Source: Aquabacterium sp. | Lineage (GTDB): Bacteria; Pseudomonadota; Gammaproteobacteria; Burkholderiales; Burkholderiaceae_C | Direction of reading: 5' to 3' | NCBI GenBank assembly: GCA_023266355.1 | Contig: JAHFQM010000002.1 | Span: 496,001 to 560,000, forward strand | Length of the DNA stretch: 64,000 bases | Shown here: positions 1 through 64,000 of the stretch, piece by piece | Numbering within the stretch: the stretch's first letter is position 1 | Layout: the number at the start of each line of letters is the position of its first letter | Notes under the pieces: generated by a model | The model's database searches: none | Told to the model about the DNA's origin: nothing | What the model saw: only the letters and a program-made list of their open reading frames with translations | Made by a program: the position numbers and the translations under genes

Positions 1-426
1 GATTCAAAAGATTCACTGAGGGCCGAAAGGCCTGGGAGAAAATCCGCACGGCACAAGGTGCATCGAACGGAGAAGCTTGCCTGGGAAACAACCCGGTGCC
101 GGTTCGCGGCGGAGGTCAGGTGCCTTGGGTGGCACGTTCAGCAGACTCAACCCGGAACTGTGTGTCAGGATTGGTGCTGGCGTTTCAAGCTCAGGCAGAT
201 GGCGCTGAGCAGGCAAGCAGCCTGCAGCGCTGCTCCGCACTCTAACAGCATCTTGTGAAATGTGCTCACTTATTTTTGCCGCAGCGCGAAAAGGCGCCTG
301 GAACGCACATGAAACGCGCATGAAACGCGCATTGAGTCCGGTCGCGACAGGCGCCAAGGTGCCGCGCTAAAGTCTCAGGCAGATCTTCTCACACCCCACG
401 CACACAGCCGCGTCCCACACCCGACC
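1..426. other. Upstream region without a recognisable gene
   Basis: I see no coding region here that I can support: open frames on both strands are short and match no family I know. A small stem GGCC-GAAA-GGCC lies at about 20-31 and could belong to the 3' end of a gene outside the window. A second GCAGC/GCTGC stem lies near 220-236. At 304-328 the string ATGAAACGCGC occurs twice in tandem, just upstream of the M48 gene, and may fall in its promoter region. A structured RNA cannot be excluded. Confidence 0.4.
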
Positions 427-2037
427 ATGCGCAAGCCCTGCACCCCTCGGATTTCAGCCGCCACCCCACGCCCCTGGCAACGTGCCGCAGCGACGCTGGC
501 GCTCTCGGCCTTCTGCTCGGCGCTGTTGAGCGCCTGCGGCAGCACCGTCGTCAACCCTGTGACCGGCGAGGCCGAGCGCTCCGTGATGGACGAGCCTGCC
601 GAGATCGCCCAAGGCCAAAAAGCCCACCAGCAGGTGCTCAAGGAGCAGCGCGCCTACGCCAACCCGAAGGTGCAGGCCTACGTCAACACGCTGGGCCAGA
701 AACTGGCGGCGCAGTCGCACCGCGCCAACCTGGCGTGGACCTTCACCGTGCTGGACAGCCCCGAGGTCAATGCCTTCGCCCTGCCCGGCGGCTACGTGTA
801 CGTGACCCGCGGCATCATGGCCTACCTGGACAGCGAGGCCGAACTGGCCGGCGTGATGGGCCACGAGATCGGCCACGTCACTGCGCGCCACGGCGCACAG
901 CGCGCGACACGGCAGCAAAACGCCGGGCTGGGTGTGCTGGCGGCGACGGTGCTGGGCGTGGTGCTGGAGGGTGCCGGCGTGCGCGGCGCCACCGACCTCG
1001 CGGGCCAAGTCTCGCAGACCGCCGCGGCAGGCTACGTCGCTTCCTACAGCCGCGAGCAGGAGTCCCAGGCCGACGAGCTCGGCGCCGAGTACCTGGCGCG
1101 CAACCACTACAACCCGCGCAACATGGTGGACGTCATCCAGGTGCTCAAAAGCCAGGAGCAGTTCGCCGCCGACACCGCCCGCGCCGAGGGCCGCCAGGCG
1201 CCATCGGGCAACAACTGGCTGGCGTCCCACCCCAGCAACGCGCAACGCCTCGCGGACATCCGCACCATCGCGCTGCAATACCAGACACCGCCAACGCGCT
1301 ACGACGACGATGGCCGCGCCCGCTACCTGCAAACGGTCGAGGGCATGGTGTTTGGCGACAGCCGCGAGGAAGGCGTGGTGCGCGGCTCGCAATTCGTGCA
1401 CCAAGGCCTGGGCATGGCCCTGACCGCGCCTTCGGGCTGGCGGGTGCGCAATGGCAGCGATGCCATCACCCTCGTCAATGCCGCGGGTGATGCGGGCCTG
1501 GTCGTGACGGTGTTGCCGCCCAACACCCAGGGCTCGCACGAAGACCTGCTGCGCCAACTGCTCAAGGCCAACCAGAACCGCGTCGAAGGCAACCTGGACA
1601 AGCGCAGCCTGCACGGGCTGCCGGCCACGCATTTCGATGGCGTGGTGCGCAATGCGCAAGGTGCCGCGACCGCCGTGCACCTGACTTTGGTCGATGGGCC
1701 CCTGTCACGCCGCTACCTGATGCGCCACGTGGGCCGCGACGCCGCTGCCTTGCAAAGGGCCGACACGCCGCTGCGCGAGGCCGAGGCCTCGTTCCGGGCG
1801 ATCACACCGGCCGACCGCGAGGCCGCCAAGCCCTGGGTGATCAAGGCCGTGCCCTTCCCCAAGGGGGGCTTTGCGGAACTTGCACGCGGCTCTGTTTTGG
1901 CCGCTTTCATGCCGGCAGCCCAGGCCGAGGGGCAGCTGCGCCTGATGAACAGCGCCTACGGCCAGGACAGCGCAGATGGCACAGGCCACATCGCCGAGCC
2001 CAAGGTGGGGCAGATGGTCAAGACCCTGGTGCACTGA
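427..2037 (+). CDS. M48 family zinc metalloprotease, predicted lipoprotein
   Basis: This 536-residue protein starts with a lipoprotein signal whose lipobox LLSAC puts the acylated cysteine at residue 37, so it should be anchored in the cell envelope and face the periplasm. The zinc motif HEIGH is at residues 146-150. The third ligand lies in the M48 pattern SRxxExxAD, with Glu at about residue 212. The catalytic part resembles BepA/YfgC and LoiP peptidases of envelope quality control. The C-terminal 200 residues are not a clear TPR array and may be a separate substrate-binding domain. The ATG at 427 is chosen because it gives the complete lipoprotein signal. The exact substrate is unknown. 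Confidence 0.9.
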   Translation: MRKPCTPRISAATPRPWQRAAATLALSAFCSALLSACGSTVVNPVTGEAERSVMDEPAEIAQGQKAHQQVLKEQRAYANPKVQAYVNTLGQKLAAQSHRANLAWTFTVLDSPEVNAFALPGGYVYVTRGIMAYLDSEAELAGVMGHEIGHVTARHGAQRATRQQNAGLGVLAATVLGVVLEGAGVRGATDLAGQVSQTAAAGYVASYSREQESQADELGAEYLARNHYNPRNMVDVIQVLKSQEQFAADTARAEGRQAPSGNNWLASHPSNAQRLADIRTIALQYQTPPTRYDDDGRARYLQTVEGMVFGDSREEGVVRGSQFVHQGLGMALTAPSGWRVRNGSDAITLVNAAGDAGLVVTVLPPNTQGSHEDLLRQLLKANQNRVEGNLDKRSLHGLPATHFDGVVRNAQGAATAVHLTLVDGPLSRRYLMRHVGRDAAALQRADTPLREAEASFRAITPADREAAKPWVIKAVPFPKGGFAELARGSVLAAFMPAAQAEGQLRLMNSAYGQDSADGTGHIAEPKVGQMVKTLVH

Positions 2038-2149
2038 CGCGCGACCGACCCGGCCAGCGCGTTGGCCTGCGGCAAGGGCCACCAAGATCACCACCAGGAT
2101 CGCAAGAGTCGGGAGGCCAGCACCCCGTGATCGGGCTAGAGTCACCGCC

Positions 2150-3070
2150 ATGCCCGCCCGATTGCCCTCCGCCTCGACGCACGCTCCGCCGCCTGCCTCG
2201 TCCGCCGACCTGGCACCTGCGCACCGTCACGCCTCGCTCGTGGCCGCACTGTGCCGGCACATCGAGGCCGCCGAGCAACCGCCCTCGCTGGACGAGCTGG
2301 CTGCGCAGGCGCAAATGAGCCCGCACCACCTCCACCGCATCTTCAAGGCCGTCACGGGCGTGACGCCCAAGGCCTATGCCGACGCCCACCGCGCCCGCAA
2401 GGTGCGCGAGGCCCTGGACGCCGGCCAGCGCGTCACCGAAGCCTTGCACGACGCCGGCTTCCAGGCGCCCAGCCGCTTCTACGAAGGCGCCCGCCAGCGC
2501 CTGGGCATGACGCCCACGGCCTTCCGTGGCGGCGGCAAGGACGCGGTCATCCACTTCGCGGTGGCGCAGTGCTCGCTGGGCGCGGTGCTGGTGGCGGCCA
2601 GCGCCCTGGGCGTGTGCGCCATCTCTTTGGGCGACGATGCCGATGCCCTCACCCGCGCGCTGCAGGACCGCTTCCCGCAGGCCGAGCTCATTGGCGCAGA
2701 CGCCGACTTCGAGCGCCTGGTGGCCCAGGTGATCGGGCTGGTGGAGATGCCCGCGCAGTCGCACAGCCTGCCCCTGGACGTGCGCGGCACGGCCTTCCAG
2801 CAACGCGTGTGGCAGGCGCTGCGCGACATCCCGCCCGGTCAGACCGTGAGCTACACCGAGCTGGCCGAACGCATCGGCTCGCCCACATCGGTGCGGGCCG
2901 TGGCGCGGGCCTGTGCCTCGAACACCCTGGCCGTGGCCATCCCCTGTCACCGCGTGGTGCGGCTCAACGGTGACCTGTCCGGCTACCGGTGGGGCGTGGC
3001 GCGCAAGCAGGCGCTGCTGGTGCGGGAAGCCGATCAGGCCACGGCCATGGCGGACACCCCGCGCCCATGA
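2150..3070 (+). CDS. ada: Ada-like protein: AraC DNA-binding domain fused to O6-alkylguanine-DNA alkyltransferase
   Basis: The product of 306 residues has an AraC-type helix-turn-helix at about residues 30-125 and an O6-methylguanine-DNA methyltransferase domain at about 130-295. The methyl-acceptor motif PCHR (Cys266) is intact. E. coli Ada is about 354 residues and carries an N-terminal zinc domain whose Cys38 senses methylphosphotriesters. That domain is absent here, and only about 28 Ala/Pro-rich residues precede the AraC part. The ATG at 2150 is chosen over upstream in-frame starts because those overlap the M48 gene. The stop overlaps the start of alkA by four bases (ATGA), so the two repair genes should be translated together. 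Repair function is well supported. Methylation-triggered self-activation is doubtful. Confidence 0.88.
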   Translation: MPARLPSASTHAPPPASSADLAPAHRHASLVAALCRHIEAAEQPPSLDELAAQAQMSPHHLHRIFKAVTGVTPKAYADAHRARKVREALDAGQRVTEALHDAGFQAPSRFYEGARQRLGMTPTAFRGGGKDAVIHFAVAQCSLGAVLVAASALGVCAISLGDDADALTRALQDRFPQAELIGADADFERLVAQVIGLVEMPAQSHSLPLDVRGTAFQQRVWQALRDIPPGQTVSYTELAERIGSPTSVRAVARACASNTLAVAIPCHRVVRLNGDLSGYRWGVARKQALLVREADQATAMADTPRP

Positions 3071-4017
3071 CGATGGCCGTGCACCACATCAGCCTGCCCG
3101 CGAACTTCCGCCGCCAAGACGTGCTGGCCTTCCACGGGCGCGATCCGCACGCCCTGGCCGAGCGGGTCACGGCATCGCGCCTGGACAAAGGCCTGGTCTG
3201 GCAAGGCGCGCCCGCGCTGCTCAGCCTGAGCTTCGAGGAGGGCGGCGTGGACGCGACGCTCGATGTGGATGTGGATGTGGATGAAGGTGCCGCTCAGCCG
3301 CGCTTCGAGGCCATGGTGCAGCGCATGCTGGGCCTGGACCAGGACGTCGATGGCTTCGAGCAGACGCACCGGCATCACCCAGAGCTCGGCCCCGTGCTGG
3401 CGCGCCAAAGCGGCCTGCGCGTGCCGGTCACGGCCACGCCCTTCGAAGCCCTGAGCTGGGCCATCACCGGCCAGCAGATCAGCGTGCAGGCCGCGGTGGC
3501 CATCCGCCGCCGCATGATCGAGGCCTGCGGCATCCGCCACCGCAGCGGCAGCCTGTGTCACCCGCAGGCCGCCCAGTTGCTGGCCTTGGGCGAGGTGGCC
3601 CTGCGTGCAGCGGGCTTCACCGCCAGCAAGGCGCGCACCTTGTTGGCGGTGTCAGAGGCCGTGCAAGGCGGCGCACTGCCGCTGGACGACGGACTGGGCG
3701 GCGGTCTGGGCAGCGAGCGGCGCGATGGCCCCAGCGGCATCGCCGCCCAACTGCTGGCCATCAAAGGCATCGGCCCCTGGACGGTGAGCTACGCCCTGAT
3801 GCGCGGCTTCGGCTGGCTGGACGGCTCCCTGCATGGCGACGTGGCCGTGCGGCGGGCGCTGGGGGCGTTGCTTGCGCGAGATCCAGGCTCGTCCGACACA
3901 CCATGGCAGCCTCTGACGGTCACACCGCAGGCGGCAGAAGCCTGGCTCGCGCCCTTGTCGCCCTGGCGTGCCCTGGCCGCGGCCCACCTGTGGGCCTCGC
4001 TGTCGGTGTCCGCTTGA
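3067..4017 (+). CDS. alkA: DNA-3-methyladenine glycosylase II (AlkA family)
   Basis: This base-excision glycosylase removes alkylated purines from DNA. The 316-residue product shows the helix-hairpin-helix KGIGPWT at residues 233-239, followed by the catalytic aspartate region LHGDVAVRRAL (Asp258), as in AlkA. The N-terminal 110 residues fit the AlkA_N domain and contain an odd acidic run, DVDVDVD, at residues 66-72. The ATG at 3067 overlaps the stop of the ada-like gene and is in frame with earlier starts that would lie inside that gene. Co-translation with the alkyltransferase makes a compact alkylation-repair unit. The stop lies only 6 bp from the stop of the convergent acetoacetyl-CoA synthetase gene. 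Confidence 0.93.
   Translation: MTMAVHHISLPANFRRQDVLAFHGRDPHALAERVTASRLDKGLVWQGAPALLSLSFEEGGVDATLDVDVDVDEGAAQPRFEAMVQRMLGLDQDVDGFEQTHRHHPELGPVLARQSGLRVPVTATPFEALSWAITGQQISVQAAVAIRRRMIEACGIRHRSGSLCHPQAAQLLALGEVALRAAGFTASKARTLLAVSEAVQGGALPLDDGLGGGLGSERRDGPSGIAAQLLAIKGIGPWTVSYALMRGFGWLDGSLHGDVAVRRALGALLARDPGSSDTPWQPLTVTPQAAEAWLAPLSPWRALAAAHLWASLSVSA
3262..3283 (+). repeat. Hexanucleotide microsatellite inside alkA
   Basis: GATGTG is repeated three times in tandem at 3262-3279, followed by GATG. It encodes alternating Asp-Val (DVDVDVD). Copy-number change by slippage would add or remove Asp-Val pairs without shifting the frame. Confidence 0.8.
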
Positions 4018-4023
4018 CGCACA

Positions 4024-6042
4024 TCACCCGGGCAAGCCAGGTGCATCGGCATGTGCGCGCGCCTGGGCTTCGTACCAAGGCAAGCATTGCGGGTTGGCCA
4101 TCGCGTCGCGGTTGACGACGCGCTCCAGCGGCTGCCCCAGGAAGAGCTTCTTGATGGGCACCTCCTGCTTTTTGCCCGACAGCGTGCGCGGGACCTCGTC
4201 CGCCTGCAGCGTCACGTCCGGCACGAAGCGCGGCGACAGCGTCTGCTGGATGGCACCGTGGATGCGCGCCCGCAGGGGCTCGTCCAGCGTCAGGCCGGAG
4301 CGCAGCACCACGAACATGACCATGCGGCTGTCGCGGCCCAGGTACTCGAGGTCAATCACCATGCTGTCGAGCACCTCGGGCAGGGCCTCCACGGCGTTGT
4401 AGATCTCGCTCGTGCCCATGCGCAGGCCATGGCGGTTGATGGTGGCGTCGCTGCGGCCGTAGATGATGCAGCTCTCGTCGCCGTGCACCTTCAGCCAGTC
4501 GCCATGGCGCCAGACGCCGGGATAGGTGTCGAAGTAGCTCGACAGGTAACGCGCGTTGCCCTCGTCGCCCCAGAAATACAGCGGCATGGACGGCAGCGGC
4601 TGGGTGCAGACGAGTTCACCCACCTCGTTTTCAACCGCCTGGCCATCGGCATTCCAGGCCTCCACCGCACAGCCCAGCAGGCGGCACTGCATGCGCCCGG
4701 GCTGCAACGGCAGCTCGCGGTGGCCGCCCACGAACGCACCGCAGAAATCGGTGCCGCCGGAGATGTTGTTCCACCAGATGCCAGGCGTGCCGATGGCGTC
4801 GAACTGCGCCGTGCCCCAGCGCTGCACCTCCTCGGCCAACGGTGAGCCGGTGGAGCCCAGCGCCCGGACCAGGCCCAGGTCACCGCACTGCGACAGGTCC
4901 ACACCCGCCTTCATGCAGTTGGCATAGAAGGCTGCGCCCGCGCCGAAATAAGTGACGCGGTGGCGCGCGGCGAAACGCCACAGCACCGTCCAGTCGGGGT
5001 GTTCCTTGCTGCCGCCGGGGCTGCCGTCGAAGATCACCACGGTGGCGCCATCGCACAGACCCGAGACCTGCGAATTCCACATCACCCAACCGGTGGAGCT
5101 GTACCAGTGGAAGCGCTCGCCGAAGCTGTTGGGCAGGTAGCTGGCGCCCACGTCACCGAGCTTGCGGCCCGCCGCACCCATCATGAGGATGCCGCCGTGC
5201 CCGTGCACCAGGGGCTTGGGCAGGCCGGTGGTGCCGCTGGAATAGACCACCCAGAGCGGGTGATCGAAGGGCAGCCATTCGGGCTCGAAGGCCGCCACGG
5301 CCGCGTCATCGCGGCCGGTGGCCTGGGCGAAATCCGCGTCGGCAGGCAGATGGCGGCTGGCAAACGGGGTGCGCAGCACGATGAGCTTGTCCACGCTGGG
5401 CAGGCTGTCGCGCAGGCCGGCCACCACCTCGCTGCGGTCCAGGCGCTTGCCGGCGTAGTGCACGCCATCGGCCGCGATCAAGAGCTTGGGCGCGATCTGC
5501 TTGAAGCGGTCGGTCACGGCCTGCACGCCCATGTCGGGGGCGCAGACGCTCCAGATGGCGCCCACGCTGGCACAGGCCAGGAAGGCCACGATGGCCTCGG
5601 GCACGTTGGGCAGGTAAGCGGCCACGCGGTCACCGCGTTGCACGCCCATCTCGCGCAGGGTCAAAGCCAGCGAGGCCACCTGGCGACGCAGCTCGGGCCA
5701 CGACACCTCGCGCACCTCGCCCAGTTCGTTCTCGCTGACGATGGCCGGCACGCCCGCCGCATGGGCCGCGTCCACGTGCCGCAACACGCGTTGGGCGTAG
5801 TTCACCTGCGCACCTTCGAACCACTGCGTGCCGGGCATGGGGTCGGCGCTGCGCACCGCCGTGCAGGGGGTGGGCGAACGCATGTCGTCGTAGTCCCACA
5901 GGCTCTGCCAGAAGGCGTCGGGCTCGTCCACCGACCAGCGCCACAGCGCGCGGTAATCGGCAAACCGCAGACCGCGGGTCTGGTGCAACCAGTCCTGGTA
6001 CAGGCGGACGATCGGAACGTAAGGCGGGCGGACAGCACTCAT
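4024..6042 (-). CDS. aacS: Acetoacetyl-CoA synthetase (acetoacetate--CoA ligase)
   Basis: This acyl-adenylate enzyme activates acetoacetate with ATP and CoA in the cytoplasm, usually for polyhydroxybutyrate or ketone-body use. The 672-residue length fits the AacS family (about 650). The N-terminal part shows the ACAS_N region (LYQDWLHQ...FADYRALWRWSV), and the AMP-binding loop YSSGTTGLPKP lies near residues 267-277. The C-terminal part carries GRSDATINRHGLRMGTSEIY, the hinge region of the superfamily. The ATG at 6042 fits the family start; an in-frame start 30 codons upstream gives a tail with no family resemblance. The gene stands alone, divergent from the bestrophin-like gene and convergent with alkA. 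Confidence 0.95.
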   Translation of the reverse strand: MSAVRPPYVPIVRLYQDWLHQTRGLRFADYRALWRWSVDEPDAFWQSLWDYDDMRSPTPCTAVRSADPMPGTQWFEGAQVNYAQRVLRHVDAAHAAGVPAIVSENELGEVREVSWPELRRQVASLALTLREMGVQRGDRVAAYLPNVPEAIVAFLACASVGAIWSVCAPDMGVQAVTDRFKQIAPKLLIAADGVHYAGKRLDRSEVVAGLRDSLPSVDKLIVLRTPFASRHLPADADFAQATGRDDAAVAAFEPEWLPFDHPLWVVYSSGTTGLPKPLVHGHGGILMMGAAGRKLGDVGASYLPNSFGERFHWYSSTGWVMWNSQVSGLCDGATVVIFDGSPGGSKEHPDWTVLWRFAARHRVTYFGAGAAFYANCMKAGVDLSQCGDLGLVRALGSTGSPLAEEVQRWGTAQFDAIGTPGIWWNNISGGTDFCGAFVGGHRELPLQPGRMQCRLLGCAVEAWNADGQAVENEVGELVCTQPLPSMPLYFWGDEGNARYLSSYFDTYPGVWRHGDWLKVHGDESCIIYGRSDATINRHGLRMGTSEIYNAVEALPEVLDSMVIDLEYLGRDSRMVMFVVLRSGLTLDEPLRARIHGAIQQTLSPRFVPDVTLQADEVPRTLSGKKQEVPIKKLFLGQPLERVVNRDAMANPQCLPWYEAQARAHADAPGLPG

Positions 6043-6176
6043 GGGGCGAACGTCAAGGCACAAGGAGTGGCCATCATCCTTGGCGCGACATCGGCTGACA
6101 ACGGGGGCTGGCCCTGTGTCGCGAAATGTCACAATGCGGGCTTGTTCCTGGCTGAGCCGCCTGCGGCACCCACCCC

Positions 6177-7082
6177 GTGATCGTCCGTCCCCGCCCCAAC
6201 TGGCTGCGCATGCTCGTCGTGCGGCGCGGCTCCCTGCTCTTGCAGATCCTGCCCCAGCTGCTGGTGATTTTCGCCGTGTCGATCGGGGTGGTGACCTTCC
6301 ACGGCGAGCTGCTCAACCGCAAGATCACGCTGACGGCCGTGCCGTTCTCGCTGGTGGGCGTGGCCCTGGCCATCTTCCTCGGCTTTCGCAACAGCGCCAG
6401 CTACGACCGCTACTGGGAGGCCCGCAAGCTCTGGGGCAAGCTGCTGACCGACGGCCGCAACGCCGCGCGGCAGTACGTGTCCTTCACGCGCGAAGACCCG
6501 CGCGCCTTCGTGCAAGGCCTGGCCGCCTTCGTGCACGCCACCCGCCACCAATTGCGTAACACCGACCCCTGGCCCGACCTCCGGCGCCTGTTGCCACCCG
6601 AGCTGCTGCCGCGGCTGGTCGAGCGGCGCACGCCGGCCCTGCAGATCCTGATGTGGCTGGCCGAGCGACTGCGCGACGACCGCGAGGCCGGGCGCATCGA
6701 GCCCATCCTCGCCGCAGAGCTGGACCGCTCGCTCGGTGGCCTCAACGACGCCCTGGGAGGCTGCGAGCGCATCGCCTACACGCCCCTGCCCTTCACCTAC
6801 TCGGTGATCCTGCACCGCACGGTCTACATCTACTGCCTGATGCTGCCCTTCGGCCTGCTCGACGCCATCGGCGTGATGACGCCGTTGATGGTGACCTTCG
6901 TGGCCTACACCTTCTTCGCCATCGAGGCCCTCAGCGACGAAATCGAAGAGCCCTTCGGCACCATGCCCAACGACCTGGCGCTCAACGCCATGGCCATCAC
7001 CATCGAGGCTGCGCTGCTGGAGATGCTGGGCGAGCGCAACCTGCCGCCCAAGCCCCAGCCGGTGAACTGCTTCCTGGATTGA
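6177..7082 (+). CDS. Bestrophin-like (RFP-TM/UPF0187) chloride-channel family membrane protein
   Basis: The 301-residue product resembles the bacterial bestrophin family (YneE/UPF0187). Hydrophobic segments lie at about residues 22-42 and 50-65, with further pairs around 205-245. The segment FLGFRNSASYDRYWEARKLWG is typical of the family. Members form pentameric anion channels in the inner membrane; the physiological role in bacteria is poorly defined. The start is a GTG at 6177, the first start that gives the family N-terminus (IVRPRPNWLRML). The gene is divergent from aacS across 134 bp and has no operon partner. Confidence 0.9.
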   Translation: MIVRPRPNWLRMLVVRRGSLLLQILPQLLVIFAVSIGVVTFHGELLNRKITLTAVPFSLVGVALAIFLGFRNSASYDRYWEARKLWGKLLTDGRNAARQYVSFTREDPRAFVQGLAAFVHATRHQLRNTDPWPDLRRLLPPELLPRLVERRTPALQILMWLAERLRDDREAGRIEPILAAELDRSLGGLNDALGGCERIAYTPLPFTYSVILHRTVYIYCLMLPFGLLDAIGVMTPLMVTFVAYTFFAIEALSDEIEEPFGTMPNDLALNAMAITIEAALLEMLGERNLPPKPQPVNCFLD

Positions 7083-7191
7083 GGCACGCCACAGCGCAAG
7101 CAACGGGATGCGTCCGTCGCGGCGCCGCGCCACAGTGGGGCACCCCCACCCCGCGGCCACACGCTGACAAGCCGCCGACAGGAAGCCTCCC

Positions 7192-7884
7192 ATGCACGCA
7201 CCCACGCACCTCGACATCGAACCCGCCATCCACTACTGGGGCACGCCCGTGGTGCTCGTTGGCACCCGCAACCCCGACGGCTCGGCCAACCTCGCGCCGA
7301 TGTCGTCGGCTTGGTGGCTGGGCTGGAGCTGCATGCTGGGCCTGGACGCCAGCTCACAGACCACCGAGAACTTGCGGCGCACCGGCCAGTGCGTGCTGAA
7401 CCTCGCCGACGCCGGCATGGTGGCAGCGGTGGACCGGCTCGCCCTGCTGACCGGCTCGGCCGCAGTGCCCATCCACAAGCAGATGCTGGGTTATCGCCAC
7501 GAGGCCGACAAATTCTCGACAGCCGGACTGACTGCCCAGGCTGCCGTCGATGTGGACGCCCCGCGCGTGCGCGAATGCCAGGTGCAGCTGGAGGCCAGCG
7601 TGGTGGACATGCGCCCCTTCGCCGCCCAAGACCCGCGGATGCCCGTGGCAGCATGCATGGTGGAGTTGCGCCTGAGCCGCGTGCACGTGGCGCCCGAGCT
7701 GCTGCACCCCAGCGACGGCCAGCGCATCGACCCCGACCGCTGGCGTCCTTTGATCATGAGCTTCCGGCAATTCCACAGCGTGGGGCCGCGCCTGCAAGCG
7801 TCCAAGCTGGCGGAAGCGCCCGAAGCGTTTTATGCGCCCTGGCGCCGCACCCGTCGCAGTGCCGCTGCCGGCACCTGCGTCTGA
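7192..7884 (+). CDS. Flavin reductase-like domain protein (FMN-binding split barrel)
   Basis: The 230-residue product belongs to the flavin reductase/flavoredoxin-like group. It begins with a strand-rich core (YWGTPVVLVGTRNPDG, then NLAPMSSAWWLGW), as in FMN-binding split barrels, and is cytoplasmic with no signal peptide. Such proteins bind FMN and reduce it or transfer electrons, but the partner cannot be told from the neighbours. An AGGA Shine-Dalgarno sequence lies just upstream of the ATG at 7192. The gene follows the bestrophin-like gene after 109 bp and converges on the inositol-phosphatase family gene. Confidence 0.85.
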   Translation: MHAPTHLDIEPAIHYWGTPVVLVGTRNPDGSANLAPMSSAWWLGWSCMLGLDASSQTTENLRRTGQCVLNLADAGMVAAVDRLALLTGSAAVPIHKQMLGYRHEADKFSTAGLTAQAAVDVDAPRVRECQVQLEASVVDMRPFAAQDPRMPVAACMVELRLSRVHVAPELLHPSDGQRIDPDRWRPLIMSFRQFHSVGPRLQASKLAEAPEAFYAPWRRTRRSAAAGTCV

Positions 7885-7906
7885 TGCCAGCGCCAGGCCA
7901 ACAGGC

Positions 7907-9022
7907 TCAGAACGGCGCGTCGTCCCTGCCGCGGGAAGCCTGGTTCGGCGTGCTGCTGCCATCGCCCAGGCCACTGGCCAGTTCGGCCGCCTTGGCGGAA
8001 GCGGTGATGCGGGTGCGCTTGGGCGCCGCAGGCTCGGCCTCGGGCTGAGGCGCCGCGGTGGCGGCCTTCAGCGCTTCCAGGGCGGCGTCGTGCGCGTCCA
8101 CATCGGTCGCATCCACCGCACCACCTGCCTGCACCGCGTCACGGCCCGCGCGCCCCCCACGAGGCGCCTTGCCCGACTCGCCCGGCTCGCCTTCCGCTGC
8201 AGCCGCCGTCTCGGCGATCACGCGGGTGTAAGGCGCCAGGGTCTTGACCAGCTGGCCGTAGATGCGGGGCGAACCCGCCAGGATCTCGCGCTGGTAGAGG
8301 AAGTCGGGCTCACCCGTGAAGTTGCCCACCAGGCCACCGGCTTCGGTGATCATCAGCGAGCCTGCGGCCACGTCCCAGGGGCTCAGGCCGGTCTCGAAGA
8401 AGCCGTCGAGGTAGCCGGCAGCCACGTAGCACAGGTCCAGCGAGGCGGCACCCGGGCGGCGCAGGCCGGCACACTGCACCATGACCTCTTCGAACATCTT
8501 CATGTAGCGCTGGAAGTTGTCGCCCTTGCGGAAGGGGAAGCCCGTGCCGATCAGCGACTCCAGCATGCGCGTGCGCTTGGAGACGCGGATGCGGCGATCG
8601 TTCAGGTAAGCGCCCTTGCCCTTCGATGCGTAGAACAGGTCGTTGCGGGTCGGGTCATAGACCACGGCCTGCTGCACCTGGCCGCGGTAGGCCAGCGCGA
8701 TGGACACGGCGTACACGGGGAAGCCGTGGATGAAGTTGGTGGTGCCGTCCAGGGGATCGATGATCCAGACGTACTCGGAGTGTTTGGCGCCCTGCGAACG
8801 GCCCGACTCTTCGGCCAGGATGCCGTGGCCGGGGTAGGCCTCGAGGATGGTGTCGATGATCGCCTGCTCTGCCGCCTGGTCCACCTCGGTGACGAAGTCG
8901 TTGTGCGACTTGGCGGTCACTTGCAGCCGCTCGATGTCGAGCGACGCCCGGTTGATGATCGCCCCGGCTGCGCGTGCAGCTTTGATGGCGATGTTGAGCA
9001 TGGGGTGCAAGGCTTGGGACAT
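7907..9022 (-). CDS. suhB: Inositol monophosphatase family protein (SuhB) with a long disordered C-terminal tail
   Basis: The first 265 or so residues are a canonical Mg2+-dependent inositol monophosphatase. They have the acidic pair in GILAEES (about residues 71-72), the metal-binding DPLDGTTNF (89-97) and [16 protein letters not shown] near residue 221. In proteobacteria SuhB also takes part in rRNA antitermination. The product is 371 residues, against about 267 for E. coli SuhB. The extra C-terminal part is low-complexity, rich in Ala, Glu, Gly and Pro, and ends with RGRDDAPF. The ATG at 9022 is chosen by family alignment. The gene is divergent from trmJ, a common pairing in this group. 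Confidence 0.93.
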
Positions 9023-9230
9023 GGTGTGACCAGCAAAAAATCGAACAAACGACGGCATAGCTCGTCGAGCCCGTGGCGACCATGTGAGAAGCGACTCTCA
9101 ACGGCAGCGAACGAGGGGTGGGGGCGCAGCGGTGACCAAAGAACGGGGGAGAATCGCGCATTCTATCGAACTGCGCCGTTTTTTGCACCCCCTTCTTTGG
9201 CGCTCTCGTTTGGCGCCCTGCCCCTCACCC

Positions 9231-9980
9231 ATGTCCATTGCCGCACAGCCTGACCCCACCCGCTTCGTCCTGATCGGCACCAGCCACCCCGGCAATGTGG
9301 GCGCCACCGCCCGCGCGATGAAGGTCATGGGCTTCTCCGAGCTGGTGCTGGTGCGCCCGCGTTTCGCCGACGTGCTGGTGCAAGAGGACACCGTGGCCAT
9401 GGCCAGCGGCGCCGCCGACATCCTGGTGCGCGCGCGCATCGTGAACACCGTGGCCGAAGCGCTGGATGGCGTCACCTACGCCATCGGCACGGCCATGACC
9501 CCGCGCGACTTCGGCCCGCCCACGATCACGCCGCGCGAAGGCTTGACCGCGCTGGCGGGCACCCATGCTGCGGCCGGACACAAGGTTGGTTTCGTGTTCG
9601 GCAGCGAACGCCACGGCATGGCCAACGAAGACGTGTACCGCTGCCACGCCGTCATCAGCATCCCCACCGATCCGGGCTATGGCTCGCTGAACCTCTCGCA
9701 GGCGGTGCAGGTGCTGGCCTATGAATGGCGCATGGCCCTCGGTGGCTTCCCGGTCACGGCCCGCACGCCGGATGCCGACCTGGCCGGTGGCGAGGCCGTG
9801 CAAGGCATGCTGACGCACCTGGAGCAAGCCCTCGTTCAGCTGGGTTTCCTCGATCCGGCCGCACCGAAAAAGCTCATGCCGCGCCTCAACCAGCTCTTCA
9901 ACCGCGCCGAGTTGCGCCAGGAAGACATCCACATCCTGCGCGGCATCGCGAAAGCCATCCTGGAGCGCACCCCGCGCTGA
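9231..9980 (+). CDS. trmJ: tRNA (cytidine/uridine-2'-O-)-methyltransferase TrmJ
   Basis: This SPOUT-class enzyme 2'-O-methylates position 32 of tRNAs using S-adenosylmethionine. The 249-residue protein has the N-terminal family motif SHPGNVGATARAMK and the trefoil-knot SAM-binding segments GFVFGSERHGM and YGSLNLSQAVQVLAYEW. A coiled C-terminal extension (LFNRAELRQEDIHILRGI) follows, as in E. coli TrmJ. The ATG at 9231 gives the family start; the frame stays open upstream but lacks homology there. It lies divergently from suhB and about 105 bp before cysE, an order seen in many betaproteobacteria. Confidence 0.95.
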   Translation: MSIAAQPDPTRFVLIGTSHPGNVGATARAMKVMGFSELVLVRPRFADVLVQEDTVAMASGAADILVRARIVNTVAEALDGVTYAIGTAMTPRDFGPPTITPREGLTALAGTHAAAGHKVGFVFGSERHGMANEDVYRCHAVISIPTDPGYGSLNLSQAVQVLAYEWRMALGGFPVTARTPDADLAGGEAVQGMLTHLEQALVQLGFLDPAAPKKLMPRLNQLFNRAELRQEDIHILRGIAKAILERTPR

Positions 9981-10085
9981 CCGTCGGGCTGCCACTGGGC
10001 GCGCACGCCAAGCCTGGCGCCGTCCCGGGTCTTTGCCTCAGGGCTACACTTCCCAGCCTTATTCGAAAAACGCACAAGCTCATTC

Positions 10086-10886
10086 ATGCTGTTTGCCCGC
10101 CTGCGCGAAGACATCGCCTGCATCCTGGAGCGTGACCCCGCCGCCCGCACGGCCTGGGAGGTCCTGACCTGCTACCCCGGTCTCCACGCCCTGGCCATGC
10201 ACCGCTGCGCGCACTGGTGCTGGACGCACGGGCTGAAGTGGCTGGGACGCTGGGTCTCGCACTGGTCGCGCTTTTTCACGGGCATCGAGATCCACCCCGG
10301 CGCCCAAGTCGGCCGGCGCGTCTTCATCGACCACGGCATGGGCGTGGTGGTGGGCGAAACCGCCGAGATCGGCGACGACTGCACCATCTACCAGGGCGTG
10401 ACCCTGGGCGGCACCTCGCTGTCCAAAGGCGCCAAGCGCCACCCCACGCTCGGCAAGGGCGTGATCGTGGGCGCCAACGCGCAGGTGCTGGGTGGCTTCA
10501 CCGTGGGCGATGGCGCGCGCGTGGGCTCCAACGCCGTCGTCACCAAACCCGTGCCGGCCAATGCCACGGCCGTGGGCAACCCGGCGCGCATCATCGTGGC
10601 CAAGGCCCAGGTGCTGGACCCCAAGCAGGCCGAGCGCGAGGCCCTGGCCGCGCGCATGGGTTTCTCCGCTTACGGCGTGACCGAGGGCGACGACCCGCTG
10701 TCGCAGGCCCTCAAAGGCTTGATCGACCACTCATCGGGCCACGAGCACCAGATCGCGCTGCTGTGGCAAGCGGTCGAGAAGCTCGCCGCCTGCGCGCAAA
10801 GCGAGCAGGGCCGCGACTGCATGCCCACCGACGCCCAGATCACCGAAGCCTTCAACGCCGACGAGCTCAACCGGCTGGTGAAGTGA
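10086..10886 (+). CDS. cysE: Serine O-acetyltransferase
   Basis: CysE makes O-acetyl-L-serine from serine and acetyl-CoA, the first step of cysteine synthesis. The 266-residue protein has an N-terminal helical domain followed by a left-handed beta-helix with hexapeptide repeats ([54 protein letters not shown]). The active-site signature region around HPTLGKGV and NPAR is intact. An extra C-terminal stretch of about 75 residues, from QAEREAL onward, may be a lineage-specific tail. The gene is in the trmJ-cysE order, and the DUF72 gene starts 21 bp later. Confidence 0.95.
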
Positions 10887-10907
10887 GCTTGCGCGGGGCG
10901 GCCGAAC

Positions 10908-12005
10908 ATGCAAGATGACCTGTTCGGCGAGCCGCCCACACCACCCCTCACATCGCCCCTCACACCGCGGCAACAGGCCAAGGCAGCCTCCGCAGGGACA
11001 CCCGCACGGCCCTCTCGTCCCTCCCGGCCAGCCGCCCAGATCGCCGCAGCCCCCACGCTGCCCGAGCACGCCGACCTGGCTGCGCGCCTGCCTGCCCTGG
11101 TGCGCCTGGGCACATCGTCCTGGACCTACCCGGGCTGGCAGGGCCTGGTGTGGGCCGAGGAGCTCAGCGAACGCCGCTTGTCCAAAGACGGGCTGACCGC
11201 CTACAGCCGGCACCCTTTGCTGCGCACGGTCAGCGTCGACCGCTCGTTCTACCAGCCGCTCACCGTGGCCCAGTACGCCAGCCATGCGGCGCAGGTGCCC
11301 GATGATTTCCGCTTCATCGTCAAGGCGCCAGCCTCGGTCAGCGACGCCCTGATCCGCGATGACGCAGGCCGGGGCAAAGGTCACAACCCACTGTTCCTGG
11401 ACCCCGACCTGGCGCTGAGAGAATTCATCGAGCCCGCCATGCGGGGTCTGGGCCACAAGGTGGGTGCGCTGGTGTTCCAGATCAGCCCCCTGCCCCCGGA
11501 CTGGCTGCGCCAACCGCGGTCCTTGATGGCTCACCTGGCGCGCTTGCTCGACCAGATGCCCCGCATCCAGGACGCCATCCCGGGCGCCACCATCGCCGTG
11601 GAGTTGCGCGACCACGCCGTGCTCGGCCCAGACCTGGCCCAGGTGCTCCGCCAGAGCGGCCATGCTTACTGCCTGGGCCTGCACGCACGCATGCCGCCCA
11701 TCGAAGACCAGCTGCCCATGCTGCGCAGCCTGTGGCCCAGCCCGCTGGTGTGCCGCTGGAACCTGCACCGCAAGCACGGCGCGCAGGGCTACGAAACGGC
11801 GCGCACCCTGTATGCGCCCTTCGACCACATCCAGGACGCCGACCCGCAGACGCGGCACACCCTGGCGCGTGTCATCGTGGCCACGGCCCGGGCCGGCCTG
11901 TCGGCGCACGTGTCCATCAGCAACAAGGCCGAGGGCTGCGCGCCGCTGTCGGTGGCCGCGCTGGCGCAAGAGGTCGTCTCACAGTGGGAAGGTCGGAGGC
12001 CATGA
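10908..12005 (+). CDS. DUF72 domain-containing protein (YecE-like)
   Basis: The 365-residue product belongs to the DUF72/YecE family, a TIM-barrel-like fold of unknown biochemical role. Typical segments are VRLGTSSWTYPGWQGLVW near the N-terminus of the domain, FRFIVKAPASVSD, and the late AVELRDHAVLG. The first 60 residues are Pro/Ala/Thr-rich and probably disordered. It follows cysE by 21 bp on the same strand, so it may be co-transcribed with it. The functional link is unknown. Confidence 0.88.
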   Translation: MQDDLFGEPPTPPLTSPLTPRQQAKAASAGTPARPSRPSRPAAQIAAAPTLPEHADLAARLPALVRLGTSSWTYPGWQGLVWAEELSERRLSKDGLTAYSRHPLLRTVSVDRSFYQPLTVAQYASHAAQVPDDFRFIVKAPASVSDALIRDDAGRGKGHNPLFLDPDLALREFIEPAMRGLGHKVGALVFQISPLPPDWLRQPRSLMAHLARLLDQMPRIQDAIPGATIAVELRDHAVLGPDLAQVLRQSGHAYCLGLHARMPPIEDQLPMLRSLWPSPLVCRWNLHRKHGAQGYETARTLYAPFDHIQDADPQTRHTLARVIVATARAGLSAHVSISNKAEGCAPLSVAALAQEVVSQWEGRRP

Positions 12006-12048
12006 GCCACCACCACCCCACCCACCGCTTCGGTCGCGCCCCAGGACT

Positions 12049-12831
12049 TCAGGCCAGCAGGTAGCCGCCGTCCACGTTCAGGCAGGTGCCCGTGGTGTAG
12101 CTGGCCGCGTCCGACGCCAGGTACAGCACCGCGCCGGCCATCTCGGACGGCTCGGCCACGCGGTCCATCGGCACATGGGCCAGCACCGTCTTCATGATCA
12201 TGTCGTTGGAGGTCAGGGCCGCCGCGAACTTCGTGTCGGTGAAGCCCGGCAGGATGGCGTTGACGCGCACCTTCTGCGTCGCGCACTCCTTGGCGAAGGC
12301 GTGCGTCATCGAGATCACGGCCGCCTTGGTGATGGAGTAGATGCCCTGGGCCATGCCCGGGATCACGCCATTGACCGAAGCGATGTTGATGATCGAGCCG
12401 CCGCCCTGCTGGGCCATCACCTTCGCACCCCGCGCGCACATGAAGAAGTAGCCGCGAATGTTGACGTCCACGGTCTTCTGGAAGGCGCCCAGGTCGGTGT
12501 CGGTGATGTGACCGAAGTAGGGGTTGGTGGCGGCGTTGTTGACCAGGATGTCGAGGCGGCCGAACTGCTGCTCGATGGCGGCAAACGTCGCGTCGATCTG
12601 GTCGATCTCGCCGATGTGGCAGGCCAGCACCGAGGCCTTGCCGCCGGCTTCGCGGATGGAGGCGGCCACGGCCTCGCAGGGTTCGGCCTTGCGGCTGGAG
12701 ACGATGACATGGGCGCCATGGGCGGCCAGCAGGCGGGCGATGGCCTCGCCGATGCCACGGCTGGAGCCGGTGACAAGGGCGACCTTGCCGGTCAGGTCGA
12801 AGGTGTTGGCGAGCGGGTTGGGGTTCGTCAT
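12049..12831 (-). CDS. Short-chain dehydrogenase/reductase (SDR family oxidoreductase)
   Basis: This 260-residue classical SDR has the cofactor loop TGSSRGIGEA (residues 21-30), NNAA (98-101) and the catalytic triad Ser152, Tyr165 and Lys169 (YSITK). The substrate is unknown. It follows the phosphotransferase gene by 45 bp on the same strand. In related bacteria the same pair lies with acyl-CoA dehydrogenase genes of fatty-acid or branched-acid oxidation, so a hydroxyacyl substrate is a reasonable guess. No acyl-CoA dehydrogenase is visible here. Confidence 0.92.
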   Translation of the reverse strand: MTNPNPLANTFDLTGKVALVTGSSRGIGEAIARLLAAHGAHVIVSSRKAEPCEAVAASIREAGGKASVLACHIGEIDQIDATFAAIEQQFGRLDILVNNAATNPYFGHITDTDLGAFQKTVDVNIRGYFFMCARGAKVMAQQGGGSIINIASVNGVIPGMAQGIYSITKAAVISMTHAFAKECATQKVRVNAILPGFTDTKFAAALTSNDMIMKTVLAHVPMDRVAEPSEMAGAVLYLASDAASYTTGTCLNVDGGYLLA

Positions 12832-12876
12832 GGCGATCAGAGGTTCAGAGGGTTCAGGGTGAGCTCAGCGTCCAGG

Positions 12877-13962
12877 TCACAGGCTGGATTGGGCGATGAT
12901 GCCCAGGCAGCGCTGCTCCAGGTAGCAAGCAAACGGGCCGAACTGCGCGAAGGCCGGGTTGCGTGCGTTGCCTTCCTTGAAGCGCTTGTAGATCTGCTGC
13001 GCGATGCCGGCCAGGCGGAACAGGCCATACACCGTGTAGAAGTCGAAATTGGCCACGCTGAAGCCGGTTTTCTCGGCGTAGTAGCGCACCACCTCGTCGC
13101 GGGTCAGCATGCCCGGCGCGTTGGTGGGCTGGCGGCGCGAGCCCTTCATGAACGGGTCATCGTCGGCTTGCACCCAATAAGCCAGGGCACTGCCCAGGTC
13201 CATCAGGGGGTCGCCCAGCGTGGCCATTTCCCAGTCCAGCACGCCGATGATCTTCAGCGGGTCGTTCACGTCCAGCACGACGTTGTCGAAGCGGAAATCG
13301 TTGTGGATGAGGCGGATGGCCACTTCCTGCTGGGGCTGCTTCGCGGCCAGCCAGGCCATGACGGCTTCGAAATCGCCCACGTCGTCGGTGCGGGCGGCGC
13401 GGAAGCGTTTGGTCCAGCCCTCGACCTGGCGCGCCACATAGCCCTCGCCCTTGCCCAGGGTGTCCAGGCCGGCCTGGGTCGGGTCCAGTTGGTGCAACTG
13501 GATGAGCGCGTCCAGCACGTTCAGGCAGAGCTGGCGCGTCTTGGCCTGGTCCAGGCCCAGTTCAGGCGACAGGTTCTGGCGCGGGATGTTGCCCACCAGG
13601 CGCTCCATCACGTAGAACGGTGCGCCAATGACTTCGGCGTCCTCGCAGATGGCGTGGATGACCGGCACCTGCGGGTAGACCGGCTTGAGCTTTTGCATGA
13701 TGACCGCCTCGCGCACCACGTCGTGGGCCGACTTGGCGATGTGGCCGAACGGTGGGCGGCGCAGGATCAGGTCCACGTTGGCGTAACGCAGCAGGTAGGT
13801 CAGGTTGGAGGCCCCGCCGGGAAACTGTTGCAGTTCGGGCGTGCCTTCCAAGGCGAGGCCCTTGGATTGCAGGTAGGCCGTGACCTTGGCCACGTCCACT
13901 TCTTCACCGGCACGGACTTGCCCGGCCTGGTCCACCAGGGTGTTGTTGCTGCTGTCGCTCAT
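12877..13962 (-). CDS. Phosphotransferase family protein (ACAD10/11-like aminoglycoside-phosphotransferase fold)
   Basis: The 361-residue protein has the kinase-like fold of the APH/ACAD10-11 group, with catalytic loop HNDFRFDNVV and metal site VLDWEMATLGDP. The N-terminal part contains the nucleotide-binding strands (FPGGASNLTYLLR, DLILRRPP). Mammalian ACAD11 links such a kinase domain to an acyl-CoA dehydrogenase and acts on 4-hydroxy fatty acyl-CoAs; here the kinase is a separate gene next to an SDR. The ATG at 13962 is chosen because GAGGAG lies eight bases upstream. Another ATG ten codons earlier lacks such a site. Confidence 0.9.
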   Translation of the reverse strand: MSDSSNNTLVDQAGQVRAGEEVDVAKVTAYLQSKGLALEGTPELQQFPGGASNLTYLLRYANVDLILRRPPFGHIAKSAHDVVREAVIMQKLKPVYPQVPVIHAICEDAEVIGAPFYVMERLVGNIPRQNLSPELGLDQAKTRQLCLNVLDALIQLHQLDPTQAGLDTLGKGEGYVARQVEGWTKRFRAARTDDVGDFEAVMAWLAAKQPQQEVAIRLIHNDFRFDNVVLDVNDPLKIIGVLDWEMATLGDPLMDLGSALAYWVQADDDPFMKGSRRQPTNAPGMLTRDEVVRYYAEKTGFSVANFDFYTVYGLFRLAGIAQQIYKRFKEGNARNPAFAQFGPFACYLEQRCLGIIAQSSL

Positions 13963-14143
13963 TCGCTGCGTCTCCTCGGCGACCGCCCCCATCGGGCACG
14001 CGGGTGCGCCGACAAAACACGGTCAATGTGTGAATCGAAGCAGTGTAGGAAGCCAGCAGTGATGAATCAAATGAATTGTTTGAATCCGCACCCATTCGTT
14101 GCACGGATGACCTGACGCCGCCTGCAGGGCGCGTCGGCTGCCG

Positions 14144-14809
14144 TCAACCCTGGGTCGGGCGTTGCGCCGACTTCGGCCGGAAGGCCGCGCACACCTCGGG
14201 CACCGCCTCGATGTACGGCCCGCCCATGAGGTCGATGCAGTACGGCACCGCGGCAAAAATGCCCGGCACCACCGACTTGCCCTCGGCATCGCGCAGGCCT
14301 TCCAGCGTTTCGGCGATGGATTTGGGCTGCCCCGGCAAGTTGAGGATGAGCGCCCTGCCCCGGATCACGGCCGTCTGCCGCGACAAAATGGCCGTGGGCA
14401 CGAAGCGCAGGCTGATCTGGCGCATCTGCTCGCCAAAACCCGGCATCTCCTTGTCGGCCACATCCAGCGTGGCTTCGGGCGTGACGTCACGCGGCGCTGG
14501 GCCGGTGCCGCCGGTGGTCAGCACGAGGTCGCAGGCCTCGGCATCGACCAGCTCGCGCAGGGTCTGGGCGATCAGGGCGCGTTCGTCGGCGATCAGGCGT
14601 GGCACCCAGGTGATGGGGTTGCGCACGGCGCGGCCCAGCCAGTCTTGCAGCGCAGGCAGGCCCTTGTCTTCGTAGACGCCCGTGCTGGCGCGGTCGCTGA
14701 CGGACACCACGCCGATGCGGACAGGGTCCAGCGCCACGTGGGTGCCGGTGTGCGCATGGACGGGAGCGCTGACGGGAGCACCGATGGGAACGCTGTTCGG
14801 CGTGCTCAC
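14144..14809 (-). CDS. mogA: Molybdopterin adenylyltransferase (MogA/MoaB family)
   Basis: MogA adenylylates molybdopterin before molybdenum insertion in cofactor synthesis. The 221-residue protein carries the family signature LTTGGTGPAPRDVTPEA and the later LPGQPKSIAETLEGL. About 30 N-terminal residues precede the conserved IGVVSVSDRAS. The start is a GTG that overlaps the TGA of darP (GTGA at 14806-14809), indicating translational coupling. The cofactor product would serve the nitrate reductase encoded at 37041-39893. Confidence 0.9.
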   Translation of the reverse strand: MSTPNSVPIGAPVSAPVHAHTGTHVALDPVRIGVVSVSDRASTGVYEDKGLPALQDWLGRAVRNPITWVPRLIADERALIAQTLRELVDAEACDLVLTTGGTGPAPRDVTPEATLDVADKEMPGFGEQMRQISLRFVPTAILSRQTAVIRGRALILNLPGQPKSIAETLEGLRDAEGKSVVPGIFAAVPYCIDLMGGPYIEAVPEVCAAFRPKSAQRPTQG

Positions 14810-15423
14810 GCGCCGTCCCCGCTGTGCTCGCCTCCAGAGGCCGGCACATCGCCGTCGCTCGCCTGGGCCTCGTGCGCCTCCATGGCCTGCTTGATGTACT
14901 GGAACAGCTCGCGGTAAGCCCGGCCGCTGCGCTTTTCAGGCACCTCGGCCGCGTCCTTGCGGGCGCTGCGCACCAGGGCACGCAGTTGCTGCAGGTCGGC
15001 GCCGGGGAACGCTTCGGCCCAGCGGGTCAGCACGTCCTTGTCGTCAGAGAGCAACTCCACGCGCCAGCGCTCGGCCTGGTGCAGCGCCAGCGCATTGCGG
15101 GCATGGCCCATCTGGAACTGGGCCGCCGCTTCACGCAGGGGCTCGGCGTCCACCTCGCGCATCACCTTGCCGATGAATTGCAGCTGGCGGCGCTTGCCTT
15201 CGAAGGACTTGGTCTTCTTGTAGGCGTCCAGGGCGTCGCGCAGGCGCTCGGGCATGCCGATGTCGTCAAGGCGGTTGTCGGGCATCTCCAGCAGCTGTTT
15301 GCCCAGGGCTTGCAGCTCGTGGCTCTCGCGCTTGAGCGCACTTTTGCTGGGGCGGCTGTAGCCGCCTGCGGAGCCGCCGAAGTCTTCGTCGGCGTCGTCG
15401 GGGTCAAATTGGTTCGGATTCAT
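14806..15423 (-). CDS. darP: Ribosome biogenesis factor DarP/YjgA (DUF615)
   Basis: The 205-residue product matches the DUF615/YjgA family, which assists late assembly of the 50S subunit. Recognisable segments are SKSALKRESHELQALGK, LQFIGKVMREVD and a helical, charged C-terminal part with ending AYRELFQYIKQAMEA. It is divergent from pmbA with 74 bp between the starts. The yjgA-pmbA head-to-head arrangement is widely conserved in proteobacteria, which supports both calls. Confidence 0.92.
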   Translation of the reverse strand: MNPNQFDPDDADEDFGGSAGGYSRPSKSALKRESHELQALGKQLLEMPDNRLDDIGMPERLRDALDAYKKTKSFEGKRRQLQFIGKVMREVDAEPLREAAAQFQMGHARNALALHQAERWRVELLSDDKDVLTRWAEAFPGADLQQLRALVRSARKDAAEVPEKRSGRAYRELFQYIKQAMEAHEAQASDGDVPASGGEHSGDGA

Positions 15424-15497
15424 GTCATCGCTATGATACGGGTGGCCCGCGCTTGCGGGTCGTTGTCCATCACCCAGACGCCTCCAGGCGCTCCTCC

Positions 15498-16901
15498 ATG
15501 CCCAAGTCCAAAGCAGCCAAAGCCACCCACGCAGCGCCCTCGACCGGCTTCGCCTACAGCCGCGAACAGTTCCAGCAGATCATCGACGACACGCTGGGCA
15601 TGGCCCGCACGCTGGGTGCTTCGGATGCAGCGGCCGAAGTCTCCGAAGGCGCGGGCCTGTCGGTCTCTGTGCGCAAGGGCAAGCTGGAAAACGTCGAGCG
15701 CAACCGCGACAAAACGGTGGGCATCACCGTGTACCTGGGCCAGCGCCGCGGCAACGCGACCACCTCGGACTTCTCCCGCGAGGCGCTGCAGCGCACCGTG
15801 CAGGCTGCCTACGACATCGCCCGCCACACGGCCGAGGACCCCGCCGCCGGCCTGCCCGATGCCGATGACCTCGCCCTGGGCAAGGCCGCCCGCCGCGACC
15901 TCGACCTCTTCCACCCGTGGGCCATCGATGCCGAAGGCGCTGCCGAGATCGCCCACCGCTGCGAAGACGCGGCCATGGGCGTGGATGCACGCATCACCAA
16001 CTCCGAAGGCGCTGGCGTGTCGGCCCAGCAATCGCACTTCTGGGCGGCCAACAGCCGTGGCTTCCAGGGCGGCTATGCCAGCTCGCGCCACTCGCTGTCG
16101 GTCTCCCCGATCGCTGGTCGCGGCCGCGACATGCAGCGCGACTTCTGGTACACCTCCGAGCGCGATGCCCGTGACATGGCCAAAGCCGAGGTCGTGGGTC
16201 GCTACGCGGCCGAACGCGCGCTGGCCCGCCTGAAAGCCCGCCGCATCCCCACCTGCGAAGCGCCGGTGCTGTTCGAAAACACCCTGGCCGCCGGCCTGCT
16301 GGGCGCCTACGTGCAAGCCACCAGTGGCGGTGCGCTGTACCGCCGCGCCACCTTCCTGCTCGACAGCCTGGGCCAGCCCATCTTCCCCAAGCACATCGAC
16401 ATCGCCGAAGACCCGCACATCCTCAAGGGCAAGGGCAGCGCCCCCTTCGACGACGAAGGCGTGCTGACGCGCAAGCGCAAGATCGTCAAGAACGGTGTGG
16501 TGCAAACCTATTTCCTGTCCAGCTACTCGGCACGCAAGCTGGGCCTGAAGACCACAGGCCACGCTGGCGGCTCGCAGAACCTGGTGCTGACGCACAAGAA
16601 AACCGACAAGAAAGACAACCTCAAGGCCATGCTCAAAAAGCTGGGCACCGGCTTGTTCGTGACCGAGCTCATGGGCCAGGGCGTCAACTACGTCACGGGC
16701 GACTACTCCCGCGGTGCGGCCGGCTACTGGGTCGAAAACGGCGTCATCCAGTACCCGGTGCAGGAAATCACCATCGCTGGTCACCTCGGCGAGATGTTCC
16801 AGCAGATCGTGGCCGTGGGCGCCGACGCCTACACCTACGGCAGCAAGACCATCGGCTCGGTGCTCATCGAAAAGATGAAGATTGCCGGCCAGGGCAGCTG
16901 A
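15498..16901 (+). CDS. pmbA: Metalloprotease PmbA (TldE), partner of TldD
   Basis: PmbA/TldE forms a heterodimeric metalloprotease with TldD, used in maturation of microcin B17 and breakdown of unfolded peptides such as CcdA. The 467-residue protein has the family segments SVRKGKLENVERNRDKTVG, the central FWYTSERDARDM region and the C-terminal GQGVNYVTGDYSRGAAGYWV. The zinc site is in TldD, which is not in the window. The ATG at 15498 is chosen because the frame upstream of it has no family match. It is divergent from darP. Confidence 0.95.
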   Translation: MPKSKAAKATHAAPSTGFAYSREQFQQIIDDTLGMARTLGASDAAAEVSEGAGLSVSVRKGKLENVERNRDKTVGITVYLGQRRGNATTSDFSREALQRTVQAAYDIARHTAEDPAAGLPDADDLALGKAARRDLDLFHPWAIDAEGAAEIAHRCEDAAMGVDARITNSEGAGVSAQQSHFWAANSRGFQGGYASSRHSLSVSPIAGRGRDMQRDFWYTSERDARDMAKAEVVGRYAAERALARLKARRIPTCEAPVLFENTLAAGLLGAYVQATSGGALYRRATFLLDSLGQPIFPKHIDIAEDPHILKGKGSAPFDDEGVLTRKRKIVKNGVVQTYFLSSYSARKLGLKTTGHAGGSQNLVLTHKKTDKKDNLKAMLKKLGTGLFVTELMGQGVNYVTGDYSRGAAGYWVENGVIQYPVQEITIAGHLGEMFQQIVAVGADAYTYGSKTIGSVLIEKMKIAGQGS

Positions 16902-17011
16902 TCGGCCTCAGCCGCACCACATCCGCGGGTAAGCCCTGTCCAGATGGGCCGCTGACAGACGCGCGGCGCTCCTAGAATTTTCGGGAGTCACAACCCGAGG
17001 AGACCCCCGCC

Positions 17012-18094
17012 ATGCAACGTCGTGCCTTCATCAACCATGCCGGCCTCGCCGGCGTGCTGGCCGCAGGAGCCGCCCCCGCCATCGTCCACGCGCAAACGCA
17101 ATTGCGCTGGCGCCTGGCCTCCAGCTTCCCCAAATCGCTGGACACCATCTTCGGCGCGGCCGACGTCTTCGCCAAGAAGGTCGGCGAGATGTCAGGCGGC
17201 AAGTTCCAGATCTCGGTGCATGCTGGCGGCGAGCTGATGCCTGCCTTCGGCGTGGTGGACGGCGTGCAAAACGGCACCGTCGAGATGGCCCACACGGCGC
17301 CCTACTACTTCGTCGGCAAGGACGAAACCTTCGCCATCGGTTGCGCCATCCCCTTCGGCATGAACTCCCGCCAGATGTCGGCGTGGATGTACGAGGGCAA
17401 TGGCCTCAAGCTGATGCGCGAGTTCTACGCCAAGTACAACATCATCAACTTCCCCGGCGGCAACACGGGCGCGCAAATGGGCGGCTGGTACCGCAAGCCC
17501 ATCAAGTCCCTGGCCGACATGAAGGGCCTGAAGATGCGCGTGGCAGGCTTTGCAGGCCGCGTCATGGAGCGCATGGGCGTGGTGCCGCAGAACCTGCCCG
17601 GTGGCGAGATCTACCAGGCGCTGGAAAAAGGCATCATCGATGCCGCCGAGTGGGTGGGCCCCTACGACGACCAGAAGCTGGGCTTCTACAAGGTCGCGCC
17701 CCACTACCACTTCCCCGGCTGGTGGGAGGGTGGCCCGCAGCTGGACTTCTTCATCAACCAGAAGGCGTACGACAGCCTGCCGGCCGAGTACAAAGCCATG
17801 GTGGAGACCGCTGCCTCGCACGCCCACGTCGAAATGCAGGCCCGCTATGACGCCCGCAACCCGCTGGCGCTCAAACAACTGGTGGCCGCGAAGACCGAGC
17901 TGGTGCAATTCCCCAAGCCCGTGCTGGACGCCGCCTTCAAGCACGCCATGGACATCTACAGCGAGCTCAACGAGAAGAACCCGGCCTGGCGCAAGGTGTA
18001 CGCGGACTACGCCAAGTTCCGCGCCGACCAGAACCTGTGGTTCCGCTTCACCGAGGCCACGTTCGACCGCTACATGCAGTCCGCGAAACTCTGA
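17012..18094 (+). CDS. TRAP transporter solute-binding protein, DctP family (TakP-like)
   Basis: This 360-residue periplasmic binding protein starts with an RRAF twin-arginine-like signal ending near AIVHAQ (about residue 28). The mature part has the TRAP signature regions: QISVHAGGELMPAFGVVDGV, the LKMRVAGFAGRVM segment with the arginine that usually binds a carboxylate, and AAEWVGPYDDQKLGFYKVA. The last segment and FPGWWEGGPQLDFFINQ resemble the TakP subgroup, which binds 2-oxo acids or lactate. GAGGAG precedes the ATG. The matching permease genes dctQM lie about 3 kb away on the opposite strand, and a sensor kinase gene starts 36 bp downstream. Confidence 0.93.
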   Translation: MQRRAFINHAGLAGVLAAGAAPAIVHAQTQLRWRLASSFPKSLDTIFGAADVFAKKVGEMSGGKFQISVHAGGELMPAFGVVDGVQNGTVEMAHTAPYYFVGKDETFAIGCAIPFGMNSRQMSAWMYEGNGLKLMREFYAKYNIINFPGGNTGAQMGGWYRKPIKSLADMKGLKMRVAGFAGRVMERMGVVPQNLPGGEIYQALEKGIIDAAEWVGPYDDQKLGFYKVAPHYHFPGWWEGGPQLDFFINQKAYDSLPAEYKAMVETAASHAHVEMQARYDARNPLALKQLVAAKTELVQFPKPVLDAAFKHAMDIYSELNEKNPAWRKVYADYAKFRADQNLWFRFTEATFDRYMQSAKL

Positions 18095-18130
18095 GCCACC
18101 CCACCCACTCAGGCCCCATCGGGCCTGACC

Positions 18131-20710
18131 ATGATGCAGCATTGCTTGTCCGAGGATGCCCGGGGCTTGACCCGCAGCGCTTTGCAGTGGGTCTGTGGCC
18201 TGCTGCTGGCGGTGCTGGCTGCCCTGGCTGTCTCGGGGGCGCTGACCCAGGCGCGCGCCGCCACGCCTGAAGCCAGCACAGGGCCGCGGGCAGCGCTGGG
18301 GCTGCCCGCGCAGACCCGCCACATGGACCTGGTCGGCGCGCTGTCCATGGTCCTGTTGCCGGCGGATGGCGCCAGGGTGCCACCGCAACTGAGCAGCCAG
18401 GCCTTCGAGCCCGTGCAAGGCAACCCGCGCGCAGGCTTTGGCAAGGACGTGATGTGGCTGCGCTTCACGGTGCGGGCCGAGCACACCAGGTCGGCAGGCA
18501 CCTGGTGGCTGGAAGTGGGCCCGGCCTTCACGGACGACCTGGCTTTGTACGTGGACACGCCCGAAGGCCTGCAGTTGCTGGGCCAAGCCGGCACCGAACA
18601 CCCCTTCGAGCAACGGCCCCTGGCCTACCGCCACGGCCTGTTCGCCTTGCAGTTGCCCACCGACCTCAGCGCGACCACCTACTACCTGCGCCTGGAAAGC
18701 CGGACCACCCGCACGGCGAGGCTGACGCTGTGGCGCCCGATGGCCTTCGCCGAACACCTGCAACGCGACACCGCCACACAGGGCTTGTTCTTCGGCTGCC
18801 TGTTGTTCGCGGGCGTGATGAGCCTGATCCTCGGCAGCTGGCTGCGCGAGCCCGCCAACCTGATCTACGCCGCCTACATCGGCATCTCTGGGCTCAACCA
18901 GTTGCTGTCCCAGGGTTACGCCCAGCAGTGGCTGTTCCCGCAGAGCATCGGCCTTTTCAACCCCCTGCTGGGCACGGCCATGCTGCTGCAGGCCGGCCTG
19001 GGCTGCGAAATGGTGCGCGTCATGCGCATCGACCTGCACCTGCCTGCCCTGGCCAAGGTGTACCGCCGCAGTGTGTGGGCCCTGGTGGTCGCGCTGATGC
19101 CTCTGGCCTGGCTGGGGCAGTTCCACATCGTGTCACCGGTGATCCAGGCCTGCTACGCCGCGCAATCGGTGCTGATGACGGGCATTGCCATCGTGCTGTG
19201 GCGGCGTGGCGAGCAAACCGCGCCGTATTTCCTGGCTTCGTTCGCGACGCTGCTGCTGGCCGTGCTGCTCTTCCTGCCGCGCAACCTGGGCCTGCTGCCC
19301 CTGAATTTCTGGACCGAGAACATGCTGCAGGTCAGCATGTTCGTGCACCTGCTGCTGATGAACCTGGCCGTGGCCCGCCACGTCAAAAGCTTGCGCGACG
19401 AAACGGACAGCGCCCGCAACGCCCTGCTGAACGCCGCCATCCATTCGGCCGCCGAGCTGGACACCAAGGTCAAGGAGCGCACCACCGAGCTCCAGCAGGC
19501 CCTGCTCCAGGCCAACGAAGCCAGCCGGGCCAAAACGGAATTCCTGGCGCGCGTCACCCACGACCTGCGCTCACCGCTCACGGCCGTGCTCGGTTTCGCG
19601 CAGCTGCTGCCCACCGCCGACCCCACGACCACGCGCTACGCGGGCAACATCCGCCTGGGCGCACAGCACATGCTCACCCTGGTCAACGACCTCATCGAGT
19701 ACGCGCGCGGCGCTTCCAGCGATCAACTGGAACTGAGCCCCACCTACCTGCACGGTGTGCTCGACGCCGTGGCGCAGGAAGCCACCGTCCTGGCACAGGC
19801 ACGGCACAACCGCTTCGTGCTCGACCTCTGCCCCGAGCTGCCCAACGTGGTCATGGCCGACGGCAAGCGCCTGCGCCAAGTGCTCATCAACCTGCTGCAA
19901 AACGCGGCCAAGTTCACGCACGACGGCGTCATCACGCTGCGCGTCGGTGCAGACACACAAGGCGGCCGCACACCGGCCATCACCCCCGTCCTCTTCGAGG
20001 TTCAGGACACGGGCTGTGGCATCCCGCCAGACGACATCGCCCGGGTGCTCTCGCCCTTCTTCCGTTCGGACGCGACCGCATCGACGGAGCACGGATCACA
20101 GGGCTTGGGCCTCGGCCTGGCCATCACCGACACCTGGGTCCAACGCATGGGCGGCAACATCGCGGTGCTCAGCCAGCTCGGCCAAGGCAGCACCTTCCGT
20201 TTGCGGATCCCGATGCGCCACGCGTCCGAGCAGGACATGAGCCCACCGCAGATGCTCGCCAGCTCACCGGAACTGCCCGCGCTGGATGGCCAAGGCCGAC
20301 GCGTCTGGCTGGTCGAAGACAACCGGGAGATCCGCGCCCTGCTCGCGGAAGAACTGCGGCGCACCGGCTTCGAGGTCGTCCACCTGTCGACCGCCGAGGA
20401 GGTCAAACAACGCATGGCCTTGATCGGCGCCACGGCGCCCAGCCTGGTGCTGACGGACTACCAGATGCCCGGCGGCAATGGCGACGTCGTGCTGGCATCG
20501 GTGCGCCAGCAATGGCCCGGCGTGCCCGTGGTGCTGCTGTCGGCCACACAGATGTCCATGGACCCGCCGTCCGGCCACGCCCATGGCGCACACCCCTTCG
20601 ATGCCAGCCTGATGAAGCCCATCGACCTGGCCTCACTGCGCAGCGTCATCCGGCGGGTGCTCGGTCTGCAGGCGGACACGGACAGCACGCCCCACACGCC
20701 CATTCCGTGA
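18131..20710 (+). CDS. 7TMR-DISM hybrid sensor histidine kinase with receiver domain
   Basis: The 859-residue inner-membrane protein has a signal or first membrane segment at about 18-40 and a periplasmic 7TMR-DISM sensing domain at about 60-205 (MWLRFTVRAEH, WWLEVGPAF). Seven membrane segments lie at about 215-415, followed by a short coiled coil to 470. HisKA follows with phospho-accepting His477 (THDLRSPL), then HATPase boxes N590, DTGCGIP (626-632) and GLGLGLAI (658-665), and a C-terminal receiver with VEDN and phosphorylatable Asp776 (LTDYQMPGGNG). 7TMR-DISM domains are thought to bind carboxylates or sugars. It follows the TRAP binding-protein gene by 36 bp, suggesting co-expression. 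No separate DNA-binding response regulator is nearby. Confidence 0.93.
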   Translation: MMQHCLSEDARGLTRSALQWVCGLLLAVLAALAVSGALTQARAATPEASTGPRAALGLPAQTRHMDLVGALSMVLLPADGARVPPQLSSQAFEPVQGNPRAGFGKDVMWLRFTVRAEHTRSAGTWWLEVGPAFTDDLALYVDTPEGLQLLGQAGTEHPFEQRPLAYRHGLFALQLPTDLSATTYYLRLESRTTRTARLTLWRPMAFAEHLQRDTATQGLFFGCLLFAGVMSLILGSWLREPANLIYAAYIGISGLNQLLSQGYAQQWLFPQSIGLFNPLLGTAMLLQAGLGCEMVRVMRIDLHLPALAKVYRRSVWALVVALMPLAWLGQFHIVSPVIQACYAAQSVLMTGIAIVLWRRGEQTAPYFLASFATLLLAVLLFLPRNLGLLPLNFWTENMLQVSMFVHLLLMNLAVARHVKSLRDETDSARNALLNAAIHSAAELDTKVKERTTELQQALLQANEASRAKTEFLARVTHDLRSPLTAVLGFAQLLPTADPTTTRYAGNIRLGAQHMLTLVNDLIEYARGASSDQLELSPTYLHGVLDAVAQEATVLAQARHNRFVLDLCPELPNVVMADGKRLRQVLINLLQNAAKFTHDGVITLRVGADTQGGRTPAITPVLFEVQDTGCGIPPDDIARVLSPFFRSDATASTEHGSQGLGLGLAITDTWVQRMGGNIAVLSQLGQGSTFRLRIPMRHASEQDMSPPQMLASSPELPALDGQGRRVWLVEDNREIRALLAEELRRTGFEVVHLSTAEEVKQRMALIGATAPSLVLTDYQMPGGNGDVVLASVRQQWPGVPVVLLSATQMSMDPPSGHAHGAHPFDASLMKPIDLASLRSVIRRVLGLQADTDSTPHTPIP

Positions 20711-20803
20711 AGGAAGTGCCAATCGGCAAGGTCAAGGCACGATCAGGGCCTGGTCCGGGCATGCCCGCCCTCAAGTTGGCGCGAGCACGACCGAAGCACA
20801 GTC

Positions 20804-21049
20804 ATGGTGCGGGATGCCCCCAAGCCGCTGCTCGCCACGCCCATGCATCACCCTCGACAGCCCATGCGCCCCCTGAGCCACAGCCAGGACTGGAGCCAGC
20901 CCGCCCTGACGCGCACCTGGCGCACCCTCAGCCTGATGGCCTGGTCTGGCGGAGCGCTCTGCGCCTTCGCGCACTGGCCTCTGCCCGCGGCCGGCCTGTG
21001 CATGCTGGGCCTGTGGGCCCACGCCAAGCGACAGGCCTGCCAGGGCTGA
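20804..21049 (+). CDS. Possible small membrane protein, unrecognised
   Basis: An open frame of 81 codons lies between the sensor-kinase and dctM stops. Later in-frame ATGs, such as the one 20 codons in, are equally possible starts. The C-terminal half has two hydrophobic stretches (LSLMAWSGGALCAFAHW and LPAAGLCMLGLW) and a basic end. It has no family match that I recognise and no strong ribosome-binding site. Random open frames are common in DNA this GC-rich, so this is tentative. Confidence 0.3.
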   Translation: MVRDAPKPLLATPMHHPRQPMRPLSHSQDWSQPALTRTWRTLSLMAWSGGALCAFAHWPLPAAGLCMLGLWAHAKRQACQG

Positions 21050-21053
21050 ACGA

Positions 21054-21078
21054 AGGCTGAAGGCCTCGGCTTCAGCCT
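21054..21078. terminator. Hairpin between convergent genes
   Basis: A perfect 9-bp inverted repeat (AGGCTGAAG / CTTCAGCCT) with a 7-base loop lies in the gap between the sensor-kinase transcript (plus) and the dctM transcript (minus). It has no T-run on either strand, so it may be a weak or factor-assisted bidirectional terminator or a 3'-end stabiliser. Confidence 0.45.
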
Positions 21079-21099
21079 CAGCGCACCTTCAGCGCGTAC

Positions 21100-22620
21100 T
21101 CAGCGCGTCCTCAACGCGTCCTTGAGGGCCTGCGCCGGGTCGCTGTCGCCCTGCGCATCCGGCATGGAAGGCACCTCGGCCGGCACCTCCGCCGGCACAT
21201 CGTCAGGCGCACCGGTGTCATCGATCTTCATCTCGATGTGCACCTCGTCGGTGTTCACCACCGCCTCCTTGTCGAGCCAGTAGGTCACCGACTCCGGCCA
21301 GAAGATCACCACCGCCACCAGGCCCAGCTGCATCAGCACCCAGGGAATGGCGCCCAGGTAGATGTCGCGCGACTGGATGGGCTTGGCAATCGCACCGCTC
21401 TTGTGGATCTGGTCGGCCACGCCACGCAGGTAGAACAGCGCAAAACCAAAGGGCGGGTGCATGAAGCTGGTTTGCATGTTCACGCACAGCAGCACGCCGA
21501 ACCACACCAGGTCGATGCCCAGCTTCTGCGCCACCGGGACCAACAAGGGCACCACGATGAAAGCGATCTCGAAGAAATCGAGGAAGAAGGCCAGGACGAA
21601 AACGAACAGGTTGACGACGATGAGGAAACCCAGCGGGCCGCCCGGCAGGTTGGACAGCAGGTGCTCGATCCATTTGTTGCCATCCACGCCTTGGAAAACC
21701 AGCGAAAACACGCTCGAGCCCAGCAGGATGAAGATCACCATGGCGGTGACGCGCATGGTCGAATCCATGGCCTGCCACACCAGCGACCAGCTCAGGCGCT
21801 TGTGCAAGGCGGCCAGCACCATGCCGCCGATGGCACCCAAGGCGCCCGCTTCGGTCGGCGTCGCCAGGCCCATGAACAGCGTGCCCAGCACCAGGAAAAT
21901 CAGCACGATGGACGGCAGCATGCCCCACATCACGCGCTTGACCAACGGCCAGCCGCGCACGGTGCGGGCCTCTTCGGGCAGCGGCGGTACCCATTGCGGG
22001 CGCAGCAAGGCCACGCCCAGCGTGAACAGCAGGAAGATGGCCGTCTGCAGGATGGAGGGGCCGATGGCGCCCAGGTACATGTCGCCCACCGAACGGCCAA
22101 GCTGGTCGGCCAGCACCACCAGCACCAGCGAGGGCGGGATGAGCTGGGTGATCGTGCCGGACGCGGCGATCACGCCCGTGGCGTAGCGCATGTCGTAGCC
22201 ATAGCGCACCATGATGGGCAGCGAAATCACGCCCATGGCGATGACGCTGGCCGCCACCGTGCCCGTGATGGCGCCCAGGATGGCACCCACGATGATGACG
22301 GCGAAACCGAGGCCACCGGGCTTGCTGCCGAACAGCTGACCCGTGCCTTCCAGCAGGTCTTCGGCCAGACCGCAGCGCTCCAGGATGGCGCCCATGAAGG
22401 TGAAGAAAGGGATGGACAGCAGCAGCTCGTTGGAGACGATGCCGAACAGGCGCAAGGGCAGGTTGCCCATGAAGGCCTCGTTGAACAGCCCCTGCGACAT
22501 CGCGTAGTAGCCAAAGCCCAGCCCCAAGCCACCCAGGGTGAAGGCCACCGGGAAGCCCAGCAGCATGGCGAGCACCAGCGAGCCGAACATGATCGGCGCG
22601 AGGTTGGAAATCTCCGTCAC
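21100..22620 (-). CDS. dctM: TRAP transporter large permease subunit DctM
   Basis: The 506-residue multi-spanning protein is the ion-coupled permease of a TRAP transporter. It shows typical DctM stretches: MFGSLVLAMLLGFPVAFTLG at the N-terminus, FFTFMGAILERCGLAEDLL, and ASGTITQLIPPSLVLVVLAD. It is longer than the usual 425 or so residues because of an internal loop and an acidic, Pro-rich C-terminal tail of about 55 residues that should be cytoplasmic. The start is a GTG whose last two bases overlap the TGA of dctQ (GTGA at 22617-22620). The cognate binding protein is probably the TakP-like one at 17012-18094. Confidence 0.94.
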   Translation of the reverse strand: MTEISNLAPIMFGSLVLAMLLGFPVAFTLGGLGLGFGYYAMSQGLFNEAFMGNLPLRLFGIVSNELLLSIPFFTFMGAILERCGLAEDLLEGTGQLFGSKPGGLGFAVIIVGAILGAITGTVAASVIAMGVISLPIMVRYGYDMRYATGVIAASGTITQLIPPSLVLVVLADQLGRSVGDMYLGAIGPSILQTAIFLLFTLGVALLRPQWVPPLPEEARTVRGWPLVKRVMWGMLPSIVLIFLVLGTLFMGLATPTEAGALGAIGGMVLAALHKRLSWSLVWQAMDSTMRVTAMVIFILLGSSVFSLVFQGVDGNKWIEHLLSNLPGGPLGFLIVVNLFVFVLAFFLDFFEIAFIVVPLLVPVAQKLGIDLVWFGVLLCVNMQTSFMHPPFGFALFYLRGVADQIHKSGAIAKPIQSRDIYLGAIPWVLMQLGLVAVVIFWPESVTYWLDKEAVVNTDEVHIEMKIDDTGAPDDVPAEVPAEVPSMPDAQGDSDPAQALKDALRTR

Positions 22621-23147
22621 TGCAGCGGCCTTTCGTAATGGATGTCCAGCTCGGTGCGACCGCGCAGGAAGTCGATGCGGCGCAAGAGCTCGGCCAGGCC
22701 CTGCAGGCCCAGCAAGGCAAACCCGATCGGCATGGCCGCCTTGATCGGCCAGCGGATGAGGCCGCCCGCGCTGGGCGAATGTTCCTGCTGCTGGAAGGAC
22801 TCGACCACGAAAGGCCAGGACAGCCAGGCCACGATGCCACACAGCGGCAGCAGCACCACCAGGAGACCGATGACGTCGATCCAGGCCTTGGTGCGCGGCG
22901 AACGACCGCCGTAAATCACGTCCACCCGCACATGCTCATTGAGCTTGAGCAACATGGGCGCGCCGGCGAACACCGCGATGCCGAACAGGTACCACTGCAC
23001 CTCCAGCCAGGCGTTGGAGCCGATGCCGAAGGCGTAGCGCAGCACGGCATTGCCCGCGCTGATCATGCAGGCGGCGAACAAGGCACAGGACGCCAGCACG
23101 CCAAACCAGCGCGACAGGGCGTCCACACAGCGGATGTAGGTCTGCAT
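22617..23147 (-). CDS. dctQ: TRAP transporter small permease subunit DctQ
   Basis: The 176-residue protein has four predicted membrane segments (about 13-33, 50-68, 90-108 and 135-155), as expected for DctQ, which pairs with DctM in the inner membrane. Family features include FAACMISAGNAVLRY and the WLEVQWYLFGIAVFAGA segment, with the conserved charged stretch NEHVRVDVIY. The ATG at 23147 gives the usual N-terminus. It starts 13 bp after the stop of the DUF442 gene and is translationally coupled to dctM. Confidence 0.92.
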   Translation of the reverse strand: MQTYIRCVDALSRWFGVLASCALFAACMISAGNAVLRYAFGIGSNAWLEVQWYLFGIAVFAGAPMLLKLNEHVRVDVIYGGRSPRTKAWIDVIGLLVVLLPLCGIVAWLSWPFVVESFQQQEHSPSAGGLIRWPIKAAMPIGFALLGLQGLAELLRRIDFLRGRTELDIHYERPLQ

Positions 23148-23160
23148 GGGCGGGAGGGCC

Positions 23161-23520
23161 TCAGTCGGCGTCGCCCAGCGCGATCGCCTGACGGTACAGG
23201 TTGGTGGAGCGCGCACCACTGCGGCAGAACATCAGCAGCGGACGCGGCAAGGTCTGGAGCAACTCGGCGCAGCGCGCGATTTCCTCGGGCGACTGGAACC
23301 CTCCCTGCACCGGCAGGTGGGCGTATTGCAAGCCCGCAGCCTTGGCCGCCGCCTCCACCGCAGCGCTGGTGGGCTGGTCGGGGCCGCCTTCCATGTCGGG
23401 GCGGTTGTTCAGCACGGCCTTGAAGCCTGCTTCGGCCGCCGCGGCCATGGCCTCCGGGGTCAACTGGGGGGCGACGTACACGTCTTCGGCAATGGCCTGG
23501 ATCTGCACGGATTGGCTCAT
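23161..23520 (-). CDS. TIGR01244/DUF442 family protein (Blh-type phosphatase/sulfurtransferase fold)
   Basis: The 119-residue protein matches the DUF442 family found as the N-terminal domain of Blh (beta-lactamase-like hydrolase). It has VYVAPQLTPEAMAAAAEAGF, the NNRPDMEG segment and a phosphatase/rhodanese-like active loop CRSGARS. Related proteins are linked to sulfide detoxification and to dual-specificity phosphatase folds. Whether this one acts on sulfur or phosphate is open. It lies 13 bp upstream of dctQ and 44 bp downstream of yqeY on the same strand, so it may ride on the rpsU/yqeY transcript. Confidence 0.88.
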   Translation of the reverse strand: MSQSVQIQAIAEDVYVAPQLTPEAMAAAAEAGFKAVLNNRPDMEGGPDQPTSAAVEAAAKAAGLQYAHLPVQGGFQSPEEIARCAELLQTLPRPLLMFCRSGARSTNLYRQAIALGDAD

Positions 23521-23564
23521 GGTGCGGTGCTTCGTTTCAAAAACGCCATCGTACGACGGCGAAC

Positions 23565-24011
23565 TCAAGGTGCCAGTGCGGTTTTCACTGCCGCCGACAC
23601 CAGGCCCATGTCAGCCTGGCCTGCCAGTCGCTGTTTGACCACACCCATGACCTTGCCCATGTCGCCAGGGCCCGAAGCGCCCAGCTCGACCACGATGGCC
23701 TTCACCGCCGCGTTCACCTCGTCGGCGCTCAGGCGCTGCGGCAGGTAGGCCTCCAGCACCACGATCTCGGACTTTTCCTTGTCGGCCAGGTCCTGGCGAT
23801 TGCCGGCTTCGTACTGCTGGGCCGCGTCCTTGCGCTGCTTGATGAGTTTGTCCACGATGCCCACGATCATGGCGTCGTCCAGCGTGACGCGCTCATCGAC
23901 TTCCTTTTGCTTCATCGCGGCCATCAGCATGCGGATGGTGCCCAGGCGCTCGGCGTCCTTGGCGCGCATGGCGGTCTTCATGTCGTCGGTGATGCGTTGT
24001 TGCAGGCTCAT
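23565..24011 (-). CDS. GatB/YqeY domain-containing protein
   Basis: The 148-residue protein is a YqeY-family member, homologous to the tail domain of the GatB subunit of the tRNA amidotransferase. The sequence begins SLQQRITDDMKTAMRAKDAE and contains YEAGNRQDLADKEKSEI and LEAYLPQRLS, all typical. It probably binds tRNA, but its cellular role is not settled. It follows rpsU, the usual rpsU-yqeY order of proteobacteria in which dnaG and rpoD often come next. Those two are absent here, and the DUF442 and dctQM genes follow instead. Confidence 0.92.
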   Translation of the reverse strand: MSLQQRITDDMKTAMRAKDAERLGTIRMLMAAMKQKEVDERVTLDDAMIVGIVDKLIKQRKDAAQQYEAGNRQDLADKEKSEIVVLEAYLPQRLSADEVNAAVKAIVVELGASGPGDMGKVMGVVKQRLAGQADMGLVSAAVKTALAP

Positions 24012-24058
24012 GGTGTGTCCTTGTGCGGTGAAGGTGAAAAGGCTCGCCAGAATGACAA

Positions 24059-24088
24059 AGACCCGCATGGGCGTCCCCGCGCGGGTCT
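24059..24088 (-). terminator. Stem-loop between rpsU and yqeY
   Basis: The arms AGACCCGC and GCGGGTCT form a perfect 8-bp stem around a 14-base loop. Read on the minus strand, it is followed by TTTGTCATT, a weak U-tract. It could be a partial terminator that makes rpsU mRNA more abundant than the downstream genes. Confidence 0.55.
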
Positions 24089-24151
24089 GAGTGAGCAGGT
24101 CGTGCAGCCGAGGCTGCATCGACACCGTCAAAAAGCGTTCAGATCAGGAGA

Positions 24152-24364
24152 TCAGTACAGCTTCTTGGGCAGCTGCATGCTGCGCACGCGCTTGTAGTGG
24201 CGCTTGACGGCGGCTGCCTTCTTGCGCTTGCGCTCGGCGGTCGGCTTTTCGTAGAACTCGCGGGCGCGCAGGTCGGTCAGCAAGCCCAGCTTTTCGATGG
24301 TGCGCTTGAAACGGCGCAGAGCGACGTCGAAGGGTTCGTTTTCCTTGACACGGATGGTCGTCAT
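24152..24364 (-). CDS. rpsU: 30S ribosomal protein S21
   Basis: This 70-residue basic protein is ribosomal protein S21, needed for base-pairing of the 30S subunit with mRNA during initiation. It begins [19 protein letters not shown] and has the conserved FKRTIEKLG and [17 protein letters not shown] stretches. The length matches the family exactly. The ATG at 24364 is used; the frame stays open far upstream without homology. The 216-bp gap to folK carries a likely promoter and a long palindrome. Confidence 0.97.
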
Positions 24365-24447
24365 CAGAGATTCGCTTTCAATGTGAATGCATTCATCGGA
24401 CTGGCGGCATGGCCTCTCGGCGCGCTGTGATTTACCGAACTCAAGCT

Positions 24448-24483
24448 GAATTCGACCATCCGGTGGGCCCACCGGACGAATTC
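24448..24483 (-). promoter_or_regulatory. Long palindrome in the rpsU leader
   Basis: The 18-bp perfect palindrome TCCGGTGGGCCCACCGGA (24459-24476) is flanked by GAATTCG (24448-24454) and its complement CGAATTC (24477-24483), with a 4-base asymmetry on one side. On the minus strand it lies about 85-120 bp before the rpsU start. It could be an mRNA hairpin controlling S21 synthesis, an operator, or the end of the pcnB-folk-region transcript; no U-tract follows it. Confidence 0.5.
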
Positions 24484-24579
24484 GAGCCTTTGACAGGCAC
24501 CAACTCGATAGTGAATCCAACGCGCATCTCAAGAGGACTTCTTTGCAAACATGCAGCGAGCCCACCAATTAAGCCCGCG

Positions 24580-24585
24580 ATTATA
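24580..24585 (-). promoter_or_regulatory. Candidate -10 box of the rpsU promoter
   Basis: A perfect TATAAT on the minus strand overlaps the folK stop codon. A -35 at the right spacing (TGGCTT, 24603-24608) is poor. This would start the rpsU mRNA about 205 bases before its ATG and include the palindrome at 24448-24483 in the leader. Confidence 0.45.
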
Positions 24586-25183
24586 TCCCGAAATTCACCG
24601 GGAAGCCACATTGACGTGCGATGCCTTGTGTACGGGCCATTTTCGCCTCTTCGGCATCGCCAGGCAAGGTCGGCAGGCAAACCCCGGCCACGGTCGGCGA
24701 TGCAGGCAGGCCGGACAGGGCCTCGCGCAAAGGCAGCAGCACGAAGGCGCGCTCGCCCATGCGCGGGTGCGGCAGGGTCAGCGTCGGGGTGTTCAGCAGC
24801 GCGTCACCGTGGCACAGCAGGTCGAGGTCCAGGGTGCGGGGGGCGTTGCGGTAGGGGCGCTCGCGGCCGTGCGCCAGCTCCAGCGCTTGCAAGGCGCGCA
24901 GCAACTCGTGCGGGCCCAGAGAGGTGGCCAACACGGCCACGGCGTTGAGGTAGTTCGGGCCGCTGGCATCGACCGGCGCCGTTTCGTACACCGAGGACAC
25001 GCTCACCACCCGGGTGCCGGGCAGCGTGTGCACCGCGCTCAGGGCGGCGACCATGCTGGACAGCACATCGCCCTGGTTGCCCCCCAGGCCGATGCAGGCC
25101 TGCCAGCAGGGCACCGCCAGGAGCGCATGGGCCTCGGTGGCCCACGGCGCCAAAGGCTGGGTGGGCTGGGTGGGTTGGGTCAA
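24581..25183 (-). CDS. folK: 2-amino-4-hydroxy-6-hydroxymethyldihydropteridine diphosphokinase
   Basis: FolK transfers pyrophosphate from ATP to the pterin precursor in folate synthesis. The 200-residue protein has GLGGNQGD, the family motif RTLDLDLLCHGD and PHPRMGERAFVLLPL. About 27 residues precede the conserved core, and some 15 extra residues follow it, so it is longer than the 160-residue E. coli enzyme. The start ATG overlaps the stop of pcnB by four bases (25180-25183). The pcnB-folK order is conserved in beta- and gammaproteobacteria. Confidence 0.93.
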   Translation of the reverse strand: MTQPTQPTQPLAPWATEAHALLAVPCWQACIGLGGNQGDVLSSMVAALSAVHTLPGTRVVSVSSVYETAPVDASGPNYLNAVAVLATSLGPHELLRALQALELAHGRERPYRNAPRTLDLDLLCHGDALLNTPTLTLPHPRMGERAFVLLPLREALSGLPASPTVAGVCLPTLPGDAEEAKMARTQGIARQCGFPVNFGI

Positions 25184-26880
25184 TCGGCGGTCCCGCCGGA
25201 GCCACCGGCAGAGCTCTCGCGGGCAGCGCCCTCGCCTGCCGGCTTGCGGCGGCGACGGCGGCGCTTGCGGGCGGGCGCGTCACCGCCGATGCCTGCTTCA
25301 CCAGCGGCATCACCCGCGGTGTCACCACCCGCGTCTGCATCGCCGTCATCGTCGGTCAAGCCGGGCGCATGCGAGGCGGTACTGCGGCTGGCCGCGGACG
25401 CCGAGCGTCCACCGCCCCTGCGGCCACCGCCTGCCGCGCCTTGCTGGCGAACTTCGTCGAGCATTTGGCGGCGCTCGGTGGCGTCGGCCAGGGAGAAGCT
25501 CTCCCACCAGATCGCCAGGGACGGCTCGGCCTCGCCCACCTGGCCGCGCAGGCGCAGGAAGTCGAAGCCGGCGCGGAAACGCGGTTGCTCGACCAGCGTG
25601 GCCGGGCCGTTGCCGGTGCGGCGCTCGAAGCGCGGCTGCATGGTCCAGATTTCGCGCATGTCGGTGGCCAGCTTGCCGCGGCCGGAGATGTCGCCGATGC
25701 GCGCGTCGAACACCGCGTCGGTGGCCGATTGCAGCGCCGGGAAGTTCGGCTCGCCCTGGGCCACATTGCGCTCCCAGTGGGCCAGCACGTCGTGCCACAG
25801 CAGGCAGGCCAGCAAGAAGCTGGGCGCCACGGGCTTGCCCTCGGACACGCGGCGGTCGGTGTCGGCCAGGGCCAGTTGCACGAACTGCTCGCGGCCCGGG
25901 TGGCGGCGCGCCTCGTCGAACACGGCGTCCAGGATGGGGAAGACGCCGCGGTCCAGGCCCTGCTTGCGCAGCTGCTCGATGGACGCCCGCGCGTGGCCCG
26001 TCTGCAGCAGCTTGATCATTTCGTCGAACAGGCGCGACTGCGGCACATTGCTCAGCAGCTCGGACATCTCCTGCACGGGCTCGCGCGTTTTCGGCTCGAT
26101 CTCGAAACCCAGCTTGGCCGCGAAACGCACCACGCGGACGATGCGCACCGGGTCTTCGCGGTAGCGCGTTTCGGGGTGACCGATCATGCGCAGCACGCGC
26201 TTTTTCGCATCGCCGATGCCGCCGTGGTAGTCCACCACGATCTCCGTGCGGGGGTCGTAGTACATGGCGTTGACGGTGAAGTCGCGGCGCGCGGCGTCCT
26301 GGTCCTGCGGGCCCCAGACGTTGTCGCGCAGCACGCGGCCGCTGGCGTCCACCACGTGGGACTTGTCGGCCAGTTCCTTGCGCGAGGTCTTCTCGTTGCC
26401 CGCGACCTGCTCGGCCGCATCGGCATCGAGGTAGGCGCGGAAGGTGGAGACCTCGATCACCTCGTGCTCGCGGCCACGGCCATAGACGACGTGGACGATG
26501 CGGAAGCGCCGCCCGATGATGAAGGCGCGGCGGAACAGGCCCTTGACCTGCTCGGGCGTGGCGTTGGTGGCAACGTCGAAATCCTTGGGGCGGTGCCCGA
26601 GGATGAGGTCGCGCACGGCACCGCCGACGATGTAGGCCTCGTAGCCGGCGTCCTGCAGCGTCTCGACGACCTTGCGGGCGCGCTCATCGACCAACTTCGG
26701 GTCGATGCCGTGCTCGGAGGCGGGCACGTCCACGCGCTTGCCCACGGGGATGCGCGGCGGCTTGCCAGATTTCGGCGCGGCGTGCGCGTGGCCGGGCGCA
26801 TGCGCCGCGTGGGGGGCGTGGGCCGTGCGCTTGGCAGCGGCCGGCTTGCCGAGGATCTTGTGAATCAGGCTTTTGATCAT
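25180..26880 (-). CDS. pcnB: Polynucleotide adenylyltransferase (poly(A) polymerase I)
   Basis: PcnB adds poly(A) tails to RNAs and so promotes their decay. The 566-residue protein has the class II nucleotidyltransferase loop YIVGGAVRDLILGHRPKDFD with the DxD metal pair, the RNA-binding RDFTVNAMYYDP, and RYREDPVRIVRVVRFAAKLGF. A basic N-terminal 50 residues and a C-terminal 120 residues rich in Gly, Ala, Arg and Asp (ending after a run of six arginines) are probably disordered RNA-binding extensions. The end overlaps folK and the start overlaps the HAD gene stop, four bases each, so three genes are tightly coupled. Confidence 0.95.
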   Translation of the reverse strand: MIKSLIHKILGKPAAAKRTAHAPHAAHAPGHAHAAPKSGKPPRIPVGKRVDVPASEHGIDPKLVDERARKVVETLQDAGYEAYIVGGAVRDLILGHRPKDFDVATNATPEQVKGLFRRAFIIGRRFRIVHVVYGRGREHEVIEVSTFRAYLDADAAEQVAGNEKTSRKELADKSHVVDASGRVLRDNVWGPQDQDAARRDFTVNAMYYDPRTEIVVDYHGGIGDAKKRVLRMIGHPETRYREDPVRIVRVVRFAAKLGFEIEPKTREPVQEMSELLSNVPQSRLFDEMIKLLQTGHARASIEQLRKQGLDRGVFPILDAVFDEARRHPGREQFVQLALADTDRRVSEGKPVAPSFLLACLLWHDVLAHWERNVAQGEPNFPALQSATDAVFDARIGDISGRGKLATDMREIWTMQPRFERRTGNGPATLVEQPRFRAGFDFLRLRGQVGEAEPSLAIWWESFSLADATERRQMLDEVRQQGAAGGGRRGGGRSASAASRSTASHAPGLTDDDGDADAGGDTAGDAAGEAGIGGDAPARKRRRRRRKPAGEGAARESSAGGSGGTAD

Positions 26881-27557
26881 GCAAACAGTCGAAGGATGCG
26901 CCAGCCCCGTTCCTGGGCCACGGCTTCCAGCTCGGCGCTGGGGTTGGTGGCCACCGGGTGGGTGGCTTTCTCCAGCAAAGGCAGGTCGTTGGGGGAGTCG
27001 CTGTAAAAGCTCACGCGCTCGAACTGGCCCAGGTGGCGACCCTGGTCAGCCAGCCATTGTTCCACACGTGTGATCTTGCCGTCGCGGAAAGATGGCACCC
27101 CGTCGATCCGGCCGGTCACACGGCCTTGCGCGTCACGCACCAGGCGCACGGCGATGAGGTCGTCGACGTTGAAGGCCTGCGCGATGGGGCGGGTCACGAA
27201 TTCGTTGGTGGCCGTGACGATGGCGAGCAGGTCGCCCTGGGCGCGGTGCTGCTCGACCAGCTCGATGGCCTGGGGCTGCATGGCCGGCAGGATCACCGCC
27301 TCCATGAAGGCCTGTTGCAGCGCCTTTTGGGCTTGCTCGTCCATCTGGCGCCAGACGCTGGTGGAGAAGGCGATGTAGTCGTCCAGCACCAGGATGCCTT
27401 CGCGGTACTGCTGGTAGAAGTTGTCGTTGCGGCGGCGGTAGTCCTCGGCATCGACCAGGCCCTGGCGGATGATGAACTCGCCGAACTCGTGGTCGGAGTC
27501 CAGCGGCAGCAGGGTGTGGTCGAGGTCGAAGAGCGCGAGGTTCTGGGGTGCGGTCAT
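26877..27557 (-). CDS. HAD-IB family phosphatase (SerB-like)
   Basis: This 226-residue cytoplasmic phosphatase has the nucleophile motif DLDHT (Asp11 and Asp13), motif II in AIVTATNEF and the metal site FYSDSPNDLPLL. The cap is helical and inserted after motif I, as in the SerB/HAD-IB group. The substrate is unknown, and phosphoserine is only one option. The ATG at 27557 is chosen because the frame upstream of it antisenses hda. The stop overlaps the pcnB start by four bases. The gene lies 11 bp after hda, so hda, this gene, pcnB and folK form a likely operon. Confidence 0.9.
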   Translation of the reverse strand: MTAPQNLALFDLDHTLLPLDSDHEFGEFIIRQGLVDAEDYRRRNDNFYQQYREGILVLDDYIAFSTSVWRQMDEQAQKALQQAFMEAVILPAMQPQAIELVEQHRAQGDLLAIVTATNEFVTRPIAQAFNVDDLIAVRLVRDAQGRVTGRIDGVPSFRDGKITRVEQWLADQGRHLGQFERVSFYSDSPNDLPLLEKATHPVATNPSAELEAVAQERGWRILRLFA

Positions 27558-27568
27558 GGCGGGAGGTT

Positions 27569-28357
27569 TCAAGCCGGCTCTGCAGCCAGCATTTCCTTGA
27601 TCAAGGGCACGGTGACGACCCGGTGGGCCGACAGGGCGTAACGGTCCAGGCGGTCGAGCATGCCCATCAGGGAGCCCAAGTCGCGCTGGTGGCGGGTCAG
27701 CAGGTGCGCCAGCACATCTTCGCTCAAGGCCATGCCTCGGCGCTCGGCCTCCTGCTGAAGGGCGTGGCGCAGGCCGGCATCGTCCAGCGGCTGCAACGCA
27801 AAACTCAGGCCCCAACCCAGGCGGGTGCGCAGGTCGTCGCGCACGGGCAGGTCCACCGAAGGCACCTGGCCGGCGGCAAAGATGAACAGCGGCGGGGCCT
27901 CGGCAGAAGCCGCAGCGGCCGATTCGATGAAGAGTTTGAAGGCCAGGTGCTGGGCTTCGGTGTCGAGGCGTTCGCAGTCGTCGATCAGCGCCAGGGTGGG
28001 CGACTCGGGCTGCGGCCCATCCCACATCTGGCAGGTCTGGGCATTGAGCCAGACCACACCGAAGCCCAGGGCCAGCGCACGCTCGACCATGGCCCTCAGC
28101 AAATGGGTTTTGCCCACGCCGCACGGCCCCCACAGGTAGAGCGGCGACAGCGGTCCGTCATGGGCCGGCCAGGCCTGCAGCCAGGCCAGGGCCTCGGCGT
28201 TGGCACCGGGCAGAAAGGCGTCGAGGTCGGGCACAGCTTCGTGGCCAAGGTCCAGCAAGAGCTGGCGCATGGCCGGGGCGCGCAAGGGCCTGGGGGATGC
28301 GCTCTGGGCGCTCTGGGCGCTCAGGGTGCTCTCGGCAATATCGGCGTGCAAGGTCAT
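27569..28357 (-). CDS. hda: DnaA regulatory inactivator Hda
   Basis: Hda is an AAA+ protein that, bound to the sliding clamp, triggers ATP hydrolysis by DnaA and so limits re-initiation. The protein has Walker A GPCGVGKTH, Walker B ALIDDCERL and the DLRTRLGWG sensor region. A QLLLDL clamp-binding motif lies near residue 32 from this start. In other Hda proteins that motif is at the extreme N-terminus, so the true start could be the ATG at 28270 (about 233 residues). The ATG at 28357 has a GAGGGG site five bases upstream, while 28270 has none. It begins 9 bp after the transporter gene stop. Confidence 0.9.
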   Translation of the reverse strand: MTLHADIAESTLSAQSAQSASPRPLRAPAMRQLLLDLGHEAVPDLDAFLPGANAEALAWLQAWPAHDGPLSPLYLWGPCGVGKTHLLRAMVERALALGFGVVWLNAQTCQMWDGPQPESPTLALIDDCERLDTEAQHLAFKLFIESAAAASAEAPPLFIFAAGQVPSVDLPVRDDLRTRLGWGLSFALQPLDDAGLRHALQQEAERRGMALSEDVLAHLLTRHQRDLGSLMGMLDRLDRYALSAHRVVTVPLIKEMLAAEPA

Positions 28358-28366
28358 GGGCACCCC

Positions 28367-29443
28367 TCACACCGACGTGAAAAACGCGCTGTCGCGGTAA
28401 TGCTTCAGCAGGTGGCGGCCCAGCACGGTCACGCAGGCGGCACAGGGCAACGCGATCAGGATGCCCCAGAAGCCCAACCACTGCCCGAACAGCATCAGGG
28501 CCAGGATGACGCCCAGCGGGTGCAGGCCGATGCGCTCGCCCACCAGGCGCGGCGTGAGCACGAAGCTTTCGATGACCTGCCCGATGCCATACACCAGGGC
28601 CGCAGACACCAAGGGGTAAGACACACCCGCCGCGCCGAACTGCAACAGGCCCGCCAGCAAGGCCAGCAAGAGACCGATGCCAAACCCCAGGTAGGGAATG
28701 CACACGGCCAGCCCGGTGAACACGCCGATCGGCAAGGCCAGGCGGAAGCCCGCCAGGCTCAGGCCCACGCTGTAATAGACCGCCAGGATCAGCATCACCA
28801 GCAACTGCCCGCGCAGGTACTGGCCCATCAGGGCGTCCATCTCGTCGCGCAAGGCGTGCACATGCAGGCGCCAGCGCGGGGGCAGGAGCGCATCGGCTTG
28901 ACCCATCAGCCGCGCCCAATCGAGCAACCAATAGAACGCCAGCATGGGCACCAGCAGGGCCAGGCCGGCCAGCGTCATCAGGCCGCTGCCCCCCGCCAGG
29001 ACGGACTGCCACAGCGCGCTGCCCCAATCTGCGGCGTGGGTTTGCAACAGGTTGGCCACCTCGGCCTTGAGCTCATCGACGCTGCTCGGCGGCTCCAGGC
29101 CGTATTGCTGCAGCGTGGGCACCACGCCCTTCCACAGCGACACCAGCAGGTCGGGCAACTGCGCACGCACCATGGGCACCAACTGCGACACGATGGGCAC
29201 CAGCAGCACCAGCAGCACCGACACCAGCAAGAGCAGCAAGGTCAGGCACAGGCCAACGGCCAGCGCGTGCGGCACGCGGGCACGCACCAGGCGCGCCACG
29301 GCAGGCTCCAGCACGTAGGCCAGCACCAGGCTGATCACGAAGGGCAAGAGCACGGCGGCATGCCACCACACCGCGGCAGCGGCCAGGGCCGCCAGGAGCC
29401 AGGGCAGGAAGGAGCGTGGAACGCGTGGGGGTGTCGCAGTCAT
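28367..29443 (-). CDS. AI-2E family transporter (PerM/YdgG-like)
   Basis: The 358-residue inner-membrane protein matches the AI-2 exporter/PerM family, with about eight membrane segments in the usual pattern. Three lie near the N-terminus, followed by a long periplasmic or cytoplasmic stretch, then a cluster after residue 150. Typical stretches are FVISLVLAYVLEPAVARL, YLRGQLLVMLILAVYYSVGL and FVLTPRLVGERIGLHPLGV. Substrates vary in the family, and autoinducer-2 export is not implied. It precedes hda by 9 bp and is probably the first gene of that operon. Confidence 0.9.
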   Translation of the reverse strand: MTATPPRVPRSFLPWLLAALAAAAVWWHAAVLLPFVISLVLAYVLEPAVARLVRARVPHALAVGLCLTLLLLLVSVLLVLLVPIVSQLVPMVRAQLPDLLVSLWKGVVPTLQQYGLEPPSSVDELKAEVANLLQTHAADWGSALWQSVLAGGSGLMTLAGLALLVPMLAFYWLLDWARLMGQADALLPPRWRLHVHALRDEMDALMGQYLRGQLLVMLILAVYYSVGLSLAGFRLALPIGVFTGLAVCIPYLGFGIGLLLALLAGLLQFGAAGVSYPLVSAALVYGIGQVIESFVLTPRLVGERIGLHPLGVILALMLFGQWLGFWGILIALPCAACVTVLGRHLLKHYRDSAFFTSV

Positions 29444-29518
29444 GTCACCCGCATTTTACGGGCCTTGGGCGGCCCGCCATCGGCATGTCGACCCGGCAAG
29501 GGGCCCAGCCAGGGTTCG

Positions 29519-30307
29519 TCAGTTGGCGCCGTACACCGCCCGGCGTGCCGTGTCCAGCTGCCCTTCCAGCCAGGCTTGGTCCCGCTGGGACTCTGGCCGC
29601 GACTGGTACTCCAGCACGATGGCGGCCTCGCGGCGCTTGTACTCGGCCTGTTGGGCGGCCTCGCGGGCTTGCTGTGCGGCATCGGGCTGCGGGACGGCGC
29701 TGGCCAGCACGGCCTGGACTTCCTCCAGGCGCACCTTGCGCTTGTCCTCGTTGGGCTCCAGGTCGGTCCACAGGGCCGAGGCCAGCATCAGGGCTTCGCC
29801 CATGGTCACCTCGCCCTGGCGCAGCCGCTCCGGCAACTGGTCCACCAGGGACGCGGCCAGTTGCTGGCGGCGCGCCAGATCGCTGGATTCGCGCAGGTTC
29901 TGCCATTGCTCGAAGCTTTTCTGGAAGCGCAGGTAAGCCACCACGCGCTTGAGCTCGGACTCGGGGTTGGCCGTCTTGGCCATGGCGCTTTTGAGCGCCG
30001 CCCAGTCTTCCGGGGAGAAATCAGACGGCCGGCCATCGGGTAAGACCGTCGGCGCGACCCAGGTGCTCACCGCGCCACCGGGGCCGAACTGCACGGCCGA
30101 AGCACCACCCGCGCCCGCCCCCAGCCTGGCCCCCTGCCCTGAGGCTGCGGCCTGCTCGCGCGTGTCGGCATCAGGGCGCGACGACCACCACAGCCCTGCC
30201 AACAGCACGGCGACCAGGCCCAGGCCAGACGCCCACCAGACGCTGCGGCTGGAGAAGAAGGAACGCTCGGTGGTGATCATGCGGGCGAAATCATGTTGAA
30301 CATTCAT
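29519..30307 (-). CDS. Unrecognised membrane-anchored protein with helical Gln/Arg-rich domain
   Basis: I do not recognise this 262-residue protein. It has one hydrophobic segment at about residues 25-45 (WWASGLGLVAVLLAGLWW) after a short basic N-terminus, so the bulk should be periplasmic. A Gly/Ala linker follows, then a helical domain rich in Glu, Arg and Gln (SESELKRVVAYLRFQKSFEQW is degenerate of no family I know), with coiled-coil-like ends. Lipase-foldase or PlcR-type helical secretion helpers have a similar layout, but I see no diagnostic motif. The ATG at 30307 is uncertain; a later ATG nine codons in is possible. It is divergent from plsY. Confidence 0.7.
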   Translation of the reverse strand: MNVQHDFARMITTERSFFSSRSVWWASGLGLVAVLLAGLWWSSRPDADTREQAAASGQGARLGAGAGGASAVQFGPGGAVSTWVAPTVLPDGRPSDFSPEDWAALKSAMAKTANPESELKRVVAYLRFQKSFEQWQNLRESSDLARRQQLAASLVDQLPERLRQGEVTMGEALMLASALWTDLEPNEDKRKVRLEEVQAVLASAVPQPDAAQQAREAAQQAEYKRREAAIVLEYQSRPESQRDQAWLEGQLDTARRAVYGAN

Positions 30308-30461
30308 CAGGATGCGGCGATTGTCATCGCGCCCCAGCCACGCCACCGTGGGGCAAACCCCGCTTCCACCACAGACATCCGCCACCCGAGGAACAGCCTG
30401 CGCCACACTGCCACCGTGAGCCACTACACTGCGCGCACTTCCCAGCCATGTCTGAGACCGC

Positions 30462-31079
30462 ATGAACCTGTCTGAATTCGACCCTCGCGCCATGCTCGCC
30501 CTGGGCACCGTGGCCGCCTACCTCATCGGCTCCCTGTCGTTCGCCGTGATCGTCAGCCGCCTGTTCGGCCTGGCCGACCCGCGCAGCTATGGCTCGGGCA
30601 ACCCCGGCGCCACCAATGTGCTGCGCTCCGGCAACAAGGGTGCGGCCGTGCTGACGCTGCTGTTCGATGCGCTCAAGGGCTATGTGCCCGTGGCCATCGC
30701 ACAAAGCTGGGGGCTGGACGCCCTCACCGTGACCGCCATCGGCCTGGGCGCCTTCATCGGCCACCTCTGGCCGGTGTTCTTCAAGTTCGAAGGCGGCAAG
30801 GGCGTGGCCACGGCCGCGGGCGTGCTGTTCGGCTTCGCGCCGGCCCTCGGTGGCTTGGTGCTGCTGGTGTGGCTGGGCATGGCGGTGGTGTTCCGCTATT
30901 CCTCGCTGGCCGCGCTGTCGGCCGCGCTGTCGGCACCGCTGATCCAGTACCTGGGCTGGGGCTGGGGCCCCGCCACGGTCGGTTGTGGGGTGATGAGCGC
31001 CCTGCTCATCTGGCGCCACGAAGCCAACATCCGCAAGCTCCTGGCCGGCCAGGAAAGCAAGCTCGGGCAGAAGGCCTGA
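30462..31079 (+). CDS. plsY: Glycerol-3-phosphate acyltransferase PlsY
   Basis: PlsY acylates glycerol-3-phosphate from acyl-phosphate, the first step of phospholipid synthesis in the inner membrane. The 205-residue protein has the three family motifs: SYGSGNPGATNVLRSGNK, FEGGKGVATAAG near residue 108, and an equivalent of the third loop at IWRHEANIRKLLAGQE. Five membrane segments are predicted. A glutaredoxin-like gene starts 18 bp later on the same strand. Confidence 0.95.
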   Translation: MNLSEFDPRAMLALGTVAAYLIGSLSFAVIVSRLFGLADPRSYGSGNPGATNVLRSGNKGAAVLTLLFDALKGYVPVAIAQSWGLDALTVTAIGLGAFIGHLWPVFFKFEGGKGVATAAGVLFGFAPALGGLVLLVWLGMAVVFRYSSLAALSAALSAPLIQYLGWGWGPATVGCGVMSALLIWRHEANIRKLLAGQESKLGQKA

Positions 31080-31097
31080 GGGCCTGAGGCGCCGCGC

Positions 31098-31538
31098 GTG
31101 ATCAACTGGGCCTCCCTGCGCAGCCTCGCCATTGTCTTGCTGCTGGTGTGGGGCGGCAGCCAGGCCTTGTCGTGGTGGCAGGACCGCCGCTTCGCCGAGG
31201 CCGTGCGCCTGGGCAGCCAGCAACACGAACTCGTCGTCTACAGCACGGACACCTGCCCTTACTGCGCCCGTGCCCGCGCCTGGCTGAACGCACAGGGCGC
31301 GCGCTGGCGCGAATGCGATGTCGAGCACGATGCCGCTTGCCAGCAGGCCTACCAGGCCCAGGGTGCGCCGGGCGTGCCGCTGGTGCGTGTGGGGTCGGCG
31401 CAGTCAGGCGCAGGCGCGCTGTGGAACCTGGGCTTCAGCCCGGCCTGGGTGGCCTCGGCCATGGCCAAGCTGGGCGAGCAAAGCCCCGCTCAACGCCCCA
31501 ATCAAAGCCCCAGTGCGGCCAGCTCTCCGCGGCCCTGA
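31098..31538 (+). CDS. Membrane-anchored glutaredoxin-family protein
   Basis: The 146-residue product has an N-terminal membrane segment (about 7-25, SLAIVLLLVWGGSQALSWW). A glutaredoxin-like domain follows with the redox motif CPYC and the strand ELVVYSTDTCPYCARARAWL. The thiol-disulfide domain should therefore face the periplasm or be membrane-tethered. The C-terminal 25 residues are Pro/Ser/Gln-rich. It starts with GTG at 31098, 18 bp after plsY. Its last 37 bp overlap the end of the convergent YciO gene, so the tail may be less conserved. Confidence 0.85.
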   Translation: MINWASLRSLAIVLLLVWGGSQALSWWQDRRFAEAVRLGSQQHELVVYSTDTCPYCARARAWLNAQGARWRECDVEHDAACQQAYQAQGAPGVPLVRVGSAQSGAGALWNLGFSPAWVASAMAKLGEQSPAQRPNQSPSAASSPRP

Positions 31539-32125
31539 CGCAGCACTTCCGCGCCGCCGCCGCTGAGGTCGATCACGGTGGTGGGCTCCAGCGGGCAGGC
31601 GCCGGCATCGACCACCGCCTGGACGCGCTTTTGCAGCACCTCGCGGATGGTGTGGGCGTCGTTCAGGGCCTCGTCGTGGTCCGGCAAGATCAGCGTGGTG
31701 GCCAGCAAAGGCTGTCCCATCACCTCCAGCAGCGCCTGGGTGACGCGGTGGTCCGGCACGCGCAAGCCAATGGTGCGGCGCGAGGGGTGCGACACGCGGC
31801 GCGGCACTTCCTTGGTCGCTTCCAGGATGAAGGTGTACGGCCCCGGCGTGCCCAGCTTGAGCAGGCGGTATTGCTGGTTGTCCACGCGGGCGTAGCTGGC
31901 CAGCTCGGACAGGTCGCGGCACAGCAAGGTGAGGTGGTGGCGCTCATCGACACCGCGGATGCGGCGCAGCGCATCGACCGCGGCCTTGTCGTCCAGGTGG
32001 CAGACCAGGGCGTAGCTGGAATCGGTCGGCACGGCCACCACGCCGCCCTTGTGGAGCAGGTCGGCGGCCTGCTTGAGCAACCTCACCTGGGGCTGCTCGG
32101 GATGGACTTCGAAATATTGGGCCAT
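31502..32125 (-). CDS. YrdC/Sua5-domain protein, YciO type
   Basis: The 207-residue protein has the YrdC fold that binds double-stranded RNA and, in TsaC/Sua5, makes threonylcarbamoyl-AMP for tRNA t6A synthesis. Here the motifs are KGGVVAVPTDSSYALVCHL, the RRIRGVDERHHLTLLCRDL stretch and GPYTFILEATKEVPRR. The sequence and the length fit the YciO subgroup more than TsaC, so whether it is the t6A enzyme is uncertain. It lies 30 bp downstream of the PHP phosphatase gene, and yciO next to a yciV-like gene is a known arrangement. Confidence 0.9.
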   Translation of the reverse strand: MAQYFEVHPEQPQVRLLKQAADLLHKGGVVAVPTDSSYALVCHLDDKAAVDALRRIRGVDERHHLTLLCRDLSELASYARVDNQQYRLLKLGTPGPYTFILEATKEVPRRVSHPSRRTIGLRVPDHRVTQALLEVMGQPLLATTLILPDHDEALNDAHTIREVLQKRVQAVVDAGACPLEPTTVIDLSGGGAEVLRQGRGELAALGL

Positions 32126-32155
32126 GGGTGTGGGTCAGGCGACATCAAGGCGAGC

Positions 32156-33025
32156 TCAAGCCCTCAGCACCCGCTCCGTCAGGGCCTCCCACACGGGCGT
32201 CAGGCGCGCGGGCAGCTCGGGCAAGGTGCCCAGGTCGGTGTGGCTCTCGGTGGGGTCGTGGAAATCGGAGCCGCGCGAGGCCAGCAGGTCGAACTCGCGG
32301 GCCATGTCGGCGTACTCCTGGTACTCGGGCACGGTGTGGCTGCCCGTGACCACCTCGACGCCCCGCCCACCGTGGTTCTTGAACTCGGAGAACAACGCGT
32401 ACTCCTCGTTCGGCGTGAAGTCGTAGCGACCCGGGTGGGCGATGACGGCGATGCCGCCGGCCTCGGTGATCCAGCGCACGGCGTCTTTCAGGCTGGCCCA
32501 GCGGTGGGGCACGAAGCCCGGCTTGCCTTCGGCCAGGTAGCGGCGGAACACCTCGTGCGGGTCGGCGCAGCGGCCGGTTTCGACGATGTAGCGGGCGAAA
32601 TGCGTGCGCGAGATCAGGTCGGGGTTGCCGACGTACTTCAGCGCGCCCTCGAAGGCATCGGGGATGCCAGCCTTGGCCAGCTCGTCGGCCATGTCGCGGG
32701 CGCGGCGCTCGCGGCCGCCGCGGGTGTCGGCCAAGCCTTGCTGCAGCTGGGCATTGTCGGCGTCGAAACCCAGGCCGACGATGTGCACGGTCTTGTGCAG
32801 GAAAGTCACCGAGATCTCGGTGCCCGTGAGGTAGTCCATGCCCAGGGCCGCAGCAGCCGCACGGGCGCGTTGCTGTCCGCCGATCTCGTCGTGGTCGGTC
32901 AGCGACCAGAGGGTCACGCCATTGCGGTGCGCACGCGCGGCCACATCCTCGGGCGACAGGGTGCCGTCAGAGATGTTGGAGTGGCAGTGGAGGTCTGCGT
33001 TGGGTGCGACGTTGGACATGGGCAT
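32156..33025 (-). CDS. PHP-domain phosphoesterase (3',5'-nucleoside bisphosphate phosphatase, RNase AM/YciV-like)
   Basis: The 289-residue cytoplasmic enzyme has the PHP metal motifs DLHCHSNISDGTLSPE, TDHDEIGG and later HPGRYDF and GSDFHDP. YciV-like members remove the 3'-phosphate from 3',5'-bisphosphates and act as RNA 5'-end nucleases. The start is one of two closely spaced ATGs (33025 or 33019). Pairing with the YciO gene downstream matches the E. coli yciV-yciO order. Confidence 0.92.
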   Translation of the reverse strand: MPMSNVAPNADLHCHSNISDGTLSPEDVAARAHRNGVTLWSLTDHDEIGGQQRARAAAAALGMDYLTGTEISVTFLHKTVHIVGLGFDADNAQLQQGLADTRGGRERRARDMADELAKAGIPDAFEGALKYVGNPDLISRTHFARYIVETGRCADPHEVFRRYLAEGKPGFVPHRWASLKDAVRWITEAGGIAVIAHPGRYDFTPNEEYALFSEFKNHGGRGVEVVTGSHTVPEYQEYADMAREFDLLASRGSDFHDPTESHTDLGTLPELPARLTPVWEALTERVLRA

Positions 33026-33071
33026 GGTCAGATGCTAACAAGTCCCGTGCCATGTGGGGCAGCGAACTGCC

Positions 33072-33467
33072 TTAACCCCAGCGGGCAGCATGGCGGGCCT
33101 GCTGCACGGCATGGGCCTGCAGGCTGGCCAGGGCCAGTTCACGCACGAGTTGTTCGTTGACGGGCTGGCGGTAGCGCGACTTGATGTGGCGCATGCCCTT
33201 GCCCGAGCCTTCGAGCTCGGGGAACTCGCCGACCAGCATGATGCCGTTGAAGACCTGCAGGTGCGCATTGGCCTTGAAGAGCACGATGGCCATCAGGTTG
33301 TCGTTCTCGTTCATGAAGCACAGGTTGCCCCATTTGACTTCCGGACGGAGATGGGGCGCCGCGGCCAGGATGGCACGGTGCATGGCCTGGGCGGTTTCGC
33401 GCTGCTCGGGGCGCAGGCTGTCGTAGAACGCGTTGACCAACGCGGGAGATTGAAGCGGACGGCGCAT
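33072..33467 (-). CDS. DUF1801 domain-containing protein
   Basis: This 131-residue cytoplasmic protein has a DUF1801-like core with HRAILAAAPHLRPEVKWGN, CFMNENDNLMAIVLFKANAHLQ and GMRHIKSRYR. The family fold is known but its function is not. The ATG at 33467 gives the usual N-terminus; upstream in-frame codons have no family match. It lies 46 bp before the PHP phosphatase start on the same strand. Codon use is like that of its neighbours. Confidence 0.8.
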   Translation of the reverse strand: MRRPLQSPALVNAFYDSLRPEQRETAQAMHRAILAAAPHLRPEVKWGNLCFMNENDNLMAIVLFKANAHLQVFNGIMLVGEFPELEGSGKGMRHIKSRYRQPVNEQLVRELALASLQAHAVQQARHAARWG

Positions 33468-33725
33468 GGGGTGGGCCCAAAGAAAGAGGTACAACAACGA
33501 CACCGTCGCCACCACACCCCCTCCCTGAAACCTGCGCTTCTGTGTGATGACATTGCCTGAGCGGCATATCGGCTGCACGCACGCCAACGGTGGCCGTGTG
33601 GTCTCTTCCCGTTTGAGTGGTGTGCAGCATCCGGCTTTCGCCCGGTGTCGGCCCGTATTGTAACGGTCCGTGACGGCGTGCGCAGATACCCTGGGGTGGT
33701 ATCCGTGCAGGATGCCCCGCCCGGC

Positions 33726-34301
33726 TCAGGTCTTGGGCAAGGTCACGCCGGTCTGGCCTTGGTACTTGCCCCCGCGGTCCTTGTACGAGGTCTCGCAGAC
33801 ATCGTCGGCATCGCTCTCGAAGAACAGCACCTGCGCGCAGCCTTCGCCCGCGTAGATCTTGGCCGGCAGCGGCGTGGTGTTGGAGAACTCCAGCGTGACG
33901 TAGCCTTCCCACTCGGGCTCGAAGGGCGTGACGTTGACGATGATGCCGCAGCGCGCGTAGGTGCTTTTGCCCAGACAAATGGTCAGCACATTGCGCGGGA
34001 TGCGGAAGTACTCGACGGTGCGCGCCAGCGCGAAGCTGTTGGGCGGGATGATGCAGACATCGCTTTCGATGTCCACGAAGCTCTTTTCGTCGAAGTTCTT
34101 CGGGTCCACCACGGTCGAGTAGATGTTGGTGAAGACCTTGAACTCGGGGGCGCAGCGGATGTCGTAGCCGTAGCTGCTGGTGCCGTAGCTGACGATTTTC
34201 TGGCCGTCTGCGGCGTGGCGGACCTGGCCGGGCTCGAAGGGTTCGATCATGCCGTGCTCTTCGGCCATGCGGCGGATCCAGCGGTCGGACTTGATGCTCA
34301 T
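33726..34301 (-). CDS. dcd: dCTP deaminase
   Basis: Dcd deaminates dCTP to dUTP, feeding dTMP synthesis. The 191-residue trimeric enzyme has the family motifs [39 protein letters not shown] (with catalytic Glu in the following [10 protein letters not shown]) and [15 protein letters not shown] at the C-terminus. The ATG at 34301 gives the standard N-terminus [15 protein letters not shown]. It is divergent from the nitrate transporter gene over 163 bp and lies alone downstream of the 258-bp gap that separates it from the DUF1801 gene. Confidence 0.96.
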
Positions 34302-34464
34302 GCGTGCTCCTGTGACAAGGACGTGATTGTGAGCCATGACCAGCGCGCCAGCCCGCCATGCGGCAAACGGCACCGGATCACCGACATCCAGGTTGCACAC
34401 TTTGCGCATACATATATTACATAAGCTGATGCACCGATGGCATCGGCACATGCAAAGGTCTCCG
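34302..34464 (+). promoter_or_regulatory. Promoter and leader region of the nitrate-assimilation cluster
   Basis: The spacer between dcd and narK is AT-rich around 34405-34425 (CATACATATATTACAT), a likely promoter zone. A palindrome CCGATG-G-CATCGG lies at 34434-34446, about 18 bp before the narK start. It could fold as a short mRNA hairpin near the start or be a regulator site. No classic FNR or NtrC site is obvious, and no consensus promoter can be assigned. Confidence 0.4.
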
Positions 34465-35724
34465 ATGAACTCCTTCCAAACATTCCTGAAAGCCGGGCAC
34501 TCACCCACGCTGTTCGCGTCCTTCCTGTACTTCGCTTTTTCCTGCTGCATCTGGGTGCTCAACGGCGCCATGGCGCCGTTCATCGCCGAAGACCTGCACC
34601 TGTCGGCCACGGAAAAGGGCCTGATGCTGTCCTTGCCCATCTTTGCCGGCGCGCTCATGCGATTTCCCCTGGGCATCCTCGCGCAGTACATCGGCCGCAA
34701 GTCGGCCACGCTGGTCGAGATGGGCATGATCATCGTGGCCATGCTGTTTGGCTATGTGTTCGTGAACACCTTCAGCCACCTGCTCGCCATGAGCGTGTTG
34801 CTGGGCATCGCCGGCGCCAGCTTTGGCGTGGCGCTGTCACTGGGCTCTGGCTGGTTCCCTCCGAAGCACAAGGGCTTGGCCATGGGCCTGGTCGGCGCAG
34901 GCAACGTGGGCACGGCCGTGTCGGTGCTGATCGCACCGCCGCTGGCGCAGGCCTATGGGTGGCAAACGGTGTACGGCATGGCGGCCGTGGCCATCTGCAT
35001 CCCGATGGTGGTGATGGTCCTGTATGCCAAAGAACCTCCTGACCGCGAGGCGCACACGTCGTTTCGCGGGCACATCGCATGCCTGTTCGAGAAGGACGGC
35101 TGGGCCTTCAGCATCATCTATGGCGTGACCTTCGGCGGCTTCATTGGCCTGACGTCGTTCCTGCCAACCTATTACCACGATCAATTCCATGTCTCCAAAG
35201 TGGAGGCAGGTCAGCTGACCATGCTGGCAGCCTTCATGGGCGCAGCCCTGCGCATCTTCGGCGGCTGGATTTCTGACCGCTGGGGCGGCATCAACACGCT
35301 GACCGTTGTCATCGTCACCGTGGCCATCACCCTGGTGCCTTGCGGCATGGCATCGGCCTCGCTGGCGGCCACCACGGTGCTGATGATGGTCTGCTTTGCC
35401 GCCCTGGGTGCTGGCAATGGCGCGGTGTTCCAGCTGGTGCCGCTGCGCTGGCCCTTGAGCACGGCCGTGGCGGGCTCGATGATCGGTGAAATCGGTGCAC
35501 TGGCCGGCGGCCTGGTGCCCACCATGATGGGCATGTCCAAGCAGTACGGTGGCACCTACCTGTGGGGCTTCATCGGCATCGCCATGCTGGCCATCGTGGC
35601 GCTGGCCATGATGCGTGTGATGCAGGTGCGCTGGACACGGACCTGGTCTGAGAAGGGCGGGCGCGCACGCGTCACCCCCCACTACGCTGCGACCAGCACA
35701 GCCAGCACCGCAACGACAAGCTGA
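34465..35724 (+). CDS. narK: Nitrate/nitrite MFS transporter (NarK/NasA type)
   Basis: The 419-residue protein has 12 predicted membrane segments of the nitrate/nitrite porter group. Family features are [23 protein letters not shown], the first nitrate signature region [20 protein letters not shown], and the second [15 protein letters not shown]. It would import nitrate across the inner membrane. The ATG at 34465 is chosen by family length; upstream in-frame codons add a basic, His-rich tail without homology. The flavoprotein gene follows after 48 bp, so it is the first gene of the nitrate cluster. Confidence 0.94.
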
Positions 35725-35772
35725 ACCCGCGCTGCCTTGCAGCCCCTTCGATTCCGTTGATGGAGCCTCCCC

Positions 35773-37044
35773 ATGCCCCAGAGAAAACTGGTGGTGATCG
35801 GCAACGGCATGGCTGGCGTCCGGGCACTGGAAGAGCTGTTCAAGCTCACACCGGACCTGTACGACGTCACCGTGTTCGGCGCCGAACCGCATCCGAACTA
35901 CAACCGCATCCTGCTGTCGCCTGTGCTCGCAGGCGAGCAGACACTCGATGACATCATCCTCCATCCGCTGCAGTGGTACGAGGATCACGGCATCAAGCTG
36001 CACCTCGACAAGCATGTCGTCAGCGTGGACCGCAGGCTTCGCCGGGTCGTGGCCAAGGACGGCACCGAAGCATCGTATGACCGACTGCTGATCGCCACCG
36101 GCTCCAAGCCCTTCATCCTGCCGGTGCCAGGCAAGGCGCTGTCTGGCGTCATCACCTACCGTGACATCGCCGACACCCAGCACATGATCGACGCAGCCAA
36201 GTCGCACAAGCACGCGGTGGTGATCGGCGGCGGCCTGCTGGGCCTGGAGGCCGCCAACGGCCTGATGTTGCGTGGGATGGACGTCACGGTGGTGCACATC
36301 GCTGCATGGCTGATGGAGCGCCAGCTGGACGGCGTGGCCGCGCAGTTGCTGCAACGCTCGCTGGAGGCCCGTGGCCTGAAGTTCAGGATCGGGGCACATA
36401 CGCAGGCGCTGGTGGGCGACGCCGACGGCGGCAACGGCGGTCACGTTCAGTCCATCCGGTTCGCTGACGGCACCGAATTGCCTGCTGACCTGGTCGTGAT
36501 GGCCGCTGGCGTCCACCCCAACACGGAGCTGGCCGAGAAGACCGGCATCCATTGCAAGCGCGGCATCGTGGTGACCGACACCATGCAAACCGTGACCGAC
36601 CCACGCGTCTACGCTGTGGGCGAATGCGCTTCACACCGCGGCATCGCCTATGGCCTGGTGGCGCCGCTGTTCGAGCAAGGCAAGGTCGTGGCCAACCACC
36701 TGGCCGAGGTCGGCATCGAGCGCTACCTGGGCTCACAGTTGTCCACCAAGCTGAAGGTGACGGGCATCGACCTGTTCTCTGCCGGGGAGTTCATGGGCGG
36801 TGAGGGCTGCGAAGACATTGTCCTGTCCGATCCCTTTGGCGGCATCTACAAAAAACTGGTGCTGCGCGGTGACAAGCTGGTGGGCGCCTGCCTGTATGGC
36901 GACACCGTGGACGGCAGCCACTACTTCCAGCTCATCCGCGAAGGCCACAGCGTCACCGACAGGCGCGATCGCCTCATGTTCGGGCCGGCCTGCACAGCTG
37001 AAGTGGGCCAGGTGCTCGCCCAGACACAGGGCGGTGCACCATGA
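35773..37044 (+). CDS. NirB-like FAD/NAD-dependent oxidoreductase, stand-alone flavoprotein of nitrate assimilation
   Basis: The 423-residue protein matches the N-terminal FAD half of assimilatory nitrite reductase NirB and the electron-transfer subunit NasB type. It has an FAD Rossmann motif GNGMAGVRALEE near the start and an NAD motif AVVIGGGLLGLEAANGL in the middle. Late typical stretches are ADLVVMAAGVHPNTELA, YAVGECASHRG and FSAGEFMGGEGCED. The siroheme and iron-sulfur parts of NirB are missing. It most likely passes electrons from NAD(P)H to the nitrate reductase encoded next, whose start overlaps its stop (ATGA at 37041-37044). Confidence 0.9.
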   Translation: MPQRKLVVIGNGMAGVRALEELFKLTPDLYDVTVFGAEPHPNYNRILLSPVLAGEQTLDDIILHPLQWYEDHGIKLHLDKHVVSVDRRLRRVVAKDGTEASYDRLLIATGSKPFILPVPGKALSGVITYRDIADTQHMIDAAKSHKHAVVIGGGLLGLEAANGLMLRGMDVTVVHIAAWLMERQLDGVAAQLLQRSLEARGLKFRIGAHTQALVGDADGGNGGHVQSIRFADGTELPADLVVMAAGVHPNTELAEKTGIHCKRGIVVTDTMQTVTDPRVYAVGECASHRGIAYGLVAPLFEQGKVVANHLAEVGIERYLGSQLSTKLKVTGIDLFSAGEFMGGEGCEDIVLSDPFGGIYKKLVLRGDKLVGACLYGDTVDGSHYFQLIREGHSVTDRRDRLMFGPACTAEVGQVLAQTQGGAP

Positions 37045-39893
37045 ACACGGCGATGGCAAACCAGACCACCCGGGCCACGTGCCCGTACTGCGGCACGGGC
37101 TGCGGCGTCTTGATCGAAACCCAAGCCACGCCCCAGGGCCGCAAAATCATCCACGTGCGGGGCGACCCGGACCACCCGGCCAACTTCGGCCGCCTGTGCA
37201 CCAAGGGCAGCACCCTGCACCTGACGGCCAGCGACACCGTCACCCAGCAGGCGCGCTTGCTGCAACCCATGAAGCGCACGCAGCGTGGCCAGGACCCGCA
37301 ACCCATGCCCTGGGATGCCGCCCTGGACGAAGCCGCCGACCGCCTGGCCGACATCGTGCGCCGCCATGGGCCGCAGGCCGTGGGCTTTTACGGCTCGGGC
37401 CAGTTGCTGACCGAGGACTACTACGTGCTCAACAAGCTGGTCAAAGGCCTGCTGGGCACCAACAACCTGGACACCAACTCGCGCCTGTGCATGAGCAGTG
37501 CCGTGGCCGGCTACAAGGCCACGCTGGGCAGCGACGCCCCACCGACCTGCTACGAAGACGTCGACCACGCACGCACGCTGTTCATCACGGGCTCGAACAC
37601 GGCCTGGGCCCACCCCATCCTGTTCCGCCGCATCGAGGACGCCAAACGCGCGCGCCCCGAGATGAAGCTCATCGTGGTGGACCCGCGCCGTACCGAGACG
37701 GCCGAGATGGCCGACCTGCACCTGGCCATCCTGCCGGGCACCGATGTGGCCCTGTACAACGGCATGCTGCACATCCTGGCCCGCGATGGCCTGCTGGACA
37801 TGGCCTTCGTGCAGCGCCACACCCACGGCTTCGAGGACCTGATGGCCTTGTTGCACGACTTCACGCCCGAGGCCGTGGCCCGGACCTGCGGCATCGCGCA
37901 AACCGATCTGGCAACCGCCGCGCGCTGGTTCGGCGACCACACGCCCACCTTGTCGCTGTACTGCCAGGGCCTCAACCAGAGCAGCAGTGGCACCGACAAG
38001 AACGCGGCCCTCATCAACCTGCACCTGGCCACCGGCCAGATCGGCCAGCCCGGTGCCGGCCCCTTCTCGCTGACCGGCCAGCCCAATGCCATGGGCGGTC
38101 GCGAAGTCGGCGGCATGGCCAACCTGCTGAGCGCCCACCGTGACCTGGGCAAGCCCGAAGACCGCGCCGAGGTTGCCGCCTTCTGGGGGCTGCCCGAGGT
38201 GCCCGCACAGCCCGGCCTGACCGCGGTGGAAATGTTCGAGGCCGCCGCGCGCGGCGAGATCAAGGCGCTGTGGATTGCCTGCACCAACCCGGCGCAGTCC
38301 CTGCCCGACCAGGCCACCGTGCGCAAGGCCCTGGCGATGGCCGAGTTCGTCGTTGTGCAGGAAGCCTTTGCCACCACCGCCACCTGCCAGCACGCCGACC
38401 TGCTGCTGCCAGCCAGCACCTGGGGTGAAAAAGACGGCACCGTGACGAACAGTGAACGCCGCATCAGCCGGGTGCGCGCGGCCGTGGCCCCCGCCGGCGA
38501 GGCGCGCCACGACTGGGCCATCTTCACCGCGCTGGGCCGCCGCCTGGAAGCCCGCTTGCCCGAGCGCACGGCCGGCTACCTGCCCGGCACCGCAACCTTG
38601 TTCCCCTACACCTCGCCCGAATCCATCTGGAACGAACACCGCGACAGCACCCGTGGCCGCGACCTCGACATCACCGGCCTGAGCTATGCCTTGCTCGACA
38701 CCGCCGGACCGCAACAGTGGCCGATGCCGCAGGGTGCCAGCCAGGGCACCGCCCGCCTTTACACCGATGGCCGCTTCCCCACGCCGGACGGTCGCGCACG
38801 CTTTGCCGCGCTGCGCTGCCAACCCGTCCACGAACCCCGCGACCAGCGCTTCCCCTTCAGCCTCAACACCGGCCGCCTGCGCGACCAATGGCATGGCATG
38901 AGCCGCACCGGCACGCTGGGCCGCCTGTTCGGTCACGTGGCCGAACCCACGCTCGACATGCACCCCGCGGACATGGCGCGCATGGGTGTGCAAAACGGCG
39001 ATCTGGTGCAAGTGCAATCGCGCCGCGGCCAGCTCATCGCCCCAGTCCAGGCCGACGATGGCTTGGCGCCCATGCAGACCTACATGGCCATGCACTGGGG
39101 GCAGGAAGCCCTCAGCGGGCTGGACAGCCATGGCCGGCCGGTGCCCGGTGTCAACAGCCTGACAGACCCCACTTTCTGCCCCAAGTCCAAGCAGCCCGAA
39201 CTCAAGCACGCCGCCGTGCGCATCCAGCCCGCCGCCCTGCCCTGGCGACTGGTCGGTGTGGCCTCGCTGCCGGCCGACCAGGCCTTGGCCGTGCGCGAAC
39301 AGCTCAAACCCTGGATGGCTGCGTTCGCCTTCGCCAGCTGTGTGCTGTTTGGCCGCGAAGGTGAAGGCGATGCCAACGCGGCGGCGGCGCAGGTCGGCGT
39401 GCTGTTGCGCACCGGGCACAGCGAAGCGCCCGGGGCCAGCGCCGTCCGCCAGATCGAGGACATGCTGACCATGGGCGGCATGGGTGGCACCGATGTGCTG
39501 CGTTACGACGACCCCTCGCGCGGCCAGCACCGTGCCATGCGCCTGCAACGCGGCAGCGACGGCACGCGGCTGCGCGCCTTCGTGCTGGCCGGCAACATCG
39601 CGGCCGAAACCTGGCTCCGGCCACTGTTGCAAGACGCGTTGCGGGTCGACGCACTCGGACACGCCCTGCTCCAGCCAGACCGCGAGCCGCAGGGGGGCAC
39701 GAAGCCGCGCGGCAAGCAGGTCTGCACCTGCTTCAACGTCAGCGAAACCGACATCGCGGGTGCCATGGGTGCTTGCCCGATGGATGCCGACATCGGCATG
39801 CGCCTGGCCCTCGTGCAAGGTGCGCTCAAGTGCGGCACCAACTGCGGCTCTTGCCTGCCGGCGGTGCGCAAGCTCGTGCAACAGCCACTTTGA
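37041..39893 (+). CDS. nasA: Assimilatory nitrate reductase catalytic subunit with C-terminal Bfd-like [2Fe-2S] domain
   Basis: This 950-residue cytoplasmic molybdoenzyme reduces nitrate to nitrite. The [4Fe-4S] cysteines are at residues 14, 17, 21 and 53 (CPYCGTGCG...RLC). The bis-MGD domain follows (SRLCMSSAVAGYKATLG, GSNTAWAHPILFRR, CQGLNQSSSGTDKNAALINL). A molydopterin dinucleotide-binding domain (FPFSLNTGRLRDQWHGMSR) lies in the C-terminal half. The last 60 residues form a Bfd-like [2Fe-2S] domain with CTCFN and CGTNCGSC. The ATG overlaps the flavoprotein stop. The molybdenum cofactor depends on genes such as mogA. Confidence 0.95.
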   Translation: MNTAMANQTTRATCPYCGTGCGVLIETQATPQGRKIIHVRGDPDHPANFGRLCTKGSTLHLTASDTVTQQARLLQPMKRTQRGQDPQPMPWDAALDEAADRLADIVRRHGPQAVGFYGSGQLLTEDYYVLNKLVKGLLGTNNLDTNSRLCMSSAVAGYKATLGSDAPPTCYEDVDHARTLFITGSNTAWAHPILFRRIEDAKRARPEMKLIVVDPRRTETAEMADLHLAILPGTDVALYNGMLHILARDGLLDMAFVQRHTHGFEDLMALLHDFTPEAVARTCGIAQTDLATAARWFGDHTPTLSLYCQGLNQSSSGTDKNAALINLHLATGQIGQPGAGPFSLTGQPNAMGGREVGGMANLLSAHRDLGKPEDRAEVAAFWGLPEVPAQPGLTAVEMFEAAARGEIKALWIACTNPAQSLPDQATVRKALAMAEFVVVQEAFATTATCQHADLLLPASTWGEKDGTVTNSERRISRVRAAVAPAGEARHDWAIFTALGRRLEARLPERTAGYLPGTATLFPYTSPESIWNEHRDSTRGRDLDITGLSYALLDTAGPQQWPMPQGASQGTARLYTDGRFPTPDGRARFAALRCQPVHEPRDQRFPFSLNTGRLRDQWHGMSRTGTLGRLFGHVAEPTLDMHPADMARMGVQNGDLVQVQSRRGQLIAPVQADDGLAPMQTYMAMHWGQEALSGLDSHGRPVPGVNSLTDPTFCPKSKQPELKHAAVRIQPAALPWRLVGVASLPADQALAVREQLKPWMAAFAFASCVLFGREGEGDANAAAAQVGVLLRTGHSEAPGASAVRQIEDMLTMGGMGGTDVLRYDDPSRGQHRAMRLQRGSDGTRLRAFVLAGNIAAETWLRPLLQDALRVDALGHALLQPDREPQGGTKPRGKQVCTCFNVSETDIAGAMGACPMDADIGMRLALVQGALKCGTNCGSCLPAVRKLVQQPL

Positions 39894-39968
39894 GGACTCG
39901 CCACCTCGCATCGCGCAGGCTGGCGCAGATAATCGCGATCAGCACACAGCGCAGCAAGGAAGCAGCAC

Positions 39969-40994
39969 ATGGCGATCGCGGCATACATCAAGGAGATCGG
40001 CCGGGGCAAGGACGGCGCACGCGCCCTGAGCTCCGCGCAGGCCCACGACCTGATGTCGCAGGTGCTGGACGGCCGGGTCAGCGACCTGGAGCTGGGCGCC
40101 TTCTGCCTGGCCATGCGCATCAAAGGCGAAACCGCCGAAGAGCTGGCCGGCTTCGTGCAGGCCACCCACGAACGTTGCCTGGACCTGCGCCCGGCCCTGG
40201 CACAGGCGCAGGCACATGCCCAGGCGACCATGCACATGCCCCTGCTGGGCCCGGTGCTGCTGCCCTCCTACAACGGCTCACGCAAGCTGCCCAACCTCAC
40301 GCCCCTGCTGGCCTGGGCCCTGGCGCAGCGCGGTGTGGCCGTGCTGGTGCATGGCCCGCGCCAGGACCCGACGCGCATCACCAGCGCCCAGGTCTTCGCC
40401 GCCGGTGGATGGCCGGTGGCCGAGGGCGATGCCGATGTGGCCAGCGCCTGGGCCGCCCGCCAGCCCGCCTTCATGCCCACCGAGGTGCTGTGCCCGGGGC
40501 TGGCGCGCCTGCTGGCCGTGCGCTGGGTCATCGGCCTGCGCAACCCTGGCCACACCGTGGCCAAGCTGCTCAACCCGCTGGGCCTGGGCATGCAGGTCGT
40601 CAACCACACGCACCCGGAGTACGCGGTGTCGCTGTCGAACTACCTGGCACTGGTCAGCGCCAACGCCCTGCTGATGCGCGGCACCGAAGGCGAACCCGTC
40701 GCCGATGCCCGCCGCCAGCCGCGCTTTGATGTCTTCCTGGACGGCCAGCGGCAAGAGGCCCTGTGCCGCGCGCCCGTCGAGGGCGTGCTGGTCAGCCTGC
40801 CCGAACTGCCCGAAGGCCGCGAGGCCGATGTCACCGCCACGTGGATTCAGTCGGTGGTCGATGGCCTGGCGCCCTTGCCCGAGGCCATCGCGGCCCAGGC
40901 CGATTGCCTCGTGTCGGCGCTGGCGGTGCTGCGCGCACGGCAGAGCACCGACACCGAGGCCAACACTGGAAGCAGCACCGCCACCAACACCTGA
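39969..40994 (+). CDS. ybiB: YbiB family protein (anthranilate phosphoribosyltransferase fold)
   Basis: The 341-residue cytoplasmic protein is a TrpD-fold family member of the YbiB type, which binds nucleic acids rather than making anthranilate derivatives. The phosphoribosyl-binding loop is altered here (LPSYNGSRKLPNLTPL in place of the TrpD KHGGN type). Other matches are LGAFCLAMRIKGETAEELAG and RNPGHTVAKLLNPLG. It lies 75 bp after nasA on the same strand. In many Burkholderiales ybiB ends the assimilatory nitrate operon, so a shared promoter is likely even though its role there is unknown. Confidence 0.9.
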   Translation: MAIAAYIKEIGRGKDGARALSSAQAHDLMSQVLDGRVSDLELGAFCLAMRIKGETAEELAGFVQATHERCLDLRPALAQAQAHAQATMHMPLLGPVLLPSYNGSRKLPNLTPLLAWALAQRGVAVLVHGPRQDPTRITSAQVFAAGGWPVAEGDADVASAWAARQPAFMPTEVLCPGLARLLAVRWVIGLRNPGHTVAKLLNPLGLGMQVVNHTHPEYAVSLSNYLALVSANALLMRGTEGEPVADARRQPRFDVFLDGQRQEALCRAPVEGVLVSLPELPEGREADVTATWIQSVVDGLAPLPEAIAAQADCLVSALAVLRARQSTDTEANTGSSTATNT

Positions 40995-41017
40995 GGCCTG
41001 TCGCGCTCCTCCGCTGT

Positions 41018-42043
41018 TCAGCGCCCGCCGCTCTCGGCCTCGTCCGATGACGGAGGTGGGCGCGACGCCCGAGACAGCACCACGATGCCCGCCAGCACCG
41101 CGACCGTGCCCAGCATCAGGCGCCAGGTCACCGGTTCGTCCAGCCACCAGGCGGCCATCCAGATCGTGGACAGCGGCCCGACCATGCCCACCTGCGAGGC
41201 CAGCGACGCCCCCAACAGCTGCACACCGCGCATGACCAGCCACACCGGCAGCACCGTGCAGGCCGTGGCGTTCAGGGCCGACAAGGCCCAGGCTTGCCAG
41301 GGCAGTTGCGCCACGGCACCCAGGCGCCCATCGGTGACAGCGTGCACCAGCCCCCACTGCAACACGCACATCACGCAGGCCGCGCAAGAAGCCCAGCCCA
41401 CCAGGCGCAGCGAGCCCAGCGACTGCACCAACTGCCCGCTGACCATCAGGTAAATGGCATAAGACAAGGCACTCAGGAACACCAGCACGCTGCCCGTCAC
41501 CACCGCGGCCACCGGGTCCTGCCCTTGCGCCGCGCCCGACACCACCGTGGCCACGTCCCAGTCGTGCAGGAAGACGACCAGCACGCCGCCGTAGGACAGC
41601 GCCATCGCGCCCAGCTGGGCCAGCCGCAGGCGCTGGCCCAGCAGCAAGACCGACAGCAGCAGCACGATGCTGGGGTTGAGGTAGAGGATGGCGCGCTCCA
41701 GGCTGGCGCTGATGTACTGCAGGCCCAGGAAATCCAGGGTGCTGGCCAGGTAGTAACCGCAAAACCCCAGGCCCAGGATCTGCCACACCTGCTTGCGGCT
41801 CAGGGGGCTGTGCGCGCCCGGCCCGGTCGGACGTCCGCGGCTGGACCACCAGGCCATCAGCAGGAACAAGGGGAAGGCCATGGCCATGCGCAGGCCCACC
41901 ACGGCGAAGGCGTCGGCACCCTGGCGGTACAGCAGCTTGGCCACGATGGCCTTGCCCGAGAAAGCCACGGCACCCGCCAAGGCGCACATCAGGCCTTGCC
42001 AGCGGCGTTGTTCAAGGGAAGAAGAGGCGGCAGAGATCGACAT
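41018..42043 (-). CDS. DMT superfamily transporter (EamA domains)
   Basis: The 341-residue inner-membrane protein has two EamA repeats with ten membrane segments in total. Family features are FSGKAIVAKLLYRQGADAFAV near the N-terminus, and the second repeat with LSALSYAIYLMVSGQLVQ and PLSTIWMAAWWLDEPVT. Such proteins export amino acids or metabolites, and the substrate is unknown. The ATG at 42043 is used because the frame upstream has low-complexity sequence. It is convergent with ybiB with 23 bp between the stops. Confidence 0.9.
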   Translation of the reverse strand: MSISAASSSLEQRRWQGLMCALAGAVAFSGKAIVAKLLYRQGADAFAVVGLRMAMAFPLFLLMAWWSSRGRPTGPGAHSPLSRKQVWQILGLGFCGYYLASTLDFLGLQYISASLERAILYLNPSIVLLLSVLLLGQRLRLAQLGAMALSYGGVLVVFLHDWDVATVVSGAAQGQDPVAAVVTGSVLVFLSALSYAIYLMVSGQLVQSLGSLRLVGWASCAACVMCVLQWGLVHAVTDGRLGAVAQLPWQAWALSALNATACTVLPVWLVMRGVQLLGASLASQVGMVGPLSTIWMAAWWLDEPVTWRLMLGTVAVLAGIVVLSRASRPPPSSDEAESGGR

Positions 42044-42194
42044 GCACCCGACCTTACCCGAAGTGCCATGCCCTCCATGCCCATGAGGATGCGGGTGTGT
42101 CCGGAGGCAGGCCCCCGCGGCAAGGCCCTGAAATTGCCGCACACTCTGAGCCAGCTCTGAACCAGATCTGGCCTCAACCCACCCCGTCTGCCCC

Positions 42195-42857
42195 ATGCGC
42201 ATTTCACACACGCTCGCCGCCACCTTCGCCCTGCTCATCGCGCCGTCGCTCACGGCCTGGGCCCCCCTTGCCCAAGCCGCCGATGCGGTCGCCACGTCGC
42301 CTGCGGGCAGCGCAGCACCTGCTGCCAAGGCGGCTGCGCCTCAGGCATCCTCGGCCAATGCCGCCACCAGCGCCGCCATCCAGATCCTGGTCGAGCGCCA
42401 GAAAAAGGTCCGCGAGGAAGCCGCCAAGCGCCAGGAAGCCGTGCTCGAGATCAACGAGCGCGACCCGGCCATGCGCGCCGCCTTCCAGCAGGCCCAAGCC
42501 ACCCTGGACGATTTCCTGAAGGTCGCCGCCAGTGGCGACGCGAAGTACACCCACCTGTCGATGCGGGTGGCCATCCGCGAAGGCAAGCGCAAGGAATTCA
42601 TCTGGGTCACGCCCTTCGAGGCCGATGGCAAGGGCTTCAAAGGCCGCATCGACAACGCCCCGACAAAACTCAAGCGCGTGCAGGAAGGCCAGGAGTGGCG
42701 TTTCCAGCGCAAGGACGTGGTGGACTGGATGTACGTCGATGCGTCCAAGCGCACCATGCACGGCAACCGCACGACCTGCGTGCAGCTGTCCAAGGCCCCG
42801 CCCGCCGAGGTCGAACAGATCAAGCGGGCTTACGGCCTGGACTGCCAGACACGCTGA
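42195..42857 (+). CDS. DUF2314 domain-containing secreted protein (YegJ-like)
   Basis: The 220-residue protein has a signal peptide that ends near AQAADA (about residue 29). An Ala/Ser-rich linker and a charged helix (VERQKKVREEAAKRQEAV) lead to a DUF2314 domain at about 100-205. The DUF2314 pattern is seen in FIWVTPFEADGKGFKGRIDN and DVVDWMYVD. It should be periplasmic. Family function is unknown. It ends 6 bp before the stop of the convergent indolepyruvate oxidoreductase gene. Confidence 0.85.
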   Translation: MRISHTLAATFALLIAPSLTAWAPLAQAADAVATSPAGSAAPAAKAAAPQASSANAATSAAIQILVERQKKVREEAAKRQEAVLEINERDPAMRAAFQQAQATLDDFLKVAASGDAKYTHLSMRVAIREGKRKEFIWVTPFEADGKGFKGRIDNAPTKLKRVQEGQEWRFQRKDVVDWMYVDASKRTMHGNRTTCVQLSKAPPAEVEQIKRAYGLDCQTR

Positions 42858-42862
42858 GCCCG

Positions 42863-45800
42863 CTACCCCCGCTGAAACCCGCCGAAGGCCTGCCAGCGCG
42901 CCAGCACCGGCGCGGCATGCGCCTGGCGCACCACGCCGAAGCCCTTGATGGCCTCGGCAGATTCGGCCAGTTCACAGGCCTCGGTCAGCGTGTCGGCGCG
43001 CAGCCCGGCCAGCAGGCGTTTGAGCAAGGCCTCGTAGGCCGCCAGCGTGGCCAGCTCCTCGCGGCGGGTGTGGCTGAAACGCAGCGGGTCCAACCAGCTG
43101 TTGCGCACGCGCCGGGCCCAGGCCAGGCCGTGCAACAGCGGCGCCCAAGCGGGGCCGAAGGCGCGCTTGGCAGGCCGGGCGCCCGGCTGGCCTTGCACTG
43201 CGTCCGCGCCTTCGCCCAGCGCGGGCGGCGCCAGGTGCCAGACCATCCGCCAGTCACCCTCGAACTGGGCCGCCACCTGCTGGCGGAAAGTGTCCGAGCT
43301 CAACAAGCGCGCCACCTCGTACTCGTCCTTGATGGCCATGAGGCGGAACAGCTGCTGGGCCACCGCACGGGTCAGGCGCTGGCTGCCCAGCATGGCCTCG
43401 GCCTCGCCCACCCGCGTCACCCAGGCTTCGTAGCGCGCCGCATAGGCCGCGCTTTGGTAATCGGTGAGGTGGGCCTTGCGGCGCTCGACGAACGCGTCAA
43501 GGCTGTCTGAGTCACCGGGACCCGAAGCCCCTTGACCGCCCGCCCGCGGGAACCACTGCACCGGCTGGGCCGGCAGCAGCAGCCTGGCCATGCGGGCCGG
43601 GTCGTGGGCCGCGTGGCGCCCCCAGGCGAAGGCCTGCAGGTTGCGCTCCACCTGCACGGCGTTGAGCTCGATGGCGCGCGTCAGCGCCTGCAGGCTCAGG
43701 GGCACCCAGCCCTTTTGCCAGGCAAAGCCCAGCATCATCGGGTTGGCGTAAATCGCATCGCCCAGCAGTTTCTCCGCCAGGGCCACGGTGTCCAGGCGGG
43801 CGATGGCGTCGGCATCGTGGCCCACAGCATCGGCGAGCACGTGGTCGCACTGCGCGCCGGGGTAGTGCCAGTCGGGCTGGGTCATGGCCGCGGCGGTGGG
43901 CGTGTGGTGGGTGTTGAGGGCGATGTGCGTGCGCCCGGCCCGCATCACCGCCAGCGTGGTCGGCAAGGCCGTGACGATGGGGTCGCAGCCCATCACCAGG
44001 TCGGCCTCGGCCGTGCCCACCTTGGTGGTGAAGATGGCCTCGGGCCGGTCGGCGATCTGCACATGGCTCCAGGTGGCGCCGCCCTTTTGGGCCAGGCCGG
44101 CCGCTTCCTGCGTGACCACACCCCGGCCTTCCAGGTGGGCCGCCATGCCCAGCAGCTGCCCGATGGTGATGACGCCCGTGCCGCCAATGCCAGCCACCAC
44201 GATGCCCCAGGCGCGGCTGGCATCGGGCAAGCGGGGCTCGGGCAGCGGCGGCAGGTGGGCCAGTTCGGGCAAGCCGGTGGCGGCTTTGGGCTGGCGCAGG
44301 CGCCCGCCTTCGATGCTCACCAGGCTGGGGCACATGCCCTTGAGGCAGGACAGGTCCTGGTTGCAGCTGCTCTGGTTGATGCGGCGCTTGCGGCCCAGAG
44401 GGGTGTCCACCGGCTCGACGCTCAGGCAGTTGGACTGCACAGTGCAGTCGCCACAGCCCTCGCACACCAGCTCGTTGATGACGACGCGCGCGGGCGCTGC
44501 GGCCATGGTGCCGCGCTTGCGGCGGCGGCGCTTCTCGGTCGCGCAGGTCTGGTCGTAGATCAGCACGGTGCAGCCGGGCGTTTCGCGCAGCGCGCGCTGC
44601 ACGTCATCGAGGTCGTCGCGGTGGCGCAACTCGACGCCCGCGGCCAGGTCATGCACCTGGGCGTAACGGCTGCGGTACTCGGTCACCACCACGATGCGGC
44701 GTACCCCTTCCGCGTCCAGCTCGCGCGTCATCGCCGCCACGCTCAGGTTGCCGTCGATGGGCTGGCCGCCCGTCATGGCCACCGCGTCGTTGTAAAGGAC
44801 CTTGTAGGTGATGTTGACCTTCGCCGCGATGGCCTGGCGGATGGCCAAGAGGCCCGAGTGGAAGTAGGTGCCATCGCCCAGGTTGACGAAGACGTGCGGC
44901 TCGTCGGTGAAGGGCGCCTGCCCCACCCAGGCCACGCCCTCGCCACCCATCTGCGTGACCATGCCGGTGTTGCGGTCCATCCACTGCGCCATGTAGTGGC
45001 AGCCAATGCCGGCCATGGCGCGCGAGCCTTCGGGCACGCGGGTGGAGGTGTTGTGCGGGCAGCCGCTGCAGAACCAGGGCGCGCGCTCAGGGCTGGCGCC
45101 GGCGGCGTTGCCCTGGGCCAGCGCAGCCTCCTTGGCGTCGATCACGCGCAGGCGCTCGGCGATGCGTTCGCGCAGGTGCGAGGGCGCATCGCGCAGCAGG
45201 CCCAGGCGGTCCAGGCGCAGGGCCAGGGCCTTGGCGATCAACGCCGGGTTCAGGTCGGCCTGGGCGCGCAGCAGCCAGCGGCTGGCCGGGTGTGGGTGCG
45301 ACCACTCGCCACCTGTCAGGTCGCCCTCGCCTTCGCTGAACTTGCCCAGCACATTGGGGCGCACGTCCTCGCGCCAGTTGTAGAGCTCCTCCTTGAGCTG
45401 GTACTCGATCATCTGGCGCTTTTCTTCCACCACCAGGATCTCTTGCAGGCCTTGGGCGAATTCGCGCGTCAGGCTGGCCTCCAGCGGCCACACCACGGCC
45501 ACCTTGTGCAGGCGCAGCTTGAGCGCCCGGCAAGCGTCGTCGTCCAGCCCCAGGTCGTGCAGGGCCTGGCGCAGGTCGTTCCAGGCCTTGCCGCTGGCCA
45601 TCACGCCCAGCCGCGCGCCTTCGCTGTCCAGGACCGTGTGGTTGAGGCGGTTGGCGCGCACATAGGCCAGGGCCGCGTACCACTTGTGGTCCATCAGGCG
45701 GGCTTCCTGGGCCAGCGGCGCGTCCGGCCAGCGGATGTGCACGCCGCCTTCGGGCATGTCGAAGTCGCCGGGCAGCACGATGCGCACGCGGTCGGGGTCC

Positions 45801-46474
45801 ACCGACACCGTCGTGGCCGACTCCACCACCTCCTGGATGGTCTTGAGCGCCGTCCACACACCGGCAAAGCGGCTCATGGCGAAGGCGTGCAAGCCCAGGT
45901 CCAGGATCTCCTGCACATTGCTGGGGAAGAACACCGGCAGGCCACAGGCCTTGAAGATGTGGTCGCTCTGGTGCGCGATGGACGAGCTCTTGGCCGTGTG
46001 GTCGTCGCCCGCCACGGCCACCACGCCCCCGTGCCGGGAGGTGCCCGCCATGTTGGCGTGCTTGAAGACGTCGCCACAGCGGTCCACGCCCGGCCCCTTG
46101 CCGTACCACAGGCCGAAGACCCCATCGAAGCGCTGCGGCCCCGGCGTCAGGGCCAGCTGCTGCGTGCCCCACACGGCCGTGGCCCCGAGCTCTTCGTTGA
46201 CGCCCGGCTGGAAGACGATGTGGTGCTTGCCCAGGTGCTCGCGGGCCTTCCACAAGGCCTGGTCGTAGCTGCCCAGGGGCGAGCCACGGTAGCCGCTGAT
46301 GAAGCCGGCGGTGTTCAGCCCGGCCAGGGCATCGCGGGTGTGCTGCAGGATGGGCAGGCGCACCAGCGCCTGGATCCCGCTCATGAAGGCCTGGCCGCGC
46401 TCCAGCGTGTATTTGTCTTCCAAAGACAGCGAAGACAAGGCGCGGAGCACCTCGGCGGGCAGTGGCGCGTTCAT
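42863..46474 (-). CDS. Fused indolepyruvate ferredoxin oxidoreductase (IorAB type)
   Basis: The 1203-residue cytoplasmic enzyme joins both subunits of indolepyruvate ferredoxin oxidoreductase in one chain. It decarboxylates aryl or branched 2-oxo acids to acyl-CoA using thiamin diphosphate. The N-terminal half is the pyrimidine-binding domain (YRGSPLGSYDQALWKAREHL) and TPP domain (MGGEGVAWVGQAPF, NLGDGTYFHSG). Two cysteine clusters follow (CEGCGDCTVQSNC and CNQDLSCLKGMC) for iron-sulfur centres. The gamma domain starts at GIVVAGIGGTGVITIGQLLG and a DUF6537-type C-terminus follows. AGGAGG lies before the ATG at 46474, while an in-frame ATG 18 codons upstream lacks it. Confidence 0.94.
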   Translation of the reverse strand: MNAPLPAEVLRALSSLSLEDKYTLERGQAFMSGIQALVRLPILQHTRDALAGLNTAGFISGYRGSPLGSYDQALWKAREHLGKHHIVFQPGVNEELGATAVWGTQQLALTPGPQRFDGVFGLWYGKGPGVDRCGDVFKHANMAGTSRHGGVVAVAGDDHTAKSSSIAHQSDHIFKACGLPVFFPSNVQEILDLGLHAFAMSRFAGVWTALKTIQEVVESATTVSVDPDRVRIVLPGDFDMPEGGVHIRWPDAPLAQEARLMDHKWYAALAYVRANRLNHTVLDSEGARLGVMASGKAWNDLRQALHDLGLDDDACRALKLRLHKVAVVWPLEASLTREFAQGLQEILVVEEKRQMIEYQLKEELYNWREDVRPNVLGKFSEGEGDLTGGEWSHPHPASRWLLRAQADLNPALIAKALALRLDRLGLLRDAPSHLRERIAERLRVIDAKEAALAQGNAAGASPERAPWFCSGCPHNTSTRVPEGSRAMAGIGCHYMAQWMDRNTGMVTQMGGEGVAWVGQAPFTDEPHVFVNLGDGTYFHSGLLAIRQAIAAKVNITYKVLYNDAVAMTGGQPIDGNLSVAAMTRELDAEGVRRIVVVTEYRSRYAQVHDLAAGVELRHRDDLDDVQRALRETPGCTVLIYDQTCATEKRRRRKRGTMAAAPARVVINELVCEGCGDCTVQSNCLSVEPVDTPLGRKRRINQSSCNQDLSCLKGMCPSLVSIEGGRLRQPKAATGLPELAHLPPLPEPRLPDASRAWGIVVAGIGGTGVITIGQLLGMAAHLEGRGVVTQEAAGLAQKGGATWSHVQIADRPEAIFTTKVGTAEADLVMGCDPIVTALPTTLAVMRAGRTHIALNTHHTPTAAAMTQPDWHYPGAQCDHVLADAVGHDADAIARLDTVALAEKLLGDAIYANPMMLGFAWQKGWVPLSLQALTRAIELNAVQVERNLQAFAWGRHAAHDPARMARLLLPAQPVQWFPRAGGQGASGPGDSDSLDAFVERRKAHLTDYQSAAYAARYEAWVTRVGEAEAMLGSQRLTRAVAQQLFRLMAIKDEYEVARLLSSDTFRQQVAAQFEGDWRMVWHLAPPALGEGADAVQGQPGARPAKRAFGPAWAPLLHGLAWARRVRNSWLDPLRFSHTRREELATLAAYEALLKRLLAGLRADTLTEACELAESAEAIKGFGVVRQAHAAPVLARWQAFGGFQRG

Positions 46475-46639
46475 GACGACCTCCTGAGTCGGTCGCACGA
46501 CGGCATCCCGCAAAACAGGACGGGCCATCGTGCGGCCGGAACCCTGTGACGGACCCAGTGTAGGCCGCCCAGATCAGCCCTGCTTGCGAGGTTTCACGGG
46601 GTGAACATGCCCTTGTTCATGGCCTTGTTCACGCCTTGT

Positions 46640-48049
46640 TCACGTTTTGCGCGCGAACACCTGGCGCCCGGCCACCCAGGTGCCCACCAGGTTGCGCTCG
46701 TCGCCCAGGGTCATCCAGGCGAAAGCGCGCGGGTGCAAGGTCGCCACCGAGCCATCCCCGGCCTGGCAGGCCAGGCCATCGCGGTGCTGGGCCACCTCGC
46801 CCACGGCCCAGTCCCACACGGCGATGTCGGCCATGCAGCCGGGCTCGATGCGGCCGATTTCACTGCTCAGGCCCAGCGCCTCGGCCGCGCCCAGGGTGGC
46901 CGCGTGCAAGGCCTTCCAGGCGCTCAGGCGGGTGCCTTGCAAGGCTTGAACCTTGTAGGCGTCGCCCATGTTGCGCAGCAGGCACAGGCTGGTGCCCCCA
47001 CCCACGTCGCTGGCCAGGCTGACGCGCAGGCCCTCGCGCTGCGCCTGGGCCCAGTCGAACAGGCCGCTGCCCAGGAAGAGGTTGGAGCTGGGGCAATGGG
47101 CGATCTGTGCACCGTGCGCGCGCAGCACCGCGCGGTCTTCGGCGTCCAGCCAGATGCCATGGGCCAGCACGGCGCGGGGCCCCAACAGGCCGGCGCGCTC
47201 GTACACACCGAGGTAGCTGCGCGCCTCTGGGAACAGCGACATCACCCAATCGACCTCGGCTCGGTTCTCGGCCACATGGGTCTGCATGAAGACACCGGGG
47301 GCGCCGAGGCCATCGGGCTGCCCCGCATGCGCATGGCACAGCCGCCCGGCCATGGCCAGTTGCGCCGGCGTGCTGGTGGCCGCGAAGCGCACCGTCACCG
47401 CGTACGACAGACGCCCCCGGCCATGCCAGCGGGCGATGAGGTCGGTGCAGTCGCGCTCGGCCTGGGCCACGTCACGGGCATCGTCCAGCAGGCCCTCGGG
47501 GGCGAAACGGTCCATCAGCACCTTGCCGGTGACCAGGCGCATGTGCTGGGCGTGGGCCGCCTCGAACAGGGCCTCGGCGCTGACCTTGTGCACCGTGGGG
47601 AAGACCACGGCGCTGGTCGTGCCGTGCGCCCACAGGGCCCTCAGGAAGCGCTCGGCACCGTCGCGCGAAACCGCTGGGTCGGCGTAACGCCGCTCGGCCG
47701 GGAAGGTGTAGGTGTTGAGCCAGTCCAGCAGCTCGGCACCGTGGCTGGCAATGACGTCGAGCTGCGGGCAGTGCACATGGGTGTCGATGAAACCCGGCAG
47801 CAACAGGCGGCCGCGGTGGTCCTGCTCGGGCACGCTGGCCCAGCCCTCGGGCAGGGCCAGCGCGGCAGGCTGCACGGCGACGATGCGCCCGGCCTCGACG
47901 CACACGCGGTGGTCGGGGCGCCAGCGCACGCCGGGGGCTTCGGCAGGCGGGGCAAAGCCCGGGTCGGCGATGAAGTCCAGCACATCGGCGCGCAGCACCA
48001 GGCGCTCGGTGGCTTCAAGAGCGGGGTGGGCGGTGAGGGCAGACGGCAT
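46640..48049 (-). CDS. guaD: Guanine deaminase
   Basis: GuaD hydrolyses guanine to xanthine and ammonia in purine breakdown. The 469-residue amidohydrolase has the zinc motif PGFIDTHVHCPQ, the QTHVAENRAEV and AHGIWL segments with further zinc histidines, and ASDVGGGTS near the C-terminus. The length is typical (about 440-470). It is divergent from the xdhC-like gene. In related genomes guaD sits beside xdhA, xdhB and xdhC, whose enzyme would oxidise the xanthine made here. Only part of xdhC is present. Confidence 0.95.
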   Translation of the reverse strand: MPSALTAHPALEATERLVLRADVLDFIADPGFAPPAEAPGVRWRPDHRVCVEAGRIVAVQPAALALPEGWASVPEQDHRGRLLLPGFIDTHVHCPQLDVIASHGAELLDWLNTYTFPAERRYADPAVSRDGAERFLRALWAHGTTSAVVFPTVHKVSAEALFEAAHAQHMRLVTGKVLMDRFAPEGLLDDARDVAQAERDCTDLIARWHGRGRLSYAVTVRFAATSTPAQLAMAGRLCHAHAGQPDGLGAPGVFMQTHVAENRAEVDWVMSLFPEARSYLGVYERAGLLGPRAVLAHGIWLDAEDRAVLRAHGAQIAHCPSSNLFLGSGLFDWAQAQREGLRVSLASDVGGGTSLCLLRNMGDAYKVQALQGTRLSAWKALHAATLGAAEALGLSSEIGRIEPGCMADIAVWDWAVGEVAQHRDGLACQAGDGSVATLHPRAFAWMTLGDERNLVGTWVAGRQVFARKT

Positions 48050-48110
48050 GGGGTTCGGGCATGGGGTTTACAGGCACCGGGCGAGGTGACCACCTCCGTA
48101 TGATGAGGCC

Positions 48111-48710
48111 GTGACGATGCCCAGCCTCTCCCCCGGCCTTGCTGCCAGCCCCACACCACGCCCGCGTACGCCCCTCGTCCCGCACGACAGCGACGAAGAC
48201 CGGCCCGCCCCGCGCTTCCACCTGGAGCTGCACGGCGCCGGGCCGGTGGGCCGGGCCATCGTGCGGCTGCTGGCCGATGTGGATTGCACCGTGCGCTGGA
48301 TCGACGAGCGCAGCGACAGCGCCGAGCTCTCGCTGCCAGCCACCGACGGCCTGCCCGCACACATCCAGCACCTGCCCACCGACCACGCGGTGGCCGAAGT
48401 GGCCGGGGCGCCCCCTGGGGCCTGCCACCTGGTGCTGACCCACCGCCACGCGCTGGACCTGCCCATCGTGCAGGCCATCCTGGCACGCGGTGATTTCGCC
48501 TTCCTGGGAATGCTGGGCTCGCCGGCCAAGCGCGCGCGCTTCGTTGAACAGATCGGTGCGCAGCTTGGCGAAGCAGGCGCCAGCGACGCCGACGTGCAGG
48601 CCGCGCTTCAGCGCCTGGTCTGCCCCATCGGCCTGCCCGGCATCGTGGGCAAGGCGCCCGCGGTCATCGCCATCGCCGCCGTGGCCCAGCTGCTGCAGGG
48701 CAGGCGCTGA
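48111..48710 (+). CDS. XdhC C-terminal-domain protein, lacking the N-terminal XdhC_CoxI domain
   Basis: The 199-residue product matches only the Rossmann C-terminal half of XdhC, the chaperone that sulfurates and inserts the molybdenum cofactor into xanthine dehydrogenase. It has the dinucleotide-type motif HGAGPVGRAIVRLL, FAFLGMLGSPAKRARF and the family end CPIGLPGIVGKAPAVIAIAA. Full XdhC proteins are about 270-300 residues with an N-terminal domain that carries conserved cysteine. Here about 35 disordered residues precede the Rossmann part. The start is a GTG at 48111, only 62 bp from the divergent guaD start, so no N-terminal half fits. It may be a degraded or reduced version. Confidence 0.85.
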   Translation: MTMPSLSPGLAASPTPRPRTPLVPHDSDEDRPAPRFHLELHGAGPVGRAIVRLLADVDCTVRWIDERSDSAELSLPATDGLPAHIQHLPTDHAVAEVAGAPPGACHLVLTHRHALDLPIVQAILARGDFAFLGMLGSPAKRARFVEQIGAQLGEAGASDADVQAALQRLVCPIGLPGIVGKAPAVIAIAAVAQLLQGRR

Positions 48711-48719
48711 AACCAGGCA

Positions 48720-50315
48720 TCACGCCGGACGCCACCCCGCCACCGCGGCACCGTGCTGCGACAGCCGGAACACCGCCACCGCCTCCACCAACTGGTGCGC
48801 CTGGTTCTTCAGGCTCTCGGCCGCGGCAGCGCTTTGCTCCACCAGGGCGGCGTTCTGCTGGGTGGCCTGGTCCATCTGGTTGACGGCATCGCCCACCTGC
48901 TGCACGCCCGAGCTTTGCTCCACGCTGGCCGCGGAAATCTCGCCGACGATGTCGCTGACCTTGCGGATGGCGACCACGATCTCGTCCATGGTCTTACCGG
49001 CCTCGTCCACCAGAACACTGCCCTGCTCGACCTGCGCAACGCTGTGGCCGATGAGGGACTTGATCTCTCGGGCCGCCTCGGCGCTGCGCTGGGCCAAGGT
49101 GCGCACCTCGCCGGCCACCACGGCAAAGCCACGGCCTTGCTCGCCGGCACGGGCAGCTTCCACGGCAGCGTTCAGCGCCAGGATGTTGGTCTGGAAGGCG
49201 ATGCCATCGATCACGCCGATGATGTCGCCGATCTTGCGGCTGCTGTCGCTGATGCCCTGCATGGTGCTAACCACCTTGCCGACCACCTCACCACCCTGAA
49301 CCGCCACGGACGAGGCCCCCTGGGCCATCTGGTTGGCCTGGCGGGCGCTGTCGGCGTTGGTGCGCACGGTCGCGCCCAGCTGCTCCATGGTGGCCGCGGT
49401 TTCTTCCAGCGCGCTGGCCTGCTCTTCGGTGCGCTGGCTCAGGTCGGCATTGCCTTGCGAAATCTGCGCGCTGGCCGTGGCCACGCTCTCGGAGTTCTCG
49501 CGCACATGGGCCACGACCTTGGACAGGCTGGCCTGCATGCGCGCCACATTGGCCAGCACGCTGCGGGTGTCACCCGGGATGGCGCGCAGCGCCTGGCCGA
49601 GGTCGCCATCGGCCACGCGGGCCACGGCCTCGCTCAACTCATCGGGCTCGGCGCCCAGCGAAGCGCGCAGGTTGCGGCCGATCATCCAGGCCACGGCCGC
49701 ACCCACCGCCGCCATCAGCAGGGCCAGGCCACTCATCAGCCAGACGCCGAACCTGGCCGAAGCCTTGCTGCGCCTGACCAGGTCGTCGGCAATGGCCTGC
49801 TGCATGTCGCGCGACCCGTCCACCGCCTTGAACACCAGGTCCTGCAGTGGGCGCGTTTCCTGGAACAGCACCTTGCCGGCACCTTCTTTGTCACCCTGGA
49901 TGGCCAGGGCCATCGCGCGGTCCAGGCTGGCGTTGTAGGGGCCGCGGTTGTCTTTGATCACCGTGAACAGCTCACGCCCCTTGGGCAGCACGATCTGCTT
50001 GTCGAGCACGGTCAGCAACTCGGAGTTCTTGGCACGCAGCTCGGCGATCTTCTTTTGCTCTTCGGCCACGAAGGCCGGGTCGGTGTGGATAATGACGTTG
50101 CGGGTGTAGCGACCGATGCTCTGCATGTTGTCGCGCACCTCGCCGAATTCCGCCACCTTGACCATGCGGTTTTGGGCCAACTCGTCCACGTGCTGGTCCA
50201 GGTCGTAGAGGGCGTAAGCGGCATAGGCCACCATGCCCACGCCCAGCGCGATCACGGCGCCGAAACCCAGCGCAAGTCGGGTGGCAATCTTCAGGGCTCC
50301 ACGGGGGGTGCTCAT
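48720..50315 (-). CDS. Methyl-accepting chemotaxis protein
   Basis: The 531-residue chemoreceptor has a first membrane helix at about 14-36 and a 4HB_MCP-type helical periplasmic domain at 40-188. A second membrane helix (about 190-212) and a HAMP domain follow, then a long cytoplasmic signalling coiled coil. The hairpin tip matches the family (IAFQTNILALNAAVEAARAG and GFAVVAGEVRTLAQRSAEAA). It ends with GAAVAGWRPA and has no CheR-tethering pentapeptide. The ligand is unknown. The ATG at 50315 is chosen because the frame upstream has no match. It converges on the xdhC gene with 10 bp between the stops. Confidence 0.92.
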   Translation of the reverse strand: MSTPRGALKIATRLALGFGAVIALGVGMVAYAAYALYDLDQHVDELAQNRMVKVAEFGEVRDNMQSIGRYTRNVIIHTDPAFVAEEQKKIAELRAKNSELLTVLDKQIVLPKGRELFTVIKDNRGPYNASLDRAMALAIQGDKEGAGKVLFQETRPLQDLVFKAVDGSRDMQQAIADDLVRRSKASARFGVWLMSGLALLMAAVGAAVAWMIGRNLRASLGAEPDELSEAVARVADGDLGQALRAIPGDTRSVLANVARMQASLSKVVAHVRENSESVATASAQISQGNADLSQRTEEQASALEETAATMEQLGATVRTNADSARQANQMAQGASSVAVQGGEVVGKVVSTMQGISDSSRKIGDIIGVIDGIAFQTNILALNAAVEAARAGEQGRGFAVVAGEVRTLAQRSAEAAREIKSLIGHSVAQVEQGSVLVDEAGKTMDEIVVAIRKVSDIVGEISAASVEQSSGVQQVGDAVNQMDQATQQNAALVEQSAAAAESLKNQAHQLVEAVAVFRLSQHGAAVAGWRPA

Positions 50316-50543
50316 CACAGGCTTTCGTTGGCGGCAAAGAAGGCCCCGCTGTCGCGCTCGCGGACACACCGCAGCACACTTCCGGGGCAGAAGCAAAAGT
50401 CGAACAACCGTCGTCGTTTCGACACTTCGCGCCACAACTTGAGCCCAAGACAGGCCTCAAACGGCGTCAAACCATGGACAACCAAGGTCCCACCACCGCC
50501 GCGCCCAAAGTGCCGCTCACGCCCGGAAAAGGGGCGCAGGAGG

Positions 50544-50575
50544 CGCTTCAAGCGTCAACGCTGCCGCTTGAAGCG
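50544..50575 (-). terminator. Hairpin downstream of leuA
   Basis: CGCTTCAAGCG (50544-50554) and its reverse complement CGCTTGAAGCG (50565-50575) form an 11-bp stem around a 10-base loop, 15 bp after the leuA stop. The strand continues CTCCTGCGCCCCTTTT, so the U-tract is distant. It could be a leuA terminator or a processing site. Confidence 0.45.
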
Positions 50576-50589
50576 GCAAGCGAGGTGGA

Positions 50590-52302
50590 TCAGGCCCCGC
50601 GGCGCGCCCGTCCCACGCCGCTGCACAGGGCGCGGATGGACGCCGTCACGATGTTGGCGTCCATGCCCACGCCGTGCGTCGCACGCCCGCCGCAGCCCAC
50701 CTCGACGATGGCACAGGCCCGCGCGCTGCCACCGCTGTCGTCCTGGCCCTGCGGGGACGCCATCGAGCGCTCCTCGTAGTGGTGCACCTCCACCACGATG
50801 CCCGCCGAGGCGAACGCCTGCACCGCCGCGTGGATGGGGCCGTTGCCGTGCCCGGTCAGCACCCGCTCCTGCCCGTCGATGGCCACGGTCAGCACCACCG
50901 TCTGCCCGCCGTCTTGCTCGGCCAGGTGGTGGCCCAGGTAGGCGATGTCAGGGGCGCCCGCTGCCGCCGGGGTCCGAGGCGCCACGTAGGTGTCCGAGAA
51001 AATGTCCCAGATGTCGGCCGAACTCAGCTCGCCGCCTTGCGTGTCGGTGACCTGCTGCACCACGGCCGAGAACTCGATCTGCATGCGCCGCGGCATCACC
51101 ACGCCGAAGTCGGTCTCCAGCAGGTAGGCCACGCCGCCCTTGCCGGACTGGCTGTTGACGCGGATGACCGAGTCGTAGCTGCGGCCGAGGTCGGCCGGGT
51201 CGATGGGCAGGTAGGGCACGTTCCACCGCTCGCCGGCCTCGGAACCTTGTGAGTTCCGGGCGGCGAAGCCCTTCTTGATGGCGTCCTGGTGGGAGCCGGA
51301 GAAGGCGGTGAAGACCAAATCGCCCGCGTAAGGGTGACGTGGGTGAACGGGCAGTTGGGTGCAATGCTCGGCCGTGCGCACCACGGCGTTGATGTCGGAG
51401 AAGTCCAGGCCCGGGTGCACGCCCTGGGTGTACAGGTTCAGGGCCAGGGTCACGATGTCCACGTTGCCCGTGCGCTCGCCATTGCCGAAGAGGCAACCTT
51501 CCACCCGGTCGGCGCCGGCCATCAGGCCCTGCTCGGCGGCGGCCACGGCCGTGCCGCGGTCGTTGTGCGGGTGCAGGCTGAGGATGACGCTGTCGCGGCG
51601 GGCCAGGTGGCGGTGCATCCACTCGATCTGGTCGGCGTAGACGTTGGGCGTGGTCAGCTCCACCGTGGTCGGCAGGTTGAGGATGACCTTGCGCTGCGGC
51701 GTCGCGCCCCAGGCGGCAGTGACGGCATCGCACACCTCCAAAGCGAAATCGAGTTCCGTGCCGGTGAAGGTCTCTGGGCTGTACTCCAGCTGAATCTCGG
51801 TCTCGGGCATGGTGGCCGCGATCTCGCGCACCAGCTTGACGCCGGCCACGGCCATCTCGCGCACCTCGTCGCGGCTCATGTTGAACACGATGTCGCGGAA
51901 GGGCTTGGAGGTCGCGTTGTAGACGTGGACGATGGCCTTCTTCGCGCCCCGCACCGAGTCCATCGTGCGGCGGATGAGGTGCTCGCGCGCCTGGGTCAGC
52001 ACCTCGATGGTCACGCCCTCGGGGATGAGGTCCTCGTCGATGAGCTTGCGCACGAAGCCGAAATCGGTGTCCGAGGCCGAGGGGAAGGCCACCTCGATTT
52101 CCTTGAAGCCGATGGCGCACAGCGTCTGGAACATGCGCAGCTTCTTCTCGCCATTCATGGGCTCGAAGAGCGACTGGTTGCCGTCGCGCAGGTCGGTGCT
52201 CATCCAGATGGGGGCTTGGCCGATGACCTGGTCGGGCCAGGTGCGGTCTTTCAAGCCCACGGGCGGGAAGGCGGTGTATTTCTGGGCGGGGTTGGCGAGC
52301 AT
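50590..52302 (-). CDS. leuA: 2-isopropylmalate synthase
   Basis: LeuA condenses acetyl-CoA with 2-oxoisovalerate, the first step of leucine synthesis. The 570-residue product fits the longer LeuA subgroup (about 560). It has the catalytic segment [17 protein letters not shown], the metal-binding [16 protein letters not shown], and a C-terminal regulatory domain that begins near SDTYVAPRT and includes [19 protein letters not shown]. The start is the ATG at 52302. It is divergent from the Lrp-family gene, a natural arrangement because Lrp-type regulators often respond to leucine. Confidence 0.95.
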
Positions 52303-52388
52303 GGTGGGCCTCGGGGTTGCTTTGGGCTGTGACGTCGGTCTGTGGCTGCGGTCATGGGTTCATGGCCACCTGCCCGTCGATGTGAGAA

Positions 52389-52476
52389 ATTGTGCCCGCC
52401 ATGCCGCCGCAGATGCTGCCAATGTTGTGCCTGATTCGGGTCATTTGCAGCAGATCATTGCGCGCGGATGCACAAT
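52389..52476. promoter_or_regulatory. TTGTGCC repeats in the leuA/Lrp divergent spacer
   Basis: The 180-bp spacer carries ATTGTGCC at 52389-52396, TTGTGCC at 52425-52431 (35 bp apart) and the inverted GCACAAT at 52470-52476. The copies could be sites for the Lrp-family protein encoded at 52483 or for the leuA promoter. The sites do not match a consensus that I know. Confidence 0.35.
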
Positions 52477-52482
52477 ATCGGC

Positions 52483-52950
52483 ATGGACCACGAGCTCGAC
52501 CGCCACGACAAGCAGATCCTCGCCGTGCTGCAGGCAGACGGCCGCATCAGCAACCAGGACCTGGCCGAGCGCATCGGCCTGTCGCCCTCGCCCTGCCTGC
52601 GCCGCGTGCGCACGCTGGAGGAGGCCGGCATCATCGCCGGCTACCGCGCCCTGCTGGACGCGCGCAAGCTGGGCCTGTCGCTGATGGCGCTGATCGGCAT
52701 CTCCATGGACAAGCACACGCCCGACCGCTTCGCCGCGCTGGAAGCCGTCATCCGCGACATCCCCGAGGTGCTGGAGTGCCTGCTCATCACCGGGCAGTCG
52801 GCCGACTACCAGCTCAAGGTGGTGGTGCGCGACATGGACGCCTACCAGCACCTGCTGCTCAACCAGATCACCCAGATCAAGGGCGTGACCGGCGTGCACA
52901 CCAGCTTCGTGCTGCGCCGCGTGGTGGACCGCACCGCCCTGCCCGTCTGA
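52483..52950 (+). CDS. Lrp/AsnC family transcriptional regulator
   Basis: The 155-residue protein has the N-terminal winged helix-turn-helix of the family (DRHDKQILAVLQADGRISNQDLAERI and SPCLRRVRTLEEAGIIAGY) and the C-terminal RAM domain (LECLLITGQSADYQLKVVVRDM). The RAM domain would bind an amino-acid effector. The ATG at 52483 gives the standard start; an ATG five codons earlier is also possible. Divergence from leuA suggests that it senses leucine or another branched amino acid, but this is inferred only from position. Confidence 0.92.
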   Translation: MDHELDRHDKQILAVLQADGRISNQDLAERIGLSPSPCLRRVRTLEEAGIIAGYRALLDARKLGLSLMALIGISMDKHTPDRFAALEAVIRDIPEVLECLLITGQSADYQLKVVVRDMDAYQHLLLNQITQIKGVTGVHTSFVLRRVVDRTALPV

Positions 52951-52981
52951 GCCCGGCGGCCGGACACGGGCGCTCACGGCT

Positions 52982-52998
52982 TGTGAATTTTTTTCACA
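52982..52998 (+). promoter_or_regulatory. TGTGAA-N5-TTCACA palindrome
   Basis: A perfect 6-bp inverted repeat around five thymines lies 32 bp after the Lrp-gene stop and about 92 bp before the small open frame at 53091. It resembles a CRP half-site pair but is one base too wide. It may be an operator for the small gene or the U-rich end of the Lrp-gene transcript. Confidence 0.35.
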
Positions 52999-53090
52999 GA
53001 ATGTGCGCCTGCCGTGTCATCCAGGAGGCGAAGCGCCGCGTTGAACCCTCAGCCCGGGCTCATCCGGCCGGGCCTTCGAAGGATCGCACC

Positions 53091-53294
53091 ATGCGCCAGA
53101 TTGCCCCCCTGCCCCGAGTTACCGCCCCCCTGCCCCCGGCTCGCCCCGTCGTCGATGCCGGCAACCTGCGCAGCTCGACCACCCCAGCCCACAAGGCACC
53201 CGCCGTCAACCAGCCCTGGTTCGGCCGCGACGACTGCCACTGCGACGATGGCCCCGAGCGCATGAGCAAGCGCAGCGTCCACGGCCGCTGGTGA
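53091..53294 (+). CDS. Possible 67-residue Cys-containing small protein
   Basis: An open frame starts with an ATG at 53091 preceded by GAAGGA at seven bases and ends at a TGA at 53294. The product is 67 residues, with a Pro/Thr/Ser-rich first half, then a compact C-terminal stretch (PWFGRDDCHCDDGPERMSKR) that carries a CxC pair among acidic residues. I know no family like it. It is followed within 10 bp by a perfect hairpin and then a strong bidirectional terminator, and preceded by a palindrome, which supports an independent small transcription unit. The open frame extends upstream without homology, and chance open frames are common at this GC. Confidence 0.4.
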   Translation: MRQIAPLPRVTAPLPPARPVVDAGNLRSSTTPAHKAPAVNQPWFGRDDCHCDDGPERMSKRSVHGRW

Positions 53295-53303
53295 GTGCGG
53301 CAT

Positions 53304-53322
53304 GGCAGGCACAGTGCCTGCC
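53304..53322 (+). terminator. Hairpin after the small open frame
   Basis: GGCAGGCAC and GTGCCTGCC form a perfect 9-bp inverted repeat with one central base (53304-53322), 9 bp after the small gene's stop codon. It would fold as a tight stem in RNA but has no U-tract of its own; the strong terminator follows 15 bp later. Confidence 0.4.
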
Positions 53323-53336
53323 AGAGCCCGCCCATG

Positions 53337-53376
53337 AAAAAATCCCCTGAAAGGCCCAGCCCTGCAGGGGATTTTT
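53337..53376. terminator. Bidirectional rho-independent terminator
   Basis: ATCCCCTG (53342-53349) and CAGGGGAT (53365-53372) form an 8-bp stem that extends as an A-run on the left and a T-run on the right, so both strands read a hairpin followed by U residues. It serves the chemoreceptor gene on the minus strand (stop at 53401) and any plus-strand transcript from the small frame. The sequence resembles the terminator at 55041-55074. Confidence 0.85.
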
Positions 53377-53400
53377 CATGGGTCAAAAACCCCAAAAGGC

Positions 53401-54951
53401 TCACAGCCTGAACACACCCACCTCGCCCGACAGGCGCACGGACTGGTCCTTCAGGCTCTCGGCGGCAGACGCGGCCTCTTCCACCAAGGCGGCGTTCTGT
53501 TGGGTCATCTGGTCCAGGTGCGTGACGGCCACGTTGATCTGGTCGATGCCCTCGCGCTGCTCCTGGGTCGCCGCCGTGATCTCGCCAATGATGTCGGTGA
53601 CGCGCTGCACGCTCGCCACGATCTCGCCCATGGTGCTGCCCGCGTCCTGCACCAGGCGGGAGCCCGACTCGACGCGCTCCACGCTGGCCCCGATCAGGCC
53701 CTTGATCTCCCGGGCGGCTTCGGCCGAGCGCTGCGCCAGGGAGCGCACCTCGCCCGCCACCACGGCGAAACCGCGGCCTTGCTCGCCGGCACGGGCCGCT
53801 TCCACGGCCGCGTTCAGGGCCAGGATGTTGGTCTGGAAAGCGATGCCGTCGATGGTGCCGATGATGTCGCTGATGCGGCGCGAGCTGGCGCTGATCTCGT
53901 CCATCGTGGCCACCACCTGAGACACCACCTGCCCGCCGCGCTGGGCCACGGCCGCCGCAGAGGTGGCCAGTTGGTTGGCCGTGGCGGCCGAGTCGGCCGT
54001 CTGGCGCACGGTGCCGGTCAGCTGCATCATGGACGCGGCGGCCTGTTGCAGGTTCGAGGCGGTCTGCTCGGTGCGTGACGACAGGTCCATGTTGCCCGAC
54101 GCGATTTCGGAACTCGCCGTGCCGATGCTGTCGGTCGATTGCTGCACCGAGGTGATCAGGCGGGTCAACGAGGTCTGCATGGACTGCAAGGCCCGCAGCA
54201 GCTGACCGGTTTCGTCATCCGACTGCGGCGTGATCTTGCTGCTCAGGTCGAAACGGGCAATGGCCTCGGCCACATTGGCCGCCTCGCGCAGCGGGCGGGT
54301 GATGGAGCGTTGCAACCAGACCGACAAGGTGCCGCCCACGATCAGCGCACAGACACCGAACACGACCAGCGCCCACTGGGCCTGGTGGTTCGTCGCATCC
54401 ACGCGCTGGGCGGCGGCGTCCAGCTTGTCGCGCTGGTCCTGCACCACGTTCTTGATGGCCTCCTGGAAAGCCGCGGCGGCCGGTGTGAATTCGGCATCGA
54501 AGGTCTGGCGCGCCTTGTCGTTGTCGCCAGCCTTCTTGGCCTGGGTGACGGCGTCGCGGGTGCTGAGGTAGGCCTTGCGGGCCTGGGAGAGCTTGTCGAA
54601 CAAAGCGCGCTCATCGGGCGCCGCCATCAGCACTTCCAGGCGTTTTTGCAGCTCGCTGGACTGCTTGGTCGATTCGGCCGCGTTGGCCGCGAAGAACTGC
54701 GCCAGTTGCGGATCGGCGCTGACAGCGATGGCGCTGGTGCGGTTCACGCCGTTGGTGATGTTGCGGTACCAGTCGGTGGCGATGCGCTCGCTGACCAGGG
54801 ACTTTTCGAACATGTCCTTGGTCTCGGCGGCCACCCGGTGCAAGGCCCAGTAGCCGATGCCGGAGCCCAGGAAGGCGATCAGCAACACCAAGCCCAGCAC
54901 CACGGCCAGGCGCTGGCCAATCGATCGGCCCATCATGGCAACACGCGACAT
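53401..54951 (-). CDS. Methyl-accepting chemotaxis protein (second)
   Basis: The 516-residue chemoreceptor has membrane helices at about 14-36 and 193-213 with a 4HB_MCP-type periplasmic domain between. HAMP follows, then the signalling hairpin with IAFQTNILALNAAVEAARAG and GFAVVAGEVRSLAQRSAEAA. It is a diverged paralogue of the one at 48720-50315, with the same hairpin tip but a different ligand domain. It ends with EVGVFRL without a CheR pentapeptide. The ATG at 54951 has AGGA about seven bases upstream. It is terminated by the strong hairpin at 53337-53376. Confidence 0.92.
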   Translation of the reverse strand: MSRVAMMGRSIGQRLAVVLGLVLLIAFLGSGIGYWALHRVAAETKDMFEKSLVSERIATDWYRNITNGVNRTSAIAVSADPQLAQFFAANAAESTKQSSELQKRLEVLMAAPDERALFDKLSQARKAYLSTRDAVTQAKKAGDNDKARQTFDAEFTPAAAAFQEAIKNVVQDQRDKLDAAAQRVDATNHQAQWALVVFGVCALIVGGTLSVWLQRSITRPLREAANVAEAIARFDLSSKITPQSDDETGQLLRALQSMQTSLTRLITSVQQSTDSIGTASSEIASGNMDLSSRTEQTASNLQQAAASMMQLTGTVRQTADSAATANQLATSAAAVAQRGGQVVSQVVATMDEISASSRRISDIIGTIDGIAFQTNILALNAAVEAARAGEQGRGFAVVAGEVRSLAQRSAEAAREIKGLIGASVERVESGSRLVQDAGSTMGEIVASVQRVTDIIGEITAATQEQREGIDQINVAVTHLDQMTQQNAALVEEAASAAESLKDQSVRLSGEVGVFRL

Positions 54952-55040
54952 CTCAATTCCTTTGGCAACAGGGTTCACGGGTTCACCGCGAACCACTGCC
55001 GGCATTTCGGCCGAAATGCACCAACATTGAGCGCGCAAAG

Positions 55041-55074
55041 AAAAATCCCCTGAGAGGCGAACCTGTCAGGGGAT
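55041..55074 (-). terminator. Rho-independent terminator (minus strand), probably the original tRNA-His terminator
   Basis: ATCCCCTGA (55045-55053) and TCAGGGGAT (55066-55074) form a perfect 9-bp stem with a 12-base loop. On the minus strand it is followed by TTTTTC, a good U-tract. It lies 9 bp left of the left att repeat. Because minus-strand transcription of ppiD and tRNA-His would have reached it before the element inserted, it is probably the displaced terminator of that unit. Confidence 0.8.
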
Positions 55075-55082
55075 CTCTTATA

Positions 55083-55102
55083 CGGTGGGGTGGCTGATGG
55101 GA
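55083..55102. repeat. Attachment-site repeat, left end of the element
   Basis: CGGTGGGGTGGCTGATGGGA is an exact copy of the tRNA-His 3'-end segment at 57732-57751, in the same orientation. It marks the distal boundary of the integrated element. This sequence belongs to a tRNA 3' end but has no tRNA beside it here. Confidence 0.9.
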
Positions 55103-55167
55103 AACGCCGTCGGCACCATCAGAAACCTTATGAATCAATTACTTAGGCGACTGCCTGCCGCCTCTGC

Positions 55168-55185
55168 GTCCGGGTGTCTGTCCGG
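55168..55185 (+). other. Putative integrase arm site, left end
   Basis: GTCCGGGTGTCTGTCCGG consists of two GTCCGG copies 12 bp apart. It matches the right-end motif at 57643-57660 in 16 of 18 positions and is in the same orientation. It lies 65 bp inside the left att repeat. Confidence 0.6.
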
Positions 55186-55381
55186 GGCATTGTGGCCATG
55201 ATACAGCGCACATTGCCCCGCGCCAAGTCATCCCACCGCAGAGTGCGTGCCACACCATGCAGGCGACCATAGGGCTGGAATGGGCCATAAGCTGTGGCAA
55301 AAATCGTCACCTGAATCACGCGAGGGAGTTACGTTTGACTGACTTACCGGAAGACTTGGTATCTCGTTTGAACTGTCTTGA

Positions 55382-55783
55382 AGCAATGTTGGCTGCTTCT
55401 CACACCTGCCGAACTCGTCTGCGGCCACCCTTGGGGGCACCCAAACGGTCACGACCATCAATGAACCCGGTCTCTATGCCCTGATCTTCCGCAGCCACAA
55501 GGCAGAGGCCAAAGCCTTTCAACGATGGGTCACGCATCACGTGCTCCCGGCCATCAGGCAGGACGGGCTTTACATCAGGGGCGAAGAACGCCTGTTGTCT
55601 GCGGCGACACAGGAAGAACTCCAGGCACAGCTTGACCGACTCAAGGCGGCAGCAACCCAAGCCATCGAAGCCAAGGCGATACGGGGCCTCTCTGCCTTGG
55701 AAGAACGGGATGCAAGGTATGACGCCTTCAAGTTCTTTGGCAAGGACAGCAAGCGCAAGCCTCGCCCTCGCCTTCCTCGGTAA
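55382..55783 (+). pseudogene. Decayed phage antirepressor (BRO-N type)
   Basis: The open frame from 55382 to the TAA ending at 55783 has no ATG or GTG start before 55541. It encodes the conserved second half of the BRO-N/ANT domain: GTQTVTTINEPGLYALIFRS, then KAEAKAFQRWVTHHVLPAIR. A charged helical tail follows (EERDARYDAFKFFGK). The N-terminal part of the domain that should precede it is replaced by unrelated sequence and a TGA at 55379-55381. It is thus 5'-truncated and probably not functional. BRO-N genes are typical of prophages. Confidence 0.8.
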
Positions 55784-55860
55784 TCAGCCCAGCCCCAGCA
55801 GCCCCAGCAAGGCCCCTCCCGCCCCCGCTATGGGCCTCGGGAAGGTTGCCAAGGGAGGCC

Positions 55861-57708
55861 TCAGCAGTTGCCTTGCAACCTCTGCGGGATGCTCAGGGGG
55901 TAGGCGATCCGCTCCAGGTCAGCCTTGACCAGTTCCAAGCCTGCGGGGCTGGAGTGGTAGCTCTGCCACTGCAACAGCGTCAGATGCTCAGGCTTGTGCC
56001 CCGTGAGGCCCCAAGTGGGAATCCCACGGTTGCCCGCATAGGTGATGAGCGTCTTGCGGAAGACGTACAACCCCTTTACCTGACGCCCCGGGGGCGCTGT
56101 GTCGTCATACAGGCCGATGGTCCGCAGGAAGTCCGTGAAGGCCTGCCCAGCGACTTCGTAGGGGTTGCCTTTCTTGACCCTGACACCAGGGAACAGACGA
56201 TCAGACCCGGCTTTCTTCATGCGCTCAAGGTAGGCGGGGAGACCCAGCCGCACCAGTTCAGAATGAAGGGGCAAGCGCCGCGTCTCGCCTGTCTTCACGG
56301 TCTTGGTGACACCCTTCCCCGCGGGGGTGTGTTCATCGACAAGCAGGAAGAAGGTGTCGCCCTCCTTGCCCCAGTCACACTGCGGGTTCAACTGGCAAAG
56401 CTCCCGCGGGCGGGCACCAGTGAACAAGCTGATGACAGGCAACCAGTAAGCGGCATCCGCCCCGATGTCTTGGGCAATGGCTGCGAACTCCGGCCCCTCA
56501 AACAGACGCTTAAGCTCAGGCATGGTCAAGTCACGCTGTGTGTCCTCACCAGCTTTGCGCCCGCCCGTGTATTCGATGCCATCCACGATCAGGGCCGGGA
56601 AGCCCTCGTCCCCATAGTCCCGTCGGGCATCTCTCAGAAACGCCTTGAGAGGCGCACGGTAGTTGTCATTGAAGGTGCGGGGGCCCATGACCTCCTCGGC
56701 TTCCTCCTCCAGCATCTTGGCAACTGCTTCGCCCTGATCGAAGCGCGTGGCCCAATCCGAGGGCAAGCCGCAGATGTCGTGCAGGAAAGCCGTCACCTGA
56801 CGCTGGCGCAACTCCGCTACCGGGGTCTGAGCCCCGACCATCTCCCGGAACAACTCCAGGCACCGGACCACCTTGCGCGTGTAGCCCGTGGGGGCCTTCT
56901 GCTTGACCTGAATGTAGGCCTTGATGATGGCCCCAATGGTCAACACAGTGGCCAACTTCGCGGGGGCCTTGATGGGCTCAGGGAGGGGCGGCGGAGGCAC
57001 GGCCTTGCGCTCATACAGGCGCTTGGTGCTGGGGTCAATGAACTCTAGGGACAGAGCCTCAGCAAAGGCGAAGACCAGGGCGCGGAAGTGCCCATCATCC
57101 TTGACGTATGGGATGGAATCTCGGCTCAGCTTGGCCTCAACGATCAACCCCAGGGTGACCGCGCTGTAGCCGCTGAGAACATCGCCCGCCGCGCCGTCGA
57201 AGACTTCATGGTGGGCCTCCAACTCATCGCGGCCTTCAAACCTGCGCAGCATCTCGTACTGCCTGCGGTTCTGATCCTGAGCCCAGCGCACAGCAAGGGC
57301 CTTGATGGCCTCGGCGGTCCACATGCTGAGCATCAAAGGGCGCCCCCGGAAGATGCCCCCTGCGATCTCTTGGCGAACCTCATCCAGCATCCCAGTGAAG
57401 GCGATGTAGTGCATAAGCGACAAACGCTCAGCGGCACGGCCCGCCTTGAGGCCCAGGTTCACAGATGGATAGCTGCCAAGGTGTGGCGCAAGGTCTTTGG
57501 GGACCGAAGGCCGAAAGTAAGCACGGCCATCCGTCTTGACGTGATAGCCGTACTTGTCTTTTCTTGTACTTGGGGACGACAAGCTGAGTTTCCCTTGATC
57601 GAACAACTGGAGCAGTTGCCCGAGGTCTTTCTCAAGGGAACTGTCCGGGTTTGTGTCCGGACAGGCTTGCCTAAGTGATTGATGTGCTTGGTTCTTTTTT
57701 GAATTCAA
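55861..57708 (-). CDS. Tyrosine-recombinase integrase of the tRNA-His element
   Basis: The 615-residue protein has an unusually long N-terminal region (about 420 residues) with the DUF6538-like start YHVKTDGRAYFRPSVPKDL, then a phage-integrase catalytic domain. Visible active-site parts are Arg433 (TGARPREL), the hairpin Lys472 region (KTVKTGETRRLPLH), Arg551, His571 (TGHKPEH) and the nucleophile Tyr584 (QSYHSS). The first histidine of the second box, normally H-x-x-R, is Tyr548 (YVFR), which is unusual. It starts with TTG at 57708, an atypical start chosen because no ATG lies near the conserved N-terminus. It sits at the tRNA-proximal end, reading inward. Confidence 0.9.
   Translation of the reverse strand: MNSKKNQAHQSLRQACPDTNPDSSLEKDLGQLLQLFDQGKLSLSSPSTRKDKYGYHVKTDGRAYFRPSVPKDLAPHLGSYPSVNLGLKAGRAAERLSLMHYIAFTGMLDEVRQEIAGGIFRGRPLMLSMWTAEAIKALAVRWAQDQNRRQYEMLRRFEGRDELEAHHEVFDGAAGDVLSGYSAVTLGLIVEAKLSRDSIPYVKDDGHFRALVFAFAEALSLEFIDPSTKRLYERKAVPPPPLPEPIKAPAKLATVLTIGAIIKAYIQVKQKAPTGYTRKVVRCLELFREMVGAQTPVAELRQRQVTAFLHDICGLPSDWATRFDQGEAVAKMLEEEAEEVMGPRTFNDNYRAPLKAFLRDARRDYGDEGFPALIVDGIEYTGGRKAGEDTQRDLTMPELKRLFEGPEFAAIAQDIGADAAYWLPVISLFTGARPRELCQLNPQCDWGKEGDTFFLLVDEHTPAGKGVTKTVKTGETRRLPLHSELVRLGLPAYLERMKKAGSDRLFPGVRVKKGNPYEVAGQAFTDFLRTIGLYDDTAPPGRQVKGLYVFRKTLITYAGNRGIPTWGLTGHKPEHLTLLQWQSYHSSPAGLELVKADLERIAYPLSIPQRLQGNC
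57643..57660 (+). other. Putative integrase arm site, right end
   Basis: GTCCGGGTTTGTGTCCGG is two GTCCGG copies 12 bp apart and the near-twin of the left-end motif at 55168-55185. It lies inside the start of the integrase gene, 71 bp inside the right att repeat. It is part of a wider inverted repeat, CTGTCCGG-N8-CCGGACAG, at 57641-57664, which could also bind the integrase as an autoregulator. Confidence 0.6.
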
Positions 57709-57731
57709 GGACTTAGCACATCACAAAGAAG

Positions 57732-57751
57732 CGGTGGGGTGGCTGATGGGA
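57732..57751. repeat. Attachment-site repeat, tRNA-His end
   Basis: This is the second exact copy of the 20-bp att core. It covers the 3' end of tRNA-His (acceptor stem and CCA side) plus three bases beyond it, the usual target for tyrosine integrases. Confidence 0.9.
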
Positions 57752-57811
57752 CTCGAACCCACGACAACCAGAATCACAATCTGGGACTCTACCAACTGAG
57801 CTACAGCCACC
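57735..57811 (-). tRNA. tRNA-His (GTG)
   Basis: On the minus strand the sequence folds as tRNA: acceptor GTGGCTG with G-1 at 57811, D-arm TAGCTCAGTTGGTAGAG, anticodon stem-loop CCAGATTGTGATTCTGG with anticodon GTG, and T-arm GTGGGTTCGAGTCCCAT. The encoded CCA ends at 57735. It lies 39 bp after the ppiD stop. It is complete although the element is integrated at its 3' end. Confidence 0.97.
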
Positions 57812-57850
57812 GCAGCAAAGACAGAAATTATAGCGTGCTTTTCAAGGCTG

Positions 57851-59776
57851 TCACGATGCTGACGCAGATTTTTGCGCGCTCATCACTTTCTTGCCTTCAT
57901 TCAGGTACTCGACCTTGTACTTGTGCTTGAGGGCTTGATAGTAGGCATCGGCTTCGGCACGGCCCCAGTACGAACCGAACTGGTTCTGGGTTTCCTTGAG
58001 CTCCTGGGGCGAGATCTCCAGCGGCAGCACCTTGTTGACCTTGAGCACGGCCACGCCGTCGGCGCCCAGGTCCACCAGCGTGAAGGCAGGCAACTGCTTC
58101 TCGGGCACGCGCAGCGCGGCGTCCAGCACCAGCGGTGGCTGCGAGAACATGGTCTTGCGCGACATCTTCACCGCGGCAGGCAGTTCGGCCTTGTCGGGTG
58201 CGGCCTTCCAGTCGGCCAGCTTCTTGTCGGCATCGGCACGGGCGGCCTTGGTGGCGGCATCGGCCACCCAGCGGGCGCGCAGTTCGTCCTTGACCTCGTC
58301 GAAGGCACGCAGCGCGGACGGGCTGTACTTGATGATGCGCGCCGACACCAGCTTGTTGGTGCTGACCTCGACCGCCTCGGTGTTGCGGCCCTTCGCGCGG
58401 TTGTTGGCGTCGAACAGGGCGTCCAGCACGCGTCGGTTGCCCAGCGGACCCTGGTCCTTGTTGCCCGGCACGTGCAGCACGCCGTTCATGGTCAACAACG
58501 GCAGTTTGAGCTCATCGGCCACGGGCTTGAGGCTGTCGGACTGCTCGTACACCGAGTTGGTGAAGCGTTCAGCGGCTTCGGCGAACTGGCGCTGGGCCAG
58601 TTGCTTGCGGGCCTCGTCTTCGATCTGGGCACGCACGGCCTCGAAGGGTTGGGCCGTGCCGCCGCGCACGTCGTTGAGCTGGACGATGTGGAAGCCGTAC
58701 TCGGTTTCCACCAGGCCGCTGACCTCGCCCTTCTTGAGCTTGAAGGCGGCTTCGTCGAAGGCCTTGACCATGGCGCCGCGGCCGAAGAACTCCAGGTCAC
58801 CACCGTTGGCGGCAGAGCCGGGATCGTCCGAATTCTTGCGTGCCAACTCGGCGAACTGGGCAGGGTTTTGTTTGATCTGGGCCAGCAGGCCTTCGGCCTT
58901 GGCGCGGGCGGCCTTCTTCTGGTCGGCGGTGGCGCTGGCGTCCACCTTGATCAGGATGTGGCTGGCGCGGCGCTCTTCGGGCGTGCTGTAGCGGGCTTCG
59001 TTTTCCTTGTACGAGCGGCGCAGGTCGTCTTCGCTGACGGTCACGCGCTGCTTGAGGGTGTCCAGGTCCAGCACCACGTACTGCACGTCGGCCTTCTCAG
59101 CGGCGGTCAGCCAGGTGGCGTTGGCGGGGTCTTTGTAGAAAGCCTGCAGTTGCTCGGGCGTCGGGTTGAGCTGGGCCAGGTACTGCTTGGGCTCGAACTT
59201 GGTCCATTGCACTTCGCGCACCTGGAACAGGGCGTCCACCGCCTGGCGGTTGGACAGCAGCGAGGTCTGGCCGGTGGCCTGCACGCCGCCCAGCACCTGG
59301 CCCAGCACCAGCTCCTGGCGCACCATGGCGACGAACTGGTTGGGCGTCATGCCGCGCGCTTCCAGCAGGCCCTTGTTGAAAGAGCCGTCCGGGTTGAACA
59401 GACCGGCAAAGCGCGGGTCGGTGGTGAACTGGCGCAGCAGGCGGTTGTCGCTGACGCTCAGGCTCTGGTCGGCGGCGGCTTCGGCCAGCACGTACTGGCG
59501 AACAAGCGCATCGAGCGACTGGCGGCGGGCTTCGGGGGTGTCGAACTGGCTGGCATCGACATTGGGCTGCTGCGAACGCACGCGCTCCATGAAGTTGCGG
59601 TGGGCGTTGTCCCACTCGGCCTGGGTGATGCTTTGCTTGCCGACCTTGGCCACCACGCCATCGTCGCCAGAGAACTTCGAATACCCCTGGAGGCCGAAGA
59701 CGACGAAAGACGGCAGGATCAGGATCAGCAGCAGGAGCTGCAGGAGGCGCGTGTGCTTGCGGACGAAATCAAACAT
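57851..59776 (-). CDS. ppiD: Periplasmic peptidyl-prolyl isomerase PpiD
   Basis: PpiD is an inner-membrane-anchored folding helper at the Sec exit. The 641-residue protein has a single membrane segment at about 12-33 (LLQLLLLILILPSFVVFGLQ), a SurA_N-like helical chaperone domain to about residue 240, and a parvulin domain at about 262-360 (RASHILIKVDASA, GDLEFFGRGAMVKAFDEAA, ETEYGFHIVQLND). A second inactive parvulin-like region follows. The length fits the family (about 620-640). It lies between tRNA-Val and tRNA-His and follows hupB, as in many betaproteobacteria. Confidence 0.96.
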   Translation of the reverse strand: MFDFVRKHTRLLQLLLLILILPSFVVFGLQGYSKFSGDDGVVAKVGKQSITQAEWDNAHRNFMERVRSQQPNVDASQFDTPEARRQSLDALVRQYVLAEAAADQSLSVSDNRLLRQFTTDPRFAGLFNPDGSFNKGLLEARGMTPNQFVAMVRQELVLGQVLGGVQATGQTSLLSNRQAVDALFQVREVQWTKFEPKQYLAQLNPTPEQLQAFYKDPANATWLTAAEKADVQYVVLDLDTLKQRVTVSEDDLRRSYKENEARYSTPEERRASHILIKVDASATADQKKAARAKAEGLLAQIKQNPAQFAELARKNSDDPGSAANGGDLEFFGRGAMVKAFDEAAFKLKKGEVSGLVETEYGFHIVQLNDVRGGTAQPFEAVRAQIEDEARKQLAQRQFAEAAERFTNSVYEQSDSLKPVADELKLPLLTMNGVLHVPGNKDQGPLGNRRVLDALFDANNRAKGRNTEAVEVSTNKLVSARIIKYSPSALRAFDEVKDELRARWVADAATKAARADADKKLADWKAAPDKAELPAAVKMSRKTMFSQPPLVLDAALRVPEKQLPAFTLVDLGADGVAVLKVNKVLPLEISPQELKETQNQFGSYWGRAEADAYYQALKHKYKVEYLNEGKKVMSAQKSASAS

Positions 59777-59920
59777 GTCGGAGGGGGGTCAATGAAGCCA
59801 GTCAGGAACATCTGGACGGGTAAGGCGGTCACCGACTGCGAAGGCCCAGACAGGACAAAGGCGAACCGGGGTTCGCCTTGGTGCAAGGTGCGGGCCTCAC
59901 CGTCAGATCACCATCGGGCT

Positions 59921-59996
59921 TGGTGGGTGCTGAGGGACTCGAACCCCCGACATCCTGCGTGTAAGGCAAGCGCTCTACCAACTGAGCTAAGCACCC
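59921..59996 (-). tRNA. tRNA-Val (TAC)
   Basis: The minus strand reads GGGTGCT (acceptor), TAGCTCAGTTGGTAGAGC (D-arm), anticodon arm CTTGC-CTTACAC-GCAGG with anticodon TAC, T-arm GGGGGTTCGAGTCCCTC, and encoded CCA ending at 59921. It sits between hupB and ppiD. Confidence 0.97.
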
Positions 59997-60021
59997 GATG
60001 ATCGGGGGCTATCTTAATGCA

Positions 60022-60294
60022 TTACAAAAGGCCGTCCTTGAGGGCCTTGCCAGCGCGGAACTTGGCCACCTTGGCCTTTTTGATCTTGATTTCCTCGCCC
60101 GTGCGCGGGTTGCGGCCCGTGCGCGCGGGGCGCGTGCTCACGGCGAAAGTGCCGAAGCCCACCAGGGTCACGGCATCGCCCTTGCGCAGGGCGCTTTGCA
60201 CACCCTGGATGAAGGCCTCCAGGGCACGCCCGGCCGACGCCTTGGACAGGTCGGCCTGCTGGGCGATGTGCTCGATCATCTCGGTCTTGTTCAC
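60022..60294 (-). CDS. hupB: DNA-binding protein HU-beta
   Basis: HU is a small histone-like protein that bends and compacts DNA. The 90-residue product has the usual length and the family signature [20 protein letters not shown] in the DNA-binding arm, with [16 protein letters not shown] at the N-terminus. The GTG at 60294 is chosen because it restores the standard start (NKTEMIEH), with AGGGGATC upstream. The order hupB, tRNA-Val, ppiD is conserved. Confidence 0.95.
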
Positions 60295-60325
60295 GGAAAG
60301 ATCCCCTCGGGTGTGCCTGGCGTTG

Positions 60326-60892
60326 TCAGCGCACCTTGGCACGGATGGCCGGCAGCGCCTTCTGAAGGTAGTACACCATGGACCAGATCGTCAGCGCCGC
60401 AGCGATGTAGATCAGCCAGGTGCCGGCCATCCGGGTGTGGATGAGGCCGAACAGCTCGCCATCGTAGAACAGCAACACGATGGCGCCCATTTGCGCGGCA
60501 GTTTTGAGCTTGCCCAGCATGTGGACGGCGACACTGCGCGAGGCACCGATCTGGGCCATCCATTCGCGCAACGCGGAGATCGCAATTTCGCGGCCGATGA
60601 TGATCAGGGCCACCAGGGCATTGACGCGGTGCAGTTGCAGCAGGATGAGCAGCGAGGCGCACACCAGGATCTTGTCGGCCACCGGGTCCAGGAAGGCGCC
60701 GAAGGCCGAGGTCTGGTTCAGGCGACGCGCCAGCCAGCCATCGGCCCAGTCGGTGATGGCCATGGCGATGAACAGGCAGCTGGCAGCGAGGTTCACCTGC
60801 GCCATGGGCCAGGGCAGGTAGAACATGCCCACGATGATCGGGATCGAGACGATCCGCGCCCAGGTGAGCATGGTGGGCAGGTTCAAAAACAT
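60326..60892 (-). CDS. pgsA: CDP-diacylglycerol--glycerol-3-phosphate 3-phosphatidyltransferase
   Basis: PgsA makes phosphatidylglycerol phosphate in the inner membrane, the committed step to acidic phospholipids. The 188-residue protein has four or five membrane segments and the CDP-alcohol phosphotransferase motif [15 protein letters not shown]...[11 protein letters not shown] with its four aspartates. The sequence begins [14 protein letters not shown], typical of the family. The gene lies 31 bp before hupB and 37 bp after the lipoprotein gene. The uvrC, lipoprotein, pgsA series on one strand is compact. Confidence 0.96.
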
Positions 60893-60929
60893 GTCGCCAT
60901 TGTGCCCCGCATTCGCGGCCCGGCTGGCG

Positions 60930-61508
60930 TCAGGGCTGGTCCAGCGTCATGGGCTTGAACTTGCGGTCACCATTGAACAGGAAAGTTTCGTTGAAACGCC
61001 AGGGCTTGGGCAGGCGGGAGACGTCGCCATACGGGGCTGCGCGGTGGATGGCGGCGATGGCCAGGTTGACCGTGTCGCGGGCCTGGCTGGGGTAGCGCAT
61101 GACGCTGACGTTGCGCACGCTGCCGTCGCCGTTGAGGTCCACCGTCATCACGGGGATGGCCAACAGCATGGCGGGCGGTTTGTCCATGTAGGTGCTGTCG
61201 GGGTTGGCGGCCACCAGGCGCCGGGCGGCCTGCTGGCGGGCCTCGCCCCAGCTGCGCGGCGATTGCGGTGCAGGCAGGCGCACCTCGGTGCGGCGGTTGC
61301 CCGGCGCGGGCGTGCCCTGGGCGGCGTCGGGGCGGGCATCGGGTGTGGATGGGGTGCCCGCAGGCGCCTGTCCGGTTCGCCCGCCGGGCGGGGGCGTCTG
61401 GCAGGCTGACAGCACCAGGGCCGCGCCCAGCACGGTGGCCAGCAGGACGGCTCCGGCCTGGGCTGACCGGGTTGAGGCGGTGGGAGGGGTGTTTTCAACG
61501 CAGGGCAC
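60930..61508 (-). CDS. Predicted lipoprotein with TonB-C-like domain
   Basis: The 192-residue product has a lipoprotein signal ([14 protein letters not shown], lipobox LSAC) and a Pro/Gly/Ala-rich linker to about residue 90. The C-terminal domain resembles the TonB C-terminal fold, with the strand-rich [19 protein letters not shown] and [13 protein letters not shown]. The start is a GTG at 61508 because GAGGAG lies eight bases upstream; it sits inside the last codons of uvrC, overlapping it by 14 bp. It could be an outer-membrane-linked energy transducer-like protein, but no ExbB/ExbD is nearby. Function is unknown. Confidence 0.75.
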
Positions 61509-63675
61509 GGTAGATCTCCTCGGCGAGTTCACGCGAAATGCCATCGACGCCGGCCAGGTCGTCCACGCTGGCGGCGGCCACACCACGCACGCCACCGAAG
61601 CGCTGCAGCAGGCGGGCGCGGCGCTTGGGGCCCACGCCCGGGATGTCTTCCAGGCTGCTGCTGCCGGTGCGCACGCTGGCACGCTTGGCGCGCATGCCGG
61701 TGATGGCGAAACGGTGGGCCTCGTCGCGGATCTGCGCCACCAGCATCAACGCGGCCGAGCTGGGCGAGAGCTGCAATTTGGGCCGGCCGTCGGCAAACAC
61801 CAGCTCTTCCAGCCCGACTTTACGGCCTTCGCCCTTCTCCACGCCCACGATGATGGACAAGGGCAGCCTCAGTTGCGTGAAGACTTCGCGCGCCATGCTC
61901 ACCTGGCCTTTGCCGCCGTCGATGAGGACGATGTCGGGCACGCGGGCGGGCTTGCGCTTCTTGCCCTCTTTGGCGGCGCCCTCGGCCGTGACCTCGGCTG
62001 CAAGGTCGGCATCGCGGTAGCGGCGCTCCAGGGCCTGCTTCATGGCCGCGTAGTCGTCGCCCGGGGTGATGCCGGTGATGTTGTAGCGGCGGTACTGCGC
62101 GGCCTGCATCTTGTGGCCTTCGTACACCACGCAAGATGCCTGGGTGGCCTCGCCCGCGGTGTGGCTGATGTCGAAGCACTCGATGCGCAGGCCGGCGAGC
62201 GGGTCGTGGCGCTGCCCCGAGGCGCTCGCTGGCGCTGGCGAACCTTCTGTCCCGGCATCGGCGGCCGTGGCGGTCGTGGCAGGCCCCGCGTCGGCTGGGC
62301 CCTCGCCTGCCTCGGCGGCATCTTCCAGACCCGCTTCGCGCGCATCGAGGTCCAGGTCGAGGTTGAGCGCTTCGACCAGCGCCCGCGTGCGCGCTTGCTG
62401 CGAGCCTTCCTCGCTGAGCAGCCGCGCCAGCGAGAGCTCGGCGCCCTTGATGGCCATGTCGAGCCAGCCGCGCCGCTGCTCGCGTGGCTGCAGCACCACC
62501 GTCACCTTGCGGCCGGACTGCGCGCCCAGGGCCTCCACGAGCTCCGGGTCCACCGGGTGGCTGAGGATGAGCAAGCTGGGCACCGCCCCGCCGATGTAGT
62601 GCTGCGCCAGGAAGGCCTCCAGCACAGCGACTTCGGCGGACTGCGACCAGGCCTCGGCGGAGCGCTCCTCGGTCAACGGAAGCGCCGCCGGCGACGTTGG
62701 CGCGCTGCCCGGCACCAGGTCTGCCTCGGCCGCTGACGCCAAGGCGACGTGGTCCTGCACGTGCACGGGGAAATGCGCCCGGTCGCCCAGGTGGCGCCCG
62801 CCGCGCACCATGGCCAGGTTGACGCAGGCGCGCCCACCGTGGACCTTCACGGCCAGCACATCGACGTCCTTGTCCATGACCGTGTCCACCGACTGCTGGT
62901 GCAACACGCGCGACAAGGCGCTGATCTGGTTGCGCACCTCGGCGGCCTTCTCGTAGGCCATCTCTTCGGCGAAGGCCATCATGCGCGTCTGCAGGTCGGC
63001 CAGCACGGCTTCGGGCTCGCCCAGCAGGAAGCGCTCGGCCTGGCCCACCGCGCTGCGGTAATCCTCCTGGCTGACCATGCCGACGCAGGGCCCGCTGCAG
63101 CGCTTGATCTGGTAGAGCAGGCAGGGCCGCGAGCGGTTGTTGTAGACAGCGTCTTCGCAGGTGCGCAGCTGGAAGACCTTCTGCATGAGCTGGATGGTGC
63201 CCTTCACCGCCCAGGCGTTGGGGTACGGCCCGTAGTAGCGGTGCTTGCGGTCCACCGCGCCGCGGTAGTAGGACATGCGAGGGAAGTCCTGCGACGAGAT
63301 CTTCAGGTAGGGGTAGCTCTTGTCGTCGCGGAACAGGATGTTGAATCGCGGGTTGAGCGTCTTGATGAGGTTGTTTTCCAGCAGCAGCGCTTCTGCCTCG
63401 CTGCGCACCACCGTGGTTTCCATGCGGTCGATGCGCGACACCATGTGCCCGATGCGGGTGCCACCGTGGTTCTTCTGGAAATAGCTGGAGACACGCTTTT
63501 TGAGGTCGCGCGCCTTGCCCACGTACAGCACGCCGTTCTGGGCATCGAAGTAGCGGTACACGCCGGGCAAGGCCGGCAGGCGGCTGACCTCGGCCAGCAG
63601 GCGTTGCCAGGTCTGCTCGCGCTCGGAGGTGGCCGTGGCGCCCGCGGCGTCGCTGTCGTTCGGAAGATCGCTCAT
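61495..63675 (-). CDS. uvrC: Excinuclease ABC subunit C
   Basis: UvrC makes the dual incision in nucleotide-excision repair. The 726-residue protein has the GIY-YIG 3' nuclease at the N-terminus ([27 protein letters not shown]), the UvrB-binding helix near residue 225, the RNase H-like 5' nuclease ([24 protein letters not shown]) and tandem HhH motifs at the C-terminus ([16 protein letters not shown]). Residues of about 445-500 are an Ala/Gly/Pro/Thr insert between the two nuclease halves, longer than in E. coli. The ATG at 63675 gives the family start. Confidence 0.96.
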
Positions 63676-63734
63676 GGCGCGATTGTCCGACAGGCGCGCC
63701 AGGCGCCGCGGCGGGGCTTGCCATAATCCGCCGC

Positions 63735-64000
63735 ATGCTGTGGGATGTGTTCTGTCGGGTCATCGACAACTTTGGCGACATCGGCGTGTGCTGGCGCCTG
63801 TGCACCGACCTGGGCGCGCGCGGACACACCGCCCGGCTCTGGGTGGACGACGCCTCGGCGCTGGCCTGGATGGCGCCGCAGGGCGCACGGGGTGTCGAGG
63901 TCCGGGCCTGGGCCGAGGCCGAAAGCCCCGAAGCTGCGGCGGCCATCACCCCAGGCGATGTCGTCATCGAGGCCTTTGGCTGCAACCCGCCCGACGCCTT
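63735..64000 (+). CDS. earP: EF-P arginine rhamnosyltransferase EarP (partial)
   Basis: The gene runs off the right edge after about 88 codons. The start [20 protein letters not shown] and the later [12 protein letters not shown] match EarP, the DUF2331 glycosyltransferase that adds rhamnose to a conserved arginine of elongation factor P. In the Burkholderiales earP is usually followed by efp, which would lie beyond the window. The ATG at 63735 is 59 bp from the divergent uvrC start. Confidence 0.9.

Follow-up and report, generated by a model that had tools for sequence, protein, structure and literature searches.

The sequence CGGTGGGGTGGCTGATGGGA occurs twice in the window, the whole 64-kb stretch of DNA that was analysed, and the two exact 20-bp copies bound a unit of 2.65 kb beside a tRNA-His gene (Table 1). 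There is no third match in the window at up to three mismatches, and none of 100 shuffled controls (mean 0.02) contained two copies; the repeats are not a product of chance. The unit is present once in its own 4.02-Mb genome, and no second copy was found among the genomes searched. One integrase ORF fills most of it, accompanied by a 5'-truncated antirepressor gene and by about 320 bp at the left end in which four scanned ORFs gave no family match. GC content is 0.56-0.62 in the left end, antirepressor and integrase as against 0.67-0.68 in the flanks, 0.48 in the leader and 0.74 in the 77-bp gap between the two genes. The original prediction had named exact att repeats, the second of them formed by the tRNA-His 3' end, together with an integrase, a decayed antirepressor and a gene-free stretch, and this description agrees with what was found.

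Table 1 Features of the unit and its borders (positions in the 64-kb window)
Feature	Position	Strand	Basis and remarks
Intrinsic terminator, displaced by 2.65 kb	55036..55082	-	Directly 3' of tRNA-His in G011/G024; hairpin and T-run
Core repeat, far side	55083..55102		Exact repeat; adjoins the displaced terminator
Presumed left-end region of the parent, in which no gene was recognised	55103..55426		Four ORFs of 53-77 aa, no family match
IHF-consensus site AATCAATTACTTAG	55133..55146	+	Distance to the far core 30 nt; no other exact WATCAANNNNTTR in the window
3' part (118 codons) of a Bro-N antirepressor gene that lacks residues 1-69	55427..55783	+	PF02498 positions 41-96 only; identity to P0096
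GC-rich gap between two convergent genes	55784..55860		55789-55888 83% identical to G025 sequence
Integrase gene of the tyrosine recombinase type; about 573 aa if read from TTG, the likely start	55861..57582	-	PHROG integrase, homologues, conserved residues, predicted fold
Leader from tRNA-His to integrase, 152 nt	57583..57734	-	Forms a hairpin; scan gave no terminator-like site; contains two IHF-like sites close to the consensus
CATCAATCACTTAG, IHF-like (14-mer with one mismatch)	57671..57684	-	47 nt from the tRNA-side core
ATTCAAGGACTTAG, IHF-like (14-mer with one mismatch)	57703..57716	+	15 nt from the tRNA-side core
Core repeat, tRNA side	57732..57751		Exact repeat; 17 bases are the tRNA 3' end, 3 lie beyond
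tRNA-His(gtg), integration target	57735..57810	-	ARAGORN; Rfam tRNA, 65.6 bits; complete 3' end on this side of the element
Promoter-like site GTGACA-16-TATAAT before tRNA-His	57827..57854	-	11/12 positions

The integrase frame is open without interruption from 55861 to 57708 (615 aa). Its start is more likely the TTG at 57582 than the upstream end of the frame, as suggested by the homologue P0003, which starts at the same place, and by an AAGGGA just before it. In the upstream part, codons 21-43 are identical to those of the relative G025 at every base, and five of the six earlier codon differences are non-synonymous. Searches with the 615 codons returned no Pfam or NCBIfam match at E values up to 1, unlike DUF6538 (PF20172)-type tyrosine recombinases (P0071, P0074), which are homologous to this protein over the C-terminal half and the catalytic residues. 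That the protein is an orphan is ruled out by a PHROG integrase match (E 1.5e-11), by 95 homologues among the 7,996 candidates scored and by the predicted fold. R433, K472, Y548, R551, H571 and Y584 are conserved in the aligned family, some of them nearly invariantly, and we take them, from general knowledge of tyrosine recombinases, to be the catalytic set. A tyrosine-recombinase fold is predicted by the structural model (mean pLDDT 81.9, pTM 0.48), the best structural match of which is the integrase of Tn1549 (E 1.6e-5); when solved structures were searched by sequence, a single match came up, at E 0.5. The integrase bears no sign of decay, since it deviates at none of the 119 otherwise invariant columns of a 25-row alignment. 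Relatives were absent from two scans of viral contigs, and phage records yielded one weak match (31% over 23% of the query) and plasmid records four, all below 60% identity.

The antirepressor, for which 29 homologues were found from 440 candidates, is identical in 118/118 residues to P0096 from its residue 70 to the end. P0096 is a 187-aa protein named at its source "prophage antirepressor-like protein", on a contig of 51,812 bp. Upstream of the codon 70 point, the window sequence does not align with the first 69 residues of P0096; the truncation would be explained if a deletion had brought the left-end region up against codon 70. None of 77 antirepressor-bearing viral loci carried the window integrase in the stretch compared, and no parent having this integrase and antirepressor together was retrieved. 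The longest contig listed for P0051, a distant integrase (41%), has the same length, 16,323, as that listed for P0101, a related antirepressor (73%), so that the two may share one contig.

When phages and plasmids were searched at the DNA level with the left part of the unit, only distant antirepressor matches came back. Positions 55113-55185 share 84% identity with one end of a different insert, in G022, where an exact core copy and then a terminator of the tRNA-His type follow, on a separate contig from the tRNA-His gene of that genome (L066, L076). A stretch of 30 nt in the left end also resembles DNA of family genomes, at 87-90% identity in L080, L081, L086, L088 and L089. The matching DNA belongs to the 5' coding region of an Arm-DNA-bind integrase gene at L080 and L081, lies near host genes at L083 and L087, and was kept only as a lead. 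The sequence at the gap recurs in G025 (L057 7321-7422) just behind a 364-aa ORF and before another gene; from their translations, the ORF reads as antirepressor-like and its neighbour as resolvase-like.

A tRNA-His probe matched 42/42 genomes of the genus, some of the lower-scoring matches being other tRNA genes. Compared by BLAST with 29 other tRNA-His loci (L014-L042), the left flank (55036-55082) was matched in five, in each case directly or a few bases behind the tRNA-His 3' end: G024 (98% identity), G011 (96%), G009 (80%), and G028 and G064 (77% each). When the two window flanks were joined, the alignment ran across the tRNA-His end with one core copy in G011, G024 and G009. Six loci were aligned in all; the terminator behind tRNA-His differs in its loop in G028 and G064 and is unrelated in G001. 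On the tRNA strand, the flank forms a strong hairpin followed by Ts. Because this flank folds as an intrinsic terminator and abuts tRNA-His in relatives, the element is a true insertion between tRNA-His and its own terminator, which now stands 2.65 kb away. Most relatives carry a different sequence behind tRNA-His, a point that we count against the explanation favoured below. The core itself, at up to one mismatch, is present in 21/42 genomes, once in 16 and twice in five (G000, G022, G017, G007 and G015).

The direct repeats, one of which is the tRNA 3' end, the empty sites and the presumed catalytic set of the recombinase are jointly the marks of a tRNA-integrated element, and the original prediction of an integrative element in tRNA-His is borne out by the att repeats and the empty sites. 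Of the checks it had proposed, the search for an empty tRNA-His site with one core copy succeeded in the three relatives whose flanks join, and the search for the same integrase at tRNA-His elsewhere revealed the same family in G025 and G656. In G025, approximately the first 60 codons of an 80-84% identical integrase frame lie beside tRNA-His and are followed by other sequence to the contig end. In G656, the Ottowia oryzae integrase (P0018; L072) shows 56-59% identity along most of the protein. Its open frame begins 26 bp behind tRNA-His and reads the same way as the tRNA, and leader sequence is shared with the window. It differs in that its 3' end overlaps an IS3-type transposase pair, and no second core copy was found at L072.

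At E 1e-60, the integrase was found in 4/399 family genomes, its own included, in 1/29 genomes of the genus of G656 and in 4/398 relatives of G755, three draws of genomes that overlap; a wider profile at E 1e-40 matched 7/399 genomes of the order, again including its own. Other inserts occupy tRNA-His in G025, G022, G017, G013 and G007, and G028, G062 and G033 have integrase sequences or fragments of 38-45% identity farther behind the gene. In G022, a different integrase-like gene, judged by eye, stands beside tRNA-His. Inserts of approximately 44 kb lie between tRNA-His repeats of 52-53 bp in G013 (L062/L063) and G007 (L064/L065). The second core copy of G017 was considered as a further mini-element and belongs instead to a different insert, with a displaced terminator and an apparent integrase tail. 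This insert (L102 5859-8014, 2.16 kb) has its own hairpin behind the tRNA and, beyond the far core, a terminator of the type of another relative; its integrase tail was recognised by eye. At a tRNA-Val gene in G131 (L060 9326-15317), type I restriction-modification genes with full domain make-up follow a distant relative of the integrase.

Three IHF-like sites lie near the cores, and no others occur in the window at up to one mismatch. The 14-mer AATCAANNACTTAG fits the IHF consensus, WATCAANNNNTTR. At up to one mismatch, all eight matches to AATCAANNACTTAG in 30 tRNA-His loci, two of which are those of the window, fall within 150 nt behind the tRNA, that is, eight in 4,353 nt behind tRNA-His and none in 90,529 nt elsewhere. 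A reading of the 14-mer as an arm site of the integrase is set aside in view of 30 contexts and of its frequency in the genus, with 272 exact matches in 42 genomes against one for the reversed control; it is a general motif of the genus. Two of the eight matches (L041, L042) are themselves in terminator hairpins. The motif was also seen in hairpins behind tmRNA, tRNA-Ser and tRNA-Thr genes and next to TTATCCACA boxes in a place that looks like oriC, where two inverted copies are spaced by about 305 bp (L202 1501/1807, L199 1501/1797, L204 1501/1806). Since the 14-mer is so common genus-wide, the matches in the window are of limited weight for att function; they are IHF-like sites and weak evidence of it. 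The two element ends also resemble each other to a modest degree: their score was reached by 0/1000 shuffles but by 15/1990 random window pairs.

The integrase lies downstream of tRNA-His and codirectional with it, behind a conserved leader of approximately 152 nt, a length that follows from placing the start at TTG 57582. This arrangement of a tRNA followed by an integrase is already known and was named STI, and a coupling of integrase genes to tRNA transcription is an earlier suggestion cited in the same source (PMC2951348). It recurred in a survey of 21 integrase-bearing loci, several from one genus and with the weaker matches G008, G014 and G020 left aside: a tRNA was in view before the integrase in 16, in the same direction in 16/16, and the other five had no tRNA in the stretch examined. 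L058, L067 and L073 have the tRNA-His terminator, together with several hundred bases, interposed between tRNA and integrase. Between tRNA-His and the integrase of the window, no terminator-like site was found by a scan that also missed the displaced native terminator and is thus not exhaustive. Because of this result, transcripts from the tRNA-His promoter are predicted to run on into the integrase. A real, though tentative, possibility is that the integrase has a promoter of its own, overlapping the att arm and repressed by the integrase, like intS of KplE1. The conserved leader leaves room for such a promoter, and the codirectional, tRNA-first integrases tested in E. coli were negatively autoregulated, according to PMC2951348. 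Against this, no promoter-like site was detected on the minus strand of the leader by the scan, which covered matches to the sigma-70 consensus.

We consider the element to be an integrated, internally deleted prophage that has kept its ends, an open integrase and the last 118 codons of an antirepressor, and give this reading a probability of about 0.75. The attP of the parent would have recombined with the tRNA-His 3' end through the integrase of the window, with IHF probably bending both att arms, and the core on the element side would have restored tRNA-His. One deletion would then have joined the left-end region to antirepressor codon 70 and removed the phage body. This deletion is read from one truncated gene, and several events could have occurred instead of one. 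The resulting scar is predicted to stay put unless a related phage supplies an excisionase, because none was recognised inside. No structural phage gene is left in the 2.65-kb unit, and the ORFs scanned include none of the capsid, tail and packaging genes of a complete temperate phage; the truncated Bro-N antirepressor is the phage-type gene that, besides the integrase, marks a prophage remnant. The identity of the antirepressor tail to P0096 on its 51.8-kb contig points to a prophage reduced by deletion.

The original prediction had instead proposed a satellite remnant or a minimal integrative element, a wording that lacks support, given the prophage-like P0096 and the absence of satellite hallmarks from the ORFs scanned; both are possible, with nothing specific in their support. 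The first of these, in which the parent was a phage satellite or a small genomic island of 5-10 kb carrying an integrase, an antirepressor and cargo since partly lost, seems unlikely to us. Elements with distantly related integrases can indeed be small, as in G228 (L059), with exact repeats 7.66 kb apart at tRNA-Ser, G294 (L068), of 9.5 kb at tRNA-Ser, and G755 (L074), of 5.6 kb at tRNA-Arg with stops in its integrase, and the G131 integrase is followed by the restriction genes described above. However, the short element of G228 has genes for a virion protein resembling T7 gp14 and for a ParB-like protein and may also be a prophage relic, and P0096, with its 118 identical residues and its prophage name, lies on a contig of 51.8 kb. 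In addition, no replication or capsid- or packaging-interference genes of phage satellites (PICI, P4-like) were present among the ORFs scanned, nor any relaxase or transfer genes of ICEs or IMEs.

It is improbable that the deleted prophage is instead a live miniature, an integrase cassette transcribed from tRNA-His with both att ends working, in which the integrase is supplied in trans and the unit is excised and carried with the excisionase of a related phage. Least probable of all, and very improbable in our view, is a self-contained minimal element in which integrase and ends are the whole mobile unit and move as 2.65 kb: although both ends and the integrase look intact and an independent 2.16-kb unit occupies tRNA-His in G017, the cut antirepressor marks decay, the unit has no second copy among the genomes searched, that of G017 holds, by eye, only an apparent integrase tail, and the integrases of G025 and G656 are cut short beside other sequence.

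The deleted prophage has a close counterpart in KplE1 (CPS-53) of E. coli K-12. KplE1 keeps the excisionase TorI, whereas none was recognised in the window element. As described in PMC2951348, KplE1 too is a defective prophage in a tRNA gene, with its integrase directly behind the tRNA and in the same direction, and the duplicated core is short in both (16 nt in KplE1, 20 bp here). It differs in its target, argW instead of tRNA-His, and in size, keeping 10.2 kb and 16 ORFs as against 2.65 kb and one whole gene. Prophages of Variovorax share with the window element both the tRNA-His(GTG) gene and a tyrosine integrase; they are typed as Podoviridae of Type 3, of approximately 52-68 kb in table rows of PMC9658991. 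According to that source, their att repeat is approximately 50 bp long and starts from the anticodon arm, whereas the window repeat comprises 20 bp at the extreme 3' end, a difference of the kind that would be seen with a different integrase. A closer resemblance to the Variovorax prophages than that of the window element is seen in the 44-kb inserts of G007 and G013, with their repeats of 52-53 bp.

As a type of element, the unit is an ordinary relic, and as a system it is already understood. As a deleted prophage, it would represent an extreme end-point of decay: the two ends and the integrase would have survived longer than all else. The tRNA-His gene is a recurrent insertion site in the genus. 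The precise landing place of the element is known, between the tRNA and its terminator, and this position makes possible a simple test of whether tRNA transcription feeds integrase genes.
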